Shown here piece after piece: positions 1 to 64,000 of a stretch of DNA of 64,000 bases (positions within the stretch are counted from its first letter, which is position 1; every line of letters begins with the position of its first letter). Made by a program: the position numbers and the translations under genes. A model generated the notes under the pieces. It worked only from the letters and a program-made list of their open reading frames with translations, ran no database searches and was not told the origin of the DNA. Source of the DNA: Vulcanisaeta thermophila (GTDB lineage Archaea > Thermoproteota > Thermoprotei > Thermoproteales > Thermocladiaceae); the NCBI RefSeq assembly GCF_001748385.1, contig NZ_BCLI01000004.1, positions 62,001-126,000 of the forward strand. The letters are read 5' to 3'.

Positions 1-183
1 TTCATGGAGAGGATAAACGAGGAAATTTATGAATTGGCACACCTATACATGAGAGTCAACGGCATCCTCTACATGACCGAGCACATGCTCCACCTACTAC
101 CATCCATGAAACACACGAGGGAGGAGGCGAGGCAACTCGTTGAATCCCTAGAAAACCTACTCAGCGAGGTCACTGGTAAGTAA
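1..183 (+). CDS. C-terminal end of an unknown protein (partial)
   Basis: An open frame enters from the left edge and runs 60 codons to a TAA at 181-183. The visible peptide is charged and probably helical, with the tail ESLENLLSEVTGK. The rest of the gene lies outside the window, so no function can be given. Codon use resembles the neighbouring genes (AGG for Arg, GAG for Glu). The following 230 bases hold no gene but contain a GC-rich hairpin element and the next promoter. Confidence 0.6.
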   Translation, partial: FMERINEEIYELAHLYMRVNGILYMTEHMLHLLPSMKHTREEARQLVESLENLLSEVTGK

Positions 184-322
184 TCCCTCAACCACTTTAG
201 GAATTTCCCAAATCATGACACCTGGAGTTTAAGTCCCCTCTCGATCCTTAGTGGGCTTGTATAATTCCCTCCCTCCACGGAAGGGTGAGTTTTGATTATT
301 AAATGTGTATGGTATAGCCGCG

Positions 323-368
323 CCGGAGGTGCCCCTTTCACTGAGCCGTGGCCACGGCCCTCCGGGGC
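323..368 (+). ncRNA. GC-rich nested hairpin element, copy 1
   Basis: CCGGAGG (323-329) pairs perfectly with CCTCCGG (359-365) and encloses a 15-nt left-hand loop plus an inner hairpin GCCGTGGCCACGGC (345-358). A second copy with the same architecture and nearly the same loop text lies at 37958-38000, where one outer-stem pair differs in a compensatory way (G-C here, T-A there). It may be a small structured RNA, or a protein-binding or mobile DNA element. The strand is a guess because the hairpins are near-palindromic. Confidence 0.4.
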
Positions 369-387
369 CCTTTATCCTTCACCCTTC

Positions 388-398
388 TGGTTTAAATT
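388..398 (+). promoter_or_regulatory. TATA-like box for the RmlD-like gene
   Basis: TTTAAAT at 391-397 lies 22-29 nt before ATG 417 and about 55 nt before ATG 450. It fits transcription starting near 420, giving a leaderless start at 417 or a short leader to 450. Confidence 0.4.
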
Positions 399-449
399 CC
401 TTACATCCCCATACTAATGCTTTTAATTGGGTTTTTGGGTTTTGGGTTG

Positions 450-1316
450 ATGATTGTTTTGGTTACTGGTGTTAGCTCCTCGCCTGGGTTTAAAACGGCC
501 CTCGAAATGAGGAAAGAGTTCACAGTAATCGGTACCTATAATGATCACCCCGTGAGCATTGAGGGTGTTGAGGTTGTTAAGGCAGACCTCACCAAGGAGC
601 CTGGTGGGTTGGTTGATAATTACAGGCCTGATGTCATAATCCACATTGCGGGTATTGGCAATGTGGACCTGTGCGAGGAGGATCCTGGGCTTTGTTATAG
701 GGTTAATACCGTGGCCACTCGTGAACTACTAAGGGCTGGTTATAGGGTTGGTGCCGCACTTTATTACCTATCCACGGACTACGTATTCGATGGCAATAGG
801 GGCCTCTACACCGAGGATGACATCCCAAGGCCCATTAATTACTACGGCATGACCAAACTAATGGGTGAGGAGGCCGCGAGAGCCCTGGGCGCTGGCATAG
901 TCAGGGTTGCCTGGATCTACGGTGTTGGCCCGGGCAGGGTTAATTTCGGGAAGACTGTGGTGGATAAGTTGAGCAGGGGTGAGGTGGTAACGGCAATTGT
1001 GGATCAATACTCATCACCAACACTCAATACGATAATTGGAATGGCGTTCTTAAGGCTCGTTAAGTCCAGATTTACGGGTGTTATTCACGTGGTTGGGCCC
1101 AGGATGAGTAGGTATGAGTTTGCGAGGGCCATAGCGAGGTACTTCGGGTTTAATGAGGATTTGATCAAGCCCATTAAGCTCTCTGACGTTAATTACAGGG
1201 CACCAAGGCCCAGGGACAGTAGCCTCTCCAATGTAAAGGCCGTGGAACTACTGGGTTTGCCTCTGAATGACATTAACTATGCCCTGGAATTATTCAAGAG
1301 GGACCTGGGTAGATAA
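450..1316 (+). CDS. dTDP-4-dehydrorhamnose reductase-like protein (RmlD family SDR)
   Basis: This is an extended short-chain dehydrogenase of the RmlD substrate-binding family, about 288 aa, expected to reduce a nucleotide-sugar 4-keto group with NAD(P)H. Visible features are an N-terminal Rossmann start MIVLVTGVSSSPG, the STDYVFDG motif, and the catalytic YxxxK in YYGMTK. The glycine motif is weaker than the canonical TGxxGxxG. An in-frame ATG at 417 would add 11 hydrophobic residues. I prefer 450 because the beta-1 strand then sits at the N-terminus, though the promoter spacing allows 417. No other rhamnose genes are nearby, so the substrate is uncertain; the MAT2B-like branch of the family is an alternative. 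Confidence 0.75.
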   Translation: MIVLVTGVSSSPGFKTALEMRKEFTVIGTYNDHPVSIEGVEVVKADLTKEPGGLVDNYRPDVIIHIAGIGNVDLCEEDPGLCYRVNTVATRELLRAGYRVGAALYYLSTDYVFDGNRGLYTEDDIPRPINYYGMTKLMGEEAARALGAGIVRVAWIYGVGPGRVNFGKTVVDKLSRGEVVTAIVDQYSSPTLNTIIGMAFLRLVKSRFTGVIHVVGPRMSRYEFARAIARYFGFNEDLIKPIKLSDVNYRAPRPRDSSLSNVKAVELLGLPLNDINYALELFKRDLGR

Positions 1317-1324
1317 GTTTAAAA
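1317..1324 (+). promoter_or_regulatory. TATA-like box for pheS
   Basis: GTTTAAAA at 1317-1324 overlaps the end of the upstream gene and sits about 36 nt before the pheS ATG (1357), consistent with a short leader of around 10 nt. Confidence 0.4.
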
Positions 1325-1356
1325 CAATAATCACCTAAAGGGGCAGTTGGGACGCC

Positions 1357-2922
1357 ATGGCAAGTAACGAATTGGTACTGCCCCAGCAGCAGTATGAGAT
1401 TTTAAGGGTATTGATGGATTCGGGGTCATCCACCGTGGATGACGTGGCGGCTAAATTGAATGTCAACCCCAACTCCCTCATGAGGAGTATTGCGGAGCTT
1501 GAGGGTAAAGGGTTACTGGTTACGAGTAAGAGGGTTGTTAAGATTTATGAGTTAACCGAGGAGGGGAAGAGGTACGTCGAGAGGGGCCTCCCTGAACTAC
1601 GATTAATAAGGCTCCTAACCAGGTGCGGGTGTAATGTTAATATCAGGGATGTGGAGTCCAGGGCCAGAGAGTATGGAATCGAGATAAGCCAGCACGAGGT
1701 TAACTTCGCATTATCAGCACTGGGTAGGGCAGGTATTGTTAGGGTGGAGCGTGGGACAATAAACCTGGTAAGGGCCGAGGGGGTTAATGATGTGGAGAGG
1801 AGGCAGGAGGTCCTAAACTCCCTAATCAACGCCAAGACCGAGGATGAGGTCAGTAATGTGTTGAGTATAATCCAGGAGTTCGTTAAGAGGGGATTGGTGA
1901 GGGTTAGGGAGAGGTCACTACTGCTTTTGTCACTGACGGATAATGCCCGGGAGGCCCTCGTTAAGGGTTTGATAAGGGGTGGTGAGGTCATCACGGCATT
2001 AACCCCCGAGTTAATAATGAGCGGTGCGTGGAGGAACGCGGTCATTAAGAAGTTCGACTTATCGGTACAACCACCACAGACACCCCTCGTTACTAAGCAC
2101 TTCCTGGCTGAGTTTATCAAGTTCGTTAAGGAGGTCTTCATATCCCTGGGCTTTGAGGAGGAGTGGGGTCCCCATGTGGAGACTGAGTTTTGGAACTTCG
2201 ATGCATTATTCCAAGCCCAGGATCACCCGGCCAGGGAGATTCACGACACATACTTCCTAAAGTACCCATCCCAAGGCAAACTCCCAGATGGGGATTTGGT
2301 CAATCGTGTCGCTAGGACACACGAGGATGGTTGGGTAACGGGGTCCCTGGGGTGGGGCTACAGGTGGGACCCTGGTAGGGCCGCGAGGCTTGTGCTTAGG
2401 ACGCAGACCACGGCAGTCTCAGTCAGGGCATTGTATAGGCGTGGTGATGGGGAGTACAGGGTATTCACGATAGACAGGGTATTCAGACCCGAGGTCCTGG
2501 ACCAGAGGCACTCCATGGAGTTCCACCAGGCCGACGGTATAGTGGTTGGTGAGGGGCTCAGCTTCAAGCACCTGCTTGGGATACTCGAGGCCCTGGCCAG
2601 GGGCATGGGGCTCAGGAAGGTCATGTTCAAACCAGCCTACTTCCCATTCACAAGCCCCTCGGCAGAGGGTTACGCGTACCATGAGAGGCTTGGTTGGATT
2701 GAGTTCGTGGGGTCCGGAATATTTAGGCCCGAGGTTGTTATGCCCCTGGGGATTAGGAAATCCAGGGTGCTCGCCTTCGGCATGGGCCTTGACAGGATCG
2801 CCATGATACTCATGGGAATTGACGACATAAGGGAGTTATTCACCAGAGATGTGGGTACAATAACGAGGCACTGGCGCTCCTTCACCACATTCCTCCTAAA
2901 CCGCGGCGTCCTCAATCCCTGA
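1357..2922 (+). CDS. pheS: Phenylalanyl-tRNA synthetase alpha subunit
   Basis: Class II aminoacyl-tRNA synthetase catalytic subunit (521 aa), which charges tRNA-Phe as an alpha2beta2 tetramer with PheT. The N-terminal third holds winged-helix tRNA-binding domains (LPQQQYEILRVLMDSG onward). The catalytic domain follows, with class II motif 2-like text FRPEVLDQRHSMEFHQADG and motif 3-like GMGLDRIAMILMGIDDIREL near the C-terminus. Length and layout fit archaeal/eukaryotic-type PheS. Its partner pheT is not adjacent; it lies 4.3 kb away on the opposite strand. The ATG at 1357 follows a TATA-like box. Confidence 0.95.
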   Translation: MASNELVLPQQQYEILRVLMDSGSSTVDDVAAKLNVNPNSLMRSIAELEGKGLLVTSKRVVKIYELTEEGKRYVERGLPELRLIRLLTRCGCNVNIRDVESRAREYGIEISQHEVNFALSALGRAGIVRVERGTINLVRAEGVNDVERRQEVLNSLINAKTEDEVSNVLSIIQEFVKRGLVRVRERSLLLLSLTDNAREALVKGLIRGGEVITALTPELIMSGAWRNAVIKKFDLSVQPPQTPLVTKHFLAEFIKFVKEVFISLGFEEEWGPHVETEFWNFDALFQAQDHPAREIHDTYFLKYPSQGKLPDGDLVNRVARTHEDGWVTGSLGWGYRWDPGRAARLVLRTQTTAVSVRALYRRGDGEYRVFTIDRVFRPEVLDQRHSMEFHQADGIVVGEGLSFKHLLGILEALARGMGLRKVMFKPAYFPFTSPSAEGYAYHERLGWIEFVGSGIFRPEVVMPLGIRKSRVLAFGMGLDRIAMILMGIDDIRELFTRDVGTITRHWRSFTTFLLNRGVLNP

Positions 2923-2926
2923 TTGG

Positions 2927-3880
2927 GTGTTGGGGAAGTTAGTAAAGAATAAAATGTTGTGTGTTGGCGGGTTCCACGTGAGTAATGATAGCGCAAGGAG
3001 GATTAGGAGTTACCACCTGGTACTACCCATGATATCACCATTAATGGGAATACCACTAATCATGGCATTAATAGCCATAGGCGAAACCCAGGTTTCACCG
3101 GGACCCCCATTCCAATCATCGAACACCGTGAGCACCGGGATCTACAACGTCCTTGTGATGGCGTTGATAATGGCAATAGCCACGTACGTAATATACAGCC
3201 TTGTGAGGAGGGGGTTGATAAGGGCCTTTGAGGCCCTCAAGGACGTCCTACTGAGTATCGTGGTCATAAGCTCCACGGCATTCTTCGTAATAACCTACGT
3301 GTACGGCTTCAACATAACCCCACTAATGGGTTACCCAACCCTGGCGCTCATTGCTGTGCTGAGCGCGTTAATAATATACGCATCACTAAAGCCTAACAAC
3401 ATGTTCGTCAGGGCCCTGGCAATAGGCTCCTACAGCTCTATGGCGGGTGTGATACTCACAATAGCACTCCCCACATGGACCGTGGTACTACTCCTAGTGG
3501 CGCTCCCAATATACGACATCATAATGGTTTACAAGGGGTTACTGGGTCGACTGGTCACCGAGCTGTCTAAGTACGGTGAGGGTAGGTACCCACTACTGAG
3601 GGGGTTGATACTCGACATGGACGGCCTGGGAATAGGCGTTGGTGACCTGGTCCTATACTCACTACTAACATCATTCACAGTACTGGAGTATGAGTACCAC
3701 GGTTACCCAGCAATGATTGGGTTAATCGCGGCCATGGCGTCAATACTGGGCATATTCATAGGCCTACTAATAACTCTATGGTACCTGCTACCGATTAAGA
3801 AGTACGCACCAGCACTACCAATACCCCTACTCCTGGGCTCCACACCCCTAATCTACCTGGCACTGAGGCTCATGCCTTAA
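2927..3880 (+). CDS. Presenilin/signal-peptide-peptidase-like intramembrane aspartyl protease
   Basis: A polytopic membrane protein of 317 aa with about nine hydrophobic segments, the topology expected of presenilin/SPP homologues (peptidase family A22). Both catalytic aspartate motifs are visible: YD at residues 196-197 (LPIYDIIMVYKG) and GxGD at 237-240 (LGIGVGDLVLY). The PAL motif follows at 295-297 (APALPIPLLLG). It would cleave membrane-spanning peptides, such as leftover signal peptides, inside the lipid bilayer. The GTG at 2927 starts 4 nt after pheS; in-frame ATG 2954 and GTG 2978 are alternative starts that leave TM1 intact. Substrate is unknown. Confidence 0.8.
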   Translation: MLGKLVKNKMLCVGGFHVSNDSARRIRSYHLVLPMISPLMGIPLIMALIAIGETQVSPGPPFQSSNTVSTGIYNVLVMALIMAIATYVIYSLVRRGLIRAFEALKDVLLSIVVISSTAFFVITYVYGFNITPLMGYPTLALIAVLSALIIYASLKPNNMFVRALAIGSYSSMAGVILTIALPTWTVVLLLVALPIYDIIMVYKGLLGRLVTELSKYGEGRYPLLRGLILDMDGLGIGVGDLVLYSLLTSFTVLEYEYHGYPAMIGLIAAMASILGIFIGLLITLWYLLPIKKYAPALPIPLLLGSTPLIYLALRLMP

Positions 3881-3992
3881 CCTTAATACCACGACCATTA
3901 ATGAATTGATTCAGCAACCTCCTACGCTCATAACTCGTTGGGTACTGCTGTATGATTGCGACCCAGGGGTTCAGTTCCAGGGGCTCGCCCAC
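3870..3992 (-). CDS. Candidate 40-aa small protein
   Basis: On the minus strand a GTG at 3990-3992 opens a 40-codon frame ending with TGA at 3870-3872, with the C-terminal text NQFINGRGIKVKA. A TATA-like stretch CTTAAAATAAAG lies around 4008-4019, a plausible leaderless distance. It overlaps the protease gene's 3' end by 11 nt in convergent orientation. No family is recognised, and a GCCCAC/GTGGGC inverted repeat overlaps the start, so this may be chance. Confidence 0.3.
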   Translation of the reverse strand: MGEPLELNPWVAIIQQYPTSYERRRLLNQFINGRGIKVKA

Positions 3993-4038
3993 GCATGGTT
4001 CAGTGGGCTTTATTTTAAGGGTGAAGTGGATAAAATAA

Positions 4039-4833
4039 TTAGATATTACTGAGCAGGGTACTCAACAAGGCCCTTAGGACGCACTCCCTATTCAGGATCT
4101 TAAGGTAAGAGGCCCTGGGATTAGTGCCTGGCGCCACAATGGGTTCCACGCAATCCCTAACCATGTCCATGAACCTACCCGAATCGAAAGCCCCCACCAC
4201 ACCCCTCAGGCATGACTCGAGGTCACCAAGCCTCACTATCTCCTGCCCATCAAGCTCCACTGAGGCGCTCCTCAAGCACTCACTGACCGCAGCCGCGTGC
4301 CTTAGTGAGACTCGACCATTACTCACATTAATAACCCCTAAATCCTTACCCAACCCCAGCAATGCCTTAAACGCAACCTCGTTAATCCACGCCGAGGGCG
4401 ACAACTCCCTCACCCTCTCATTCACTTTCTTAAATAAATCATCAACACCCACCTCACCCTCCATGGCCACCAAATCCATCAACAACCTATAATGAGGGAG
4501 CTCACTATAGAGCACCAGGTGAAGTAGGGATTTCCCCAGGTACACATCACGAATAAGCGCCCTGTAAATGCCCTGACCAACCTCGGTAAGGGCCACGGAG
4601 CAGTCCTCGCCAACCCTGACTATACCAATCCTCGCAAAAAACCTGGTTATGTCACCCCTACCCTTACCAATGTCAAGCCCCTTGCTCCTGAGGGTCGAGC
4701 AGTTAATCCCTGGGTTCTCACCAACAGTTATTATGTAATTAATCAACTTATCAATCCCAATCCGTGGAATGGGGATGCTCCTCTGTATGCCGAGCATGTA
4801 ATTAATGGCTCCATCACCCACATTTATTACCAC
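4039..4833 (-). CDS. Uncharacterised protein with winged-helix-like N-terminal region
   Basis: 264 aa, not confidently recognised. The first 80 residues (IDKLINYIITVGENPG..., then FFARIGIVRVGEDCSVALTEVGQGIYRAL) resemble a winged-helix domain with a terminal beta wing, like archaeal regulators that carry a C-terminal helical region. A second wHTH-like stretch may follow around residues 115-180. No catalytic motif or membrane segment is seen. The first codon taken is GTG 4833; GTG 4821 or ATG 4797 could be the true start. Upstream sequence is AT-rich and promoter-like. Confidence 0.6.
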   Translation of the reverse strand: MVINVGDGAINYMLGIQRSIPIPRIGIDKLINYIITVGENPGINCSTLRSKGLDIGKGRGDITRFFARIGIVRVGEDCSVALTEVGQGIYRALIRDVYLGKSLLHLVLYSELPHYRLLMDLVAMEGEVGVDDLFKKVNERVRELSPSAWINEVAFKALLGLGKDLGVINVSNGRVSLRHAAAVSECLRSASVELDGQEIVRLGDLESCLRGVVGAFDSGRFMDMVRDCVEPIVAPGTNPRASYLKILNRECVLRALLSTLLSNI

Positions 4834-4992
4834 TACGTTTCAAAATAGCCTTAATACCGAGAGAATACGCAGCAATCCATGACCTCGTGACGTGCGGCTG
4901 CGAAACCACCAAAAGCCAGGGGGAAGGAAATACGCATGTATGGTAATGTCTCAGGAATACGATAATCCCCGTGTTGACATTTTAATCGCTAC

Positions 4993-5000
4993 TTAAATAT
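4993..5000 (+). promoter_or_regulatory. TATA-like box for the zinc-ribbon gene
   Basis: TTAAATAT at 4993-5000 is centred about 28 nt before ATG 5025, the spacing expected for a leaderless archaeal transcript. Confidence 0.55.
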
Positions 5001-5024
5001 CTTTTTAGTTTCAATACCTAAACA

Positions 5025-5288
5025 ATGGCATCGGAGGGATCCACTGCATTGGAATTAACCCTAAAATGCCCAATTTGCGGTTCCAACCTGCACCTAATTG
5101 AGAATTCCACATACATAATCCTGGGGTGCCCCCACTGTAAGAGGTATACCAGGATGACCAAGAGGTACGCCTACAAGAACTTCATTGAGTATGACAGGGA
5201 TAAAATACGCCTGAAATGGGCGGAGTTGATAAAGGAGCTTTATATTAGGATTTCAGCAGGGTCGTATCAAGGATCAAATTCACCCTAA
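5025..5288 (+). CDS. Small zinc-ribbon protein
   Basis: 87 aa with one CxxC...CxxC zinc ribbon (Cys15, Cys18, Cys35, Cys38) followed by a basic helical tail (KRYAYKNFIEYDRDKIRLKW). Small zinc ribbons of this kind are common in archaeal transcription or translation proteins, but I cannot assign a role. The last 44 nt overlap the convergent gene that ends at 5245. Confidence 0.65.
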   Translation: MASEGSTALELTLKCPICGSNLHLIENSTYIILGCPHCKRYTRMTKRYAYKNFIEYDRDKIRLKWAELIKELYIRISAGSYQGSNSP

Positions 5289-5784
5289 CCCCCTGTTTAA
5301 GTAGGTACTCAAAGAATGATTCAAACAAACTCCCCAGATCCCTTCCCTGTTTTGTGAATACCCTGTAAAGGTGGACGTAAACCCCATAACCACCCCTAAC
5401 CATGCTAACCACGTCATACGCATTGGGCGGCATGACCACGTACTTAGTAAGGGCGCAGTTGTTACTGGTTACGTAGTTTATGGTTACGAAACCAAGCCTG
5501 CCCAACACCGTTAATTCCCCACTGCCAAAGCATGGGTAGAGGATCAACCTCCTTAAGCCCCTCCTCAGTAACTTACCTATTAATGACGGTCTTCTTAACA
5601 ATTCCCAATACTCATTGGGGTCAATCATTAACGCGTGCACGCTACCTAGAGTATCAACAACGCCCCAATTAAGCACCCTCACAATGCATCGATCACCGCA
5701 GTCCTTAACGTCCAGGGTAAACACCTGGTCGATAACGGTTCTATACCTGTTTATTAATTCGTTAAAGTTCACGGAGTAGTTCAT
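5245..5784 (-). CDS. Uncharacterised protein, last gene of the pheT operon
   Basis: 179 aa, mixed alpha/beta, no membrane segment or recognised family. It overlaps the upstream DUF429-like gene by 23 nt, which argues for translational coupling in the pheT-dtdA-DUF429 unit. Hydrophobic strands such as RLILYPCFGSGELTVLG and KYVVMPPNAYDVVSM suggest a folded globular domain. Its 3' end overlaps the convergent zinc-ribbon gene. Confidence 0.6.
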   Translation of the reverse strand: MNYSVNFNELINRYRTVIDQVFTLDVKDCGDRCIVRVLNWGVVDTLGSVHALMIDPNEYWELLRRPSLIGKLLRRGLRRLILYPCFGSGELTVLGRLGFVTINYVTSNNCALTKYVVMPPNAYDVVSMVRGGYGVYVHLYRVFTKQGRDLGSLFESFFEYLLKQGVRVNLILDTTLLKS

Positions 5785-6337
5785 GGCCGCAGCCCCTCCT
5801 GGGTATTATCAATTCCCCCTCACCCTCATAACCCACTATGGATTCCGTGCATTTAATATCATGCAGGTAGCATGTGAATGAGGCTATTAGTGCGTCAATT
5901 TCATGCTGGTTTCTAGGTGCATCGCCGTTGATGCTATGCTTGATCATGCTCATAAACTCCTCCCTGCTTAATCCCAGGATTTTTAGTGATGATGTTGGGT
6001 GGACCTCGAGTACCGTGAACCCAAGGCCCCTTAACTCCTCAGCTAATTTAATACCGAATAGTGTTAATTCCCTCATGGGGCCCATTAATGGCGGTAGCAA
6101 CCTAAGTCCCAGCCCCCTTGCCCTGACCTCAATGAGCCTATTCACACCCCTTCTGGGCAGTGTCAGGGGTGCGTCAATGCACACTAGACGTGGTTTATCA
6201 GCCAATACCTCCTGTATCAACTCCCCCTCATTGGCCATGGTCCTCGTTCTGTAGGTTCTTGATTCCGCATCAATAACCGCGTAACCAATCCTCCTCCTAC
6301 CAGGTAACGCTAGGTCAATGCCCACGTACCTGGTCAT
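5762..6337 (-). CDS. DUF429-like RNase H-fold predicted nuclease
   Basis: 191 aa. The N-terminus YVGIDLALPGRRRIGYAVID has the D-containing first strand of the RNase H fold. CIDAPLTLPRRG supplies the second acidic strand and NQHEIDALIASFTCY the third, together matching DUF429/COG2410-type proteins. The family is predicted to be nucleases; the activity is not established. It starts 2 nt after dtdA and overlaps the next gene, so it is operonic with pheT and dtdA. Confidence 0.7.
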   Translation of the reverse strand: MTRYVGIDLALPGRRRIGYAVIDAESRTYRTRTMANEGELIQEVLADKPRLVCIDAPLTLPRRGVNRLIEVRARGLGLRLLPPLMGPMRELTLFGIKLAEELRGLGFTVLEVHPTSSLKILGLSREEFMSMIKHSINGDAPRNQHEIDALIASFTCYLHDIKCTESIVGYEGEGELIIPRRGCGHELLREL

Positions 6338-6339
6338 TA

Positions 6340-7170
6340 CTATTCACGTTTTATTAGCTTCACATTCAATTTATTAAGAACGTCCACAATAACCCTCCTC
6401 TCATCACCCTTAAAGCTCTTCCAATTAACATACGCCTTAACCGGCCTATGCGTCATCATCGTCACAGCCTTCACAATCATATCCTCAGTAACGGGCCTTA
6501 TATACTTAGGGATTGAATGCCCAAGGTCAGCCTCACCTCTCAACAACCTCTCACTGAAGGTTATGTAGTGCAGGTCCCCAATGGATATGGCTGGCTCCGC
6601 ATTACTGGTTATCTTACCCTCAAGGAGCTCCTCCACAACAGTAAACAGCAGCTCCCACCCCCTCTCAACACCCCAATCCCTCTCGGTACTACCCTGCTCG
6701 ATGAATGTCACGGGCTTTAGTGTTATGGTTGGCCCATGGTGCGTGGCCTCCACGTGGCACTCGAAGGATTCAAGCCCAAACTCACCCCTCAACCTGCACA
6801 GCTCCCTGAATATGGCGGTTATCGTGTGCGGGTTAGCCAGCGACACAACACCTGGCCTACCACCCAACTCAGCGGCGCCCCAATTACCCGTTACGTGAGT
6901 TGTGAACATGGGTCTTGGGTTCTGCATTGCGTGCCTGCTTATGAATACTAATTCATCGATACCCCCAACCTCATTAATTATGTCCTCAACCTCATCCAGG
7001 TAAACAATGTCCTTACCCAATGCCCTAATGGCCACGTTGTCGCCGGCCCTATAAACCTCGTAATCCCCAATGGTCCTCGTGAGCCCAGGTCTGTGGTTAT
7101 TGAGGAATAACTGCCAGACACCCCTCGACACTGGATCTACCATGCTGAATACCAATGCGTAATTTACCAT
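6340..7170 (-). CDS. dtdA: D-aminoacyl-tRNA deacylase (archaeal DTD2 type)
   Basis: 276 aa, matching archaeal/plant D-aminoacyl-tRNA deacylase DTD2. The enzyme hydrolyses D-aminoacyl-tRNAs, recycling tRNA charged with the wrong enantiomer. Family signatures include FISRHAMQNPRPMFTTHVTG, the conserved SLANPHTITAIF segment, and HVEATHHGPT with its histidine pair. It sits 22 nt downstream of pheT on the same strand, coupling proofreading to a tRNA synthetase subunit in one operon. ATG 7170 gives the N-terminus directly. Confidence 0.9.
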   Translation of the reverse strand: MVNYALVFSMVDPVSRGVWQLFLNNHRPGLTRTIGDYEVYRAGDNVAIRALGKDIVYLDEVEDIINEVGGIDELVFISRHAMQNPRPMFTTHVTGNWGAAELGGRPGVVSLANPHTITAIFRELCRLRGEFGLESFECHVEATHHGPTITLKPVTFIEQGSTERDWGVERGWELLFTVVEELLEGKITSNAEPAISIGDLHYITFSERLLRGEADLGHSIPKYIRPVTEDMIVKAVTMMTHRPVKAYVNWKSFKGDERRVIVDVLNKLNVKLIKRE

Positions 7171-7192
7171 TGCGGGTCAATGTGGTTGGGGT

Positions 7193-8860
7193 TTATTTTC
7201 CTAACCTCCTCAACAACTCATCAATGCTCACCTCAGCAACAACAGCGGGGTACGTTAGCTCAAAATTAAGCAGTACGTCTGGGCTCACCTCCATCACGAA
7301 ACCCACATCCCCATCCCCAAGGGTTATGCACGCAGTCCTCTCACTGAGCCCACCTGGTACGGCGCACTCCCTAAGCTTTGGTGTGAGGCCCAGGTTACTC
7401 ATTAATGTCGTTACCGCTGAGAGCCCGTTGGTTAGGGTCACGCCAGGGCCTATGATAAGCATGCCCAGCACCAGGTGCTCCTCAACACCCACCTCACCCA
7501 CCCCATTGGATCTAGCCACGAAGCCCACCTCGAAAACCCTGAGCCCACCCTCAACCATGGCCTTATTCCTCGACGCCACCTCGAGCAACTGGGGCCATAT
7601 GTGATCCCTAATTACCGTGTATAGTTCAGACTTTGGGTTTTGAACCTCGACCATGGGCCTCTCATAACGTACCCTATTAACCATTGTGTCCCTACTGCTC
7701 ATCATGTAATTGAGGACCTCCTGGAAGCCCATGCCAATCATGATATCCCTAATTAGGTCAGCGTACCTACTCAACGGGGTGAGTGACCCCTTGACTGATT
7801 GCCTGGGCAGCTCCCTGGGTATCCTATCATACCCATAGGCCACTGCCACGTCCTCCGCGAGGTCCACGGCATGGAGGACATTAACCCTGTAGGGCGCCAC
7901 ACTAACCCTTAATTCACTGCCCAGGTCCTCAACGTCATGCCTACTCATGAGTAGGTACCTTACGATGTCGTCCTTCGTTAATTCAAGGCCCAGGTAATCA
8001 TTTATGAAGTCCACACCCACATTGAAAACCATGGGCCTCAGGTCTGGGGATTCCATGGACCCCCAGGGAGCCCTTATGTTGATTAGCTCCACGGTCTTTG
8101 TGGAGCTCCTCTCGAGTAGGTTGTAGGTTAGTATTGCCAGTGTGGTCTTGGCCAGCTTCAGGTCTAGGGCGGTCACGTCTATCAGTACGTTCTTGGTGCT
8201 CTCCGTAACCTTGAAATCCTCACTGCCGAGCACGGGTATTATGACGAGTATGTTATTCTCCGAGTCCTGTAGCACGGGCACCTTGTCGCCGTAGACCGCG
8301 TATTGCCCGTAGGCGATGCCCTTGTCCGTGTTCTTCACCACCTCCTCACCACTCATTGGTGATTGGTAACCCAGTGGTCTGTACCTAACCTCCTTCATGG
8401 GCATTAGCCTATACGTTATTGGGGGCTTGATCTTATCCAGGTCGTAGAAGCCAATGGCCATTTTACGCCTATTCCTACCATACGTCATGTGCAGCTTCTC
8501 CTGAAGTTGAATCATCTGCCTAATGGCCTCATCACTCAACCTCACATCCCTAACAATGCCCATGGCTATGAAGGGCCTATTGGGCACATTATCCACATTA
8601 AGCACAAAACCCCTATTAACCACATTAACCCTGGGGAGCCCCACCTCAATCCCCATTAAACCCTTCAAGGCCCTGGCGATACCCTCCACGGAGAATAAAT
8701 CCGGCCTGTCGTGGGTGACCTCGAACTCAACCTCATCACCCCTAACACCCTCAACCTCACCCTTAAGCCTATTGAGGTAACTAACCAACTCCTCACCACT
8801 ACTGAAGTACCTACCCAGCAGTGACTCTAGGTCACTGCGCCTGAAGGTTATTACGGGCAT
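7193..8860 (-). CDS. pheT: Phenylalanyl-tRNA synthetase beta subunit
   Basis: 555 aa from ATG 8860, preferred because MPVITFRRSDLESLLG is the usual archaeal N-terminus and a TATA-like box lies 26 nt upstream. A frame extending to 8962 would add 34 unlikely residues. The B3/B4 editing region follows (e.g. KMAIGFYDLDKIKPPITYR), then B5 and the catalytic-like core (GFQEVLNYMMSS). PheT edits Tyr-tRNA-Phe and binds tRNA. It heads the operon with dtdA, the DUF429-like gene and an unknown gene. Confidence 0.95.
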   Translation of the reverse strand: MPVITFRRSDLESLLGRYFSSGEELVSYLNRLKGEVEGVRGDEVEFEVTHDRPDLFSVEGIARALKGLMGIEVGLPRVNVVNRGFVLNVDNVPNRPFIAMGIVRDVRLSDEAIRQMIQLQEKLHMTYGRNRRKMAIGFYDLDKIKPPITYRLMPMKEVRYRPLGYQSPMSGEEVVKNTDKGIAYGQYAVYGDKVPVLQDSENNILVIIPVLGSEDFKVTESTKNVLIDVTALDLKLAKTTLAILTYNLLERSSTKTVELINIRAPWGSMESPDLRPMVFNVGVDFINDYLGLELTKDDIVRYLLMSRHDVEDLGSELRVSVAPYRVNVLHAVDLAEDVAVAYGYDRIPRELPRQSVKGSLTPLSRYADLIRDIMIGMGFQEVLNYMMSSRDTMVNRVRYERPMVEVQNPKSELYTVIRDHIWPQLLEVASRNKAMVEGGLRVFEVGFVARSNGVGEVGVEEHLVLGMLIIGPGVTLTNGLSAVTTLMSNLGLTPKLRECAVPGGLSERTACITLGDGDVGFVMEVSPDVLLNFELTYPAVVAEVSIDELLRRLGK

Positions 8861-8880
8861 TGATGCTGGTTTTAACGGGT

Positions 8881-8891
8881 TTCTTAAAAGC
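8881..8891 (-). promoter_or_regulatory. TATA-like box for pheT operon
   Basis: The minus-strand stretch GCTTTTAAGAA (8881-8891) is centred 26 nt before pheT ATG 8860 and supports a leaderless start there. Confidence 0.55.
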
Positions 8892-8947
8892 TTTAGGGAA
8901 GTGCGGTGAATCCTTAATAAAGGGGTTGTGCCACTTATCAGTTTGGT

Positions 8948-9538
8948 ATGAAGGTTAGGCACCTCGTGGTGGTTATCCTGGCAGTGATCATAATAGTGGC
9001 TGTGGCACTAACACTAACCACAAGACCCACAAAACAATACACCACAGTGGGCCTAGTTAAACTACCACTGAATGCCCAGAGGATAGTCGTAAGCACCACA
9101 GCCTTCACAAACGGCTCAGTAATTCCCATATTATACACATGCAACGGTGCCAACGTATCCATACCCATCTCATGGAGCAACATACCACCTGGAACCAAAT
9201 CCATAGTCGTGGTTATGGAAGACCTAAATGCCCCGGCGGGGCCCTTCATGCATTGGGTTGTCTATGATATACCGCCCAACGTGACATCACTAAGCCAGGG
9301 ATTACCCGCTGTGGCATCCCTACCTGGCGTTGGTTACCAGGGAATCAACGACTTCGGCACGGTGGGTTATGGTGGTCCATGTCCACCACCTGGGCCTGCC
9401 CATGAGTACGTCATAATAGTGATGGCTCTGGATAAGGAATTACCCCTAGGCCCTGGTGTTCCTGCCCGTGAGGTGCTGGGTAGTGTGGGTGTTGGTGATG
9501 TTCTTGGTTATGGTATTTTAATTGGTTATTACGGTTAG
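8948..9538 (+). CDS. PEBP (YbhB/YbcL, Raf-kinase-inhibitor-like) protein with N-terminal membrane anchor
   Basis: 196 aa. Residues 5-25 form a hydrophobic signal/anchor (VVVILAVIIIVAVALTLT), so the domain is probably outside the cell. The rest matches the PEBP fold: IPILYTCNGANVSIPISW, then ...GPFMHWVVYDIP containing the conserved HWV, and YGGPCPPPGPAHEYVI with the GxPxPPxGxHxY pocket motif. The ligand is unknown in archaea. It is divergently transcribed from pheT. Confidence 0.85.
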   Translation: MKVRHLVVVILAVIIIVAVALTLTTRPTKQYTTVGLVKLPLNAQRIVVSTTAFTNGSVIPILYTCNGANVSIPISWSNIPPGTKSIVVVMEDLNAPAGPFMHWVVYDIPPNVTSLSQGLPAVASLPGVGYQGINDFGTVGYGGPCPPPGPAHEYVIIVMALDKELPLGPGVPAREVLGSVGVGDVLGYGILIGYYG

Positions 9539-9541
9539 TGC

Positions 9542-10213
9542 TTATGCAGATGTGGATCCGAGTAGCGCCTTTATATTCTCGAGCTTCCTCCTTAATTCCT
9601 CATTTTCCTCCTTCAATCTCTCATTCTCCCTCAATAGATTGTTAACCCTATCCTCCAGCTCCTGATTCCTCCTCCTTAGTTCCTCATTTTCCCTTCTCAG
9701 GTTCTCCACATCTGCCGAGGCCCCGCCAATCCCCATCTCCCTGCACTTCTCCTCAACCCTATCACTCCTGACCCAGTAAATAACCTGTGAGGTGTCCTTA
9801 TCCCACTTAAGCTCCCCGGTGTCTATGTTTAGTTCGAGGTTCGTTATTATTGTGAATACGTCACCACGCTCAAGCTTATACTTGGGTATTACTTCATCGA
9901 AGAACCACCTCTTCATGGATTCGAAGACCTCGTCCATGGAGTCCTTAAAACCACTTGAGTTCTTTATTGTGTTGAAGAGTTCATTGGCCTTATCCCCTGG
10001 GAACTGCTCCCTAAGGCTTCCGGCAATTGCCCCAAAGAGTAGCCTGAAGAAGTCGGGCCTACCCTCACGACCATACCTACCGAATAACCTGGCCGCTGAG
10101 GTCTTGCCAGTAACCCACCTAATCCTCAGTATATTACCCCTTAACTCAGACCGTGCGCCCCCTCTTTCAATTTCTTCCTCACCCTCCTCCCTCCTCTCCT
10201 CCTCACTGCTCAT
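9542..10213 (-). CDS. Probable ThermoDBP-type single-stranded DNA-binding protein
   Basis: 223 aa in three parts: an acidic/charged N-terminal tail (1-22), a globular domain (about 25-155, rich in aromatic and basic residues, e.g. GKTSAARLFGRYGREGRPDF), and a C-terminal leucine-zipper coiled coil (about 170-215, repeating ENEELRRRNQELEDRV). This order matches ThermoDBP, the protein that replaces canonical OB-fold SSB in Thermoproteales and dimerises through its C-terminal zipper. The assignment is from architecture and lineage, not an alignment. A strong TATA-like box sits 28 nt upstream of ATG 10213. The neighbourhood (UDG, Cren7, ExoIII) fits a DNA-maintenance role. Confidence 0.65.
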   Translation of the reverse strand: MSSEEERREEGEEEIERGGARSELRGNILRIRWVTGKTSAARLFGRYGREGRPDFFRLLFGAIAGSLREQFPGDKANELFNTIKNSSGFKDSMDEVFESMKRWFFDEVIPKYKLERGDVFTIITNLELNIDTGELKWDKDTSQVIYWVRSDRVEEKCREMGIGGASADVENLRRENEELRRRNQELEDRVNNLLRENERLKEENEELRRKLENIKALLGSTSA

Positions 10214-10237
10214 ACATTATTTAACTAATTAATGGGT

Positions 10238-10245
10238 TCTAAAAA
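10238..10245 (-). promoter_or_regulatory. TATA-like box for the ThermoDBP-like gene
   Basis: Minus-strand TTTTTAGA at 10238-10245 is centred about 28 nt before ATG 10213. Confidence 0.5.
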
Positions 10246-10308
10246 TCTTTCACCAAATTGTGTACGTATAATACAGTGAATTATGCATGGGCTCACGTAA
10301 TGATTAGC

Positions 10309-10316
10309 TTTTTAAA
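10309..10316 (+). promoter_or_regulatory. TATA-like box for the HTH-PRTase regulator
   Basis: TTTTTAAA at 10309-10316 is centred 27 nt before ATG 10340, a leaderless arrangement. It is divergent from the ThermoDBP-like promoter about 70 bp away. Confidence 0.5.
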
Positions 10317-10339
10317 CCTCTGTTCAAACGATTGTTTAA

Positions 10340-11080
10340 ATGCCCACGGGTAGGAGATTGAGTAAGGTTGATGAGCAACTGGAGGCTGTGGAGATGATAC
10401 GCGCGGCCAGGGCCATTTACAACCTGTCATACAGGGAGTTGGCATCTATTGTTGACGTCCCAGAGAGCCTACTCTGCAGGTATGCGAACGGTGACTTACT
10501 ACCCTCCCTGGAGACCATAAGGATAATTAGGGAGAGGCTTTCACCAATGCTGGACCTAACCGAGGTGCTTAAGCGCACAATAACCATTAAGGGTAGGTTT
10601 GTGGATCTGAACAATGCCGTGTTCAACCCATACATACTGAGGCTCTACCTGAGGCGTGTTAAGGAGGTGTTCTCAGGGTTCACGGTCACCAAGGTCCTCA
10701 CGGCTGCCACCGACGGGATACCTCTCTCGGTAATGGCATCCTACGCATTAAACGCAAACCTGGCGGTGGCCAAGCAGTACAGGGACATCTCCGCGGATGA
10801 GTTTTACGAGGTTAGTTACATAGTGGACTCACCACCAAGGAAGGTATCACTATACCTACCAAAGCAGTTATTGAGTAGGAATGACCAGGTACTCATTGTT
10901 GATGACATCGTCAGGACTGGTAGAACCATGGATGCACTACTGGACATGATTAGGCAGGCGGGGGCCAGGTTAATCGGCGCCTCGGTCCTCATAAGCCTCA
11001 ATAGGGACTGGGTTAGGAAGTTCGCGGAAATGGGCATTAAGGTCGACGTAATCCTGGACCTTAGCGAGATTGGTGGTTAA
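10340..11080 (+). CDS. gfcR: GfcR-like transcriptional regulator: HTH fused to phosphoribosyltransferase domain
   Basis: 246 aa. An N-terminal helix-turn-helix (about 28-70, YRELASIVDVPESLLCRYAN) is joined to a type I phosphoribosyltransferase domain with the PRPP loop VLIVDDIVRTGRT near residue 190. This is the COG0856 architecture, formerly called orotate phosphoribosyltransferase-like and including haloarchaeal GfcR, which regulates sugar catabolism. A regulator that senses a phosphorylated sugar or nucleotide is the likely role; PRTase catalysis is not required. Targets here are unknown. Confidence 0.8.
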   Translation: MPTGRRLSKVDEQLEAVEMIRAARAIYNLSYRELASIVDVPESLLCRYANGDLLPSLETIRIIRERLSPMLDLTEVLKRTITIKGRFVDLNNAVFNPYILRLYLRRVKEVFSGFTVTKVLTAATDGIPLSVMASYALNANLAVAKQYRDISADEFYEVSYIVDSPPRKVSLYLPKQLLSRNDQVLIVDDIVRTGRTMDALLDMIRQAGARLIGASVLISLNRDWVRKFAEMGIKVDVILDLSEIGG

Positions 11081-11111
11081 GAATTATAAGGGCCCCTGGC
11101 CTTGATGCCCC

Positions 11112-12488
11112 GTGATTGGCATCTCAACGCCATTAGTGATTGCGTACCTGGTAATAGCGTCACTATCGCTCTACCCAGTGATATATCAATTAATAATAAT
11201 AGCAACAGCAAGGCCAGTTAAACAGTCATTGGGTATCGCTCAGGGGCGGGTGGGTAATGGCACGGGTAACCTGTTGGTGGTTATACCAGCCAAGTCAGAG
11301 CCCATTCAACTGCTTGAGGAGGCCATGAGGAGGTTCTCGGGCATGAAACCCATATTCATACTCGACAACTACCCACCGGAATTAAGGCCGATGATAGAGG
11401 GTATGGCCCGTAGGTACGGCGTGAAGGTCATGTTTAGGGAGAAGGCTGTGGGGTTTAAGGGTGGTGCCCTCAATCACGTAATCAAGAGGGTGGAACCACC
11501 CAACAACTACCTCATGGCCGTGTTCGACGTGGACTCCTCAATAGATCCCAAGCACCTTGAGGTGCTGCTCAGGTATGCCGAGCATTACGACGCCGTGGTC
11601 CCACACTGGGTCGCGAGGAATGGGGATTACTCACAACTGGCCAGGGGTCAATGGATTGGGTACCTCCTCCTCTTCAAGGTCATGGATGGGCTCCAGAGGT
11701 TGATCCACTGGGTGCCGGTTCTTGGTAGTGGGTCCATTGTGAGGGTTGGTTCACTGAGGAGGGTTGGTTATTGGCCCGAGGATGTGCTTGAGGATGTGGA
11801 GCTGGGGGTTAGGTTCTTCATCAACGGGTTAACCACGTACTACGTCGATGACGCCCAGGTCTACGTTGACGTACCCACAAACTACTGGGGCTTCCTAACG
11901 CAGCAGTTGAGGTGGGCCTACGGCGCAACTAAGGTGCTCAGGAAGTACCTTAAGGATTTAATGAGTAGGAGGGGTGGCCTTACGGTGGCGCTGTACCTGG
12001 GCCAGTACCTGGGTTACCTCCTTGAATTCCTATCCCTCCTGCTCATGGTGGCCATGGTAATACTAAACATTGAGTTACCCCTTTGGGCATTCATTACCGT
12101 AGCCACCATCTACATACCCGTACTACTCACATATCTATACTCACTGCTGAGGTTAGACATTGAGCACGGCGGCAATGTCCGTCGCGATATTTTCGCAATA
12201 AATGCGGTGAACCTAGCCTTCATAATGGCAATGCCCAGGTTGGCAGTGGCCAACCTGATGGCGTTACTGGGTGTTGGGGGGATTAATTGGGTGCCAACAC
12301 CAAAGGGTTCCGTAACCATTAATAAGGGCGGTGCCCACGCACTCCCTGAGTTGGTGATGGTAATCACCGTGGTCTCGGTATTCATAGCATCCCTACTCAG
12401 GGGTTTATGGCTTGACTCACTGGTGTTGTTACCATACACCGCGGGTTTCGTGAGGGGTTTGTGGAGGATACTCAAGGGGACGCTTTGA
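11112..12488 (+). CDS. Membrane-bound family 2 glycosyltransferase
   Basis: 458 aa. One N-terminal TM (about 8-30) precedes a GT2 catalytic domain, and about four TMs lie in the C-terminal third. Catalytic text includes FDVDSSID (DxD-type metal site), the ED pair in PEDVLEDVELGVRF, and the processive-type QxxRW motif in QQLRWAYG. It would transfer a nucleotide-activated sugar at the cytoplasmic membrane face, making a polysaccharide or glycolipid. GTG 11112 starts 31 nt after the regulator gene. Confidence 0.85.
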   Translation: MIGISTPLVIAYLVIASLSLYPVIYQLIIIATARPVKQSLGIAQGRVGNGTGNLLVVIPAKSEPIQLLEEAMRRFSGMKPIFILDNYPPELRPMIEGMARRYGVKVMFREKAVGFKGGALNHVIKRVEPPNNYLMAVFDVDSSIDPKHLEVLLRYAEHYDAVVPHWVARNGDYSQLARGQWIGYLLLFKVMDGLQRLIHWVPVLGSGSIVRVGSLRRVGYWPEDVLEDVELGVRFFINGLTTYYVDDAQVYVDVPTNYWGFLTQQLRWAYGATKVLRKYLKDLMSRRGGLTVALYLGQYLGYLLEFLSLLLMVAMVILNIELPLWAFITVATIYIPVLLTYLYSLLRLDIEHGGNVRRDIFAINAVNLAFIMAMPRLAVANLMALLGVGGINWVPTPKGSVTINKGGAHALPELVMVITVVSVFIASLLRGLWLDSLVLLPYTAGFVRGLWRILKGTL

Positions 12489-13133
12489 TTAGGTTATGAA
12501 GAAGTCCATGGGCCCTCCACCCCCACCCTGGCTTAGCGCCTCCTTCAATTTCCTGAAGTCCTCCTCAAGAACCGCCCTGAGCTTTGGGTTGTACAGCGCA
12601 GCCGCTGGGTGGTATGTGGGTAGTACCTTAATGTTCAGGTTACCTATCCTCACATTGAAGACGCGGCCCCTGATAGACGTTATATTCTGAACACTCCTCT
12701 CGGGGTACCCAGCCATCTTAAGAACCTCCCTGGCACTGTGCCTACCAAGGCATAGTATCACCTGGGGCTTTATCATGAGTATCTGTGTCACCAGGTACGG
12801 CCTACAGGCCTCTATCTCATCGGGCTCGGGATCCCTATTCCCAGGGGGCCTGCACTTAACCACATTGGTAATGTACACATCCTCCCTCCTAATACCCACT
12901 GAGTTCAGGAGCTTCGTTAATAACTGCCCAGCGGCGCCCACAAAGGGCCTACCCTCAATATCCTCTTTCTCGCCGGGAGCCTCCCCAATTATCATGAGCT
13001 TGGCGTTTAACGGGCCCTCACCAGGCACCGCGTTCTTCCTACCCTCATGAAGCCTACACCTGGTGCACCCCCTTATCATGCCTATTAACTCGCCGTAGTC
13101 CCTAACGTTAATCCTTAACTTCTCAATATCCAT
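12489..13133 (-). CDS. Uracil-DNA glycosylase, family 4 (Fe-S)
   Basis: 214 aa. It excises uracil from DNA, important at high temperature where cytosine deaminates rapidly. Family 4 features: GEAPGEKEDIEGRPFVGAAG (motif 1 with the uracil pocket), TYHPAA near the C-terminus (motif 3), and four cysteines C23, C26, C94 and C110 positioned to bind the 4Fe-4S cluster. The stop is immediately adjacent to the convergent glycosyltransferase stop. Confidence 0.93.
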   Translation of the reverse strand: MDIEKLRINVRDYGELIGMIRGCTRCRLHEGRKNAVPGEGPLNAKLMIIGEAPGEKEDIEGRPFVGAAGQLLTKLLNSVGIRREDVYITNVVKCRPPGNRDPEPDEIEACRPYLVTQILMIKPQVILCLGRHSAREVLKMAGYPERSVQNITSIRGRVFNVRIGNLNIKVLPTYHPAAALYNPKLRAVLEEDFRKLKEALSQGGGGGPMDFFIT

Positions 13134-13211
13134 TATAACGCCCCCAGTGGGGTTGAGGAAAGGGAAATTAAATATAATTTTTAATTTTAACCTGTGTTTA
13201 ATTTTACCTGA

Positions 13212-13403
13212 TTACACTATTATGTTTCCTTGTTCGTCTACTTTTGCTATTACTTTTCTTACTGTCTTGCCTTCGGGTGTCTTGAAGAGTGCCATTACGA
13301 AGCCCTTCCTACCCTTAGGCTGCACCTTCCAAACCTTCGTAGGCTTCAACTTCCTACCCTCAACCTCATACTCCCTCTTGGCCAGATCCTCTAGTGTGAC
13401 CAT
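13212..13403 (-). CDS. creN7: Chromatin protein Cren7
   Basis: 63 aa, small and basic. The central segment [19 protein letters not shown] matches the Cren7 SH3-like DNA-binding core, followed by [13 protein letters not shown]. Cren7 coats and bends crenarchaeal DNA. Length is about that of other Cren7 proteins. A TATA-like box (13434-13442) lies about 35 nt upstream, and a T-rich tract follows the stop. Confidence 0.88.
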
Positions 13404-13433
13404 GTTGGATCAATTAAGATTGCAAAACAGTGC

Positions 13434-13442
13434 TTTAAAAAT
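13434..13442 (-). promoter_or_regulatory. TATA-like box for Cren7
   Basis: Minus-strand TTTTTAAAG at 13434-13442, within a longer ATATATTTTTAAAG stretch, lies about 35 nt before the Cren7 ATG. Confidence 0.45.
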
Positions 13443-13601
13443 ATATCGCTTCAAAAAGGCACGTATTAGTTTAAGGGTGGTGTTATGGTTTACAATATTA
13501 AAGGTTTAGTAATAAGTATTGCGAATTCTCCACTATCTACGCAAAGACCATTATTGATAATCTTGAGCGGGGTCTGTGATTTACGACCTACGTAATACAT
13601 A

Positions 13602-13613
13602 AACGTATACGTT
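13602..13613. promoter_or_regulatory. Perfect 12-bp palindrome in the Cren7/S6e intergenic region
   Basis: AACGTATACGTT is a perfect palindrome about 35 bp beyond the end of rps6e and 200 bp upstream of Cren7. It could be a dimeric regulator site or simply chance; nothing else in the 245-bp gap was recognised. Confidence 0.3.
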
Positions 13614-13648
13614 GAATTAGGGTAAACGGTGATGGGTGTTTAGTTTTA

Positions 13649-14101
13649 TTATTGCCCCTCCTGTTTTTGACCTCCCTGTCCCTGGATTTTCTGTGTCTCC
13701 TTGTCACCAAGTGGTATTATTGGTCCCTCCTTCCACCCGCCTGGGTATACTATGACTGCGTTTACCTGGACTATCTGGTCGCTTATGGTGTTGCCCCTGA
13801 CGAGCTTCCTCTTCCTCATTCCATGCTTGGGTGGGTGGTAGCCAACGCCCTCTGTCATTATGAGGAACTTCTTGACCGGTCCCTCGAGTGTGGGTATCAT
13901 GGGTGCCCCGTCGAACCCCGAGCCCCCTGTTATCCTTATTTTAAAGCCTGGTGGTAGTTCGAAGACGTCCTTTATTATTGATGCGTCGACCTCATCACCG
14001 ATCCTGAGCCCTATTAGTCTTTGGCTTATGGGGTCCTTAATCTCCAGTTGCTTTGCCTTCCCGCTCATTGGGTCGCTGAGTACCAGCTTGAATGTGGGCA
14101 T
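13649..14101 (-). CDS. rps6e: Ribosomal protein S6e (eS6)
   Basis: 150 aa small-subunit ribosomal protein. The N-terminus MPTFKLVLSDPMSGKAKQ and the conserved GGSGFDGAPMIP and MRKRKLVRGNTISDQIVQVN segments are diagnostic. The C-terminal tail is short, Gln/Gly-rich, and variable in the family. A TATA-like box centred near 14127 gives leaderless spacing. Confidence 0.95.
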   Translation of the reverse strand: MPTFKLVLSDPMSGKAKQLEIKDPISQRLIGLRIGDEVDASIIKDVFELPPGFKIRITGGSGFDGAPMIPTLEGPVKKFLIMTEGVGYHPPKHGMRKRKLVRGNTISDQIVQVNAVIVYPGGWKEGPIIPLGDKETQKIQGQGGQKQEGQ

Positions 14102-14122
14102 TGCCTACGCTTTACTGGGTAA

Positions 14123-14131
14123 TTTTAAAAA
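14123..14131 (-). promoter_or_regulatory. TATA-like box for rps6e
   Basis: Minus-strand TTTTTAAAA at 14123-14131 is centred 26 nt before ATG 14101. Confidence 0.55.
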
Positions 14132-14146
14132 CACTTCCTCACGTGC

Positions 14147-14884
14147 CTAGAGATCCAGTTGCAGCATTACGGGCTTGTGGTCGGAACCCTCAACATGCTC
14201 CAGAACGCCGACGTACCTAACCCTGGGCATTAATTCGCTGCTCACCACGCAGTAGTCAAGGCGCATGGCCTTCTCACGCTCCCTGTAACTCCTCCAAGTG
14301 TAGACCCTAAGCCCTGGGTGTAACTCCCTGAGTACGTCCACGTAGCCCCTGCTGAGGAAGTCCCTGAACCAAGCCCTCTCCTCGGGTGTCAGCCCTGGGT
14401 GCTTCTCATCCCAGAAGCTGCTGTCGATCCTATCCCTGGCTATGTTGAAGTCCCCGCATATTACCACGGGCTTCCTGGCCCTGAGCCCCTCTAGGAACCT
14501 CTCAATGGCCTGGCAAAACCTTATCTTGAAGTCCAGCCTTCCCAGGTCGTCACCCGCCCTGGGGAAGTAGGCATTCACTATGTATAGGTTGTTCAACTCT
14601 ATTGTTATGACCCTGCCCTCCTCATCGAACTCCCCAATACCCAGTCCCTTGATTACGGATATGGGCTTCGTTAGGGTTAGCGTCATGACCCCTGAGTAGC
14701 CCTTCCTCCTTGCTGGGAATGGGTATGCCAGGTAGCCCATGTTCATTATTGTGAGGGGGACCTCGCCCGAGCTCCTGATTTCCTGGAGTAGGACCACTTC
14801 GTACCTGCCACTTAGTAGTTTTTCCAGGGAGCCCTTGCTCATTATGCTCCTGAGCCCATTAATGTTCCAGGTCACTATGCGCAC
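14147..14884 (-). CDS. xth: Exodeoxyribonuclease III / AP endonuclease
   Basis: 245 aa, EEP (exonuclease-endonuclease-phosphatase) fold. Visible motifs are TWNINGLRS (metal-binding Asn), LLQEIR (catalytic Glu), CGDFNIAR, and the terminal GSDHKPVM. It cleaves DNA at abasic sites, the step after uracil excision by the UDG gene 1 kb away. Start is GTG 14884; a TATA-like TTTATAG lies about 27 nt upstream. Confidence 0.93.
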   Translation of the reverse strand: MRIVTWNINGLRSIMSKGSLEKLLSGRYEVVLLQEIRSSGEVPLTIMNMGYLAYPFPARRKGYSGVMTLTLTKPISVIKGLGIGEFDEEGRVITIELNNLYIVNAYFPRAGDDLGRLDFKIRFCQAIERFLEGLRARKPVVICGDFNIARDRIDSSFWDEKHPGLTPEERAWFRDFLSRGYVDVLRELHPGLRVYTWRSYREREKAMRLDYCVVSSELMPRVRYVGVLEHVEGSDHKPVMLQLDL

Positions 14885-14965
14885 TGGCTGTTATATACTG
14901 CGTGGGCTATAAAGGCTAATCGCCCTAGGTGCAATGCTTTATTAGGCTATGGCTCCCTTAATGCC

Positions 14966-15637
14966 GTGGGCCTGGACGCGGTTTATAGGGGTATTGAGTA
15001 CATTAGGTGGTCCCTGGTGGTGGCGGTTACCGACATAGCCGCGCTAACCATACTCCTACTACTTGCCACCTTAATATCGCCCTTCGCGGCGTACATACTC
15101 TCATTGCTTATTTACTACGTGGTCCCCATATCCTCTGTCATACCATACGCATTACTGGCCGTGCTATGGGTAATGGGGTTTAGGGGGCTTTGGTCCCTGG
15201 GAAGTAGGTACTTCATGGGTTTCCTGGGGAGCGTTTTACTTGTTATTTCCTACTTCATCAATGTGGCCTACGTGGCCTATGTACTAATCATGGTACTGAT
15301 GGGTAAGTTGCCCATGCCCAGCTTCCTGGTGTACAGGGACTTGGTGCTTTACCAGTCGAGGCTAATCCTCGTACTATCCCTTTACCTGCCCCTACCCACC
15401 CTCATCTCAGTGTTAATGGGTCTAGTGGGCTCCTCGCTCTCCCTCATAACCCTCTATAGATTGGGTAGTGACTACAGTGCTAAACCCCTTAAGGTTGGTT
15501 CCTTACTATCGATCCTGGGTGCCCTCCTAATCATTGATGTTCCTCTGATTGGCGGCCTTATACTAACCATTGGCTTGGTTCTCTCAATAATGGGGCTTGG
15601 TATTGCCATGAATAACCTGGAGCGCTCCACAACTTAG
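14966..15637 (+). CDS. DUF973-like multi-pass membrane protein
   Basis: 223 aa with five to six hydrophobic segments, resembling DUF973-type archaeal membrane proteins. No catalytic motif is seen. It starts at GTG 14966 and lies 35 nt before the next gene on the same strand, so it may be the first gene of the MoxR/DUF58 cluster. Function unknown. Confidence 0.6.
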   Translation: MGLDAVYRGIEYIRWSLVVAVTDIAALTILLLLATLISPFAAYILSLLIYYVVPISSVIPYALLAVLWVMGFRGLWSLGSRYFMGFLGSVLLVISYFINVAYVAYVLIMVLMGKLPMPSFLVYRDLVLYQSRLILVLSLYLPLPTLISVLMGLVGSSLSLITLYRLGSDYSAKPLKVGSLLSILGALLIIDVPLIGGLILTIGLVLSIMGLGIAMNNLERSTT

Positions 15638-15672
15638 TAAGTATTATAAAGTCCTGCACATTCATTGATTGT

Positions 15673-16821
15673 GTGAGGAGGGATGCCATTATTATATTAA
15701 TAATAGGTTTAGTATTAACATGGTTATTGGCATCATCAATAAACATAATCAAGGTACAACCAAGGCCTGGCGAGGCGCAGGGCGGATCCATAAGGGTACC
15801 CACAATACCGCTGCCCAACCTATTACCCACGCCCCCATTAGTCAACACCAGTATTTACATACCAACAAATTTCTCAATGCCCATCTTCAACGGCTTCGTA
15901 ACAATACCCCTGGTGCCCGTACCTGTGGTTATGTTTAACATGCCCATAAACCTATCCATTGGGGTTCCTAGGATTGGGCAGGGTGGCCGTGGGTACGTGG
16001 GCGGGGGCTTGGGCGGTGGTAGTGGTGCTGGTGCGTCCAGGGGCACGGGCTCTGCCGGTAATTACGTAACCACAACGCCCACGCCCATGCCACTACCAAG
16101 CACATTACTGACCATTTTACTAATCGCCCTCCTGGGGTTATCCGTAATCCTGGGCGTCATCTCCGCACGGAGCATCAAGGCTTCGTTGAGCACCACAAGG
16201 GGTGTATCGAGGGTTGGTCAAACAATAAACGCCAATGCCGCGAAGCCCGCCCTTAAGCCCAGGGAGAATGCCTCGAGAGGTACCGTTATTAATTATGACA
16301 TGGGGGTCTCGCTAATGCCTCATGAGGTGATTTCCCCATTGAGGGGTTGGGGCGGTAGTTCATTGATCATGTTCCCAGTACCCACTGACCTACCCCTAAT
16401 ATGGAGTGTGGGTGACATGCCCATTAAGGTTGTTGATGGGGTAACCATAAGCGTGAGCCCAGGCGCCCATGTGGATTCGGGCTTGATTAGGTGGTTGGGG
16501 CCTGGTTGTTATGAGGTTAGGGTTAGTTATGGGCCCCATGTGGAGCGTTGGTTTGTTAGGGTTGTTGATTATGGTGATGATGTGATTAGGCTTATGAGGA
16601 TTAACAACCCACTGGGTAATGCCTCAATGACCATCAGGGAGGAACTGCTCAGATGGGCCCGTGATAATAACGTGGATGGGGATTTAGTCATGAGGTTGAT
16701 TAGGGTGTTTGAGGATGCTAGGTATGGTTTGAAGCCCGTGGGTAAGGGTGAGTATGAGGAGTACCTGAGGGCCTTGGGTAGGGTTTTCCCCAATGCCAGG
16801 GTGATTACCTGTGCCCAGTAA
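15673..16821 (+). CDS. Membrane protein with extracellular Pro/Gly-rich region and DUF4129-like C-terminus
   Basis: 382 aa. An N-terminal TM (about 5-25) leads to a probably extracellular Pro-, Gly- and Ser-rich region (about 30-135), then a second TM (about 142-165) and a cytoplasmic region. The end (LLRWARDNNVDGDLVMRL... ARYGLKPVGKGEYEEYLRAL) resembles DUF4129, a domain found beside transglutaminase-like and MoxR/DUF58 genes. It overlaps the next gene by 11 nt. Role unknown; inferred part of a membrane or secretion-associated complex. Confidence 0.6.
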   Translation: MRRDAIIILIIGLVLTWLLASSINIIKVQPRPGEAQGGSIRVPTIPLPNLLPTPPLVNTSIYIPTNFSMPIFNGFVTIPLVPVPVVMFNMPINLSIGVPRIGQGGRGYVGGGLGGGSGAGASRGTGSAGNYVTTTPTPMPLPSTLLTILLIALLGLSVILGVISARSIKASLSTTRGVSRVGQTINANAAKPALKPRENASRGTVINYDMGVSLMPHEVISPLRGWGGSSLIMFPVPTDLPLIWSVGDMPIKVVDGVTISVSPGAHVDSGLIRWLGPGCYEVRVSYGPHVERWFVRVVDYGDDVIRLMRINNPLGNASMTIREELLRWARDNNVDGDLVMRLIRVFEDARYGLKPVGKGEYEEYLRALGRVFPNARVITCAQ

Positions 16822-17926
16822 TTGGAGGGGCATTGCCGTTAGGTACGGTATCTACTACGCAGTGATCATACTGTTGATCGTGATAATACCATCAATACTT
16901 GGGCGGTTGGGTCGCCTCATGATTGCCGTGATAGGGCTCCCGGCCTTGGTTTCGATCTCGTTTTCACTGGTGGGTAATGTGGTTAGGCTCCTTGGGGCTG
17001 GGAGGCAGCGCTTTGGGCTTGCTGGCTACGTCATTGGTGGCTTCATGAATGCGGTATTCACGATATACCTAGTGGTTAGTGGGATCACGAACCTCCTGAT
17101 TAGCGTGTACAGGGGTTCCTCGGGCGTCATAGTCCCGCTCATGGGCTTCCTCCTCTTCCTGGTATTGGGTTTGTATGTACGTAGATCCAGGGGTTCATGG
17201 AGTGAGCACATGGATTACTGGAGGTTCATTAGATTCAGCGGCTTCCTCTCCCTCCTCTCCACATCCCTCATCCTATACGCCTTCTCCATCCTATTCAAAC
17301 TGGTGTATAAACCCCTATCGTACCCCTTCATGATATCCTCAATAGCCGCAGGGCTTCTCTCACTCACCTCCCTGGTGAATACCACCTTGGATAGTGAGGT
17401 CCTGGACAATGTGGTTAAGAGCTCCGGTGGAGTAACCGCGAGCTTCTTCGGCATTGGCCTCCTATACGCATTACTAAGCATACCCAAGCCCCCCATCTGG
17501 AATACCTACATACTGATGGTCTTCGTTATCCTAGCCTCACTGGTAATAATATACACTGGGTACAGGGCCTACACGGGGACTGCATCATTCATTGAGAGGG
17601 TTGAGGAGGAGGTTTACGAGGCTCATAAACGTGAGGTTAACCTCGTGGAGTCCCCGGAACTAACGCCGTTAATTAGGGCTGTCGAGGAGTTCATTAAGCA
17701 TGGTAATAAGGAGGAGTTGCTTGTTTACCTAACATACCTACTCTCTAATAATGGTTATGAGTTTGAGGAGATAAGGGATAGGTTGGGCAGGCTGATGGAT
17801 TACTCAAGCATTAAGGTTCAGGGTGCCAGGGTTAGTAGGAGGGTTATAGAGGCGGAGGTTATGGAGAGGATAAGCCTGGTCAATGAATTATTAAGTGACG
17901 TACTTAGGGGTGGTGGGTCTAAATAG
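16811..17926 (+). CDS. Multi-pass membrane protein of the MoxR/DUF58 cluster
   Basis: 371 aa: about seven to eight TM segments in the first 255 residues, then a charged cytoplasmic C-terminal domain of about 110 residues (FIERVEEEVYEAHKREVN onward) that looks helical. Start GTG 16811 overlaps the preceding gene by 11 nt, indicating translational coupling. No family recognised with confidence. Confidence 0.6.
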   Translation: MPSNWRGIAVRYGIYYAVIILLIVIIPSILGRLGRLMIAVIGLPALVSISFSLVGNVVRLLGAGRQRFGLAGYVIGGFMNAVFTIYLVVSGITNLLISVYRGSSGVIVPLMGFLLFLVLGLYVRRSRGSWSEHMDYWRFIRFSGFLSLLSTSLILYAFSILFKLVYKPLSYPFMISSIAAGLLSLTSLVNTTLDSEVLDNVVKSSGGVTASFFGIGLLYALLSIPKPPIWNTYILMVFVILASLVIIYTGYRAYTGTASFIERVEEEVYEAHKREVNLVESPELTPLIRAVEEFIKHGNKEELLVYLTYLLSNNGYEFEEIRDRLGRLMDYSSIKVQGARVSRRVIEAEVMERISLVNELLSDVLRGGGSK

Positions 17927-17959
17927 ATTTTTATACAGGGATACAGCGATTGGTTGATC

Positions 17960-18919
17960 ATGAGTGGGGAGAAGCTAAGCATTGATTATGTGACGAATAA
18001 GGTGAGGGAAATTATAAATGAGGTGCTTAGGTACTACGTGGGTAGTGAGGATACCATAAAGATCATAATTGCCTCAATACTAATCGGTGGCCACGTCCTT
18101 TTAGAGGACGTCCCCGGTGTTGGTAAGACCTTCCTAGCCAGGTTACTAAGTAGGATCTTGGGCCTTGAATTCCGCAGGATTCAATTCACCCCAGACCTAC
18201 TCCCCAGTGATATCCTGGGCACCAAGGTTTGGAGGGTTGATAAGGGCTCCTTTGAGCTTGTCCTGGGCCCCATATTTGCGAACTTCATACTTGCTGATGA
18301 GATTAATAGGGCTCCTCCTAAGACTCAGTCTGCTTTGCTTGAGGCTATGCAGGAGGGTCAGGTAACCATTGAGGGTGAAACCATAAGGCTTCCCCAGCCC
18401 TTCATAGTAATAGCCACGCAAAACCCCATAGAATTGGAGGGAACATACCCACTACCAGAAGCACAACTGGACAGGTTCGCAATAAGGCTGAGGCTTGGGT
18501 ACCCCAATGATGAGGTGGAGTTGCTTAGGAGGAGGATTTCCTGGAGGACCAATGACCCCTCCAGTATGGCTAGGCGGGTAACTAATGGTGATGAACTACT
18601 CAGGATTAGGTCCTTCATAGAGAATTCCGTGATTGTCTCGGACGATGTTATGAAGTACATAGTGAGTTTCAGGGTTATTAGGGATGACCCCAGGGTGATG
18701 GCTGGCCCAAGCCCCCGTGGCCTCTTGACGCTTATGAGTATGGCCAGGGCGTTGGCTGTGATCAATGGCAGGGACTACGTAATACCCGATGATGTTAAGG
18801 GGGTGGCCCTGCCCGTTCTTGGGCATAGGATTGTCCTAAAGCCTGAGGTGGCCCTTGAGGGTGTTAAGGGCGAGGACTTGGTTATGGAGTACCTGGAGAA
18901 ACTGCCCGTCCCCAAGTGA
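17960..18919 (+). CDS. MoxR-family AAA+ ATPase
   Basis: About 319 aa. Walker A is LEDVPGVGKTFLARLL (residues ~48-63) and Walker B ILADEINRAPPKTQSALLEA (~112-131). The MoxR-typical IATQNPIELEGTYPLPEAQ (sensor 1 region) and AGPSPRGLLTLM (sensor 2) are present. MoxR ATPases act as chaperones that activate or assemble partner complexes, usually beside DUF58 and VWA-type proteins. ATG 17960 is chosen over an upstream in-frame TTG. DUF58 follows 6 nt downstream. Confidence 0.9.
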   Translation: MSGEKLSIDYVTNKVREIINEVLRYYVGSEDTIKIIIASILIGGHVLLEDVPGVGKTFLARLLSRILGLEFRRIQFTPDLLPSDILGTKVWRVDKGSFELVLGPIFANFILADEINRAPPKTQSALLEAMQEGQVTIEGETIRLPQPFIVIATQNPIELEGTYPLPEAQLDRFAIRLRLGYPNDEVELLRRRISWRTNDPSSMARRVTNGDELLRIRSFIENSVIVSDDVMKYIVSFRVIRDDPRVMAGPSPRGLLTLMSMARALAVINGRDYVIPDDVKGVALPVLGHRIVLKPEVALEGVKGEDLVMEYLEKLPVPK

Positions 18920-18925
18920 TGGGTC

Positions 18926-20266
18926 ATGGTTAAGGAGCTGCTGAGGGCTACGTCACTCCTCGTAGTACTACCCCTATTCTCCGCCGTGGCCCTGGTCTTA
19001 ACCACGCATAGGGAGTTGGTCCTGGCGGTGGTCTTCCCCATGATCATGGCCTCAATAGTGATGCTAACGGGCACGAACCCCAGGATAACCACGGACCTAA
19101 CCATAGACAGGGGTGTGATGTATATTGGTGAGGAGTTGAGGGTCAGGGTAAGGCTCAGGGTGATTGGCGGCTTCGGAATCATCATGGTGAGGGGGCCGCC
19201 TGCGCCCAATACCAACGAGGCCGATGCCTTTGAGTTGTCCAGTGGTAGGAATGTCATTGTGGTGTTTAAGGGCCCGGGAACCCTCGAGAGGGAGTTTGAG
19301 TATGGGCTCAGGGCACTGGTTAGGGGTAGGTATGACCTGGGGCGTGTGGAGTACACCTACTACCACGCATTTGGTTTCTCAAACCCCGTGAGGGGCACCG
19401 TGACCCTTAAACGCGAGGTTCAGGTGCTGCCAAGGGTTAAGATAATCAATAGGATTGTGGGCATTATGAAGATGAGGCAGGGCGCGCCCAGGTATTCCCC
19501 GGCACGGCTTGGCCCCCACTCCACGGAGTTTAGGGCCATTAGGGATTACGTGATTGGTGATCCGTACAGGTTCATTAATTGGAAGGCCACGGCTAGGAGT
19601 CCTGATTATAAATTGAAGGTTAATGAATACGAGAGGGAGGGCACAAGAACGATCCTCTTCATACTGGATGCGGGTTGGTGGATGAGGTACGGCACCCTGG
19701 AGGATAACCCCTTGGAGTACGGCATATCACTAATACTATCATTAGCAAGGGCGTACCTCAGGTATGGATTTAACGTGGGGCTTTGGGTTCCGCAAGCCAG
19801 GATTTACGTAATGCCCTCATCAGGATCCACACAGTACTACAGGGTATTGAGTAGGCTAATGAGCGTCAGGGCATTGGCCATGCCCACCTCAACGCAATCA
19901 CGGAGGCTGAAGAATGTTCAGTGGGGTGGTTACGCCGTTGATCCTCTACTATCCCAGGTGGTGCTTAGGGAGGGACCCTCGGTGATTTATGTCACGAACA
20001 TAACCAGGGAGGGGCTGGGGCAGGTCCTGGGCTTCCTAAGAACCACCAGGTCGAGGGCGCTGATTGTGGATGTCATACCGAGCACCATCGTGTTGAGGGG
20101 TACGGTGAACACCACGGGTTGCCTGGGGAACAGCCTCATGTTTGAGAGGAGGAAGTTATACTCATTATTCCCTGGTTATGTCAAGATAGTACCGTGGGAC
20201 CCACTGTGCGAGCCCATGGGCCTAGTTATAACCAGGATCATGAGTTACACGGGGCGTTTACTATGA
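18926..20266 (+). CDS. DUF58 protein (MoxR partner)
   Basis: 446 aa. Two N-terminal TMs (about 5-50) precede a beta-rich domain, then the DUF58 signature GDPYRFINWKATARSPDYK around 210-230. A VWA-like start follows (TILFILDAGWWMRYG), in which the MIDAS-type DxSxS is degenerate. DUF58 proteins partner MoxR ATPases; the process here is unknown. The stop overlaps the ATG of the next gene (ATGA). Confidence 0.85.
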   Translation: MVKELLRATSLLVVLPLFSAVALVLTTHRELVLAVVFPMIMASIVMLTGTNPRITTDLTIDRGVMYIGEELRVRVRLRVIGGFGIIMVRGPPAPNTNEADAFELSSGRNVIVVFKGPGTLEREFEYGLRALVRGRYDLGRVEYTYYHAFGFSNPVRGTVTLKREVQVLPRVKIINRIVGIMKMRQGAPRYSPARLGPHSTEFRAIRDYVIGDPYRFINWKATARSPDYKLKVNEYEREGTRTILFILDAGWWMRYGTLEDNPLEYGISLILSLARAYLRYGFNVGLWVPQARIYVMPSSGSTQYYRVLSRLMSVRALAMPTSTQSRRLKNVQWGGYAVDPLLSQVVLREGPSVIYVTNITREGLGQVLGFLRTTRSRALIVDVIPSTIVLRGTVNTTGCLGNSLMFERRKLYSLFPGYVKIVPWDPLCEPMGLVITRIMSYTGRLL

Positions 20267-20844
20267 GGCCCATAATCACATCATTAGCATTAGTACTACC
20301 GTTAATCCCCTTCGCATTACTCATTTACTACGGATACTCAATAACCCAGTATGTGGCCTTGGCCTTTATGGCGATAGCCCTGGGGTTGGGGATTAATGGG
20401 CTCTTTAGGGGTGGTATGGTTAGGGAATCCCTATTTGCGTTTGTGTCCCTGTTCATAATCATAATCCTCGGTGAGGGTTACATACCATTCCTGATACACA
20501 TGGACCTAATGCCCATAAACCCCCAGGGAATCCCCGCGGTGAATTATTCACTGGTGGTTTTGGAGTTCTCCATCATCATGGCCCAACTAAGCGAATTAAA
20601 CAGTAGGTATTGGAGGATGCTTAGGGAGAGGAATTACGATGAGAGGGTGGTTTCCGAAGCCCTCTGGAAACTAAACACCTGGGTTGTGGGTTTATCATCA
20701 CTGGCCCTGGCCGTTGCCCTGGGCCTTTACTTCTTAATTACGAGTAAACCCATGGGGGTTATGGACCCATTCACAGCATTGCTGATCTTCGCCGTAGCAT
20801 ACCTAATAATCGTGAGGTACATATACAGCAGGTTGCGTAGGTGA
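20263..20844 (+). CDS. Small membrane protein, last gene of the MoxR/DUF58 unit
   Basis: 193 aa from ATG 20263, which overlaps the DUF58 stop as ATGA. A longer frame from 20194 would run through DUF58 codons and is rejected. About five hydrophobic segments, with a charged cytoplasmic loop (ELNSRYWRMLRERNYDERVV). Not recognised. Tight coupling argues for work in the same membrane complex. Confidence 0.6.
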   Translation: MRPIITSLALVLPLIPFALLIYYGYSITQYVALAFMAIALGLGINGLFRGGMVRESLFAFVSLFIIIILGEGYIPFLIHMDLMPINPQGIPAVNYSLVVLEFSIIMAQLSELNSRYWRMLRERNYDERVVSEALWKLNTWVVGLSSLALAVALGLYFLITSKPMGVMDPFTALLIFAVAYLIIVRYIYSRLRR

Positions 20845-20872
20845 ACGTAAAAGTTAATAAGACGTCACGAAC

Positions 20873-21634
20873 ATGAACGCCGTGGCCAAGCTCCCCAGGT
20901 TAATCATACCCTGGGTACTGGCTTACCTGTACATACCCTGCCTAATCATTGGTAATGCAGTGAGGCTCAGTGGTGTTGTGGGTTTTGTGATTGGCTTCAT
21001 AGCATCACCCATCTACTTCGTAATGATATACCTCATACACTCAATAATAAGGTTTGGCTTCAGGAGGGCGTTGGTGTTCCTAGCCGTGGCATCCCTAACG
21101 TCCATGGCCTTTGAGTTACTCGGCGTTAATTACGGCATACCCTTCGGGAAATACTACTACACCCAGGGGCTTGGGCCCCAGGTCTATGGGGTACCCATAT
21201 TAATACCACTGCTCTGGGCTTCCCTCGGGTACTTCACGTTAATAGCCTATGGAGACTACGTACTGTCGGCTGTGGGTATGGTAATCCTAGACGTAACCTT
21301 CGACCCACTACTCTCGGGCCCCATTGGTCTATGGCACTGGGTAACCAAGGGTCAATTCTTTGGCGTACCACTAACCAACTTCCTGGGATGGTTCATAGTC
21401 TCAATAACATTCTACCTATTATACTCACGCCTAGCTGGATTAAGGGGTATTGAACCATCGATAACAGCCCTGGTATTTTACGATGCATACTGCGTGGATT
21501 GGATGATTAGTGATGTCCTCTATGGGTTGATGCCCGTGGCCCTAACGTCCCTTGCATTAACCGCCGCATTGAACACAGTGGTCGCCCTGAGGATGCGGGG
21601 TAGGGCGCGGCTTAGTAAGGGGCTTAGGGGATGA
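20873..21634 (+). CDS. CruF/DUF422-like carotenoid biosynthesis protein
   Basis: 253 aa with about seven TMs. Family-like blocks: FELLGVNYGIPFGKYYYT, YGVPILIPLLWASLGY, DPLLSGPIGLWHW and FFGVPLTNFLGWF, matching the DUF422 family that includes archaeal bisanhydrobacterioruberin hydratase (CruF) and other carotenoid hydratases. No other carotenoid gene is in the window, so the substrate is unknown. It ends 11 nt inside the convergent gene. Confidence 0.7.
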   Translation: MNAVAKLPRLIIPWVLAYLYIPCLIIGNAVRLSGVVGFVIGFIASPIYFVMIYLIHSIIRFGFRRALVFLAVASLTSMAFELLGVNYGIPFGKYYYTQGLGPQVYGVPILIPLLWASLGYFTLIAYGDYVLSAVGMVILDVTFDPLLSGPIGLWHWVTKGQFFGVPLTNFLGWFIVSITFYLLYSRLAGLRGIEPSITALVFYDAYCVDWMISDVLYGLMPVALTSLALTAALNTVVALRMRGRARLSKGLRG

Positions 21635-21974
21635 TTATGAAGTAATCACTAACGCACTCAATAACCTGGGAATCAACCCTGGGCCTCCACATAATACGGT
21701 ACCTACCACCCCTCACTTGTTCACCTTTGTCGTTAATTTGGAACCAAACAATGCCGTAGGAAGTACCAGGAGGTATGAGTAGTTGTGGGGGTTCCACTGT
21801 GAATATTATGTTAGCTCTCTCATCAATAATCTGCCAGGAGCCCAGGTGGAGGGGTCTGGCCCCGTTGTTCACTAACACCGCGTATACAGGCTCGCCAATT
21901 ACGAACTCCCGCTTGTCAATATAAACCACGCATTCACCCACAGGGTATGTGCCCCCATGGTGAATAATAAACAT
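21624..21974 (-). CDS. Small Ig-like/beta-sandwich protein, uncharacterised
   Basis: 116 aa without a signal peptide, mostly beta strands (YAVLVNNGARPLHLGSWQII; LIPPGTSYGIVWFQI). The pattern resembles immunoglobulin-like or BsuPI-type domains but no family is certain. It converges on the CruF-like gene with an 11-nt overlap. Confidence 0.55.
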   Translation of the reverse strand: MFIIHHGGTYPVGECVVYIDKREFVIGEPVYAVLVNNGARPLHLGSWQIIDERANIIFTVEPPQLLIPPGTSYGIVWFQINDKGEQVRGGRYRIMWRPRVDSQVIECVSDYFIIIP

Positions 21975-22107
21975 TTTTCATCAAAAAACATGGAAAGGAG
22001 CTATACATCATTCATAAACCATCCTCACAGAATACATAATACAGAGGTATCGTTATTATTAGGACCAGTAATACCTGGATTAGTACTGGTTTGTGGTTCT
22101 GTGGGTT

Positions 22108-22201
<94 letters not shown>

Positions 22202-22382
22202 TGCCTAATCTAGATGTCCTAATCTAGATGTTTTACCCAATTATTAGTGTTTCTCTTTGCTTTGCTTATGCAATGTGATTATTCTGTTTCTTTTTACTAA
22301 TTTCCTCGGTATTGACATGGAGGATAGAATGGTATCTTTGGAAGTAACATATATTAATGTGTTGTAGAAAGAGTTTAATGTA

Positions 22383-22718
22383 ATGAGGTTAGTTAGTTGG
22401 TTCTGGCTGGCCAGCCTTATGAATCTAGCGGATCTAATCACTAGTTACTTTGATTTCACCGTTTTCGGATTAGGTGAGGTTAATGCCTTTGCGTTGCTTC
22501 TTCACCTGAGTAATTACCTGGCTGCCTTGATGGCCGTGGTGATTTACCAAGTATTAGTATTGGCGCTTTACCTCATTACCATTAGGAGGCCCCTGTTCAA
22601 GCCCTTACTAATGGTCTTTGCCCTGTTTAAGGTGATTGCTGTGGTGAATAATATCCTTGTCATTGTTGGGTTTAATGAATTAACTTCATTAATCACTAAG
22701 GCTTATATGCTTATGTGA
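22383..22718 (+). CDS. Small three-TM membrane protein (DUF5658-like)
   Basis: 111 aa with three to four hydrophobic helices. NLADLITSYFDFTVFGLGEVN resembles the D...T...E-N pattern of DUF5658 membrane proteins. ATG 22383 lies about 29 nt after a TATA-like ATATTAATG. Function unknown. Confidence 0.5.
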   Translation: MRLVSWFWLASLMNLADLITSYFDFTVFGLGEVNAFALLLHLSNYLAALMAVVIYQVLVLALYLITIRRPLFKPLLMVFALFKVIAVVNNILVIVGFNELTSLITKAYMLM

Positions 22719-22763
22719 ATTGTCTGGTCAAGGTTTTTAAGGAGGGATTAGCCGGTGGAGTTC

Positions 22764-23147
22764 ATGGACCTGGGTAGATGCCTCATTATAAATGTACTGA
22801 GGAGGTTCAACTTCATAAGTATTGATAAATTAGCCAACCTGGTATTCATAGTGGACAGGGTTGGGAATTACAACGCCTTCTCCTGGTCCAGGGTTGACCT
22901 TGTAATAACCAGTGATGAGTTTCTGGATACCTTCGAGGGCCTGGTCAGGGACGGCGTAATTAGAGTTAACAATGGCTTGGTGAGTATGTCGGGCGTTGGC
23001 AATGTTGAGGATTTACTTAATAGGGAGTGTGGTTGGTTAAGGGGTAGTGTGGACTCCACAGTATCCTTCGTAATTAGGGAGTACGGCCCCCTCAATGATG
23101 ATGAGTTAAGCGATATTGTGGAGTCCATGTTCGAGGGTGTCCTTTGA
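22764..23147 (+). CDS. Uncharacterised protein upstream of kae1
   Basis: About 127 aa from ATG 22764; GTG 22755 is an alternative, but the TATA-like GTTTTTAAG (22734-22742) is 26 nt before ATG 22764. It has winged-helix-like spacing (INVLRRFNFISIDKLANLVFIV; LVRDGVIRVNNGLVSM), yet no family is certain. The stop overlaps the kae1 ATG by one base, so the two are coupled. Confidence 0.6.
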   Translation: MDLGRCLIINVLRRFNFISIDKLANLVFIVDRVGNYNAFSWSRVDLVITSDEFLDTFEGLVRDGVIRVNNGLVSMSGVGNVEDLLNRECGWLRGSVDSTVSFVIREYGPLNDDELSDIVESMFEGVL

Positions 23148-24151
23148 TGACCGTGGTCCTGGGCATCGAGTCCACCGCGCACACATTCGGCGTGGGCATT
23201 GCCACCGAGCGAGGTATACTGGTTAATGTAAACGACACATACACCCCACCCCAGGGTGTAGGTATACACCCCAGGGTCGCCGCTGACCACCACGTTGAGG
23301 TTGGACCGAGGTTGATAAGGGAGGCTTTGTCCAGGGCTGGGCTCTCGATTAATGATGTGGATGCCATTGCCTTCTCCATGGGTCCAGGGCTTGGTCCAGC
23401 CCTGAGGGTTGGTGCCACCCTGGCCAGGGCCCTGGCCATTAGGTTTAGGAAACCACTGGTCCCTGTGCATCACGGTATTGCCCATGTGGAGGTGGCCCGA
23501 TGGGCTGTGGGGGCCAGGGACCCCTTGGTATTGCTTGTGTCTGGTGGTCACACGATGGTGATCGCGCATTCCGGTGATTCCTACGGTGTTTTTGGCGAGA
23601 CCATAGACATGGCCGTGGGCAACGCCATTGATTACTTCGCGAGGTCCGTGGGGCTACCCAACCCTGGGGTTCCACATGTGGAGGAGTGCGCCTCCAGGGG
23701 TTCCAGGTACATACCGCTGCCGTACATCGTCAAGGGGCAGGATGTGTCGTTCTCTGGGTTGGTAACCGAGGCACTGAGGCTCGTTAGGAAGGGGGAACCA
23801 CTACCTGATGTGTGCCTTAGCCTCATTGAAACCGCCTACTCAATGCTTGGTGAGGTTGTGGAGAGGGGCTTGGCATTGACTGGGAAGAGGGAGTTGGTGG
23901 TTGCGGGGGGTGTTGCCAGGAGTAGGAGGCTTCGTGAGGTCATGGGTTACATAGCAAGGGAATTCAACGCAACACTGGGCATAGTGCCCCAGGAGTACGC
24001 AGGTGATAATGGAGGCATGATAGCACTAACGGGGTTACTGGCGTACCTAAGTGGGGTTGTTGTGGATCCCACGGAGGCCATGACTAAACAGAGGTGGAGG
24101 CTTGATGAGGTACCAACGCCCTGGTTTGGTAAGGAGCCCTGGTTTAGGTGA
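23147..24151 (+). CDS. kae1: tRNA N6-threonylcarbamoyladenosine synthase Kae1 (KEOPS subunit)
   Basis: 334 aa, ASKHA fold. It transfers threonylcarbamoyl to A37 of ANN-decoding tRNAs as the catalytic subunit of KEOPS. Signatures: LGIESTAHTFGVGIA at the N-terminus, metal-binding HHGIAHVE, SGGHTMV, and GDNGGMIALTG near the C-terminus. ATG 23147 is preferred over the in-frame TTG one codon earlier. The kinase Bud32 is not fused or adjacent. Confidence 0.95.
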   Translation: MTVVLGIESTAHTFGVGIATERGILVNVNDTYTPPQGVGIHPRVAADHHVEVGPRLIREALSRAGLSINDVDAIAFSMGPGLGPALRVGATLARALAIRFRKPLVPVHHGIAHVEVARWAVGARDPLVLLVSGGHTMVIAHSGDSYGVFGETIDMAVGNAIDYFARSVGLPNPGVPHVEECASRGSRYIPLPYIVKGQDVSFSGLVTEALRLVRKGEPLPDVCLSLIETAYSMLGEVVERGLALTGKRELVVAGGVARSRRLREVMGYIAREFNATLGIVPQEYAGDNGGMIALTGLLAYLSGVVVDPTEAMTKQRWRLDEVPTPWFGKEPWFR

Positions 24152-24154
24152 TTA

Positions 24155-24805
24155 TTAGCTGTAGTTTACGAGATCCACATCCCTGGTCTCCGGACCTACT
24201 AGGAGGCCCACTATGGTTATTACGGCGCCTATTAGGAACATGACCGTGGCCGCCATGGGAACCCCAAGCCATGGGGAGAGTAGGGCTATGAAGGTGGATG
24301 TCCAACCGGATATTATGAAGGGCCCATTATACCCGAACCCCACTCCCGTGGCCCTGCCGTGGGATCTAAAGCGTTCCGCCAGGTATGCCGGTATTATACC
24401 GGAGGATAGGTTCAGTAGGAAGCCGAATATTAACAGTGGCGTCACCAGGTAGTGCGTGGAGACTACGCTGTAGAACCAGGCGGCACTTAGCACGGCCGCG
24501 ATGGACATGATGATGCCCATGTACCTCCTACCCATGAGGTCTGAGAAGTAACCGCTTATTATCATGGCGGGTATTCCAATGGCGTTGAAGGGTATTAGGA
24601 GGCTTGTGTAGATTCTGGGTGGTAACTTGAGGAATGTGCCCAGGAATATGGGCATGAACGTGGAGCTTGCATAAACCATTACCCAGTTGCCCAGGGATAC
24701 AAGGAATACCTGGGGCATGGGTATCAAGGCCCTGAGTGGGCTTAATTTACTCCTTCTAATCCAGGCCATGGGCTCCCTCATACCCAACCTAATGAACGCA
24801 GCCAA
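24155..24805 (-). pseudogene. C-terminal half of a frameshifted MFS transporter
   Basis: Encodes TMs 7-12 of an MFS sugar/organic-acid transporter, including SGYFSDLMGRRYMGI and the TM10-11 text LAERFRSHGRATGVGFGYN. Coding sense in this frame starts further upstream, near 24869: NYLVYGWRWIYWIGTVPAV, the typical GWRW of MHS-type MFS transporters. That joins the N-terminal half if one base is added to the C4 run at 24866-24869 (G4 on the coding strand). So this is one broken gene, a sequencing indel, or less likely a recoded one. Confidence 0.75.
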
Positions 24806-24852
24806 TACAGCCGGTACAGTGCCAATCCAGTATATCCACCTCCACCCATAAA

Positions 24853-25356
24853 CTAAGTAGTTATGCCCCAGGGTGATGCCAGGTATGCTGATACCGAGGA
24901 CACTACTGTGAAGCCCAGCAACACACCACTTTGGAACACACCCGAGATTAAGCCCCTTAGTCTGTAAACGCTCTCCATGGATATTGTGATCCCGTCAGAA
25001 ACATCACCACCAATGAATATTCCCTGTAGGGATCTGAGGAGTATTAGGAGTACCGTGGTGGCCACGCCAATCTGTGCGTAGGTGGGTAGGAAGCCCGTGA
25101 GCCCTATGGACAGGGAGTAACCAAGCACCGTTATAAGGAGTGAGTACCTACGGCCAAGCTTATCGCCTATGTAGCCAAATACAAAGCCACCAATGGGCCT
25201 GAAGAGCACGGTGAATACTATGGGCAGTGCTGAGTATAGTATTGCCAAGGCACCGCCAACCCTTGGGAAGAATAATTGACCGAGTATTGGTGAGGTAACT
25301 AGCACGGCGCCTAAGTCATAAGCGTCCATTATCCAGGACAGGTAACCACCAACCAC
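24853..25356 (-). pseudogene. N-terminal half of a frameshifted MFS transporter
   Basis: TMs 1-6 of an MFS transporter: GGYLSWIMDAYDLGAVL in TM1, the loop 2-3 signature GYIGDKLGRRYSLL, and RSLQGIFIGGDVSDG in TM4. It ends prematurely at TAG 24853-24855 after ASPWGITT. The start GTG 25356 is directly preceded by an in-frame TGA and lies inside the 3' end of the UbiA gene (41-nt overlap), so the N-terminus is unusually short. See the C-terminal half for the frame joint. Confidence 0.75.
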
Positions 25357-26164
25357 TCAGTACTCCCCTGAACATGGGCAATGCGTAGTAAATGGCCAGG
25401 GGCGCCGTGACCAGCGCCGCCAGGGCTAGTGTGAGTAGGTAGTTGAGGATTGCCGAGACCACCAACGAGGAATACAATATGCCCAGCAGGACGCCCGTGA
25501 GCACCCCACTACCCCTTGGACCCAGTACCACGGCTGCGGTCCTCTTACCCACCATGGCATCCGTCTCCCTATGAAGCATACCAGCCGATAATAGGGCTAG
25601 GAATGTGAAGCAGGCATTGGGTAGTGTGTTGATGAAGGGTGCAGGTGATAAATAACCAGTTTGGACCGCAAATGCACCAAGCCCAGTGAGTGGGCCAAGG
25701 GCCAGCGCAGCGAATACCTCCCCAAAACCCCTGTACCTAAGCCTCAATGGGGGCACCGAGTAGCTGATCCCCAGGAAGGCACCCGTGATTATTAGGATGA
25801 GGACCACAACCAGGTTGGTTATGAAACCCAGGTACAGACCTATGAGGGCAGCCACAAGGATTAATAAGTAGCCACCAGTCTCTATAGACCTCTCACTAAG
25901 CCCCAACTCTATTATTGGGTTCAACTTATGCCTAATATTTAACTTAACATACATAACATCAGCCCCCGACTTAAAATCATAGTAATCATTTATTAAATTC
26001 ACACCAGCCTGAGCTAACACCACACCCACGACCGTAAGCACATACCTAACAATATCAAACACACCCAGTAGGTAATAAGCCGTTAGTGCACCTATGGTTG
26101 CCGATATGGCGGTGGCCATTAGGGTCCTTGGGTTGGTGGCTATGAACCACTCCCTAACCCCCAT
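25316..26164 (-). CDS. UbiA-family prenyltransferase (MenA/UbiA-like)
   Basis: 282 aa from ATG 26164, chosen over the upstream TTG 26176 because the TATA-like box is 25 nt away. About eight or nine TMs. Motif I is NLINDYYDFKSGAD (NDxxD), binding the Mg-diphosphate of the prenyl donor; motif II lies in the region of SAGMLHRETDAMVGKR. It attaches a polyprenyl chain to an aromatic acceptor, probably the respiratory quinone; lipid synthesis is an alternative. The last residues (SGWWLPVLDNGRL) overlap the MFS gene and may be a frameshifted tail. Confidence 0.8.
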   Translation of the reverse strand: MGVREWFIATNPRTLMATAISATIGALTAYYLLGVFDIVRYVLTVVGVVLAQAGVNLINDYYDFKSGADVMYVKLNIRHKLNPIIELGLSERSIETGGYLLILVAALIGLYLGFITNLVVVLILIITGAFLGISYSVPPLRLRYRGFGEVFAALALGPLTGLGAFAVQTGYLSPAPFINTLPNACFTFLALLSAGMLHRETDAMVGKRTAAVVLGPRGSGVLTGVLLGILYSSLVVSAILNYLLTLALAALVTAPLAIYYALPMFRGVLSGWWLPVLDNGRL

Positions 26165-26182
26165 TAAAGCGTCCAATTAAAC

Positions 26183-26195
26183 TTAATATTTAAAT
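26183..26195 (-). promoter_or_regulatory. TATA-like box for the UbiA gene
   Basis: Minus-strand TTTAAATATTAAG at 26183-26195 is centred 25 nt before ATG 26164. Confidence 0.5.
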
Positions 26196-26271
26196 TATTT
26201 AAGAGCCTATTATTTTAACTAGATATGTTTAAGTGAATAGTTTTAAATATAAATACATTGTAATTAATAAG

Positions 26272-26622
26272 TCACCCAGTCTTGGCGGGTTTGCCGGTGA
26301 TTCCGTACTTACTAGCCCACTCCTCAAAGACCTTCTGCTCCTCGGGGGTTAGTGGGTGACTGAACCTGTACCAGTTATCCTTCTTCTTAGCGGTCTCGGG
26401 GGCCTCAGGGGTCTTCCATATGCAGTTCACTGGGCAGACTGGGATGCAGGAGAAGTCGTCATAGCACAAGTCCCATATTAACCTGGCCTTACCATTCTCA
26501 TCAAGCTCCCAAGCCTGGTATGGACAGACACTCACACAAGCACCACAACCAATGCATATGTCCTGGTCATCAATAACCCTTATATACTTTCTCAATTCCT
26601 CAGGGGATTTGGCTTGGGCCAT
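26272..26622 (-). CDS. Two-cluster ferredoxin-like protein near the nar operon
   Basis: About 116 aa. Cluster motif 1 is CIGCGACVSVCP and motif 2 CYDDFSCIPVCPVNC, followed by a C-terminal extension (FSHPLTPEEQKVFEEWASKYG). The second motif has longer spacing than CxxCxxCxxxC. It probably carries electrons; partners are unknown. ATG 26622 is preferred to the in-frame GTG 26631. A palindrome and a long inverted repeat lie upstream, suggesting regulated expression. Confidence 0.8.
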   Translation of the reverse strand: MAQAKSPEELRKYIRVIDDQDICIGCGACVSVCPYQAWELDENGKARLIWDLCYDDFSCIPVCPVNCIWKTPEAPETAKKKDNWYRFSHPLTPEEQKVFEEWASKYGITGKPAKTG

Positions 26623-26628
26623 ATTGGT

Positions 26629-26640
26629 CACTCTAGAGTG
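26629..26640. promoter_or_regulatory. 12-bp palindrome at the ferredoxin transcription start region
   Basis: CACTCTAGAGTG is a perfect palindrome between the TATA-like box (about 26659-26665) and the ferredoxin start codon, placed where a repressor could block initiation. Confidence 0.4.
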
Positions 26641-27010
26641 AAAAATAGGGCTTAATAAGTATATATGTTGAGACTATCATTCGAAAACTCCACATCACCA
26701 GTCTCAAGACATCTTTAAATTATTATAGTGACTGACGTGTAGTGATTAATTACTTATTTTACAAGTTAAGCACATGATAAAAACATTTAGGTACGGTATG
26801 GTTTTGACCACGGTATGGCTGGTTACTTTTTGGGTTTCAGGGATGTGAGGGTGTTTTTACAGGGATCGCTGTAATAATGATTGGGGTTTGGCTAGGATTA
26901 GGCAATGCAGAGTAGAGGCTTGAGGCTTAGGTGGTATTGAGTATATGGGGTTTGTTATAGGGTGTTAATGAAATAGGTAAGGAAGTAAGTAGTCATGTCC
27001 CTCATTTGGG
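26632..27010. other. Gene-free 379-bp interval between narJ and the ferredoxin gene
   Basis: No gene was found. It holds the ferredoxin TATA-like box, an 8-bp inverted repeat TTGAGACT (26668-26675)/AGTCTCAA (26700-26707), and a direct repeat ACGGTATGG at 26793-26801 and 26810-26818. Between the two copies is GGTTTTGACC. The left part is AT-rich. Together these look like a regulatory region rather than decayed coding sequence. Confidence 0.5.
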
Positions 27011-27550
27011 TCACTGTACCTGATTGGTTCTAATATTCTTCTCAATGTTTATTAAAACCTCCCTTAATGCCTTGAATAATGGGTGGTATGGATTATTATC
27101 CCTGTGTAAATTATAGTATACCTTACTAACTGCTTTAACGGTAAGTTTGATTATTGGTTCCGCCTCTTCGTGAATCCCCACGTTCGTGAGGAAATCCAGG
27201 AAGGTGAGTAGGTTATCGGGTAATTCCCCTTCCCGAACCCTGTATCCATACTTATGGTATAGGGATAGAAACATGGCCAATGCCCTACCTCTCCATTTGT
27301 CATTACCGTAGATGTGGTATGTGATGTACATATTGGTCTTTGGTGATAAGTCAAAGGTTTTCACGTATAATTGCTGTAGGTCATAGATTTCGTAACCCTT
27401 AATGCCCTCGATAAAGGCCCTTACGTGTCCACACTCGTTGCAGTTCTGCATGTTCTTTAGTATCTCGTTGAGCCTTTCCATGTAGTCATGGTCTGGGTAT
27501 TGTAATAACTCCTTAATTATCCTCAATAGGCTTAGGTAGTTGCTCATCAT
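27011..27550 (-). CDS. narJ: Nitrate reductase assembly chaperone NarJ-like
   Basis: 179 aa, all-helical TorD/NarJ-type chaperone that inserts the molybdenum cofactor and matures NarG. Visible: LLRIIKELLQYPDHDYMERLNE at the start, YHIYGNDKWRGRALAMFL in the middle (family Y..YG...RG.ALa pattern), and LPDNLLTFLDFL. Its ATG overlaps the narH stop (ATGA), marking it as the last gene of the operon. Confidence 0.85.
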   Translation of the reverse strand: MMSNYLSLLRIIKELLQYPDHDYMERLNEILKNMQNCNECGHVRAFIEGIKGYEIYDLQQLYVKTFDLSPKTNMYITYHIYGNDKWRGRALAMFLSLYHKYGYRVREGELPDNLLTFLDFLTNVGIHEEAEPIIKLTVKAVSKVYYNLHRDNNPYHPLFKALREVLINIEKNIRTNQVQ

Positions 27551-29067
27551 TTGAAGTCATCCCTCCTAATCCTTATTTTTATCCTCCCATTGGATGCAAC
27601 GCTTTGTCTAGTCTCAGGCACTGCCTCCCTGAATTGTTCATAACCGCACATGCCCTGTTCGGTGTATGGATTCACCATGGACTCCCTGTGAGACTTAGGT
27701 ATTACGAACCTATCCTCGTACTTAGCAATGGCCAGGAGTTTATGCATTTCCAAGGCATCCTTACTGGTGAGTCCAACCTCCTTAAGTGCATCCTCATTGG
27801 GGCTTCCCAATTCCAGGCTTCTCATGTATATCCTAACAGCCATTAACTTCTTAAGTGCCATCCTTACCAATTCCTCATTACCAGCGGTGAACATGCTCGC
27901 CAAGTACTTAATCGGTATCCTGAGCTTATCAATCCTTGGGAAGACATCCTCAGGCGCCAATTCGCCAATATCCTCGCCATTGAATAACCTTAAAACGGGG
28001 CTTAGTGGTGGTATGTAGAACACCATGGGTAGCGTTCTATATTCAGGGTGGAGTGGAAATGCTATCCTCCACTTCTTCACAAACTTGTAGGTTGGTGATC
28101 TCTGGGCAGCTTCTATCCAGTCATCCCAAACGCCGTTCTCCCTAGCGTTGTTAATAACCTCGGGGTCCCAGGGATCCGCTATTACCGATAATTGGGCATC
28201 CACAAGCTTCTTGGGGTCTGGCTCCGAGGCTGCCTTAAGTACGGAGTCCGCATCATAGAGCAGGATCCCTATGTACCTTATCCTACCCACACAGGTCTCC
28301 GCGCACACTGTGGGTAATCCATTCTCAATCCTGGGGTAGCAAAATACGCACTTCTCAGCCTTATGAGTCCTCCAGTTAAAGTACACCTTCTTGTATGGGC
28401 ATGCAGATACGCAGAACCTCCAACCCCTACACCTACCCTGATCCACGAGCACTATTCCATCCTCCTCACGCTTATAGATGGCGCCTGATGGGCATGCAGC
28501 CACGCAGGGTGGATTGAGGCAGTGGTTGCATATCCTAGGCAAGTAGAACATAAACACCCTCTCAAATTCTATCTTAATCTCCTCCTCTATACCGCTCAAG
28601 TTGGGATCCATGAGCGCCAGGTCAGGCGAGCCTGCTAGATCGTCGTCCCAATTAGGTCCCCACTGCACCGCCATGTAGTCACCCGTGATTAGGGATTTGG
28701 GTTTGGCAATGGGTTGCTCATCATCGCTGGCGGTTATTAGCTTCTCATAATCATAGGTCCAGGGCTCGTAGTAATCATCGATCGTGGGCAGGTATGGGTT
28801 GTAGAATATCCTCAGGAGCCTTGATACCTTACCGCCAATCCTAAGTTTCAATTTACCCCTGTCCAGTACCCAACCACCTCTGTACCTATCCTGGTCCTCC
28901 CAACGCTTTGGATAACCAACACCTGGCCTTGTCTCCACATTGTTCCACCACATGTACTCAGCACCTGGCCTATTGGTCCATGTGTTCTTGCACGTGATAC
29001 TGCACGTGTGGCATCCAATGCACTTGTCCAGGTTCATAACCATGGATACGTGGGCTAGGATCCTCAT
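27547..29067 (-). CDS. narH: Respiratory nitrate reductase beta subunit
   Basis: 506 aa Fe-S electron-transfer subunit. Motifs: CIGCHTCSITCKNTW (residues ~16-30), CNHCLNPPCVAACPSG, CRGWRFCVSACPYKK with Trp in place of one Cys (the NarH 3Fe-4S cluster), and CVFCYPR. It carries electrons from NarI haem to NarG. It overlaps narG and narJ by 4 nt each. No signal peptide is seen. Confidence 0.96.
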   Translation of the reverse strand: MRILAHVSMVMNLDKCIGCHTCSITCKNTWTNRPGAEYMWWNNVETRPGVGYPKRWEDQDRYRGGWVLDRGKLKLRIGGKVSRLLRIFYNPYLPTIDDYYEPWTYDYEKLITASDDEQPIAKPKSLITGDYMAVQWGPNWDDDLAGSPDLALMDPNLSGIEEEIKIEFERVFMFYLPRICNHCLNPPCVAACPSGAIYKREEDGIVLVDQGRCRGWRFCVSACPYKKVYFNWRTHKAEKCVFCYPRIENGLPTVCAETCVGRIRYIGILLYDADSVLKAASEPDPKKLVDAQLSVIADPWDPEVINNARENGVWDDWIEAAQRSPTYKFVKKWRIAFPLHPEYRTLPMVFYIPPLSPVLRLFNGEDIGELAPEDVFPRIDKLRIPIKYLASMFTAGNEELVRMALKKLMAVRIYMRSLELGSPNEDALKEVGLTSKDALEMHKLLAIAKYEDRFVIPKSHRESMVNPYTEQGMCGYEQFREAVPETRQSVASNGRIKIRIRRDDFK

Positions 29068-32000
29068 GCCCTCACCCCAAGCCTCCTTATTAGTACCACC
29101 TCATCCCTCTGGGTCCCCACTGGCCCGTAGTAATTGACTGACCAGCTCAGCTGCGCATAACCACCAATCATGTGGGTTGGCTTAACCCTAACCCTAGTGA
29201 CACTGTTATGCACACCACCTGGTCTTCCCGTTATTGACGACCTACCCACATTAACAGTCCTCTCCTGTGCATGGTACATAATGGCCACACCCCTGGGTAT
29301 CCTCACGGTCACGACTGCCCTGGCGACCACGACCCCATTCCTATTGATCACCTCAACCCAGTCATTATCCTTAATGCCCACTTCCCTGGCATCCTCGTGG
29401 TTTAGCCAAATGACGGGTCCTCCCCTGAACAGGGTTAGCATTATCTGATTATCCATGTAAGTGGAGTGTATTTGCCACTTACCATGGGGTGTTAAGTACC
29501 TGACCACCAGAACCTTACCATTAATGGGGGCTCCCTCTCCCGGATTAAATGGTGATTGAACAACGGGCGGTTTGTACGTGGGTAACTGCTCGCCAAACTC
29601 CATTATCCACTCGTGATCCAGGTAAACATGTTGCCTACCCGTTAATGTTCTCCAGGGCACTAGATCCTCAACATTCAATGCAAAGGGTGTGTATGGCCTC
29701 CCCTCAGACTCCTTACCACTCCAAATGGGGCTCCTAAGAACCCTCCTGGGTTGGTACGCTAAGTCATCAAAGTGAATAATCACCTCCCTCTGATCCTCAG
29801 CAATATGCGTAAGCCTTAACCCAGTCCTCTCCTCAAGCGACTTATACGCTTTGTAGGATACCTCACCATTGGTTACGCTGGATAGGTGAAGTATGGCCTC
29901 GGCCACCTGCTTATCACTAGCAATTAATGGGTGGCCATGCTCATCAAAACCGTTAAGCTTACCAACACCCTCATACTCCCTCTCCGCACTCCATGCAATA
30001 CCCTTGACGCCCATGGACTTTGATATCAAGGGTCCCAGGGTGATCATCCTATGGTAGACATCGCAGTAGTCCCTCTCTATGATGGTTATGTTGGGCTCGG
30101 AATTACCACCGCTCAATTCACCGGGCGTGTCGTGTAGTTGTGGGGTTACGACCACGTCCCTAACCCTACCCAGGTACTTACATGCCATTCCCGAGAAGAC
30201 CCTGGCCAGGTTAACGAATATATCCCAATCGGACTTTGCCTCCCAGGGTGGTGGTACGGCCTGGTTGAATGGGTGTATGAATGGGTGTAGGTCGGTGGTG
30301 CTTAGGTCATTCTTCTCATACCACGTGGCCGCGGGTAGGACAATGTCTGAGTACAGGGCTGAGGTACTCATTCTAAAGTCCAGGGTTACCACAAGATCCA
30401 GCTTACCAATGGGCGCCTGCTCACGCCACACCACCTCCCTTGGCTTTATCAATCCCTCCTTGGCCATTACGGAGTTATCCGCACCTAATAGGTGCTTTAG
30501 TATGTACTCATGGCCCTTACCTGACGATGCCAGGAAGTTAGCCCTCCACATGAATAATATCCTTGGGAAGTTCTCTGGATTGTCCGGGTCCTCTATTGAG
30601 AATTTAATCCTGCCCTCCCTCAGGGATTTCCTGACGTAATTCACCACGTCATCATCAGACGTGGCGCCCGACCTAACAGCATCCTCATAAAGCCTTATTG
30701 GGTTCACGTTGAACTGCGGGTAGAATGGTAACCAACCCCTCCTAACTGCGATCACGTTGTAATCAACGGGGTGTTCGTACTGGGGGTTGACGCCCACGTT
30801 CTTCATGTTGAGATCCTCATACCTAAATTGATCGCTATGTACGTAAACCCAGGAAGTCGTGTTCTGGAGCCTCGGTGGTCTATACCAATCCTGTGCAAAG
30901 GCTATTTGTGACCAGGAATCCAGGGGCCTAACCTTTTCCTGACCCACGTAGTGTGCCCAACCACCGCCATTGACGCCTATGGTGCCCAGCAGCATCAGCA
31001 TTGTTATGATGGCCCTGTAGATAAGGTCTGAATTATACCAGTGGTTAACCCCCGAGCCTATTATCACCATGGACTTACCCCTGGTCAACTCCGCATTTCT
31101 TGCGAATTCCCTGGCAACCCTAATTACGACCCTCCTATCAACCCCCGTTATCCCCTCCTGCCACGCTGGTGTGAATGGTTTATTATCATCGTAGGACTTG
31201 GGGTAATCCCCAGGTAAGCCCCTGTCAATGCCCACGTGGGCCAGTAATAAGTCGTAGACTGTGGTCACCAGTAACTCCTTGCCATTAACCATCACCCTCC
31301 TAATGGGTACTCCCCTAACAATTGGTATTGGACCCTTTTCATCAAATACGAATGTCTTAACCAGCACAACATCATCATGAACACCCAGTAATGTTAGTAA
31401 TGGGTCTATACGGTTACCCGTCAGTGAGTCCTCAAGCTTAAGGTTCCACTTACCCTCATCACTCCACCTGAAGCCAATACTCCCATTGGGTATCACGGGC
31501 CCCTTGGTTATTGAGTCGAGGACCACGGTCTTCCACTCAGCATTGGGTGTGTTAATTCCGAGGTCCGAGGCCCTAAGGAGCCTCCTGGGTACGTACTCAC
31601 TACCCTCCCTCTCTAGGATGACCAGGAATGGTAGGTCCGTGTACCTCTTAACGTAATCAATGAAGTAATCCACCTGCCTATCCACATAGAATTCGCGTAG
31701 TATGACGTGCACCATGGCCATGGCCAGGGCAGCGTCAGTGCCAGGTTTGGGTGATATCCATAGGTCCGCGAATTTCGTCACGTCGGTATAGTCGCTGGTC
31801 ACCACGACAACCTTAGTACCCTTATACCTAGCCTCGGCCAGGAAGTGCGCGTCTGGTGTTCTTGTCATGGCGACGTTGGTACCCCATACTATTATGTACA
31901 TTGAGTTATACCAATCAGCGCTCTCGTGAACATCTGTCTGCTCACCCCAGACCTGCGGTGATGCTATGGGTAGGTCCGCGTACCAATCATAGAAGCTTAG

Positions 32001-32648
32001 CATGACACCGCCTATTAACTCCAGGAACCTCGCACCTGAGGAGAAGCTGACCATGGACATGGCGGGTATTGGGGTGAACCCGAATATCCTGTCTGGACCA
32101 TACCTCATTATAGTGTATATCAATGCTGCGGAGATGAGCTCCAGCACCTCATCCCAGGATGCCCTAACGAAGCCGCCCTTACCCCTTGCGGATTTATAGC
32201 GGGCGCTTAACTCGGGGTTCGTTACTATGTATTCCCAAGCCCTCACGGGGTCGCCGGTCCTGGCCAGGGCTTCGCGCCACAGCCTCATTAGCTCGCCCCT
32301 AACGTATGGGTACTTCACCCTCAATGGGCTGTATATGTACCAGGAGAATGAGGCGCCCCTTGGGCACCCCCTGGGCTCGTATTCAGGCATTGATGGGCCG
32401 TTGGTTGGGTAGTCCACGGCCTGGTGCTCCCAAACCACTATGCCATCCTTAACGTAAATCCTCCAACTGCAGGAACCCGTGCAGTTAACGCCGTGGGTCG
32501 ACCTAACAACTTTATCGTACTGCCACCTATCCCTGTAAAGCTCCTCCCAGGCCCTATCAGCATTATCAACCTCGCTCCACCCATTATTAAACCTCTCCCT
32601 GGGCAGGAAGTGCCTAAAGATCTCCCTTAGGAAGTTGGCCTTAGGCAT
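29064..32648 (-). CDS. narG: Respiratory nitrate reductase alpha subunit
   Basis: About 1194 aa molybdopterin (bis-MGD) catalytic subunit. The HxxxCxxxCx34C motif that binds FS0 is intact (His52, Cys56, Cys60, Cys95 counting from ATG 32648). The Mo-ligand Asp block is present (GEQTDVHESADWYNS). The N-terminus MPKANFLREIFRHFLPRERF lacks a twin-arginine RRxFLK signal, unlike many archaeal Nar enzymes, so the active site may face the cytoplasm. A TTG two codons upstream is in frame; ATG is preferred. Operonic with narI upstream and narH downstream. Confidence 0.96.
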   Translation of the reverse strand: MPKANFLREIFRHFLPRERFNNGWSEVDNADRAWEELYRDRWQYDKVVRSTHGVNCTGSCSWRIYVKDGIVVWEHQAVDYPTNGPSMPEYEPRGCPRGASFSWYIYSPLRVKYPYVRGELMRLWREALARTGDPVRAWEYIVTNPELSARYKSARGKGGFVRASWDEVLELISAALIYTIMRYGPDRIFGFTPIPAMSMVSFSSGARFLELIGGVMLSFYDWYADLPIASPQVWGEQTDVHESADWYNSMYIIVWGTNVAMTRTPDAHFLAEARYKGTKVVVVTSDYTDVTKFADLWISPKPGTDAALAMAMVHVILREFYVDRQVDYFIDYVKRYTDLPFLVILEREGSEYVPRRLLRASDLGINTPNAEWKTVVLDSITKGPVIPNGSIGFRWSDEGKWNLKLEDSLTGNRIDPLLTLLGVHDDVVLVKTFVFDEKGPIPIVRGVPIRRVMVNGKELLVTTVYDLLLAHVGIDRGLPGDYPKSYDDNKPFTPAWQEGITGVDRRVVIRVAREFARNAELTRGKSMVIIGSGVNHWYNSDLIYRAIITMLMLLGTIGVNGGGWAHYVGQEKVRPLDSWSQIAFAQDWYRPPRLQNTTSWVYVHSDQFRYEDLNMKNVGVNPQYEHPVDYNVIAVRRGWLPFYPQFNVNPIRLYEDAVRSGATSDDDVVNYVRKSLREGRIKFSIEDPDNPENFPRILFMWRANFLASSGKGHEYILKHLLGADNSVMAKEGLIKPREVVWREQAPIGKLDLVVTLDFRMSTSALYSDIVLPAATWYEKNDLSTTDLHPFIHPFNQAVPPPWEAKSDWDIFVNLARVFSGMACKYLGRVRDVVVTPQLHDTPGELSGGNSEPNITIIERDYCDVYHRMITLGPLISKSMGVKGIAWSAEREYEGVGKLNGFDEHGHPLIASDKQVAEAILHLSSVTNGEVSYKAYKSLEERTGLRLTHIAEDQREVIIHFDDLAYQPRRVLRSPIWSGKESEGRPYTPFALNVEDLVPWRTLTGRQHVYLDHEWIMEFGEQLPTYKPPVVQSPFNPGEGAPINGKVLVVRYLTPHGKWQIHSTYMDNQIMLTLFRGGPVIWLNHEDAREVGIKDNDWVEVINRNGVVVARAVVTVRIPRGVAIMYHAQERTVNVGRSSITGRPGGVHNSVTRVRVKPTHMIGGYAQLSWSVNYYGPVGTQRDEVVLIRRLGVRA

Positions 32649-33366
32649 GTACAACCACCTCGGGCCTCCTAGACCTCCTGTACAGTACCCAAGCCCTCCT
32701 TAAGTAGAATATTGGGTAACTCCACACATGGACTAACCTGGTGAATGGCCATACTAGGAATACCATGTAGGCAAATACTATATGTAACTGGAATGATAAG
32801 GGCACGCTTAGCATGTACGAGGCGTTGGGCTGCAGGGTCAGGACAGACCTAACCCAGGCACCAATGGTTGATCTGTAGGGGAATGGCGCTACGACCACGT
32901 CATAATACAGGGTATTGTATAACCCAATGGTCATGGTTATTATAATGAGCACTAAAATCAGGAAATCACTTAAATCGCTGGTCCTCCTAACCCTGGTGAT
33001 GAGGGTCCTCCTCAGTAGTAGGATCCAGGCACCCACATAAGCCACAAGGCCCGACGCACCCCCTAGAACAATGGCAACACGGTGATAAGCCTCGCTACTC
33101 ACACCCATGGCTGTTGTTACGCTGGGTGGCACCAGCAGCCCCACTATGTGGCCCAGGATTACTATCAATATACCCCAGTGGAATAACTGACTACCCAGGC
33201 TGAGCCATCTCTTCTCCAGGATCTCACTGGACTTTGAGGTCCATAGGTACTGATCCACGGAGTATCTGTACACATGACCCGCTATGAAAACCACAATGAC
33301 AATGTACGGTAATGAAACCCAAAGAACCTCATCCAACGGTGTCACCGTAGCCATACCCATTATCAC
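32641..33366 (-). CDS. narI: Respiratory nitrate reductase gamma (cytochrome b) subunit
   Basis: 241 aa with five TM segments. Candidate haem-b histidines lie in GHVYRYS, LFHWGI, GHIVGLL, QLHIVFAY and RLVHVWS, fitting NarI, which oxidises quinol and anchors NarGH. Its place upstream of narG is unusual, since bacterial operons end with narI. Start is GTG 33366 overlapping the narK stop; ATG 33360 is possible. Confidence 0.85.
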   Translation of the reverse strand: MIMGMATVTPLDEVLWVSLPYIVIVVFIAGHVYRYSVDQYLWTSKSSEILEKRWLSLGSQLFHWGILIVILGHIVGLLVPPSVTTAMGVSSEAYHRVAIVLGGASGLVAYVGAWILLLRRTLITRVRRTSDLSDFLILVLIIITMTIGLYNTLYYDVVVAPFPYRSTIGAWVRSVLTLQPNASYMLSVPLSFQLHIVFAYMVFLVWPFTRLVHVWSYPIFYLRRAWVLYRRSRRPEVVVHA

Positions 33367-34682
33367 CTACTGGTCCTCATGAGTATTACCGAGAGAACCA
33401 CAGACACTAAACCAAGTACTAGGTAAATCACAAAGCCAAAGGGATAACCGGCCCTCCCCATGAGGGCCACGAAGTACGCCATGGTGGGCGGTATCAATAA
33501 GCCACCGGCCGAGCCAAGCCCACCCACAAGCCCCGAGGCACCACCCACGGCCTCGGGTACGTACTTGGGTACCATCTTATAAACCGCGGCGTTGGCAATA
33601 CCCATACCCACCGCCATTATGATAATGCCCGTAATGCTCAGGGGCAGTGAGTGACTAAGCATCATTATTACACTACCAATGACCATTATTGAGTATGAAA
33701 CCACAGCAACCCTCTCACCAGTGAACAAATCACTGAGCCACCCACCGGGTACCCTAATTAATGCTGTAATTAATGAGAAGGCAACACCCGTTAAGACCCC
33801 AGCCAGCGCCACTGAAACGCTTAAGTAGTTTTGCCAGTACGTGGGTAACCACTCAGTAAGCGCCTCGAAGCCCCCGAAGGATATGAAGTACATTATCACA
33901 AGCAACCAGGTCCTCCATATGCGGGAGGCCCTGGAGAGACTGGCTGAAGCCGAGCCTGAGGGGAATAATTCCTCGCCCAAATCCCTACTAACATTAAGTG
34001 CCGTTTGCCTATCCACCCCCTTCTTCACTAATTGAATGAAGTAAGCATCAAAACCTATCACCGCAAAAATGGCGGTCATTACCGCTAGAAACACGGCCCA
34101 GGCTATGTAGGAGCCCACAAGTCCGAGGGTTGCCAATGCGTAGGGTAGTATTACGGTGAATATACCAGGGGCCGCATTACCAATACCCGCAAAGGCACCC
34201 AAGGCAAACCCCTGCCTCTTCTGCGGATACCAGTAGGATACGTAGGTTATGCCCGAGGCAAAGGTGGAAATTCCAGTACCCGCCACAGCGCCTGTTATCA
34301 TTAGTAGTATGAAGCCCATGGTACCTGTTACCGCTCCGATTAGTATGTAGTGTATGGTTACTATTAACCCCGCCATACCCATCAGGGCTATTATCAACTG
34401 CGTTAAAATAACGGGCCTACCACCATACCTATCCACAAGCACTGAGAATGGTATCCTAAGCAACGCACCAGTTATTAAAGGCGCAGCCACTAACCACCCA
34501 ACCTCAACAATGCTCAGGTGCAGTATCTTCGCGAGGGAATGCACGGTCACGCCGAACAAAGCAACGGCAGCAAAACCCGCGAAGAATGCAATGGTACCCG
34601 CGGTTAAGCCCAACGACGGACTACCCTTAACCCCATACCTCTTTAAATACTCCTTAGCATCATTTGAAGCCCCATTCACCAT
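33363..34682 (-). CDS. narK: Nitrate/nitrite transporter (NarK family MFS)
   Basis: About 439 aa with 12 TMs. NNP-family features: RIPFSVLVDRYGGRPVI in the loop 2-3 region, GxxGN text AGIGNAAPGIF in TM5, and GGLGSAGGLLIP in TM11. It imports nitrate or exchanges nitrate for nitrite. First gene of the nar operon. ATG 34682 is used; in-frame GTG 34691 is an alternative. Confidence 0.88.
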   Translation of the reverse strand: MVNGASNDAKEYLKRYGVKGSPSLGLTAGTIAFFAGFAAVALFGVTVHSLAKILHLSIVEVGWLVAAPLITGALLRIPFSVLVDRYGGRPVILTQLIIALMGMAGLIVTIHYILIGAVTGTMGFILLMITGAVAGTGISTFASGITYVSYWYPQKRQGFALGAFAGIGNAAPGIFTVILPYALATLGLVGSYIAWAVFLAVMTAIFAVIGFDAYFIQLVKKGVDRQTALNVSRDLGEELFPSGSASASLSRASRIWRTWLLVIMYFISFGGFEALTEWLPTYWQNYLSVSVALAGVLTGVAFSLITALIRVPGGWLSDLFTGERVAVVSYSIMVIGSVIMMLSHSLPLSITGIIIMAVGMGIANAAVYKMVPKYVPEAVGGASGLVGGLGSAGGLLIPPTMAYFVALMGRAGYPFGFVIYLVLGLVSVVLSVILMRTSR

Positions 34683-34690
34683 TAAGCCCA

Positions 34691-34726
34691 CCTACGTAGG
34701 TTAACCGATGATTAGAGTAATTTATC
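34691..34726 (-). promoter_or_regulatory. nar operon promoter with 10-bp palindrome
   Basis: A TATA-like GATAAATTAC on the minus strand (34717-34726) precedes narK by about 35-40 nt. The perfect palindrome CCTACGTAGG (34691-34700) lies between it and the start, where an operator would be expected. Confidence 0.45.
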
Positions 34727-34912
34727 TGTATACTTCGTGACTCATCCACACCTCTACCCATTGCTTAGTCACGTGGATGTTATTTTTCTAAGTGCCCAGG
34801 GCGCCTTACCCACTTATTGTTTTACTCTCATTGCTGAAGTGGGTCTTCACTCCCGGTGGTGAGGGTTCTTGGGCCGTTGAGTATTAATTAGGCTGTGGTT
34901 GTATTAGGTGGT

Positions 34913-35497
34913 GTGATTTCTGAGGGTTTGATTAATGATTTGAGGAGGTCGTTTCCGGGGGCTAAGGCGATTTATGTCTATGGTGGCGCCCTGGACTGTA
35001 GTACCCATGATGTTGATGTGGCGGTCTTCATTAGGGACCCTCCCAAACCTGGGGATTACCTGGACTTCCTAACGCGCTGGCCCAATGTGGATCTTCAATT
35101 TATTAGGGATGTTCGGGAGACCCTCTTTATGGTTTATGTCGTGAAGACAGGGCTTTTGGTTCATGGGGAGCCCATTGATGTGGATGTTAATAGGGCCCTT
35201 GAGAATGAGCTGGGCAGGGTTGGTGATAGGACTGAGACCTTCCTCAGGGGTGATAATGAGGTTATGGTTTGTAAATCGCTTAAGGAGCTCATGTACCTAG
35301 TGGCCGCCCTTAAATGCGGCATTGATGGGTCAAGTAATTGGTACAGGATGGGTAGGTGCCTCAGGAACAACCTGGGTATAGAGGCCCCAGTGGAGTTTAA
35401 GGATTGCCTCTCACCGCCTGACCTGGGCACGCTGAGGAGGGTTGGTGAGCCCGTGCTAAACGCGTTACTTGCGGAGTTGAGGAGGTACTACGGCTAG
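34913..35497 (+). CDS. Uncharacterised protein with nucleotidyltransferase-like N-terminus
   Basis: About 194 aa. YVYGGALDCSTHDVDVAVF resembles the G-[GS]...D-x-D strand of minimal nucleotidyltransferases, with DVD as candidate metal ligands; the usual GS is GG. A helical C-terminal part (KSLKELMYLVAALKCG) could be HEPN-like. GTG 34913 is preferred over GTG 34895 from the TATA-like GTATTAATTA (34880-34889). Function unknown. Confidence 0.55.
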   Translation: MISEGLINDLRRSFPGAKAIYVYGGALDCSTHDVDVAVFIRDPPKPGDYLDFLTRWPNVDLQFIRDVRETLFMVYVVKTGLLVHGEPIDVDVNRALENELGRVGDRTETFLRGDNEVMVCKSLKELMYLVAALKCGIDGSSNWYRMGRCLRNNLGIEAPVEFKDCLSPPDLGTLRRVGEPVLNALLAELRRYYG

Positions 35498-35576
35498 GCC
35501 TTGTTCGTGCTAAGGTTTATATAGGTTTAGTAACAGTTTTGGTGTGTCTTTACCTGCTTACTTAAGGTGATAATGC

Positions 35577-35585
35577 TTATAAATA
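35577..35585 (+). promoter_or_regulatory. TATA-like box upstream of trpB
   Basis: TTATAAATA at 35577-35585 is the best TATA match in this gap, with a second, TTTATATA, at 35516-35523. Spacing from the first puts the transcript start near 35607, downstream of the TTG start codon. Confidence 0.5.
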
Positions 35586-35586
35586 G

Positions 35587-36924
<1,338 letters not shown>

Positions 36925-36971
36925 ATCACTAATCACCAATCAATAATAATGTTATTAAACCATTTAATCCC

Positions 36972-37868
36972 TCATTGACTCGTCCCCAAACATCCACAGA
37001 CGGCCTGAAAAGACGTGGTTCCTGGGAATGATGTTGGGAAGTAGAAATTACCATTCGCATCCACACCAACCCAGGGCCAGCTTACCAACATGAGAGTCAC
37101 CGGGCAGGAATAAAGTGCATAACTAGCCCGGATGTACGTCTGAGCTGCAAAGGTACCAACGCCCTGAACCGCACCAGGTGGATTACCTGTGCAGTACGCA
37201 AAGCCAAATCCAGCCCGTGCGGAGCCCCTCGCAATAACATTACTGACCTCAACACCTGGCTCCACATAAAACCAGCCAGCGGCTGTGGTGTTGGCTGTTA
37301 CTTGGTTACCAATGTACCACACGGCTGAATAAGCCCCAAAGTATACATCAATACTGACGCCGCCTGGTAATGGAACCCTATAATCGGCAACATAGGCAAC
37401 ACCCACTGGGGTTAGGATTCCCTCCCTCGGGTATATGGTCTCTATCCTCAGCACCTTCACTGGTTTTTCAACAATTGTGAATAACTCATAACCATGACCA
37501 CTGATTATGTACACTTCTAACTCACCTCCGTGAACCACAACGGATGCCAACTCACCATTTGGTAGTTTAAATGTGACCAGGGTATTGGGTATGACTGTAA
37601 CATTCACCACAGGGTATGGTGGTGGGGTGAGTGTTACGAAATTCCTTAGGGCGCTGTGGTATGTGTTATTGATCATCTCGTACATTAATGGGGATGGTAC
37701 GTCATCGCTGAAGTTGGCAACGATGGTTACGTAACTAACTGGGGTTAGTGAGTTGTACGTGTTCTGTGCCAGTAGGCCTGGTAAGGAGTAAGCAAGGGCA
37801 GTTGCTAATGCTATAATTATCACTGAGATTACTATTAAGCCTAGCTTCCCCGCTGGTCGTAGTCTCAT
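36972..37868 (-). CDS. Secreted or membrane-anchored protein, uncharacterised
   Basis: 298 aa. Basic N-terminus MRLRPAGK then one hydrophobic segment (LGLIVISVIIIALATALAYSL), a signal or anchor. The remainder is beta-rich with several N-x-S/T sequons (NFS, NNT, NVT, NTT) and a few cysteines near the C-terminus (YCTGNPPG; CGCLG), typical of extracellular archaeal proteins. No family recognised. Confidence 0.6.
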   Translation of the reverse strand: MRLRPAGKLGLIVISVIIIALATALAYSLPGLLAQNTYNSLTPVSYVTIVANFSDDVPSPLMYEMINNTYHSALRNFVTLTPPPYPVVNVTVIPNTLVTFKLPNGELASVVVHGGELEVYIISGHGYELFTIVEKPVKVLRIETIYPREGILTPVGVAYVADYRVPLPGGVSIDVYFGAYSAVWYIGNQVTANTTAAGWFYVEPGVEVSNVIARGSARAGFGFAYCTGNPPGAVQGVGTFAAQTYIRASYALYSCPVTLMLVSWPWVGVDANGNFYFPTSFPGTTSFQAVCGCLGTSQ

Positions 37869-38243
37869 ACTGAAACCACTGGTTAATTATCAATTATGCG
37901 GTTTTTAAAGAAGGCGGTTGTTATTTTAAGTGAAGCGTGGGTTGTATGACAGGGGGACCTGACGACACCCTTCATTGTGCCGTGTCACGGCCCTCAGGGG
38001 TCTAGTGTTGTGGTGGTTCCTCATTTATATTCCTTAATTTATCAATGCTACCGTGAATAACCATGTATTAGTGATTATGGTGCATGTGCCTCATTCTACA
38101 TAATCCTATATCCACCACCCATGGATATGCTAGGTGTCCTAACCCGCCTCATTCACGTGGTAATCCTCCATGGGCTTGTTAACTCTCACGTGGTGATTAT
38201 AATCCTGAATTTTAAAATACGGTTAAGGCCTCTATTAGGTTCT
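37869..38243. other. Gene-free 375-bp interval with structured element
   Basis: No gene found. It contains the minus-strand TATA-like CTTTAAAAACC of the secreted-protein gene (about 37900-37910) and the second copy of the nested hairpin (37958-38000). Two CACGTGGT-containing repeats, one followed closely and one at a distance by AATCCT, lie between about 38154 and 38211. The remainder shows nothing further that I can name. Confidence 0.5.
37958..38000 (+). ncRNA. GC-rich nested hairpin element, copy 2
   Basis: Outer arms CCTGA (37958-37962) and TCAGG (37994-37998) enclose ACACCCTTCATTGT-like loop text and the inner hairpin GCCGTGTCACGGC (37979-37991), followed by CCCTCAGGGG. It aligns with copy 1 at 323-368 through the loop, inner hairpin and 3' arm. 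One outer pair has changed on both sides (G-C to T-A). Confidence 0.4.
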
Positions 38244-39653
38244 CTAAATTCTCAACTTACTTAGTACCCTATTTACTAGTTCCTCCGCCTCCCTGAAGTT
38301 GTACTCCCTCATCATGCCAATCTTACTGGCTGCTTCGGATCCCTCCGCGTGGATCATTGCGGTGAGTAGGTAACCGGCCAGGTGGCTTGCTGAGAGTTCC
38401 CTCACCAGGCTCATTATTTTGTACCTGGTCTCGCCATCCACTGCGCCGGCTAGGTACTTAGTTATGTAGCCCCTTTCATCGTTATTTCTTAAGTCGTCGT
38501 GGGATGGCATTGTGGCTATTAAACCGCCCGCTATGTCTATTAGTCCGTGTATCACGTCTATGAAGTGGGCGTTTGAGTATAGTTTGCTGACGTTTGTGTA
38601 CACTGGGTTTGGTACCGCTATGCCCTCGTCAATGATGGGCTCCAGGGCGGCCGCCATGGCGCCCATGCGCATTATCTCCTTATACATTATCATCTGGATG
38701 ATCCAGTCCCTAACGTGGGGTGCATTCTCAATCCCATTAGCCCTAGCGGCGAGTAATGCTGCGCCTAGGTATAAATTCGCGGTGGCCGCCCTGTAACTAA
38801 TGGCTGTGAACCTGTGGTACGTTGCGAAGTACCAAGCCAGGGGGCCAGCCATGTCCCACTCCCTAAAGAGGAATACCCTGTCCCAGGGTATGAATACGTG
38901 GTCGAATATGGTCAATGACTCAACCTCAAACCTGGCGGCTGAGTTGACGGCGTTTGGGTTACCATCATACTCAAGCACGGGCCTAACAATGAACTTAAGA
39001 CCCTTGGCATTGGCCGGGACCGCAAAGGCCACTGCATAGTCCCTGTCGCCCTCCACCATGGCCCTGTAGGGCAGTACTATTATTTCATTGGCCACGGGCC
39101 CCTGGGTGGTGTGTATCTTGGCGCCATTCACCACTATGCCGTCGTCCCTAACCTCCACGACCCTAAGGTACAGGTCGGGGTCCTGCTGCTCATGGGGTCT
39201 CTTGGCCCTGTGGCCTTTAACATCGGTCTGTGCAACGGCTATTGCCAGGTCGTTCTTGACCACATACTCGTAGTACTTCATGACCCTCTCGTAGTAATTA
39301 GTCCTGTACTTGCCATCCACTTTCCTTGCCATTATCATGAGGGAGAACAGTGCATCGCTGCCTATGGCCTGTACTATGTTGAATAAACCGTCAAATCTCA
39401 GGGTATCCTCATAAATCAACCTGTGCCTTGCCAGTAGGTCCTCGGTGTTCCTTGGGATTTTGAAGTACTTGCTTATTCTCCCGTAATTCGGGTCATCATA
39501 CAGCCTATCCTTACTATTGAATAAGTCGGCTGCGTGGGCAACGGCTATCCTGAGGACTGGGTGTGTGGTTATGTCATCAACCCTCTTACCCCTGTAGTAA
39601 ACCTCCCTACCATCCCTCACTGATTGGATGTACTCCTCGGAGGTCCTTGGCAT
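38244..39653 (-). CDS. 4-hydroxybutyryl-CoA dehydratase/HpaB-family flavoprotein lacking Fe-S cysteines
   Basis: 469 aa, acyl-CoA-dehydrogenase-fold flavoprotein of the HpaB/4-hydroxybutyryl-CoA dehydratase family. The FAD-region text AVAQTDVKGHRAKRPHEQQ and DPDLYLRVVEVRDDGIVVNG matches dehydratases closely. However, I find no cysteine anywhere, so the 4Fe-4S ligands known from the Clostridium enzyme (C99, C103, C299) are absent; the His ligand position is kept (YHRFTAISY, His280). It therefore resembles the type-2 dehydratase paralogues of other Crenarchaeota and probably has a different reaction. Acyl-CoA dehydrogenase is the upstream neighbour. Confidence 0.85.
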   Translation of the reverse strand: MPRTSEEYIQSVRDGREVYYRGKRVDDITTHPVLRIAVAHAADLFNSKDRLYDDPNYGRISKYFKIPRNTEDLLARHRLIYEDTLRFDGLFNIVQAIGSDALFSLMIMARKVDGKYRTNYYERVMKYYEYVVKNDLAIAVAQTDVKGHRAKRPHEQQDPDLYLRVVEVRDDGIVVNGAKIHTTQGPVANEIIVLPYRAMVEGDRDYAVAFAVPANAKGLKFIVRPVLEYDGNPNAVNSAARFEVESLTIFDHVFIPWDRVFLFREWDMAGPLAWYFATYHRFTAISYRAATANLYLGAALLAARANGIENAPHVRDWIIQMIMYKEIMRMGAMAAALEPIIDEGIAVPNPVYTNVSKLYSNAHFIDVIHGLIDIAGGLIATMPSHDDLRNNDERGYITKYLAGAVDGETRYKIMSLVRELSASHLAGYLLTAMIHAEGSEAASKIGMMREYNFREAEELVNRVLSKLRI

Positions 39654-39706
39654 GAGTAGGTAATTCCCATATTTTAAATTAAGTGTTGCTTATATATAGC
39701 CGTTCC

Positions 39707-40912
39707 TCAGGGCTTCCAGACACCACGCTTCAAAGCATCAAATATTGTTAGTAGGTTTATTTCATTGGTTCCCTCGTAAATCCTGGTAACCCTGTGATCC
39801 CTCCAGTACCTCTCCACATCGAACTCCTCGAAGTAACCGTAACCTCCAAATATTTGGATTGCATCATCAATCACCTTATTGGCCATTTCCGTGGCGAAGA
39901 CCTTGGTTGCCGAGGTTATTGCGGCCATGGCCCTGGGGTCAATCTTAAACTGTATGTACGAGTCCACGTAGTATGCTGCCCTGTAGAGCATGGACTTCGT
40001 AACCTCTATGAGCATGGCCATCCTGGCAAGCTTCTCCTGAATCAACTGGAAGTTAGCAATGGGCTGACCGAATTGAACTCTTTTCTGTGCGTACTCCAGG
40101 GCCTTATCGAACGCAGCCTCCATGAGGCCCAGCGCAATGGCTGCGGGCCCAAGCCTTGACACGTTGAAGTAAGCGAGGGTCCAGTAGAAGCCCTGGTTAA
40201 TACCCTTCTCGCCACCCACCACGTAGTCTATGGGCACCTCAACATTATCGAGGTATATCTCACCCACGGGTATTGCCCTCTGCCCCATCTTCCCCGTCAA
40301 CTTCCTAACCTGGACCCCAGGCCAGTCCGTGTGTATTATGAAGAGTGTCTGGCCCCTATGCCTCTTCTCCGGGTCAGTCTGTGCCAGGAGTACTCCGTAC
40401 TTTGCGGTGGGTGCGTTGGTTATGAAGGTCTTCATACCCCTAATTATGAATTTATCACCCTTCCTCTCCGCAATGGTTGATAACTGGGTTATGTCGGTAC
40501 CATGCTCAGGCTCCGTGTACGCCCCAAAGAACGTGGTCTCACCCCTATAAACGGGTGGTAGGTACTTCTTCTTCTGCTCCTCTGTGCCGAAGAAGTAAAG
40601 CAGGTGGGATGAGAATGCCCCACTGGTTATGGCTATGCCCAGGGTGGGCTCCACCCTGACCAGCTCCTCGGCAACAACCATGTCCGCTATGTACGTGGTG
40701 AACCCACCACCCCCGTACTCCGTGGGTATTGATGGCGCAATCAACCCCAGCTCACCAGCCTTCCTATACAGATCCCAGGGGAATTCCTCCTTCTTATCAT
40801 ACTCCCTGGCCAACTCGGGTGAGAAGTTCCTCTGTGCGAACTCCCTGGCGGTCTTCCTTAACAGCTTCAGTTCCTCGGCGTACTGGGGGAAGAGGTCTAG
40901 AATATCAGTCAT
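39707..40912 (-). CDS. Acyl-CoA dehydrogenase
   Basis: 401 aa FAD enzyme oxidising acyl-CoA to enoyl-CoA. Signatures: AYTEPEHGTDITQLST (FAD/substrate region), KTFITNAPTAKYGVLLAQT, and QIFGGYGYFEEFDVERYWRD with RIYEGTNEINLL at the C-terminus. The catalytic Glu is probably in that YEGTNE segment. It is transcribed in the same direction as the dehydratase-like gene with a 53-nt gap. A TATA-like CTTTATAAG (about 40937-40945) lies 30 nt upstream. Confidence 0.93.
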   Translation of the reverse strand: MTDILDLFPQYAEELKLLRKTAREFAQRNFSPELAREYDKKEEFPWDLYRKAGELGLIAPSIPTEYGGGGFTTYIADMVVAEELVRVEPTLGIAITSGAFSSHLLYFFGTEEQKKKYLPPVYRGETTFFGAYTEPEHGTDITQLSTIAERKGDKFIIRGMKTFITNAPTAKYGVLLAQTDPEKRHRGQTLFIIHTDWPGVQVRKLTGKMGQRAIPVGEIYLDNVEVPIDYVVGGEKGINQGFYWTLAYFNVSRLGPAAIALGLMEAAFDKALEYAQKRVQFGQPIANFQLIQEKLARMAMLIEVTKSMLYRAAYYVDSYIQFKIDPRAMAAITSATKVFATEMANKVIDDAIQIFGGYGYFEEFDVERYWRDHRVTRIYEGTNEINLLTIFDALKRGVWKP

Positions 40913-41055
40913 ACGTACATGGGTAGTCCCGGGTACTTATAAAGTATAATCAATATATTGACTATTTATACCCCAGAGTAATTAGGTGGTTGGGTTAATG
41001 ACTAGTTGATGATGGCCTTAAGAGGGGGTCCACGTGATCTATATACTGGGCAAAG

Positions 41056-41066
41056 TATTAAATATA
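41056..41066 (+). promoter_or_regulatory. TATA-like box for the amidohydrolase-like gene
   Basis: TATTAAATATA at 41056-41066 is centred 28 nt before ATG 41089. Confidence 0.5.
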
Positions 41067-41088
41067 TGCCCGTTTTTACAATTTATAT

Positions 41089-42015
41089 ATGTTCATTGAC
41101 TTTCACGTATGCCCATCAACGGACCTAGGACTGCTCAAGAGCAAATTAACTAGGCTTGGTGCGTTAAAGGCTGTTTTGCAACCCATTGATGTGGACCCCT
41201 CATTCCAATTCGCACTTAATAATGCATTGGGCGAGGTGGGTATTGGTGGTAAGGACCTCCTTGTGTGGTATAGGTTCAGCCGTGAGCTCATTAGTTTATG
41301 GAATGAGAGGATGTATGATAATACTAAGTTGGTGAGTGACGTGAGTAGTGGTGAGTATGGGGATTTCTTCATATCCATGGGTAGTGTGGACCCCGCCCTG
41401 GGTGCTAGGTACGTGGTGAGTAAACTGAATGAGATTGATAAACTGAAACTCCCAGGCATAGTGGTGTCCCCAGTCCTGCAGTTCTTCGATCCATTGAAAA
41501 ACAGGGCTTTTAGGTACGTGCTCAATTACGTTGAGAAAACCAATAAATTACTAATACTCCACCTGGACCCATGCCCTCGCAACGCACCCCTATGTATAAA
41601 CGCATCTGCACCGAGTATAGTGTCGGAGATAATGGATAGGTACAACATAACCCTGGTGGTGTCAGCACTGGGCATATCAGATGATATGTTCCTCACCTGG
41701 TTGAGGGATATGGCCAGGGTTATGAAGAGGCATGACAGGGTTTACCTAGAAACCTCAGGCATTAATTGCAATCTGATTAATACGCCTATGGGTAGGGGGC
41801 TGATTAGGAACATTGGTATTGAAAGGTTCCTATTCGGTTCGGGCTATCCATACGTTAGGTATAGAGGCGTGATTCGTGAGCTCAATTGCATAATGAGTGG
41901 GCTCAGTAAGGAGGCTCTGGATTACCTCATGTATTATAATGCCATGGAATTACTGAGACAGGTTAATGGAAATTATGGGGATTTGGCTTTTGATTTCAAG
42001 GCATCCTATGATTAA
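41089..42015 (+). CDS. Amidohydrolase-like TIM-barrel protein (COG2159-type) with altered metal site
   Basis: 308 aa. The fold resembles COG2159 amidohydrolases (decarboxylases/hydrolases), but key residues differ. The N-terminal HxH is HVC (MFIDFHVCPS), and the late FGSDYP metal-binding motif reads FGSGYPY. LLILHLDPC keeps a His. It may be a catalytically changed or non-metal member. It converges on the small membrane-protein gene with a 3-nt gap. Confidence 0.6.
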   Translation: MFIDFHVCPSTDLGLLKSKLTRLGALKAVLQPIDVDPSFQFALNNALGEVGIGGKDLLVWYRFSRELISLWNERMYDNTKLVSDVSSGEYGDFFISMGSVDPALGARYVVSKLNEIDKLKLPGIVVSPVLQFFDPLKNRAFRYVLNYVEKTNKLLILHLDPCPRNAPLCINASAPSIVSEIMDRYNITLVVSALGISDDMFLTWLRDMARVMKRHDRVYLETSGINCNLINTPMGRGLIRNIGIERFLFGSGYPYVRYRGVIRELNCIMSGLSKEALDYLMYYNAMELLRQVNGNYGDLAFDFKASYD

Positions 42016-42018
42016 TCA

Positions 42019-42564
42019 TCACGGTGGGATTATACCCAGGGGTGGTGGTAGGGCCAATGCTACTATCGAGGCTAGTATGAGGAATAACGCCCCATCAATC
42101 AATGCAAGCAATCCGGAGATCCAACGAAGCCTCGGGCTATTTCTATAACCAGCGGCTGCTGCAGTTAACACCTGAATGGCCAGGAACGCAAGTGCCAATG
42201 CCAGGAGTAACTGCTTGGTCAAGGCAGCCAGCGCCGTGACGTATATGAAGAATATACCAGCATAGAGAAGTCCGTGGTTCATTGCGTAAAGATTGGTCCC
42301 CCCTATTGTTGCCGCTATTCCAATCATCCAAAGTAATAAATCGAAAACCGCGGTGGCGGCAGCAGCCAATGGTGAACCCGCCAGGGCATCTAGTATGGTG
42401 CCCACTAGTAGGAATATTGCGCCGCTCATGAATACTATACCAAAATCCTTAAGCTCATTCTTACCAAGCCCCATGTTGACTGCACCCACCGTTATGAGCA
42501 TTGCACCACCCACTGCATAAACCAGATCCGCTGATGCTAACCCCACACTTGCAGGCAGGCTCAT
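42019..42564 (-). CDS. Small six-TM membrane protein, unassigned
   Basis: 181 aa, about six alanine/leucine-rich TM helices with few charges. The size and topology are like acetate (SatP/YaaH) or urea/amide (AmiS/UreI) channels, but the SatP NPAPLGL motif is not visible, so no assignment is made. An inverted repeat CATACAT/ATGTATG (42562-42568/42575-42581) covers the start codon. Confidence 0.55.
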   Translation of the reverse strand: MSLPASVGLASADLVYAVGGAMLITVGAVNMGLGKNELKDFGIVFMSGAIFLLVGTILDALAGSPLAAAATAVFDLLLWMIGIAATIGGTNLYAMNHGLLYAGIFFIYVTALAALTKQLLLALALAFLAIQVLTAAAAGYRNSPRLRWISGLLALIDGALFLILASIVALALPPPLGIIPP

Positions 42565-42651
42565 ACATTATTTTATGTATGCAAGGTATTAATCAGCGAT
42601 GTGTTTCCGATCTATATATATAATAATGACTCTGTTATTTACTGAATATAT

Positions 42652-44079
42652 TTATTGCTTGAAACTATATATCAGTCCTCCATCAACCCGCCCCTTATAA
42701 TGCCTCGTTATGATTATGTGAGTTATCACCAGCAGAATCACTGCACCATATGGTATTAACTCCCTGACGCTTATACCGCTCGCTGACTCCATGGTTATGA
42801 ATATGGTAATTGCGGTGGCGATTAATGCCAGTGCGATCTCGAGATTCCTCATGGTGTCCACACCGTACAACACCGCCTTAAGCTTCTTAGTGGCAGCCCT
42901 TAGGAGTGCCAGGTTGGCTGTTAAGTGCGTAATTAGGTTCCCAATCATTGATAGGAAGCCAAGGACTAGGAATGCGTAGTATGGCCCCAGGGCGTATGTG
43001 AATGCCAACGCCAGGGCATCCATGGATATGGCACTCACTAACACGGCAATTACCGGGTTGCCCTTACTATTCGTCAGACTGAAGTATCTGGGCATTAGGT
43101 TATCCTCGGCCATTGCGTATAACGTCCTGGAAACGGCTAGAACGTAGGCTAGGGCGCCAAGCACACCATCATTTATCATCGTAAAGACCACAATGGGGTC
43201 CAGGAGAACGCCCAGGTAGTGATGAAGTATTACTACTACTGGCGATAAACCCTCACTGGTAACCGTGTTCAGGAACACCGTTAATTTGTCAAGTCCCATG
43301 TACGAGAGACCCGCAATCATTGTTGAATAGACCGCCAATGCTGCCAGGGCGCCGCCAGCTATTATTACTGATTGAACAGCCCTACTAATGGTCTCCCTAG
43401 CCCTCTTAACCTCACCACTAAGTGGTGCGATGGTTCCGTAGCCCGTGGGTATGCCTATGGCGTAAACCACAGCAACCATTAACTGGGGGAGGGGTACCTT
43501 ACTTACATATTCAAAGGGATTTATGAGGGGAGCCTTACTTACCAGTAATAGGGACACTGAGATTAAAAGTAGGGTCGCCATTTCCAGAGAACCAGCAAAT
43601 ATTGCGTACTTAGCCGATATCCTAATGCCCAGGTACGCCAGTATAGTCGTAATCATCAACGATGCAGGTAAACTATACTGCCAGGGAATGCCTAGGATCC
43701 ACTGGGCTATGTATGAGGCACCTATCACGTACGCAGCACCATATAGTACTGCATAGAATATGTAGTTCCAACCTACGAATATACCCGTGGGCTTACCACC
43801 AAGGTACTTATGGGCATACCTATAGTAACCACCCACCTCAGTAATCCTCTTACTCAGTCTAGTAACCACATAGCCATTGATAAAGGCTGCTAATGTACCT
43901 ATTATTATAGCCACTGGGCCCGCAAGACCAGCAATCGCCAATGCAGCCGAGGCGTATGTTAAGTCGCTTAGGAATGGGGATTGCCCACCGAGGCTTGCGA
44001 AGAATATATCCCAAAATCCCAATACCCTTCGTAAGCCAACGCTTGCTGTGGTGGATGTACCGTTATACTTAATTGTCAT
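42652..44079 (-). CDS. APC-superfamily amino acid permease
   Basis: 475 aa with 12 TMs. TM1 text FWDIFFASLGGQSPFLSD and TM2-3 GPVAIIIGTLAAFINGYV fit the APC superfamily, as does VGGYYRYAHKYLGG at the TM2-3 loop. It imports an amino acid or amine; substrate unknown. It follows the DUF6884-like gene on the same strand with a 42-nt gap. Confidence 0.85.
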   Translation of the reverse strand: MTIKYNGTSTTASVGLRRVLGFWDIFFASLGGQSPFLSDLTYASAALAIAGLAGPVAIIIGTLAAFINGYVVTRLSKRITEVGGYYRYAHKYLGGKPTGIFVGWNYIFYAVLYGAAYVIGASYIAQWILGIPWQYSLPASLMITTILAYLGIRISAKYAIFAGSLEMATLLLISVSLLLVSKAPLINPFEYVSKVPLPQLMVAVVYAIGIPTGYGTIAPLSGEVKRARETISRAVQSVIIAGGALAALAVYSTMIAGLSYMGLDKLTVFLNTVTSEGLSPVVVILHHYLGVLLDPIVVFTMINDGVLGALAYVLAVSRTLYAMAEDNLMPRYFSLTNSKGNPVIAVLVSAISMDALALAFTYALGPYYAFLVLGFLSMIGNLITHLTANLALLRAATKKLKAVLYGVDTMRNLEIALALIATAITIFITMESASGISVRELIPYGAVILLVITHIIITRHYKGRVDGGLIYSFKQ

Positions 44080-44121
44080 ATTCTCGACTTTGTATCACCA
44101 TGAAACTTTGAATTTAAAAGT

Positions 44122-44766
44122 CTAACTGATTTTTGCTAAGGTATTTTTCCCATGAGAAGCTGAAATACCGCTGGCAATTAATACTTCTTTTAATATTTTT
44201 TCAAGGTAATGCTGCGACGACCCCACGCCCCTTATTGGTACATGTATCCCGTTCTGACATGATAGGTAATTGGCGGATTTCCCACTTAATAGTAGGTATA
44301 GTGACTTAGCGAGACTGCATGGGTTTGGTACCAGGTTTATGAAGTACCTTGCATAGACCCTGGACAACCTAATTATACCGTAATCCCAACCTCCCTGTTT
44401 TAATTCATTCAATCCCCAATTACCATACCTAAACCACTTATTAATAACCTCACTGGGATCCTTAACCGAGCCCAGGTACGCGTTGTACGGTATTATTTCA
44501 CTGGTTCCCTTTATGATACCGTACCTGGCTGATAGCACGTATACGTCGATCAACCCATTAATTATGTAATCATGGTACTTCCTCAAAATCCTGAATTCAG
44601 GCCCGTCGTAGATTTCAATCGCGGGCTTCACAAAATCCCTGAGCAACTCCCTATACCTACCCTCATTCTCAAGGTCAAAGCCAGGTAATCCACCCAGTAG
44701 CTTCCTAACCTCTTCCTCGTACCTCTTCCTCATGCTACAATTAAGCACTACCAATAACCCACCCAC
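44122..44766 (-). CDS. DUF6884/YaaA-like protein
   Basis: About 214 aa. LVVLNCSMRKRYEEEV followed by YVLSARYGIIKGTSEIIPYN matches the C-S...K and SAxYGlI...PYN pattern of DUF6884/YaaA-superfamily proteins, whose bacterial members act in peroxide stress or DNA-related pathways. A frame opens at 44829, but the family start and gene overlap favour GTG 44766, overlapping the DUF364 gene by 26 nt. Confidence 0.6.
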   Translation of the reverse strand: MGGLLVVLNCSMRKRYEEEVRKLLGGLPGFDLENEGRYRELLRDFVKPAIEIYDGPEFRILRKYHDYIINGLIDVYVLSARYGIIKGTSEIIPYNAYLGSVKDPSEVINKWFRYGNWGLNELKQGGWDYGIIRLSRVYARYFINLVPNPCSLAKSLYLLLSGKSANYLSCQNGIHVPIRGVGSSQHYLEKILKEVLIASGISASHGKNTLAKIS

Positions 44767-45367
44767 GCTGGTCCCTACTGGATACGTACTTATAAAGTAG
44801 CCCCGCCTTATCAAGACGCCTATATCCACCGCCCAGTTTCAGCATTTCCACCGCCCTGCTGGGGTCGGTGACCAGGGAGCCTGCCACGACGTCTATGCCG
44901 AGCTCATGCATTGTAGGTGGGTAGGCAGAGGCTGTGGGTCCACTGAGCACCACCCTGGCGCCCTCCCTCTTGATTGATAGTAGGTGGTCAATGGTATTAT
45001 TGACTAGGGAGGACCCAGTTATCACCAACAGGTCACACCTGGGCACTATTAAGGGTGCGTTAACGTCTGGGTAACTATCACCGCGCAGGTCACCCCTACG
45101 CTCCAGTTGATAAACAACGCACCTATCAGCGACGGCGTTGGCCACGGGCGTTATGGAGCCAATGAAGCACGCGGTGCATGGTGGCTTGGCCAGGTTCAGT
45201 ATGTACTCCCTAAGGTCAGCCCTGGGTAGCTTTAAACCATCCCTAACGACCATGTAATGCGACAACGCATTAATCAACGCCACGCCCAAGGCCCTCACTA
45301 GCGAGTCTAGGTCCGTCACTAAATCCAGGAGCTCCTCAACACTTGGTTTTCTCCCCCATCTCGCCAC
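44741..45367 (-). CDS. DUF364 domain protein (C-terminal part of a DUF4213-DUF364 gene)
   Basis: 208 aa. LLVITGSSLVNNTIDHLL and ARVVLSGPTASAYPPTMHELGID are DUF364 signatures (putative metal-chelate or cofactor-binding domain). Family members normally carry an N-terminal DUF4213 domain in the same chain; here it lies in the preceding frame, 45336-45533. Removing one base from the 5-nt C run at 45353-45357 fuses the two into one protein through GEMGRKPSVEELLD. Confidence 0.7.
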   Translation of the reverse strand: MARWGRKPSVEELLDLVTDLDSLVRALGVALINALSHYMVVRDGLKLPRADLREYILNLAKPPCTACFIGSITPVANAVADRCVVYQLERRGDLRGDSYPDVNAPLIVPRCDLLVITGSSLVNNTIDHLLSIKREGARVVLSGPTASAYPPTMHELGIDVVAGSLVTDPSRAVEMLKLGGGYRRLDKAGLLYKYVSSRDQRGWVIGSA

Positions 45368-45533
45368 TTCTCAGGTCCTCTATGGGTGTGTAGGCAATGC
45401 CCAGGTAATCCCTACCCCCTGCCCTGACCTGGACGTATGTGTAGTTGAGGCAGTTGCAGTAATCCACAACCTCAACCCTGTCATTACCGAGGAGCCTCAA
45501 CACCTTAACCGCTAATTCCCTAACGAACATCAA
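45336..45533 (-). CDS. DUF4213-like N-terminal part of the split DUF364 gene
   Basis: 65 aa. VRELAVKVLRLLG, then VQVRAGGRDYLGIAYTP, resembles the DUF4213 domain that precedes DUF364. It ends at a TGA inside the start of the DUF364 frame (32-nt overlap). Either two coupled genes, a frameshifted gene or a base error. Its start overlaps the DUF72 stop by 4 nt. Confidence 0.6.
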   Translation of the reverse strand: MMFVRELAVKVLRLLGNDRVEVVDYCNCLNYTYVQVRAGGRDYLGIAYTPIEDLRSGEMGEKTKC

Positions 45534-46282
45534 CCCACACCTGACTCAACCAACTCCTTAAACCTCCTGGCATCATCCAGCATGTGCGTGTTATTGAACA
45601 TCACGTAGACCCTGGATGAGGATCCGTAGTTATTAATCAACTTATCCCTGAGCCTCCTTAGGTCCTCATCTGTGTACTTGTACGAGTAATTAACCTCACC
45701 CTTACCAATACCGTGGAGCCTGAAGTATAGTGTGTCGGTGATCACCAGTGGATCCCTCCTGAATGGGTCTGTTACGTGGATTATGCCCAAGTCCCTAATC
45801 AACCTCTCGAGCAACTGCGTGTTATTGTACGTGGAGCCCCTGGGCTCCCATGCGATGGGTGCCACGGGCTCTATCGACCTAAAGAACTCCCTAATCCCCC
45901 TGAAGCTCTCCTCATTCAGTTCCAGGCTTGGTGGTGTTTGGAACACTATAATGACTGGGTTCAGGGGTTTAATGGCCCTCGCGAATTCACCCCACAATTC
46001 CAGGTTCTCCCTAGTGGGCCTGAGCAGCCCGTAATTGCCTAACTCACCCCTTAACCTGGTCCTCCTCATGCGTTTGTAAGTTGGTGAGTTGATTGGGTGC
46101 GTGAACCCCTGGAATGCCTTTACTGAGAATTGAAAATCAGTGGGGGCCTCACCCCTCAATTGGGTCATCCTGTCCTCGGTGGGCACCTCGTAGAATGTCT
46201 CCTGAAGCTCCACAACCCTGAATAGTGAGTAGTATCGGGACCTTGATGTTGGGAATCCGCAGGTCCCCACGAGTACCTGCAT
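45530..46282 (-). CDS. DUF72 (COG1801) protein
   Basis: About 250 aa TIM-barrel-like protein. VLVGTCGFPTSRSRYYSLF at the N-terminus, FSVKAFQGFTHP and VYVMFNNTHMLDDA at the C-terminus are family marks. DUF72 has no established biochemical function. ATG 46282 gives the usual MQVLVGTCG start; ATG 46297 is in frame five codons earlier. Confidence 0.85.
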   Translation of the reverse strand: MQVLVGTCGFPTSRSRYYSLFRVVELQETFYEVPTEDRMTQLRGEAPTDFQFSVKAFQGFTHPINSPTYKRMRRTRLRGELGNYGLLRPTRENLELWGEFARAIKPLNPVIIVFQTPPSLELNEESFRGIREFFRSIEPVAPIAWEPRGSTYNNTQLLERLIRDLGIIHVTDPFRRDPLVITDTLYFRLHGIGKGEVNYSYKYTDEDLRRLRDKLINNYGSSSRVYVMFNNTHMLDDARRFKELVESGVG

Positions 46283-46307
46283 TAAGTAATGATGCATGGG
46301 CGCATTA

Positions 46308-46979
46308 TTAAGGTATCCCTTGGTCGTGAATCACCCTCCAGGTAATGACAACCTCATTACCACACTCGCAAACCCTCACACCCTCCAGCCTCAGCCTTGG
46401 TCCCTCGGTGGTCGTGGGGTACCCATTACCCTCCAGGAATGATGTCCCGGCGCCAAAGACGTACGGCGTTACTGTTAGTCTAATCTCATCCGCAAGGCCC
46501 TCCTTAATCAACTCCCAATTCAGGTGACCACCACCCTCAACCAGGACCCTCCTGACACCCCTCTCCTCATAAAGCCTCTCCAGGACGCCCCTTAAGTCAA
46601 CCCTGTCCTCACCCATTAACCAAACCTCAACGCCCCTCCTAATCAATTCCTCAACCTTATCCCTGGGCGCCTTGTTCGTGGTGACAATCACCGTGGGCGC
46701 CTCCTTATTAACCACCACGTTGGCGTTTAGGGGTATCCTAAGCCTACCGTCAATAACCACCCTAATGGGGTTTTTAGGGGCCTTGACGTAGCGCGGCGTT
46801 AATGATGGGTTGTCCATAATGACTGTGTTGGCCCCCACCATGATGGCATCAACACTGGCCCTAACCTCATGGAGCCTCTTCAGGTCGAAGGGGCAGGAGA
46901 GCCTTGAGTAACCAGTCTTGCTGGCTATCCTCCCATCAATGCTGGATGCGGATACAATGATTACGTATGGCCTCGGCAC
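46308..46979 (-). CDS. 2,5-diamino-6-ribosylaminopyrimidinone 5'-phosphate reductase (riboflavin pathway)
   Basis: 223 aa, RibD C-terminal (dihydrofolate-reductase-fold) domain standing alone as in archaea. IIVSASSIDGRIASKTG, VDAIMVGANTVIMDNPSLTPR and VRRVLVEGGGHLNWELI are diagnostic. It reduces the ribosyl side chain to ribityl in riboflavin synthesis. No other rib gene is next to it. Confidence 0.9.
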   Translation of the reverse strand: MPRPYVIIVSASSIDGRIASKTGYSRLSCPFDLKRLHEVRASVDAIMVGANTVIMDNPSLTPRYVKAPKNPIRVVIDGRLRIPLNANVVVNKEAPTVIVTTNKAPRDKVEELIRRGVEVWLMGEDRVDLRGVLERLYEERGVRRVLVEGGGHLNWELIKEGLADEIRLTVTPYVFGAGTSFLEGNGYPTTTEGPRLRLEGVRVCECGNEVVITWRVIHDQGIP

Positions 46980-46997
46980 CGTGGTAAACCAGGCAAA

Positions 46998-47519
46998 CTA
47001 CTTTTTAGCTTTCATCATGGAGATCAACTTAAGTATTGCGAATCTGTAGTAATCATTCACTGGTATGGCGATTAGGTACCCCGTGTACAGCCCGTAAAGT
47101 ACCACGGAGTTTCGCGGGGCCTCGAGTATCAGGGGCAGTGATATTAGGTCCTCCTCACCATTAACGGAAACGAGCACATTAAGGCCCCTGTTAACATCCT
47201 CCATAGCCCTCCTAATAACCTCAATAACCTCCTCACTCAGGGTTCCAGGTGGGTTGGTAACCATGTACGTTTTACTAAACCCGGCAACACCACCCAGTGC
47301 CACGTTCCTCCTGGTCTTCAGATCAATAACCGCGATGCTGGGTGTTTTCCAGTGGTTGATTACGTTCTGTGTAACCACATCACCCACTGTCATGACCTTA
47401 ACATCATCACCAAAGCACTGCCTTAGTACGTAAATAGACCCAGGGGCCTCCCTACCTATGGCTATACCCATGGGGTACGCCATCAACTCCCTGGCCCACT
47501 TACTGGTTAATACGTACAT
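46998..47519 (-). CDS. GTP-dependent dephospho-CoA kinase (DUF359 family)
   Basis: 173 aa. VGDVVTQNVINHWKTPSIAV, IDLKTRR, NPPGTLSEEV and NGEEDLISLPLIL match the DUF359/COG1909 family, shown in Thermococcus to phosphorylate dephospho-CoA with GTP, the last step of archaeal CoA synthesis. Divergent from the next gene through a shared TATA-like box. Confidence 0.88.
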   Translation of the reverse strand: MYVLTSKWARELMAYPMGIAIGREAPGSIYVLRQCFGDDVKVMTVGDVVTQNVINHWKTPSIAVIDLKTRRNVALGGVAGFSKTYMVTNPPGTLSEEVIEVIRRAMEDVNRGLNVLVSVNGEEDLISLPLILEAPRNSVVLYGLYTGYLIAIPVNDYYRFAILKLISMMKAKK

Positions 47520-47545
47520 ACAAACACCAATTCACTGACTTGATG

Positions 47546-47556
47546 GGTTTATAAGG
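47546..47556. promoter_or_regulatory. Shared symmetric TATA box between divergent genes
   Basis: TTTATAA at 47548-47554 within GGGTTTATAAGGGG is centred 28 nt from the plus-strand GTG (47579) and 32 nt from the minus-strand ATG (47519). It could serve both directions. Confidence 0.45.
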
Positions 47557-47578
47557 GGTTAATGCCATTGATGGTTAG

Positions 47579-48466
47579 GTGCTGGCGTACATTGACTATC
47601 CAGGGTGGCGGAGGTTAATCACGGACTTCAACGAATTAAATAGGGTGCTTACCGAGGACATTAGACGCGCCGCCTCGTTAATCGTAATGATAGGCGGCGG
47701 CTATGACGCCTCAATGGATAGTGACTTCCTAAGGGTTTGGTATGGGGTGACGGATAATAGGTCCCTGATCGAGGATGTTAATGCCATGGTGGTTCAGGTG
47801 AGGAGGGGCTTGATGGGTCTGGACGAGTTAGGCGCCGAGTTAGTGAGGACCCTGGATAAACGTAGGTATGGGCTCATTGACTTAATAATGATGAATAACT
47901 ACCTAAAGTTAACCCTCGACGTCAATGCTTACGACCTTGGATTAATAATACTCTATGAGAACCCGGAGTCCATACTCGTGGGTATTAGGGAGCCTGGGGA
48001 TTTAATACCCAATAAGTTAATGAGTAGGGAGCTTGAGGTTGACCTGGATGCCAAGTGCATGGTGGTTAAGAGGAGGTTCTCCATATACGTATCTAAGCAG
48101 TTTAAGTCGGGGGTCAACGTGGTTGATTGGTCAAACCCGGGCATTGTGCCGTATACTAAGTTCACGAGCATGAGGATAAACGGCGTTGAGGTTTCAGACC
48201 CCATCTTCACATCATTCGCCAAGCTACACCTAAGGATCACCAGTAGGCCAGCGGGTAGTAAGTTGGTGCTCACACTGCCCAAGGCCATGGATGTGCAGGT
48301 GGATAGTGACTACTGCGGGGCTGACTCCTTCATCTCCATGCCCCAGAGCATGGGGTTGAGCGATTACTTAGCCGTAATTGGCATACTTAGGGGTATGGGT
48401 TACACGGTGCTTAAGGCGCCCTTCACAAGGGTTGATGAGTTAGTCAAGGGATGCGGCTTGGGCTGA
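47579..48466 (+). CDS. Uncharacterised protein divergent from dephospho-CoA kinase
   Basis: 295 aa soluble alpha/beta protein with no recognised family. Acidic N-terminal half, beta-rich C-terminal half (FSIYVSKQFKSGVNVVDW; KLVLTLPKAMDVQVDSD). Start is GTG 47579. It overlaps the top6B 3' end by 27 nt in convergent orientation. Confidence 0.6.
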   Translation: MLAYIDYPGWRRLITDFNELNRVLTEDIRRAASLIVMIGGGYDASMDSDFLRVWYGVTDNRSLIEDVNAMVVQVRRGLMGLDELGAELVRTLDKRRYGLIDLIMMNNYLKLTLDVNAYDLGLIILYENPESILVGIREPGDLIPNKLMSRELEVDLDAKCMVVKRRFSIYVSKQFKSGVNVVDWSNPGIVPYTKFTSMRINGVEVSDPIFTSFAKLHLRITSRPAGSKLVLTLPKAMDVQVDSDYCGADSFISMPQSMGLSDYLAVIGILRGMGYTVLKAPFTRVDELVKGCGLG

Positions 48467-50053
48467 TGAGCCCTCGTTGTTCTCGCCCTCCTCGGTTAAC
48501 TTACCCTCCTTGAGGGCCCTCTCTATCCTATCAAGCTTCAACTTCCTCGCTATGAGCTCGCGCATGCTCCTTCTTAACTTATCAGGGTCTGTGTTAGTTA
48601 CGTAGGACAGGGCATTAACCACCTCCTCAGAGTACATTGTGAAGACTGCGTACTTCATGAGTAACTCCTGCTCCTTCTCCTTCCTTGTTATGTACAGCCT
48701 AAGCTTCCTCGCCACCTCCCTAATGGCATTCCTAATCTCACTCTCAATCTCCGGCACATCGGCTATGGCCTCCTTACCCGCACTGGCGTAGGGTATCTTG
48801 GTGGAGCATATGTGAACCACCACGGCTAGTTGGGCGGGGAATTTAACCTTGTACTGGGTCCAGTCTATTTCGTCAACGATCTTCCTGACCACGTCATTAC
48901 CCTCATCGTAGATCAGGGGGACCTTATTGGCAAACCTATAAATAATGGGCTTGTCAGACTGGGGGACTGCACCGCCCCAGGCAATGGCGGCCTCCACAAT
49001 GAATGGGTTGCCCATGTATGAGCTGGGTTTCCTGGTCACCGTGAACACAACCTCTGGGTTTAGGACGGATCTAACGCCCTCAGCGAGTATGTCCTCGCCT
49101 ATTGGGGATAACCAGTCGGCCCTGGGTCTCCTCCAACCATTGAACTCCCTCATCTTGGTTACGAAGTTCACCAACTTATCATTCTCCAACTCACCCACGG
49201 GCATGTCAGGATTCACACCGGCGTAGTCCAGGAAGTTCCTGGCTATGGATTCCCCAACCCCATCGAAGTTCTCCACTAGGAATTCGAAGACCTTCATGTC
49301 GGGGTTCCTCTGTATTAATTGCTTTATCAATTCCACATCCACACTCTTGGGGTGCGGTAAGCCCTCCTTGGGCGGCTCCGGCATTTTAACCGTGACCCTG
49401 GGTATCACCAGGAAGTCATCCTCATCAGGTCCCCTAAAGAGGAACTCAGCGTATGGAGCTATCATTGATGTCCTCCGTAGGTACTCCTCAACCCTACGCT
49501 TGGCCTTGGGCCAGTCACCCTCAATGACCACCTTAATTGCCGTGCCATGCCAGCCATACTTATTCTCCAGGGTCTTACTATCGACTATCACGGGCTCGTT
49601 CTTGGCAATGTCAATCATAACCTGGTACTCATAAATCACATCACTCTTCAACGGCGCACTCCTAACCGTTATGGGCATGTTCGTGGTTGATTGGGCATAG
49701 AGAACCACCATCTTCGCACCAAGCCCGAAAATGCCCCTGTGCTGCTTAATCCTATACTTACTACTGTAGAAGACCCTACCGAACACGTTGGGTATCTCAT
49801 CACCCGGTATACCAATCCCATTATCCTCAACATAAACCCCCAACCAATTCCTCGAGGCATCCACATAACTCACCTGAATCTTGATACTAGGTAGTATCTT
49901 GAAGGTCTCCGTAGCATCCAGGCTATTCTCCACCAACTCACGTATTGTTTGATAAACAGCCCTGGCTGGGTTCGCAAAACCAGCTATTTCCCTATTCCGC
50001 CTAAAGAACTCGGCTGGTGATAATGCCTCGAACTTAACGTCAATGGATCCCAT
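48440..50053 (-). CDS. top6B: DNA topoisomerase VI subunit B
   Basis: 537 aa GHKL ATPase subunit of topoisomerase VI, which relaxes and decatenates DNA. ATP-binding motifs: RELVENSLDATE (N-box), EDNGIGIPGDEIP (G1), and GIFGLGAKMVVLY (G2). The transducer domain follows with the switch lysine region. The A subunit is not in this window. A TATA-like TTTATATT lies about 30 nt upstream. The 256 bp upstream of the gene show no other feature. Confidence 0.95.
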   Translation of the reverse strand: MGSIDVKFEALSPAEFFRRNREIAGFANPARAVYQTIRELVENSLDATETFKILPSIKIQVSYVDASRNWLGVYVEDNGIGIPGDEIPNVFGRVFYSSKYRIKQHRGIFGLGAKMVVLYAQSTTNMPITVRSAPLKSDVIYEYQVMIDIAKNEPVIVDSKTLENKYGWHGTAIKVVIEGDWPKAKRRVEEYLRRTSMIAPYAEFLFRGPDEDDFLVIPRVTVKMPEPPKEGLPHPKSVDVELIKQLIQRNPDMKVFEFLVENFDGVGESIARNFLDYAGVNPDMPVGELENDKLVNFVTKMREFNGWRRPRADWLSPIGEDILAEGVRSVLNPEVVFTVTRKPSSYMGNPFIVEAAIAWGGAVPQSDKPIIYRFANKVPLIYDEGNDVVRKIVDEIDWTQYKVKFPAQLAVVVHICSTKIPYASAGKEAIADVPEIESEIRNAIREVARKLRLYITRKEKEQELLMKYAVFTMYSEEVVNALSYVTNTDPDKLRRSMRELIARKLKLDRIERALKEGKLTEEGENNEGSSAQAASLD

Positions 50054-50309
50054 GATAGAGACCTTGTAGATAAACGCAATATAAACCTTTCACCCACGAG
50101 ACCAAGGGCTAAATTAAACGAGTAATATATGAAGAATATCCAAGCACCATCAAAAATAAAACATGAATCAATACAATGAACCTAGGAATGATTAACATTC
50201 AAAATAACCAAGCCCAATTAACTTAGGAGGGTGCTCATTTAGTGAGACAGTATTCTATATTTAACATTAGACTTAGAGCGAAGTTTAACTCATTAATGAT
50301 TAATTTTAA

Positions 50310-51695
50310 TTAAACCACCATCGCCTTGAGTATGGGCTTTATGTCCCTGAGGTTCTCCAGGTTAAATACCATGTCCATTATGGTGCTTATCTGTGACTGC
50401 GTCAATACACCACTGACAAGGGCCCTGAACTTCTCCTTAAGCTCATCATCACTCATGGGGTTCTTGGGATGACCCCTTGGATGATCAACCCTCGCTGTTA
50501 TTTCCCTACCGTCCCTGAACTTAACCGTGACCCTATTGGGTATTGCCGATGGGTATAGTTTATTCAATTCAGGGTCCACATTAACCTTGGTCTTCCTAAT
50601 AAGGGCCAAAACCCTAGGATCCCTAATACCCTCGGGTTTGTAGTGGTCCAGGGCCACCGTACCGTGGATCAGGGCGGTGGCTGTGACCCACATGAGGCTG
50701 TGATCCGCGGTCTCCTTGGTCCTTGGATCCCACTTCTCCGGGTCCTTAACTATTATGTCGTAGGCTGCCTTGAACGTGTCAATGACTATGTACTCCACAT
50801 CATCAGGCTCTATGGGTCTCCCGTACTCAGCCCTGATCTGCCTCGCGGCGTCCACGGCGCTCTGTGCGTGGTACTCCACGGGGTATGGCTTTATGTACGT
50901 GTCCAGGATCCTCCTGGGATTGGGCTTTGAGGATAACTCCATGATTAGCTTGTCATTGAATTCACCGGATAGCAACTGCCTTATGAAGCCCATCTCACCC
51001 CTTAACGGCGCATCAGGTCCCGTGAATCCCTCCCTAGCCAGTAGCACTGCGAATACGGCATTACGTGAGGAGTTAGCCGTGGCAGCTGCCTTCCAGTGGC
51101 TCAGTTCCCCAACCCTGGACTGCCTCATGGCCGCGTGGGGCACCGTGGCTATGGAGAGAGCATTCAAAGCCTGCTCCCTACTCAGCCCCATTAGCCTAGC
51201 CAACCCAGCGGTCACGGCTATGGATATGTAATTCACGTGGTCCCAACCATGAAGCCTCAAACTCCCCGAATCACAAAGCCTAACACCAACCTCGTAAGAC
51301 ACTGCAATGGCCGTTATCAAATCCCTACCCGACAAACCCCTGTACTCGGTAGCCGCCATCAACGTGGGTATCATGTCCGAGGGGTGCAGGGGCTCAAGGC
51401 CCAGGTACGTGTCGTTGTAATCCAGGTACCTAACCATTAGGGAGTTTGTGAAGGAGGCCCAGTCCAGGGGCGCCATGTCGATGGTCCCCCATAGGGTTGC
51501 CTCGTACGTGGACCTATAAGCCTTAGCCAAGGACCTGGCTATCTTAACGGGCTCCGCCGAGTAAGCCGCCAAGGCAACACCAATACTATCCAGTACCCTC
51601 CTCTTCACCTCATGAATAACCTCGTTGGAGAGATCCTCAAACCTAACATTCAGGGCATAATCAACAATAACCTCACCCAGGGAATCCCTAACCAT
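50310..51695 (-). CDS. MmgE/PrpD family protein (2-methylcitrate dehydratase-like)
   Basis: About 461 aa. LDSIGVALAAYSAEPVKIA, FTNSLMVRYLDYNDTYLG, HPSDMIPTLMAATEY, and PHAAMRQSRVGELSHWKAAAT are PrpD-family blocks. Members dehydrate 2-methylcitrate or related hydroxy acids, or isomerise; the substrate is not certain here. ATG 51695 is preferred to the frame opening at 51719, supported by a TATA-like box 30 nt upstream. Confidence 0.85.
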   Translation of the reverse strand: MVRDSLGEVIVDYALNVRFEDLSNEVIHEVKRRVLDSIGVALAAYSAEPVKIARSLAKAYRSTYEATLWGTIDMAPLDWASFTNSLMVRYLDYNDTYLGLEPLHPSDMIPTLMAATEYRGLSGRDLITAIAVSYEVGVRLCDSGSLRLHGWDHVNYISIAVTAGLARLMGLSREQALNALSIATVPHAAMRQSRVGELSHWKAAATANSSRNAVFAVLLAREGFTGPDAPLRGEMGFIRQLLSGEFNDKLIMELSSKPNPRRILDTYIKPYPVEYHAQSAVDAARQIRAEYGRPIEPDDVEYIVIDTFKAAYDIIVKDPEKWDPRTKETADHSLMWVTATALIHGTVALDHYKPEGIRDPRVLALIRKTKVNVDPELNKLYPSAIPNRVTVKFRDGREITARVDHPRGHPKNPMSDDELKEKFRALVSGVLTQSQISTIMDMVFNLENLRDIKPILKAMVV

Positions 51696-51888
51696 ACAAA
51701 GGCAACAACCAACCAGCAAGTTTTAATTTTTACGTCCCAATGATGGGCCACACGTAGTGTTAACGCACAACATTAATTGGCCAGTGGTCCATCACAGTCC
51801 CAATACGTAATTATTTAAGCCCATTTAAGTGGGATTGTTGTTTTATCTTTTTTGTTGTATAGTTATTATGTCTTCTCTAGGCCTCATG

Positions 51889-51897
51889 GTTTAAATA
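51889..51897 (+). promoter_or_regulatory. TATA-like box for queC
   Basis: GTTTAAATA at 51889-51897 is centred 26 nt before the GTG start of queC (51919), a leaderless arrangement. Confidence 0.5.
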
Positions 51898-51918
51898 GAG
51901 GGTTTCCCCAAGCCCCAC

Positions 51919-52587
51919 GTGGCCAGGAGGGCTGTGTTGTTGCTGTCGGGAGGTATTGATTCCGCGGTTGCCCTGTACCTCCTTAGGTCCAGGGATTACG
52001 AGGTTATTGCCCTGAGCATTAACTACCCAGGTAGGGGCGAGAGGGAGAGGGAGTTCGCCAGGAAGTTGGCTGAGTTGACTGGTGCGAGGCTTGTGGAGGT
52101 GGATTTACCATTCATGAGGGAGGTCATTGAGCTTTGGCCCAGGGATGAGGATAGGCCCGATCACCTGAAAGGTGCCCACCCGAGCACGGTGCCCGCTAGG
52201 AACGCCCTAATATACTCAGTGGCTGCTTACTTCGCGGAGATCTACGGTGCAGAGTTGATAGTTGCTGGGCATAATGCTGAGGATGCCAATTACTTCCCCG
52301 ATGCCAATGCCAGGTTTAGGCTTTACATGAGTAGGGCATTGACCCTGGGCACGTACATTGGTAGGAAGAGGGGGTTGAAAGTAGTGGCACCACTGTCCAA
52401 ACTCACAAAAACCCAGGTGGTCAAGCTGGGGCTCAGTTTAGGCGTGCCCTTTGAATACACATGGTCCTGCCACAACAACGGTGATAAACCCTGCGGTAAA
52501 TGCACAGGCTGCCTAATGAGGAAGAGGGCCTTTGAGGAGTTGGGTATTGAAGACCCACTGGAGAGGGCGCTCAGGCTTAAGCCATAA
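51919..52587 (+). CDS. queC: 7-cyano-7-deazaguanine synthase
   Basis: 222 aa PP-loop ATPase that converts carboxy-deazaguanine to preQ0, here a precursor of archaeosine in tRNA. The PP-loop is LLLSGGIDSAVAL (residues 7-19) and the zinc site WSCHNNGDKPCGKCTGC has four cysteines. VPARNALIYSVAAYFAE is also typical. Start is GTG 51919. Its stop abuts the convergent aminotransferase stop. Confidence 0.94.
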   Translation: MARRAVLLLSGGIDSAVALYLLRSRDYEVIALSINYPGRGEREREFARKLAELTGARLVEVDLPFMREVIELWPRDEDRPDHLKGAHPSTVPARNALIYSVAAYFAEIYGAELIVAGHNAEDANYFPDANARFRLYMSRALTLGTYIGRKRGLKVVAPLSKLTKTQVVKLGLSLGVPFEYTWSCHNNGDKPCGKCTGCLMRKRAFEELGIEDPLERALRLKP

Positions 52588-53766
52588 CTAACGGGCCTCT
52601 CTTAAGTATTTACTCATCAACTCCAGGAACCTATCCACCTCATCCACAGTATTATATGCATGGGGCGACACCCTAATAATCCCAGGCCTAGGTGACACCA
52701 CAACACCATGCTTGCTTAAGTAATTGGCCAGGTTGTATGGATCCCTGAATTCGAAGGTTACTATGGCCGCATGCGAGTCAAGGGGTGTGGTGACCCTAAG
52801 CCCCAGGTTGCTCAACCCCTCAACAAGCCTCCTGAACAACGTACTAGTGTGGTCGGCAAACCTGTTGGGTAACTCGTACTTGTTAATCAACCTCATGGAG
52901 GCCAGTGTGCCCTCAAAGGCCACCACCGGCCACGTGCCCCACTCGAGCCTAGAGGCATCCCCGGCGGGCTTGAAGTCCTCAATGTTTATGGGCCTCTCAA
53001 ACAATCTCTCGCCCCTCAACCTCCTACTCACTTGGTTATCCTCAATGCCCATCCAACCCGAGAACATGGGCTCAAGCCCACCCAGTAATTCATCACTTAC
53101 GTAAACAAAGCCTGCGCCGTGGGGCCCCATCAACCATTTATAACTCCCTGTGATCAACGCATCAACACCATCCTTAGTAACGTCTATGGGTATGACGCCC
53201 ACCGCGTGGAATGCGTCTGTAATCATAATGGCGCCCCTCGCATGGGCTATCTCAGTCAGTTCCTTAATCCTCTCCCTATAACCTGTCACCCAGGATACGT
53301 AGTCCACGAAAACCACCGCCGTATTATCATCAATCAGCTTCTCGTAGGTTTCCAGGGGCACGTAACCACCAACTGCCCTGGCAATCCTAACCTCCCTAAT
53401 AGCACCACGTCTTCTTAAGGCGTGGAATGAAAACACGCCCGTGGGGAAGTTCAACTCGCTAATAACCACGTTAGAGCCAGGCCTAAACCTGAGGGTACTG
53501 AGTAGTGCGTTTAACCCATGCGTTGCGCTGGGCACGGCGGCTATGTTACTCGGGGGCGCATTGATAAGCCTCCCAAACTCCCTCTTAGCCTCCACAATAT
53601 GATCCAGGGCCAACTCCCAAGGCTCGCCCTCGGTAATCCACAGGTTCAGGAATTCATTCACCGCATCAACCGCATCCTTCGTTAATGGACCAGCACCGGC
53701 ATTGTCGAGGTAAACCCTCCTCCTAGTTATGGGGATGTGTTCCCTCAGGTCTTCAAGCCAACCCAT
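52588..53766 (-). CDS. Class V aminotransferase / cysteine-desulfurase-like PLP enzyme
   Basis: 392 aa fold-type I PLP enzyme. YLDNAGAGPLTKDAVDAVN opens the fold; ITDAFHAVGVIPIDV carries the pyridine-binding Asp, and TGSYKWLMGPHGAGFVY holds the Schiff-base Lys. The long KWLMGPHG and absence of an obvious catalytic Cys near the C-terminus make it closer to isopenicillin-N-epimerase-like enzymes than to a cysteine desulfurase. Substrate unknown. Confidence 0.85.
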   Translation of the reverse strand: MGWLEDLREHIPITRRRVYLDNAGAGPLTKDAVDAVNEFLNLWITEGEPWELALDHIVEAKREFGRLINAPPSNIAAVPSATHGLNALLSTLRFRPGSNVVISELNFPTGVFSFHALRRRGAIREVRIARAVGGYVPLETYEKLIDDNTAVVFVDYVSWVTGYRERIKELTEIAHARGAIMITDAFHAVGVIPIDVTKDGVDALITGSYKWLMGPHGAGFVYVSDELLGGLEPMFSGWMGIEDNQVSRRLRGERLFERPINIEDFKPAGDASRLEWGTWPVVAFEGTLASMRLINKYELPNRFADHTSTLFRRLVEGLSNLGLRVTTPLDSHAAIVTFEFRDPYNLANYLSKHGVVVSPRPGIIRVSPHAYNTVDEVDRFLELMSKYLREAR

Positions 53767-53859
53767 TACCCATGCCTATTAAACCCCCTATTAAGGCTTA
53801 GCCCATTGCACCAAAACCAGTGCTTCATCATTATTGACGTGAATAACGAGCGCCCGTAC

Positions 53860-54135
53860 TCACTGCCTGGAACCCACGTTGGGGTTAATGACGGTGGTTG
53901 CCCCTGAGAGTGCGGACGCCGTATTAATGTCACCACACCTACTCAGTAGTTCAGCCATAACCTCCACAATGGCCCTCATGACCGAGGTCCTGGTGGGCTC
54001 CTGAACCTCCACGCAGATCTTAAGCTCGTCACAGAGTTCGCGGAATTGCTTAAGCACATCGTCGAACCGTCCATCCGGGTTCACCAACCAATTAATTATG
54101 TAGTAAATGGACTTAACGTAGCTCTCCCTATCCAT
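53860..54135 (-). CDS. Small uncharacterised helical protein
   Basis: 91 aa, helical, with no motif recognised (KSIYYIINWLVNP; SVMRAIVEVMAELLSRC). Same strand as the PAPS-reductase-like gene, 38 nt after its stop, possibly co-transcribed. Confidence 0.5.
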   Translation of the reverse strand: MDRESYVKSIYYIINWLVNPDGRFDDVLKQFRELCDELKICVEVQEPTRTSVMRAIVEVMAELLSRCGDINTASALSGATTVINPNVGSRQ

Positions 54136-54173
54136 CGAAAGTTAAGTATTAAGTAGGTTAATAAGGCAACAAC

Positions 54174-56012
54174 TTAAGCCCTGCGTAGTCCAGGATTCCT
54201 ATAAACCAGGTACTGGGCGGAGGGGCAGGCTGTGGAGCATAGTAGGCAGTTTATGCACCTGCTCTCATCAACGGTGAATGAGGGCCCAGGGCCCAATCTG
54301 GAGAGGGCCTTCGTGGGGCACCAATTAATGCAGAGGTTGCACTCACCGCATATGGATGCCCTGGAGACCAAACCAGCTATGTGCACGGCCAGTCCCCCAT
54401 CACTTGTTATTATGGACACTGAGTTATCACCTTTAATAACGACCCTGGCCTCGCCAAGCTTACCCTTCACGAGGTACCCATCGCTAGTCCTCTCAACCCT
54501 ACCAACCATCTTGAGGAATTGACCAAGGGTTTCATAGTTAATCCCCCTCGCGGACACCAGATTAAGTGCATCATCACTCCGTGAGATCCTTATTGGATAA
54601 TCCACCCTAAGCCTCACCTTCACATACCTAGCCATGTCACCGGGTATCTCCCTCCTCCAGCGCCATAGGCCGAGCCTCACGAAATCCTGGCCCAAGCCCT
54701 TCTCCTCAGCGTATTTCCTAAGCACCTCACCCAGCCTCGTGTAGATCCCAGGGTACCTCTCCTCAACCAGTTCGAACTCCGCCAACTCATTGGCTGGGCA
54801 TATGACGCAGCCCAGCCTGTCAAAGCCATACTCATAGGCCTTATTGTAGGGTAGTCCATTCATTATTATGTATCCCCAGACCTCCAGGGCGCTCCAATCC
54901 TGTATTGGGGCAACCACTATGTCCTTAGTGACCCACTTACTCCTTGAGACCATGGGTAACCTAGCCCTCTGGAAGGACTCCAGCGCCCTCTGGCCCACGA
55001 CGCTTATGTAGCCATTGGGGAACCTGTGGATCAGCGTGTCCGTTATCGGGCCCAGCTTAATCACCTTACAGCACCACCTGTAGTCCCGGGCTGGCGGCCC
55101 AAACTCATTAATGGCCCTCCAGTACTTGTCCCCTGCGGATGCTGTGATCAACTCCGCATTGTACCTGGTGGCTATTTCCTCCACGAATTCATAGGTCTCG
55201 GGGGCCTCTAGGCCCGTGTCGTTAAACAATATGTGAAACTTAACGCCCGTCCTAGCCGTTAGGTCCAGAACCACAAGGGAATCCTTACCCCCTGAGAAGG
55301 AGACCACTATGGGTAGTTTATACTCACTGAAGACCTTCCTGAGGAATTCCAGGGCCTTTTGGGCCTTTCTCTCCAGGTAATCCCTGTTCAACTCCACGAA
55401 GTCCTTCAGGGAGCTGGGTCTTGGGCTTGGTAGTGGGTCCCTGGCCCTCCAACTCTTGATTATCCTGAGCCTCGAACCCCTCATTAACTTGGCAACCCCG
55501 TGGAAGGAGCCATCCCTCGTGGACACGGCCACGTGCCTATACCTCTCACTGGGTAGGTTGGCACTCATTATTAGGTTGGCATGCACGTCATAACGTTGGG
55601 GTAGTTTGTCCATGTTTACTATTGCCCAGTAACCAAGCCTTAGGCTCATGATCTCCGCAACACCCTCGTAGAGGGGTCTGAAGCGCCAGGTCTTTCTTTC
55701 CACATCATAGAACCTGTGCCCAATAACCCTACCCCTCACAATAACCTCATCGGCCTGGTCTGCATAACCTGGTATTTTATTTAGAAGGATGACCTCATTA
55801 TCGGGTATTAAGCGCCTGGCGAGCTCCTCACTCCCGAACTCATTAATGATGGCGTTCCTCGTGATCTCTATATCCACTGGGAATGCGGGCCTAACGTCGC
55901 CAGGCCTGGTTAACCTGACTATACTGAGTGATGCGCATCTCCTGCTCCCCAACTCCTTACTGAGTATTGGGACGTTGCGATCATCGCACCAGTAAATTAC
56001 GGGCATCCCCAT
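54174..56012 (-). CDS. PAPS reductase-family PP-loop protein fused to a two-cluster ferredoxin domain
   Basis: 612 aa. An N-terminal domain (1-185, starting PVIYWCDDRNVPIL) precedes a PP-loop sulfotransferase-like domain with VSFSGGKDSLVVLDL (about 236-250) and FNDTGLEAPETYEFVEE. C-terminal clusters are CGECNLCINWCPTKA and CINCLLCSTACPSAQ. Archaeal fusions of this type are annotated as phosphoadenosine phosphosulfate reductase; their true role (sulfate assimilation or sulfur transfer) is not settled. The N-terminal WC...C pattern may bind zinc. Confidence 0.85.
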   Translation of the reverse strand: MGMPVIYWCDDRNVPILSKELGSRRCASLSIVRLTRPGDVRPAFPVDIEITRNAIINEFGSEELARRLIPDNEVILLNKIPGYADQADEVIVRGRVIGHRFYDVERKTWRFRPLYEGVAEIMSLRLGYWAIVNMDKLPQRYDVHANLIMSANLPSERYRHVAVSTRDGSFHGVAKLMRGSRLRIIKSWRARDPLPSPRPSSLKDFVELNRDYLERKAQKALEFLRKVFSEYKLPIVVSFSGGKDSLVVLDLTARTGVKFHILFNDTGLEAPETYEFVEEIATRYNAELITASAGDKYWRAINEFGPPARDYRWCCKVIKLGPITDTLIHRFPNGYISVVGQRALESFQRARLPMVSRSKWVTKDIVVAPIQDWSALEVWGYIIMNGLPYNKAYEYGFDRLGCVICPANELAEFELVEERYPGIYTRLGEVLRKYAEEKGLGQDFVRLGLWRWRREIPGDMARYVKVRLRVDYPIRISRSDDALNLVSARGINYETLGQFLKMVGRVERTSDGYLVKGKLGEARVVIKGDNSVSIITSDGGLAVHIAGLVSRASICGECNLCINWCPTKALSRLGPGPSFTVDESRCINCLLCSTACPSAQYLVYRNPGLRRA

Positions 56013-56083
56013 GAATCATAAGGCCCCTGATTTATTAAACCAAGTGGCACTGTTAATTTTAAACCATCCCTAACCAGGCAGGG

Positions 56084-56452
56084 TCACTTCATATTCCTAA
56101 GGAGCTTCTGCCGCGTGCCCTCGTCCAGGAGCCCCATAACCCTATTTATGATCTGGGCATCCCTATCCGCGAGCCTCTTATCCAGGCTCGCCACAACCCT
56201 GGATCTAAGGGCGAGACCAGCCCTGACCACGTCATCGGGGTAGCTGGCCAGTATCGTCATTGTGGTCCTGCACCAATTAATGTACTCCTCATCAGTAGCC
56301 CTCTCTGCCAGTGTGGATATCACGCTCCTAAGGGCTTGGAACGCCTGGTCCTCCTTCATTGTGAACAGGGATTGGAGAATACCCCTGATGGTCTCTTCCC
56401 TCTGTTTTTCGGGGAGCCTCGCAATTGATATTGGATCCAATTGGGAACTCAC
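56084..56452 (-). CDS. Uncharacterised helical protein
   Basis: 122 aa, predicted all-helical (REETIRGILQSLFTMKEDQAF; ALRSRVVASLDKRLADRDA). No family recognised. Start GTG 56452 is about 22 nt after a TATA-like CTTATTAAATTAA. It sits upstream of and in the same direction as the PAPS-reductase fusion, with a 71-nt gap. Confidence 0.55.
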   Translation of the reverse strand: MSSQLDPISIARLPEKQREETIRGILQSLFTMKEDQAFQALRSVISTLAERATDEEYINWCRTTMTILASYPDDVVRAGLALRSRVVASLDKRLADRDAQIINRVMGLLDEGTRQKLLRNMK

Positions 56453-56635
56453 ACGTGATCATAATAATTAATTTAATAAGGATTACTAGGGTGATGGTTT
56501 ACTTTGGACATGGGTCATGGGCCCCTTTTAGTCTATAAATAATCAATATTATTTGTGAACATGCCTATTAATGGGTAGGTAATGCTTAAATAACCTATAA
56601 ATTGAGCATGACTGGTATGGGTGGTGTAGAAATCC

Positions 56636-58174
56636 GTGGAGGTACTCGACACGACGTTGAGGGACGGTGCTCAAACCACGGGCGTATCCTTCACACTGAA
56701 TGACAAGATCAGGATAGCACTGGCCCTGGATGAGCTTGGTGTTGATTATATAGAGGGTGGGTGGCCTGGTTCAAATCCCAAGGACGCTGAGTTCTTCAAG
56801 GCCATGAAGAACCACTCACTGAGCCACTCTAAGCTTGCGGTTTTCGGCAGCACCAGGAGGAAGGGGGTTAGGGTTGAGGAGGATCAGAACGTGAGGGCAA
56901 TACTGGATTCTGGGGTTGACGTGGCCGTCATAGTGGGTAAGTCCTGGACCCTACACGTTACCGAGGTCCTAAGGACCACGTTGGAGGAGAACCTGGAGAT
57001 GATATACGACACCATAAGGTACCTAAGGGACCATGGGCTCAGGGTAATATTCGACGCGGAGCACTTCTACCAGGGCTTCAGGGAAAACCCGGACTACGCA
57101 ATGAGGGTTGTCAAAACGGCTGAGGAGGCGGGCGCCGAGGTCGTGGTGCTCGCGGACACAAACGGTGCCATGCTACCCCACGAGGTCCATGAAATAACGG
57201 CCAGGATGGTCAGGGAGGTCAAGGTTAAGGTGGGACTCCACATGCATAATGACTCGGGCTGTGCCGTGGCCAACACAATAATGGGGGTGCTGGCTGGTGC
57301 GAGGCATGTTCAGGGTACAATAAACGGGCTTGGTGAAAGAACGGGCAATGCGGATCTGGTGCAGGTAATACCAAACCTAGCCCTTAAGATGGGCTTTAAG
57401 GTACTTAAGAATCCCAATGGGTTGAGGAGGCTCAGGGAGGTGTCGAGGCTCGTTTATGAACTATCGGGGCTTCAACCCAACCCGTACCAACCCTACGTTG
57501 GCGACTACGCCTTTAGCCACAAGGCTGGTTACCACGTGGATGGTGTTATGAAGGTCACCAGGGCCTATGAGCACGTGGACCCAGGCCTAGTGGGTAACGC
57601 CAGGAGGTTCGTGGTCTCCGAGCTCTCCGGCGCTGCAAACCTTGTGGTGTACCTTGATGAGCTGGGCTTTGATATTGATAAGAACGATCCAGGACTAAGG
57701 AGGGCATTGAGTAAGATAAAGGAGATGGAGAACATGGGTTACAGCTTCGACTTGGCGCCAGCCTCGGCAGTACTCATAATCCTCAGGGAGATGGGGTTGT
57801 TCAGGGATAGGATCACGGTGGATTACTACAAGGTAGTCAGTGATGATAGGGTCCACGTAGCAGTGGTGAAGGTTAACGGGGAGATAGGCGTGGCCGAGGG
57901 GGTGGGGCCAGTCCACGCAATAGACCTAGCCATCAGGAACGCCATTAGTAAATTATTCCCGGAACTAAACAGGGTATCATTGACGGACTACAGGGTTGTA
58001 TTGCCAGGGGAGGTGAAGAGTACGGAGAGCGTGGTAAGGGTACTCATTGAACTAAGCGACGGCGTTAGGAGATGGCGCACCCTGGGTGTTTCTGGAAGCA
58101 TAATAAAGGCCAGCCTGGACGCCCTGGTAGATGGGTATAACTATGCAGTGTTGATAAGTGAGAGACGACGGTAG
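56636..58174 (+). CDS. cimA: (R)-citramalate synthase
   Basis: 512 aa, HMGL-like TIM barrel plus a C-terminal LeuA-type regulatory domain. VLDTTLRDGAQTTGVSF is the catalytic start; VGLHMHNDSGCAVANT gives the metal-binding HxHND, and GTINGLGERTGNADL the ERTGN motif. It condenses pyruvate with acetyl-CoA, starting the threonine-independent isoleucine route. The start is GTG 56636, since an upstream in-frame TAG closes the frame. A G9 run follows the stop at 58176-58184. Confidence 0.88.
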   Translation: MEVLDTTLRDGAQTTGVSFTLNDKIRIALALDELGVDYIEGGWPGSNPKDAEFFKAMKNHSLSHSKLAVFGSTRRKGVRVEEDQNVRAILDSGVDVAVIVGKSWTLHVTEVLRTTLEENLEMIYDTIRYLRDHGLRVIFDAEHFYQGFRENPDYAMRVVKTAEEAGAEVVVLADTNGAMLPHEVHEITARMVREVKVKVGLHMHNDSGCAVANTIMGVLAGARHVQGTINGLGERTGNADLVQVIPNLALKMGFKVLKNPNGLRRLREVSRLVYELSGLQPNPYQPYVGDYAFSHKAGYHVDGVMKVTRAYEHVDPGLVGNARRFVVSELSGAANLVVYLDELGFDIDKNDPGLRRALSKIKEMENMGYSFDLAPASAVLIILREMGLFRDRITVDYYKVVSDDRVHVAVVKVNGEIGVAEGVGPVHAIDLAIRNAISKLFPELNRVSLTDYRVVLPGEVKSTESVVRVLIELSDGVRRWRTLGVSGSIIKASLDALVDGYNYAVLISERRR

Positions 58175-58314
58175 TGGGGGGGGGACCCGGAAATACTAAT
58201 TACGGGGGTTATTAATTAAAAACACGTATTTACAATGAACCATGCCAGCGAATTTTAAATATTAAATCATTATTTATCCCCGCAAAGCACATATATAGTA
58301 AATTTCAAGAGATA

Positions 58315-58327
58315 ATGTTTAAAAGGA
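58315..58327 (+). promoter_or_regulatory. TATA-like box for the aspartate kinase operon
   Basis: ATGTTTAAAAGGA at 58315-58327 lies about 37 nt before ATG 58358. A second TATA-like GCTATATAGG is at 58341-58350. Confidence 0.4.
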
Positions 58328-58446
58328 GGGGTTGTTCGGGGCTATATAGGTGACCCGATGGAAATGGAAACCCTGTACTAAAACGGGGCGTAAGGATCAG
58401 TAAGATAGGTGGTTCACTACTCACGAGTGGTTCAGTCCTAAATGTT

Positions 58447-59478
58447 GTGAGTAATGTCGTAAAGAGGGACCTCGGGGGTGGTGGGTTAATCCTCGTGGTC
58501 TCCGCAATGAAGGGCGTCACGGACAACCTAATAATGGCTTATGAAAATAAGGACGTGAACCTATTGGGTAAGGCCCTGGAGCAGTATGCCGAGGAGGCTT
58601 ATAACCTGGGTTTGACTTACATGGAGAGAGCCCTTGAGTACGTGGGTCAGGAATTGAGGGAGTTAATAAGCATTAGGGAGCCCTGGGCAAGGGATTACTT
58701 CATAGTACATGGCGAATTACTATCTGTACTGCTCATAGAGGGTGTGTTAAGGGATGTGTTGGGTATAAATGCAAAGGCCGTTTACAACCCGGGCATTGTA
58801 ACTAATGAGAATTGGGGTGAGGCCATGGTGATGCCTGAGAGTGAGGGAGCTGTTAGGGAGGTTATGATGAGGGTCCTGGGTAAGTACGACGTGGTTGTGG
58901 TGCCTGGGTTCCTGGGCGTGAGTACCGAGGGTAGGTATACCTCGCTGGGTAGGGGTGGTAGTGATTACACGGCATCGTTAATAGCCAGTTACCTGAACGC
59001 AGAGAAGTTAACATACTACACGGACAGTGGTGGTGTCCTGAGTGGGGACCCGAGGATCGTGGATTCACCAACCCTGGTACCCATGCTTAGTTACGAAGAG
59101 GCCCACGCGGCTTCTAGGGTTGGTGCTAAGAAGTTCCATCCAAGGACCTTTGAACCCCTGATGAAGAGTAGGGTTAGGACCTTCATAACCAGCCCCTGGT
59201 CCCCCGAGGGCACGTACGTGGTCAATGACTGTGTTAGGTACCCCAAGGTGGTTTCAGTTAAGGGGCTTGGTGATGGGGCCGCGCTGGTTTCAGTGATTGG
59301 TTGTGTAATGGATGAGGAGGAGTATAAGGGTGAGGTTATGGAGTTGATGATGGGTTACGAACCACTGAACGTTGTGGAGTTGAGCCGCGATGTGGTGTCC
59401 GTGAGGGTTAGGGAGTGGGATGTTGGTGTTAAGCTTGCCAGGGAGCTACACTCATGGGTGAGAAGATGGATCGCATAA
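58447..59478 (+). CDS. lysC: Aspartate kinase (N-terminus damaged or misread)
   Basis: 343 aa from GTG 58447, but this is not the true N-terminus. In-frame codons from 58390 encode VRISKIGGSLLTSGSVLNVV, the kinase's K-x-GGS nucleotide motif, and no standard start codon exists between TGA 58351 and 58447. ATG 58358 is in another frame, ending after seven codons; adding one base (e.g. in an A-run between 58361 and 58370) would join them. Other motifs: VVSAMKGVTDNL, LGRGGSDYTASL, YTDSGGVLSGDP. The C-terminal ACT region is shorter than usual. It phosphorylates aspartate for Thr/Met synthesis. Confidence 0.85.
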   Translation: MSNVVKRDLGGGGLILVVSAMKGVTDNLIMAYENKDVNLLGKALEQYAEEAYNLGLTYMERALEYVGQELRELISIREPWARDYFIVHGELLSVLLIEGVLRDVLGINAKAVYNPGIVTNENWGEAMVMPESEGAVREVMMRVLGKYDVVVVPGFLGVSTEGRYTSLGRGGSDYTASLIASYLNAEKLTYYTDSGGVLSGDPRIVDSPTLVPMLSYEEAHAASRVGAKKFHPRTFEPLMKSRVRTFITSPWSPEGTYVVNDCVRYPKVVSVKGLGDGAALVSVIGCVMDEEEYKGEVMELMMGYEPLNVVELSRDVVSVRVREWDVGVKLARELHSWVRRWIA

Positions 59479-60491
59479 AGGTATCCATACTGGGGGCCAC
59501 GGGACTCGTGGGGCAGTGGATGGTTAAGCTGCTGGAGAACCACCCATTCATAGACGTGGTCCATCTATCAGCATCGCCGGGGAAGATTGGTAGGAAGTAT
59601 GGCGAGGTTGTTCACTGGTTCATACCAGGTGATGTGCCTGAGTATGCCAGGGACATAACCCTGGTATCCACGGAGCCGAGGGACCATAAGGATGTGGATG
59701 TGGTGCTATCGGCATTACCCAACGAGGTGGCCCTACCCGTGGAGCAGGCATTACTAAGCAGTGGGTTGAACGTGATATCGAACGCATCGCCGGAGAGGAT
59801 GAATCCCAAGGTTCCGTTGATAAACCCCGAGGTTAATTGGGACCACCTAAACATCCTAAGGGAGGTTAAGGGTAACTGGTTCGTTAAGAACCCCAACTGC
59901 ACCGCGGCAATTATATCCATGCCCCTGAAGCCCATCCAGGACTTGGTGAAGGAGCTCCACATAGTGACCCTGCAGGCGGTCTCCGGCGCTGGTTACCTCG
60001 GGTTGTCATACTTAGCCATTGATGGTAATGTAATACCCTTCATAAAGGGTGAGGAGGAGAAGATAGATGCTGAGCTGAATAAAATGCTGGGTAAGCTAGA
60101 CGGTGGGTCTTACAAACCCTGGGGCGTTAATGTGTATGTGACCACGACCAGGGTCCCCGTTAAGTACGGGCACATGGCCATTATACACGCAGTGCTTAAG
60201 GACAATGCCAACGTGGATGTTAAGGAAATAACACGGAGGCTGGTTAGCTTCAGGTCACTGCCCCAGGAGAGGGAACTACCCACGGCGCCCAGGGAACCCA
60301 TAAAGGTCATTGATAGGGTGGATGCACCCCAACCCATGAAGGACCTGGACCCAATGGCAGTTAGTGTGGGTAGGATTCAGTTAAGGAATAATGTGCTTAG
60401 GCTCATAGCCCTGGGCGATAACCTGGTCAGGGGCGCCGCTGGGATAACAATACTGACCCTGGAGACCATGAGGGCCATGAACTTAATATGA
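59454..60491 (+). CDS. asd: Aspartate-semialdehyde dehydrogenase
   Basis: 345 aa. VSILGATGLVGQWMVKLL binds NADP; KNPNCTAAIISMPL carries the catalytic Cys. Reduces aspartyl phosphate from the upstream kinase. It overlaps the kinase by 25 nt from ATG 59454; ATG 59466 would leave an overlap of 13. With the kinase and cimA it makes a compact amino-acid supply block. Confidence 0.95.
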   Translation: MGEKMDRIKVSILGATGLVGQWMVKLLENHPFIDVVHLSASPGKIGRKYGEVVHWFIPGDVPEYARDITLVSTEPRDHKDVDVVLSALPNEVALPVEQALLSSGLNVISNASPERMNPKVPLINPEVNWDHLNILREVKGNWFVKNPNCTAAIISMPLKPIQDLVKELHIVTLQAVSGAGYLGLSYLAIDGNVIPFIKGEEEKIDAELNKMLGKLDGGSYKPWGVNVYVTTTRVPVKYGHMAIIHAVLKDNANVDVKEITRRLVSFRSLPQERELPTAPREPIKVIDRVDAPQPMKDLDPMAVSVGRIQLRNNVLRLIALGDNLVRGAAGITILTLETMRAMNLI

Positions 60492-60495
60492 CCAT

Positions 60496-60525
60496 TTTAA
60501 TATTTTAAAATTTAATATTTTAAAA
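60496..60525. terminator. AT-rich tandem repeat between convergent genes
   Basis: TTTAATATTTTAAAA occurs twice in tandem (60496-60510 and 60511-60525), directly after asd and before the convergent gene ending at 60532. It gives T-rich runs on both strands, consistent with a bidirectional transcription terminator. Confidence 0.45.
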
Positions 60526-60531
60526 TGCGGT

Positions 60532-60789
60532 TTACTTAAGCCCCCTGTAGACCTCCCTCCCAGTATCAGTTATGTAAATAACAGTAGTATAGCCCAGCAT
60601 CTCAGTCCTAACTAGACCCTTATCCTCAAGTTTATAGATCACATCCATGGCATCCGTGGGAGTGAGACCGCTCCTCCTCAGGCCCTCACTAATATCCTCA
60701 AGGGTGACCCTGTCCTGCCCACGCTTATCACAAGCATCCCCAATGATCCTGAGGACCAGCTTCTCCCTATCACTTAACTCCGCGGGCAT
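60532..60789 (-). CDS. Small winged-helix DNA-binding protein
   Basis: 85 aa. LSDREKLVLRIIGDACD, VTLEDISEGLRRSGLTPTDAMDVIYKLEDKGLV and the terminal beta wing (TTVIYITDTGREVY) form a classic wHTH. Probably a transcription regulator. Targets unknown; the neighbouring flavoprotein and asd genes are candidates only by position. Confidence 0.7.
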   Translation of the reverse strand: MPAELSDREKLVLRIIGDACDKRGQDRVTLEDISEGLRRSGLTPTDAMDVIYKLEDKGLVRTEMLGYTTVIYITDTGREVYRGLK

Positions 60790-60919
60790 ACAGTGATTAA
60801 TTAAAACCTAAATAAATGCCTTATTTAACGTGACAAGTGAAATATTAATTCACGTGATGTATTCAAATTAATTTATAAGGATTAATTAGGCAGTAAAACA
60901 ATATTATTAAATAAATTAG

Positions 60920-62344
60920 TTATTGGGGCTTAACCACGTAGTAAAGCTCATTCCTCACCTCATAACCAAACTTATTAAGTACGCCCCAGGCAGCCAGTAC
61001 CCCAGTGGCTGCCGCTACGTTTATGCCCCTCGATAGGCCAGCGCCATCGCCTGCGGCGAATATCCCATCCACTGTTGTTTCCATGAGCCTATTAACCACG
61101 GCCCTCATACTATAGTACTTAATCTCCGGCGCGTAGAGTAGTGTATACTTGGATGCCAATCCAGGTATTACGTTATCCACCTTGTGAATAAACTCCAGTA
61201 GGTCGTCGAGGACCCTGTGGGGTAGCGCCATGCCTATGTCACCTGGGGTTACGTTCTTGAGCGTGGGCTCCACAATACTCCTCCTAATCCTATCCCAGGT
61301 GCTCCTCCTACCATCCTCTAAATCACCCAACCTCTGAATAATGGGCCTGCCACCACCGAGCTTCGTGGCCAGCCTGGCAATGGACTTTCCATACTCAATG
61401 GTGTCCTCCAGGGGGTCCGTGAGCCTTATTGAAGCCAGGATTGCGAAGTTGGTATTTGGACTGGCCTTGTTTGTGTATGTTTCGCCGTTAACCCCCACGG
61501 TTCCGTCCTCATATCTCTCTAGGACCACGAAGCCCCCTGGGTTTGTGCAGAATGTCCTTACCTTGTCATCGTGGGATTTGGTGTACATGATGATCTTCGG
61601 GTCCATGTAGAGGTTGGTTACTGGGTCCATAACGTACTTGGGAACCTCAACCCTAACACCCACGTCCAGTGGGTTGGGCACGAGCTCAATACCGAGCCTC
61701 CTGGCCTCATCCCTAAACCACTCGGCCCCAGCCCTGCCGGGGGCTATAACCACAGTCTTAGCCTCAATGACGCCCCTCCTACCCCTTAGGACGAATACGT
61801 TACCCTCCCTATCGATCCTATCCACTGGGAACCCCGTGATTATGTCCACGCCAGAGGTCTCCAGGTAATTCGTCAACCTGTCAATAACCAGGACCGACCC
61901 GTCAGTCCCCATGTGCCTCTGCCTAATGGGTATTAATTGGGCACCAACCCTCGCAAGGGTCCTTTGGTACTCCTCAAACCCTGGCCCCTTGGGTTCGAAA
62001 ACCCTGTCCCTTGGGGCTCCGAAGGATAGGAAGACCTTGTCAATGTACTCAATGAGCTTCATTGCGGAGTCCCAACTACCCAGTAATTCATGAAGGTCAC
62101 CACCCACGTCCGGCCTTAGGTTAATGAGTCCGTCACTGAAGGTTCCGGCGCCTCCAATACCGTGGGTTATGTGGCATGGCACGCATACGCACCTCCCAAC
62201 CTTACTAAGTGGGCAGTGTCTTTGGCGAACTTTATAGCCCTTGTCTATCAGCGCCACCCTTAGGTTTGAGGTGTTAGTGACTAGTTCGTACGCTGTGAAT
62301 AGGCCCGCGGGGCCAGCGCCTATTATTGCCACGTCGTAGGTCAT
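60920..62344 (-). CDS. FAD-dependent dehydrogenase (COG2509-like)
   Basis: 474 aa flavoprotein. VAIIGAGPAGLFTAYELV is the FAD dinucleotide fold, GIGGAGTFSDGLINLR the conserved post-FAD block, and GIFAAGDGAGLSRGINVAAA the C-terminal FAD site. CPLSKVGRCVCVPC may be redox-active or metal-binding. The COG2509 reaction is unknown. The start overlaps the purA stop by 4 nt, so the two are one operon. Confidence 0.85.
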   Translation of the reverse strand: MTYDVAIIGAGPAGLFTAYELVTNTSNLRVALIDKGYKVRQRHCPLSKVGRCVCVPCHITHGIGGAGTFSDGLINLRPDVGGDLHELLGSWDSAMKLIEYIDKVFLSFGAPRDRVFEPKGPGFEEYQRTLARVGAQLIPIRQRHMGTDGSVLVIDRLTNYLETSGVDIITGFPVDRIDREGNVFVLRGRRGVIEAKTVVIAPGRAGAEWFRDEARRLGIELVPNPLDVGVRVEVPKYVMDPVTNLYMDPKIIMYTKSHDDKVRTFCTNPGGFVVLERYEDGTVGVNGETYTNKASPNTNFAILASIRLTDPLEDTIEYGKSIARLATKLGGGRPIIQRLGDLEDGRRSTWDRIRRSIVEPTLKNVTPGDIGMALPHRVLDDLLEFIHKVDNVIPGLASKYTLLYAPEIKYYSMRAVVNRLMETTVDGIFAAGDGAGLSRGINVAAATGVLAAWGVLNKFGYEVRNELYYVVKPQ

Positions 62345-63357
62345 GGGCCCATCACCTCCCTCCTCATGTCCACCATGTCCAGGGAATCCTCACCAGTGCC
62401 TATGAGGGTCACGGGGACCTTCAACGCCTCACTCAATTCCTCAACCCACCTCCTAGCCTCGGGTGGTAAATCAACCCACCTCCTCTTACCCCTGGCCCCT
62501 GGAAACAGGGCATCGAGTTTCGTAATGGCTATCTGCGTGGGCCTATTGAGCATCACAGCCCTCCTGGCCAGGTCTAGGTTGAACGGCGCGGCCCTCCTGG
62601 GCCTCCCGGTCACGGTCCCCCTCTCAACCCAACCCCTGGCCACAACCTCCTCAGGACTTAACTCACCAGGTAATTCACCAGCACCGACCCTGGTCACGTA
62701 GGACTTGAACACGAGGATTATATCATCAACACGCCTAGGGCTAACACCCACCTCACTAAGGATCCCGGCAGCCGTGGTGTCGCGGCTAGTGACGTACGGG
62801 TACGTGCCATGGTACAGGCTCAGGAAGGTCCCCTGGGTACCCTCAACAACCACCAAACCTCCCCTATCAAGCTCCTCATTGACGGCCAGGGGTACGTCAG
62901 TTATTAAGCCACGAAGCTCCTGAAAATCCCTAGCGAGCCTGAGCCTCCTCATGACCCTGTCCATGGTAGCCGCGCCCACGCCCTGCCCCGTGGAGCCTAT
63001 GGTCCTCATCAGGTACTCATCACTACGTTCCCTCTCCACGTGGGCGTCCTCAATGACTCCCGTTCTCTCATCAACCCAAACCCTACCCCTGGAATTGGTC
63101 TCTTCAACCTCCCTAAGAAATACATCGATCTTGAGCAGGGCGCCGGGGGCAATCATTAACTTGGTACTTTGGTTTACGAAGCATGAGGGTATGATCCTGA
63201 CCTTCCAGGTCCTGCCGTTGTAGGTAACGGTATGCCCAGCGTTTATGGAGCCCGTCCTAACGCAAATACTGGGTTTATCACTAAGCCCTAGGTATGAAAC
63301 CACCTTCCCCTTACCCTCATCACCAAACTGACCACCAACAACAAGGGTTAACGGCAC
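62341..63357 (-). CDS. purA: Adenylosuccinate synthetase
   Basis: 338 aa, the short archaeal form, converting IMP to adenylosuccinate with GTP and aspartate. VVGGQFGDEGKGKVVSYLG is the GTP loop, GSINAGHTV carries the catalytic His, and TGQGVGAATMDRVMRR and GTQGTFLSLYHGTYPYVTS are conserved. Start GTG 63357 is about 29 nt after a TATA-like TTTATAAG. Confidence 0.95.
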   Translation of the reverse strand: MPLTLVVGGQFGDEGKGKVVSYLGLSDKPSICVRTGSINAGHTVTYNGRTWKVRIIPSCFVNQSTKLMIAPGALLKIDVFLREVEETNSRGRVWVDERTGVIEDAHVERERSDEYLMRTIGSTGQGVGAATMDRVMRRLRLARDFQELRGLITDVPLAVNEELDRGGLVVVEGTQGTFLSLYHGTYPYVTSRDTTAAGILSEVGVSPRRVDDIILVFKSYVTRVGAGELPGELSPEEVVARGWVERGTVTGRPRRAAPFNLDLARRAVMLNRPTQIAITKLDALFPGARGKRRWVDLPPEARRWVEELSEALKVPVTLIGTGEDSLDMVDMRREVMGP

Positions 63358-63381
63358 TTTTTAATCACTAAGACTCACCCA

Positions 63382-63390
63382 CTTATAAAC
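63382..63390 (-). promoter_or_regulatory. TATA-like box for purA
   Basis: Minus-strand GTTTATAAG at 63382-63390 is centred about 29 nt before GTG 63357. Confidence 0.5.
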
Positions 63391-63525
63391 ATTATTATTA
63401 ATCAATAATAATCATACATGTGGAATCCACGAAGCAACCAATGGGTGGGTGCCCATTGAATAACCAGTAATTGAATGATTAATTACCCATCAATGCTTAA
63501 TAAGCACCTCACCCTAACCATCTGG

Positions 63526-64000
63526 ATGCTCACTTATGGAGAGTTATACGTGATCGCTGTTCTACTACTATCCACAGTACTACTGCTTACCAGGGTTGTT
63601 CGGTACGACGTGGTTGGTCTACTAACAATGATCCTGCTGGTAATTGGCGGTATAGTCCCCGTGACAAGGGCCCTTGACTACTTCGGCTCCACGGTGGTCA
63701 TAGTCCTCATTAGCATAATGATTATAAGTAGAACGCTGGAGGAATCGGGCTTCCTGGACAAGCTAGCCGATGCCATGATCAGGGCATTGGGGAGTGAGGT
63801 TTTGATAGTGATCCTGACGCTCCTGCTGGTGGCCCTGGTCTCTGGCTTCATGAGTGATGTGGCCCTGGTCGCCATATTCATACCCTTCATGTACGCCCTA
63901 TCCAAGTCCTTCAATAAGAAGCTCTCCAAGTACTTAATACCGCTCTCCTACTCCGCAATAATCGGTGGTAGGTACACCATAATAGGCACCAGCACAAACC
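63526..64000 (+). CDS. SLC13/arsenite-permease-like transporter (partial)
   Basis: The first 158 codons run off the right edge. About four to five TMs and the re-entrant loop text ALVSGFMSDVALVAIFIPF, then SAIIGGRYTIIGTSTN, match the ion-transporter (DASS/ArsB) superfamily. ATG 63526 is about 27 nt after a TATA-like CTTAATAAG, suggesting a leaderless start; the downstream GTG 63550 is less likely. Substrate unknown. Confidence 0.75.
   Translation, partial: MLTYGELYVIAVLLLSTVLLLTRVVRYDVVGLLTMILLVIGGIVPVTRALDYFGSTVVIVLISIMIISRTLEESGFLDKLADAMIRALGSEVLIVILTLLLVALVSGFMSDVALVAIFIPFMYALSKSFNKKLSKYLIPLSYSAIIGGRYTIIGTSTN

What the first reader, a model, noticed from the sequence alone, without database searches (positions are those of the whole stretch)
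323..368. Repeated nested hairpin in two distant intergenic regions
Seen: the element at 323-368 and one at 37958-38000 share a loop of the type CCCTTTCACTGA/CCCTTCATTGT, the inner hairpin GCCGTG-NN-CACGGC, and the 3' arm CCTC(C/A)GGGG. The outer stem differs by a paired change (G-C to T-A), a sign that pairing is maintained, although one other pair is a mismatch in copy 2. Flanking genes differ. It could be a small structured RNA, an operator, or a miniature mobile element.
Basis: partly seen in the sequence, partly recalled or inferred. Interest (0 to 1): 0.6.

Follow-up and report, generated by a model that had tools for sequence, protein, structure and literature searches.

The report
Vulcanisaeta H/ACA-like guide RNA pair
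The two hairpins are genes, read from the opposite strand, for two small RNAs of the archaeal H/ACA-like kind; one carries a complement of about 18 letters to the 23S ribosomal RNA and is the counterpart of a small RNA known from Pyrobaculum, so this is a solid new member of a known kind rather than something new in principle.

Summary
Both elements are real, but they work on the minus strand and with a different fold from the one proposed. Each is a predicted 60-65 nt RNA whose TATA box lies 26-27 nt upstream of the stem. A hairpin with a kink-turn (L7Ae-type) is followed directly by a single-stranded guide and an ACA box.
Copy 2 (37943-38002, -) has a guide, GUCAGGUCCCCC(U)UGUC, complementary to 23S rRNA. 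It points at one uridine (own LSU 1934, E. coli 1775), the clear best of 622 rRNA uridines. Ten orthologs (five in Vulcanisaeta, five in a sister genus) keep the guide and the kink-turn while the stems change by compensatory pairs. It is the counterpart of Rfam PyrR206 (full-length match, below the cut-off) and of Pyrobaculum/Thermoproteus sequences with nearly the same guide.
Copy 1 (306-370, -) is the genome's only PyrR204-like hit. In the PyrR204 register it points at LSU 2055 (E. coli 1911, helix 69), but that pairing alone is not significant.
Unusual point: copy 2 seems to have no 5' guide, so pseudouridylation is likely but not shown.

The parts
37943..38002 (-). Copy 2: predicted sR206-like H/ACA-like RNA, 60 nt (stem foot to ACA box)
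   Evidence: Ten orthologs; Rfam PyrR206 model 1-60/60 on the minus strand, 22.1 bits, gathering 46
37964..38002 (-). Copy 2 kink-turn hairpin
   Evidence: 7 of 14 pairs with changes on both sides, 95.7% of cells paired, no shuffle reaches it; model R1 finds this place and the genus orthologs
37948..37963 (-). Copy 2 guide GUCAGGUCCCCCUGUC, complementary to own 23S rRNA 1914-1933, next to U1934 (E. coli 1775)
37943..37945 (-). Copy 2 ACA box, 18 nt after the stem
   Evidence: CAUACA here, CAAACA in the Vulcanisaeta orthologs; less regular in the sister genus
38024..38033 (-). Copy 2 promoter: GGAA plus TATAAA; first T is 27 nt before the stem
   Evidence: spacing compared with leaderless genes
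306..370 (-). Copy 1: predicted sR204-like H/ACA-like RNA, about 65 nt
   Evidence: Rfam PyrR204 model 5-53/57, 27.5 bits, gathering 71; the only PyrR204 match in the genome, E 0.001
328..370 (-). Copy 1 kink-turn hairpin (C stem GCCGUG/CACGGC, bulge AGU, tandem GA)
   Evidence: Sequence; aligned to the PyrR204 kink-turn. RNAfold alone prefers another fold
322..329 (-). Copy 1 guide core CCUCCGGC, candidate target own 23S U2055 (E. coli 1911)
   Evidence: not significant alone (123 of 1000 shuffled guides do as well)
391..400 (-). Copy 1 promoter: GGAA plus TTTAAA; first T is 26 nt before the stem

Best explanation
Both elements are minus-strand genes for archaeal H/ACA-like small RNAs. From a TATA promoter the RNA starts at the foot of a hairpin holding a kink-turn that L7Ae should bind, and Cbf5/Nop10/Gar1 should assemble on it (inferred). 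The unpaired 3' tail is the guide. Copy 2 pairs over about 17-18 nt with 23S rRNA, so that U1934 (E. coli 1775) sits at the top of the stem, in the place of the uridine isomerised by Cbf5. Copy 1 is an sR204-like guide, most likely for U2055 (E. coli 1911). Shown by sequence: the kink-turn, compensatory pairs, promoter spacing, guide conservation and rRNA complementarity of copy 2, and similarity to Rfam PyrR206 and PyrR204. Inferred: expression, protein binding and pseudouridylation.
For: Compensatory changes and the same kink-turn on wholly different stems in a sister genus, with exactly 8 nt between the kink-turn GA and the guide in all 11 sequences. Guide to rRNA: -36 kcal/mol against -30.3 for the best of 30 shuffles; U1934 scores 35, the next of 622 uridines 13, no shuffle of 1000 reaches it. 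Guide and target keep pairing across the order, with a matched A-to-G / U-to-C change in G031. Promoter spacing is kept. Rfam PyrR206 full length and PyrR204 on the minus strand. Free-standing gene with different neighbours. Cbf5 and L7Ae are encoded in the genome.
Against: No transcript or modification data. No 5' guide is seen, and PMC4652768 treats a 5' duplex as needed for activity. The ACA lies at 18-19 nt, not the 14-15 nt of canonical H/ACA. Rfam scores are below the curated cut-offs. The target of copy 1 is not significant alone. No exact-guide ortholog was found in two 99% complete genus-mates, G004 and G011.
Confidence: 0.8

Rival explanations
1. The RNA is an L7Ae-anchored antisense RNA that pairs with pre-23S rRNA to control its folding (it competes with the rRNA's own GGGGACCU/AGGUCCCC helix) and does not guide pseudouridine formation.
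For: No 5' guide; a very long one-sided duplex; the guide resembles the rRNA's own downstream strand AUAGGUCCCC.
Against: Guide placement directly next to a uridine and the 8-nt spacing follow the H/ACA pattern; the PyrR206 relatives are classed as H/ACA guides.
Confidence: 0.3
2. Box C/D sRNA guiding 2'-O-methylation of 23S rRNA.
For: CUGA and AUGAUG look like D and C boxes in some orthologs.
Against: The boxes are not conserved, their order is D-hairpin-C, and no D box follows the guide.
Confidence: 0.04
3. Plus-strand operator or miniature mobile element.
For: Two copies with a shared palindrome.
Against: The proposed outer stem is broken in orthologs; no further copies; the flanks are unrelated; promoter and Rfam strand point to the minus strand.
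Confidence: 0.03

Closest known systems
Rfam RF02804 PyrR206 (Pyrobaculum sRNA sR206)
   Same: Model starts at the stem with no 5' guide, has a kink-turn hairpin, a guide GUC-GGUCCCCCUUG for the same 23S site, and an ACA end.
   Different: Copy 2 has one more A in the guide (GUCAGGUCCCCC), other stem sequences and a score of 22.1 against a cut-off of 46.
Rfam RF02802 PyrR204 (Pyrobaculum sRNA sR204)
   Same: Copy 1 shares the kink-turn and the register of the guide (CCUCCGGC against (C/U)CCCCGGC), pointing at the same helix-69 uridine.
   Different: Copy 1 lacks the 5' guide GAGU and scores 27.5 against a cut-off of 71.
Canonical archaeal H/ACA sRNA (PMC4652768)
   Same: Kink-turn, about 10-layer stem, 3' guide next to the target uridine, ACA box.
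   Different: No lower stem, no 5' guide seen, ACA at 18-19 nt instead of 14-15.

Membership tests
Archaeal H/ACA-like sRNA (Pyrobaculum sR203-sR210 type) | Single hairpin with embedded kink-turn | tested here: met
   (copy 2); alignment (copy 1)
Archaeal H/ACA-like sRNA (Pyrobaculum sR203-sR210 type) | About 10 layers between kink-turn GA pair and target uridine | tested here: met
   GA plus exactly 8 nt in 11 of 11 sequences; copy 1 in the same register
Archaeal H/ACA-like sRNA (Pyrobaculum sR203-sR210 type) | Lower stem truncated, ANA/NCA box downstream | tested here: met
   No lower stem; ACA 18-19 nt after the stem in most
Archaeal H/ACA-like sRNA (Pyrobaculum sR203-sR210 type) | Single-stranded 5' guide region (described as general, not universal) | tested here: inconclusive
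   TATA spacing leaves no room for one, but the PyrR206 model also starts at the stem; the true 5' end was not measured
Archaeal H/ACA-like sRNA (Pyrobaculum sR203-sR210 type) | Binds L7Ae/Cbf5 and forms pseudouridine | not testable with these tools
   Only the presence of the Cbf5 and L7Ae genes was checked
Rfam PyrR206 (RF02804) as delimited by its curators | Score at or above the gathering cut-off of 46 bits | tested here: not met
   22.1 bits; filed as a counterpart, not as a member of the family as delimited
Rfam PyrR204 (RF02802) as delimited by its curators | Score at or above the gathering cut-off of 71 bits | tested here: not met
   27.5 bits
Canonical archaeal H/ACA sRNA | Lower stem of 7-9 bp and ACA at 14-16 nt | tested here: not met
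   No lower stem; 18-19 nt
Box C/D sRNA | Conserved C (RUGAUGA) and D (CUGA) boxes, guide ending at a D box | tested here: not met
   Boxes not conserved; none after the guide

The most novel reading that the evidence does not exclude
A one-armed H/ACA-like RNA, without 5' guide and lower stem, uses a single 3' duplex of about 18 bp with 23S rRNA, the target itself replacing the lower stem, either to direct Cbf5 to E. coli position 1775 or to act as an rRNA folding chaperone. This design would be ancestral to Thermoproteales rather than special to Pyrobaculum.
Probability: 0.4. Interest if true: 0.55.

Novelty: new member of a known kind. Interest (0 to 1): 0.36.

Why it matters
H/ACA-like guides were described as specific to Pyrobaculum (PMC4652768). 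These loci carry two of those families into Vulcanisaeta (one of them also into a sister genus), tie copy 2 to one 23S site kept across the order, and point at a guide that seems to do without the 5' half that current rules require. That makes the rule testable in culturable Vulcanisaeta and Pyrobaculum strains.

Tried and rejected
Plus-strand H/ACA pocket with targets such as GAGG-UN-CAGTGAA or GAGA-UN-ACGATGAT: no convincing rRNA match. DNA similarity search with copy 1: no clear homolog, and its tail matched only unrelated places. tRNA targets for copy 1: the tRNA-Leu 5' arm pairing was judged chance. mRNA targets of copy 1: only 12-mers. Covariance model R1 outside the genus: weak hits not pursued. 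Matches of the strict pattern in one Oscillospiraceae and two 'Euryarchaeota' contigs look like chance. The paper that described the Pyrobaculum RNAs (Bernick 2012) is not held, so its published targets for sR204 and sR206 could not be checked.

Full report
What is there. The window lies in a Vulcanisaeta-group genome: the genus-mate G003 has a contig of the same length, 228136, as Vulcanisaeta distributa JCM 11216. The two hairpins are present as described, and their exact core occurs nowhere else in the genome. They lie between the long ORFs around them.

Strand and fold. A similarity search with copy 2 found related loci in five genus-mates, and the alignment showed the real anatomy on the minus strand. 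Read 5' to 3' it is: outer stem, GA, C stem, tiny loop, C stem, 3-nt bulge ending in U, GA, outer stem. This is a kink-turn. On five distinct sequences, 7 of 14 pairs change on both sides and 95.7% of cells pair, with no shuffle reaching this (loop lengths were evened out for that alignment).

Guide. Right after the hairpin follows GUCAGGUCCCCC(U)UGUC. It is antisense to 23S rRNA around own positions 1914-1933. The duplex is -36 kcal/mol; 30 shuffled guides reach at best -30.3. With the guide placed directly below a uridine, U1934 scores 35 and the next of 622 uridines 13; no shuffle of 1000 reaches it. The aligned E. coli position is 1775.

Distant orthologs. Searching relatives for GTCAGGTCCCCC gave the rRNA itself plus five loci in a sister genus (G013, G016, G019, G022, G024). 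Their stems are wholly different, yet kink-turn, promoter and guide are the same. In all eleven sequences exactly 8 nt separate the kink-turn GA from the guide, and stem pairs such as CG, GC, UA and GU replace one another. A scan of 84,980 genomes with a strict pattern found only four named Vulcanisaeta and five Thermoproteales/Thermoproteota MAG loci besides three chance hits. Neighbouring genes are shared among the other Vulcanisaeta but not with this genome, nor with the sister genus, so the RNA is a free-standing gene.

Promoter and 5' end. A TATA element lies 26-28 nt before the stem in copy 1, copy 2 and most orthologs, although the spacer sequence changes. In 1026 long ORFs of this genome the first T of TTTAAA/TATAAA/TTTATA peaks at 29-30 before ATG, so transcription should start at the stem foot, leaving no room for a 5' guide. 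In Pyrobaculum sR204 loci the TATA is about 4 nt further from the stem, which fits their 4-nt GAGU (inference).

Known relatives. At relaxed threshold Rfam gives PyrR206 over its full length for copy 2 and PyrR204 for copy 1, both on the minus strand and both below the curated cut-offs. The Pyrobaculum/Thermoproteus PyrR206 loci carry GUCGGUCCCCCUUG, which pairs with the same 23S site with one bulged U; in G031 a target A-to-G change is matched by U-to-C in the guide. PyrR204 loci carry GAGU before and (C/U)CCCCGGC after the hairpin, which fits GGCCGGGGG-UA-ACUC, i.e. E. coli U1911 (pairing read by eye). Copy 1 has CCUCCGGC in the same register and is the only PyrR204 hit in the genome, but it lacks GAGU, and its target alone is not significant.

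Mechanism. The class assembles L7Ae, Cbf5, Nop10 and Gar1 and isomerises uridines (PMC4652768, PMC3608112, PMC7991803); Cbf5 and L7Ae are encoded here. I expect copy 2 to place U1934 at the Cbf5 active site. The doubt is the missing 5' duplex, which PMC4652768 treats as important for activity; the alternative is a chaperone role on pre-23S rRNA.

Verdict.

Noticed in passing
L174:8765-8805 (G000:C1:327165-327205, - strand): Another near-perfect kink-turn hairpin, GCCCAGCGGAGUCCCUGAAUCCAGGGUCCGUGAUGCUGGGC, with a 10-layer stem and tail CCGUCGGGCGCCUCCCC. A similar 5' CUA and tail occur at L320 (G033), so it is a candidate H/ACA guide.
   Followed up: partly
L183:14863-14903 (G000:C4:240363-240403, + strand): Kink-turn hairpin with TATA at 27 nt and tail GGGUUACCCCAACCCGGCC, which resembles L309/L310 in another genus and could touch the E. 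coli 1911 site.
   Followed up: partly
L081, L082, L109 (genus g2): GTCAGGTCCCCC lies inside a conserved inverted repeat GAGTCAG-GTCCCCCGAA-CTGACTC with otherwise unlike flanks in three genomes; no kink-turn. Meaning unknown.
   Followed up: no
L311 (G010:C15:1429-1482, - strand): A genus-mate carries a more PyrR204-like RNA with the 5' GAGU and a tail containing CCUCCGGCC.
   Followed up: no
G004 and G011 (99% complete genus-mates): No copy of the copy-2 guide besides the rRNA itself: loss or divergence inside the genus.
   Followed up: no
L072, L077 (G048, another family of the class): Weak hits of the hairpin model R1 that look like kink-turn hairpins.
   Followed up: no
window 22108-22201 (-): tRNA gene of 91-94 nt whose anticodon ARAGORN did not call, perhaps because of an intron.
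   Followed up: no

What the first reader, a model, noticed from the sequence alone, without database searches (positions are those of the whole stretch)
38244..39653. 4-hydroxybutyryl-CoA dehydratase homologue with no cysteine
All three Fe-S cysteine ligands are missing (the C299 position is Tyr287 by my reading), while the flavin region is kept. The paired acyl-CoA dehydrogenase suggests a CoA-thioester pathway, but the radical dehydration typical of the carbon fixation cycle seems impossible.
Basis: partly seen in the sequence, partly recalled or inferred. Interest (0 to 1): 0.55.

Follow-up and report, generated by a model that had tools for sequence, protein, structure and literature searches.

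The report
Iron-sulfur-free relative of 4HB-CoA dehydratase
A hot-spring archaeon carries a flavoenzyme that looks like the key carbon-fixation enzyme 4-hydroxybutyryl-CoA dehydratase but lacks every cysteine needed to hold its iron-sulfur cluster; it belongs to an already noted, widespread but functionally uncharacterised sister group, so it should not be read as evidence of carbon fixation.

Summary
The ORF at 38244-39653 (-) is 469 aa with no cysteine. C99, C103 and C299 of Clostridium 4-hydroxybutyryl-CoA dehydratase (4HBD) align with L90, A96 and Y287. Having no cysteine at all is ordinary here: 6 of 16 window ORFs of 400 aa or more have none. What matters is the family pattern. This is the 'type-2' 4HBD group, already described as lacking catalytic residues, with unknown function (PMC5797428). 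The genome has no other HpaB_N-family gene, hence no cysteine-bearing 4HBD. The model fits the 4HBD fold. Acyl-CoA genes cluster beside the family. Most likely it is an FAD-dependent, cluster-free acyl-CoA enzyme, my first guess being a 3-enoyl-CoA Delta-isomerase working with the adjacent acyl-CoA dehydrogenase. The substrate and the reaction are inferred, not shown.

The parts
38244..39653 (-). Cys-less type-2 4HBD homologue (HpaB/4HBD family), 469 aa
   Evidence: AlphaFold2 model pLDDT 95.4
39707..40912 (-). acyl-CoA dehydrogenase, 401 aa, directly upstream on the same strand (53 bases between)
   Evidence: Acyl-CoA_dh_N/M/1; best PDB match 5lnx, acyl-CoA dehydrogenase; pairing present in 5 of 5 Vulcanisaeta orthologue loci
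39366..39386 (-). loop that carries C99 and C103 in 4HBD; here L90 to A96, no Cys
38919..38921 (-). E245 = 4HBD E257 (E in 81, D in 5, Q in 1 of 87)
38814..38816 (-). H280 = 4HBD H292, the only cluster ligand kept (87 of 87)
38802..38804 (-). A284 = 4HBD Y296 (Ala in 86 of 87)
38793..38795 (-). Y287 = 4HBD C299 (Tyr in 87 of 87)
38343..38345 (-). E437 = 4HBD A460 (Glu in 87 of 87); 4HBD E455 is lost (A432)
41089..42015 (+). divergent Amidohydro_2 protein, neighbour conserved in the genus; role in the pathway unproven
   Evidence: same neighbour in L046, L047, L049, L059

Best explanation
It is an intact member of the 'type-2' sister group of 4-hydroxybutyryl-CoA dehydratase: an FAD enzyme acting on a CoA thioester that has no [4Fe-4S] cluster, and it is not the key enzyme of a 4-hydroxybutyrate carbon fixation cycle (about 0.9 for this part; FAD and CoA binding are inferred from fold and neighbours). 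The reaction I think most likely (about 0.35) is proton transfer at the alpha/gamma carbons, i.e. 3-enoyl-CoA to 2-enoyl-CoA isomerisation, the side activity of 4HBD that is recalled not to need an intact cluster. H280, freed from iron, and the new Y287/E437 would be acid/base groups next to the flavin. The adjacent acyl-CoA dehydrogenase would make or consume the enoyl-CoA, reoxidised through one of the genome's ETFs. Shown: homology, fold, residue swaps, gene pairing. Inferred: cofactor, substrate, reaction.
For: Fold: 1u8v and 6vjr lead, Z 47.8, rmsd 1.8-2.1 over 464 residues; HpaB next at Z 44.6 (Foldseek). Profile search of the PDB also ranks the two 4HBDs far above HpaB (499-502 vs 284 bits; that profile held 5 canonical rows among 52). 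Residue table: 0 of 87 with ligand Cys; His292, Tyr299, Glu460 87 of 87. Tree: canonical 4HBD is one clade (SH-aLRT 100) and the Cys-less rows are one side of a branch (73, weak). Context: acyl-CoA gene families are 28 of 117 at gene distance 1, and 39 lie within distance 2 against a shuffled mean of 27.4, 3 of 5000 shuffles as high. Operons such as L065 (hydroxyacyl-CoA dehydrogenase, type-2, thiolase, OB-fold partner, crotonase) and L044 (alcohol and aldehyde dehydrogenases, type-2, CoA-transferase, ligase). ETF present, 6 matches. No heme-copper oxidase.
Against: No biochemistry on any member was found. Neighbours vary and none is universal: 40 of 77 loci have an acyl-CoA family gene within 6 genes, so 37 of 77 do not by these profiles. 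Partner ligases score mostly below curated cut-offs or only reach a broad long-chain ligase family, so chain length is unknown. Retained E257/T190 and FAD would also suit a redox or radical reaction, for which an isomerase has no obvious need. In 2 of 84 loci (Entotheonella L106, L112) a flavin reductase follows the gene, which fits a monooxygenase better.
Confidence: 0.42

Rival explanations
1. Cluster-free radical 4-hydroxyacyl-CoA dehydratase: FAD with a relocated Tyr287/Glu437 pair (in place of Tyr296/Glu455) starts the ketyl-radical dehydration without iron.
For: Y296/E455 are lost and Y299/E460 gained together in 87 of 87 rows (Ala in 86 and Gly in 1 at 296), E257 and T190 largely kept. 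Operons with ligase, hydratase, hydroxyacyl-CoA dehydrogenase and thiolase resemble the 4-hydroxybutyrate to acetyl-CoA half-pathway (best in L065; parts of it in L064, L068, L071). Tandem with canonical 4HBD in Nitrosocaldus and relatives (L079, L081, L082, L084).
Against: In 4HBD the cluster ligands are needed for dehydratase activity (recalled mutagenesis, not read here). Where canonical 4HBD is present a second dehydratase seems redundant, and the M. sedula table lists Msed_1220 as not up-regulated while Msed_1321 is (PMC7078158; that Msed_1220 is type-2 is recalled).
Confidence: 0.18
2. Two-electron acyl-CoA oxidoreductase: FAD takes a hydride as in acyl-CoA dehydrogenases, with H280 or E437 as base.
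For: Distant fold match to acyl-CoA dehydrogenases (Z about 24) and a weak Acyl-CoA_dh_M hit. ETFs in the genome.
Against: An ordinary acyl-CoA dehydrogenase already sits next door. Identity to that superfamily is about 11-18% in the structural alignment.
Confidence: 0.2
3. Two-component monooxygenase of the HpaB type that hydroxylates a CoA thioester with reduced flavin supplied by a reductase.
For: HpaB fold (Z 44.6); 3 Flavin_Reduct genes elsewhere in the genome; flavin reductase directly behind type-2 in 2 of 84 loci; cytochrome bd-like genes suggest some oxygen use.
Against: HpaB residues R100 and H142 (active-site role recalled) are absent in 87 of 87; TIGR02309 scores 193.5 against a cut-off of 480.2; 82 of 84 loci show no flavin reductase nearby, while 2 of 4 HpaB-like control loci do.
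Confidence: 0.12
4. A 4HBD whose cluster is held by other conserved residues.
For: H292 is kept in 87 of 87 rows, and invariant Tyr299 and Glu460 could in principle bind iron.
Against: 0 of 87 rows have a Cys within four residues of the C103 or C299 columns, 14 of 87 near C99, none near both loops; this protein has no Cys at all.
Confidence: 0.02

Closest known systems
'Cren Type-2' 4-hydroxybutyryl-CoA dehydratase homologues (NCAV_0126 of Ca. Nitrosocaldus cavascurensis; Ramos-Vera et al. 2011 as cited in PMC5797428)
   Same: Homologous to 4HBD, lacks catalytic residues, archaeal, function unknown. The Nitrosocaldus-type tandem copies L079/L081/L082/L084 fall in the same Cys-less set (two of them in the tree)
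   Different: Orthologue with its own context: paired with acyl-CoA dehydrogenase in Vulcanisaeta. The paper passage gives no residue signature; that NCAV_0126 belongs with my rows is judged by genus and tandem order, not by sequence look-up
[quoted passage not shown] PDB 1U8V, 6VJR)
   Same: Fold over 464 residues, His292, Glu257, Thr190
   Different: C99, C103, C299, Y296 and E455 all replaced
HpaB, 4-hydroxyphenylacetate 3-monooxygenase oxygenase component (PDB 2YYG)
   Same: Pfam HpaB_N and HpaB, fold Z 44, no cluster
   Different: R100 and H142 absent, score below the TIGR02309 cut-off, reductase seldom nearby

Membership tests
Type-2 4HBD homologues | Homologous to 4HBD and lacking its essential catalytic residues (as stated in PMC5797428) | tested here: met
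Type-2 4HBD homologues | Groups with the second crenarchaeal group / Nitrosocaldus tandem copy in a tree | tested here: inconclusive
   same side of a branch, SH-aLRT 73 only; quick tree; the published tree was not seen
Canonical 4HBD (AbfD) | [4Fe-4S] ligands C99, C103, H292, C299 | tested here: not met
   only H292 kept
Canonical 4HBD (AbfD) | Catalytic Y296, E455, E257 (roles recalled) | tested here: not met
   E257 kept, Y296 and E455 replaced
Canonical 4HBD (AbfD) | Dehydrates 4-hydroxybutyryl-CoA | not testable with these tools
   needs enzyme assay
HpaB two-component monooxygenase | NCBIfam equivalog score over cut-off | tested here: not met
   TIGR02309 193.5 vs 480.2 bits; TIGR02310 113.1 vs 885.2 bits
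HpaB two-component monooxygenase | Active-site R100, Y104 and H142 (role recalled) | tested here: not met
   I93, A101 and V140 in the query; R100 and H142 0 of 87
HpaB two-component monooxygenase | Flavin reductase partner | tested here: inconclusive
   3 reductase genes elsewhere in the genome; next to type-2 in 2 of 84 loci
Acyl-CoA dehydrogenase | Pfam Acyl-CoA_dh domains over cut-off | tested here: not met
   only Acyl-CoA_dh_M, 23.4 bits vs cut-off 33.3

The most novel reading that the evidence does not exclude
A widespread archaeal and bacterial enzyme class that carries out 4HBD-like radical chemistry without iron-sulfur, using FAD and a Tyr/Glu pair moved three and five residues along from the 4HBD pair into the space the cluster left. 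By parsimony with the cluster-free HpaB outgroup, it would show the state from which 4HBD later acquired its cluster.
Probability: 0.12. Interest if true: 0.8.

Novelty: new member of a known kind. Interest (0 to 1): 0.4.

Why it matters
4HBD is used as a marker of 4-hydroxybutyrate carbon fixation in genomes and metagenomes. Type-2 proteins share its Pfam domains and fold but lack the residues that hold the cluster, so annotation by homology can overcall carbon fixation. A simple residue test (Cys at 99/103/299 against Tyr299 + Glu460) separated all 109 typed rows here, 22 and 87. In the one function statement on the group that I read it was 'unknown'. The signature makes its chemistry testable.

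Tried and rejected
Rejected: chance absence of Cys (the family-wide pattern argues against it, although Cys-free proteins are common in this window). Rejected: pseudogene of 4HBD (same-genus orthologues 83-90% identical, low dN/dS); broken copies occur in some drafts (G002, G003, G005), possibly sequencing errors, not examined further. Rejected: obligate partner of canonical 4HBD. In a 299-genome phylum sample 21 genomes have a match over 530 bits (type-2 band) and 15 of those also one at 320-370 bits (the score band of typed canonical 4HBD), 6 do not, this genome among them (bands, not residues; an association with canonical 4HBD therefore exists in some lineages). Anti-phage library: no hit.

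Caveat on the count of 87: most rows came from a scan with patterns AQTDVKG[DNH] and [QK][ATE][IV]GSDALF. The second pattern overlaps the C103 column and so selects against Cys there; the other counted columns were not in the patterns. Dropped before counting: fragment or duplicate loci L001, L008, L010, L013, L040, L041, hits spanning under 350 residues, and 10 identical rows (124 to 114). Rows were sorted into canonical and Cys-less by Cys at column 99, so that column is circular; the others are not. The tree left out 26 further near-copies. In the neighbour tally 7 of 84 loci had no target among the called ORFs, because long shadow ORFs on GC-rich contigs displace real genes, so neighbour counts are too low there; 15 near-duplicate loci were left out of the shuffle test.

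Led nowhere: ligase substrate prediction; the 1U8V structure paper and one DOI given from memory are not held; the search for 'type-2 4-hydroxybutyryl-CoA dehydratase' phrasings returned 0 papers.

Full report
What is there. The ORF 38244-39653 on the minus strand encodes 469 aa and contains no cysteine. It matches Pfam HpaB_N and HpaB well above cut-off. By sequence the closest solved structures are 4HBD from Clostridium aminobutyricum (1U8V, 218 bits) and a protein named vinylacetyl-CoA Delta-isomerase (6VJR, 217 bits; its entry title says 4HBD of N. maritimus), ahead of HpaB (151 bits). The AlphaFold2 model is confident (pLDDT 95.4) and superposes on 6VJR and 1U8V at Z 47.8 over 464 residues, with HpaB at Z 44.6 and acyl-CoA dehydrogenases at about 24 (Foldseek TM 0.93 for 1U8V).

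The organism is most likely a Vulcanisaeta: orthologues 84-93% identical by best tblastn segment lie in records titled Vulcanisaeta, and the same-genus matches that cover 277 residues or more are 83-90% identical. The genome is 99.78% complete by its record.

Residues. Against 1U8V numbering C99, C103 and C299 become L90, A96, Y287; H292, E257 and T190 are kept as H280, E245, T183; Y296, K300 and E455 become A284, R288, A432. In 114 aligned rows I separate 22 canonical 4HBD, 87 Cys-less and 5 HpaB-like. All 22 canonical rows have the three Cys. All 87 Cys-less rows have His at 292, Tyr at 299 and Glu at 460; 86 have Ala and 1 Gly at 296; none has Glu at 455; at 300 there is Lys in 49 and Arg in 38. 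So the Tyr and Glu that in 4HBD sit at 296 and 455 (roles recalled from published mutagenesis, not read here) are replaced by a Tyr at 299 and a Glu at 460. In both AlphaFold models the helix carrying H292, Y296 and C299 is 41 residues long (266-306 in the query; 279-319 in canonical L032). Tyr287 should therefore point where Cys299 does, into the cluster site. That is an inference; no coordinates were measured.

Total absence of Cys is a weak clue: 6 of 16 window ORFs of 400 aa or more have none, including the neighbouring acyl-CoA dehydrogenase. Most clade members have one or more Cys elsewhere.

No Cys-containing copy in this genome: one HpaB_N match and one protein match. In the phylum sample of 299 genomes, 21 have a type-2-band match and 15 of those also a canonical-band match (by score bands). 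In four genomes of family f44 (G210, G245, G256, G313) the two lie side by side, and in named Nitrosocaldus or Nitrososphaerales-type contigs L079, L081, L082, L084 the same tandem was typed by residues. In Metallosphaera yellowstonensis (L054) canonical and type-2 genes are about 3 kb apart, with an AMP-ligase overlapping the type-2 gene.

Neighbours. In Vulcanisaeta the acyl-CoA dehydrogenase is directly upstream in 5 of 5 orthologue loci, and a divergent AMP-forming ligase plus an amidohydrolase follow in the 4 whose contigs reach that far. In the window the ligase is missing between amidohydrolase and dehydrogenase, and its best match elsewhere in the genome is only 55% identical. Over 62 non-duplicate loci, acyl-CoA gene families make up 28 of 117 genes at distance 1, 3 of 74 at distance 5 and 6 of 67 at distance 6; 39 lie within distance 2 against a shuffled mean of 27.4, with 3 of 5000 shuffles as high. 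Recurrent sets are: hydroxyacyl-CoA dehydrogenase, type-2, thiolase, OB-fold protein, crotonase (L065); ABC importer with two class-III CoA-transferases, type-2 (L061, L062); alcohol and aldehyde dehydrogenase, type-2, ligase (L044, L109). A flavin reductase is next to type-2 in only 2 of 84 loci.

Phylogeny. With HpaB-like rows as outgroup, canonical 4HBD forms one clade (SH-aLRT 100) and the Cys-less rows one side of a branch with weak support (73); long branches meet, so the root position is unsure. Since the HpaB-like rows also lack the ligand Cys, the simplest reading is gain of the cluster on the 4HBD branch rather than loss here. This is parsimony, not proof.

Prior knowledge. PMC5797428 (passages read) reports a second crenarchaeal group, 'Cren Type-2', that lacks essential catalytic residues and has unknown function, and the tandem in Nitrosocaldus. 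PMC3654217 (passages) found no Type 1 4hbd in Caldivirga/Vulcanisaeta-like populations. PMC12794621 (passages, and introduction part 1 of 2 with Table 1) marks the 33-35% homologues of V. moutnovskia and V. distributa as 'Absent' and lists a 78% homologue for V. souniana; that those 33-35% entries are this gene is likely but was not looked up. PMC7078158 (passages) lists Msed_1220 as not and Msed_1321 as up-regulated. The core of the finding is therefore known. I did not see the 299/460 signature in the passages read, and the listings show no paper titled for it; subscription papers, among them Ramos-Vera 2011 and Berg 2010, were not read, so priority is not claimed.

Mechanism. Excluded with good confidence: cluster-dependent 4HBD. 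Favoured: a cluster-free FAD enzyme on CoA thioesters, with isomerase as first guess (0.35), acyl-CoA redox 0.2, cluster-free dehydratase about 0.18, monooxygenase 0.12, the rest unknown. Own-genome data fit low-oxygen life with ETF-linked acyl-CoA oxidation: no heme-copper oxidase, cytochrome bd-like genes, six ETF matches, three flavin reductases.

Noticed in passing
window 41089-42015 (+) to 40912: The AMP-forming ligase found between amidohydrolase and acyl-CoA dehydrogenase in four other Vulcanisaeta loci is missing here; nearest own-genome match 55% identical.
   Followed up: partly
G002:C6, G003:C3, G005:C17 (L040, L041, L013): The type-2 gene appears broken or frameshifted in three same-genus draft genomes; sequencing error or real decay not decided.
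   Followed up: no
L106:11504-12001, L112:11503-12000: In two Entotheonella genomes a flavin reductase directly follows the type-2 gene, hinting at a different (monooxygenase) use in that lineage.
   Followed up: partly
L030, L031, L033, L034, L035 (same genus): A second Cys-less paralogue (52-54% identical) exists in other members of the genus but not in this genome.
   Followed up: partly
window 35593-36924 (+): PALP-family protein (PF00291) that looks like a TrpB2-type tryptophan synthase beta chain (name recalled).
   Followed up: no
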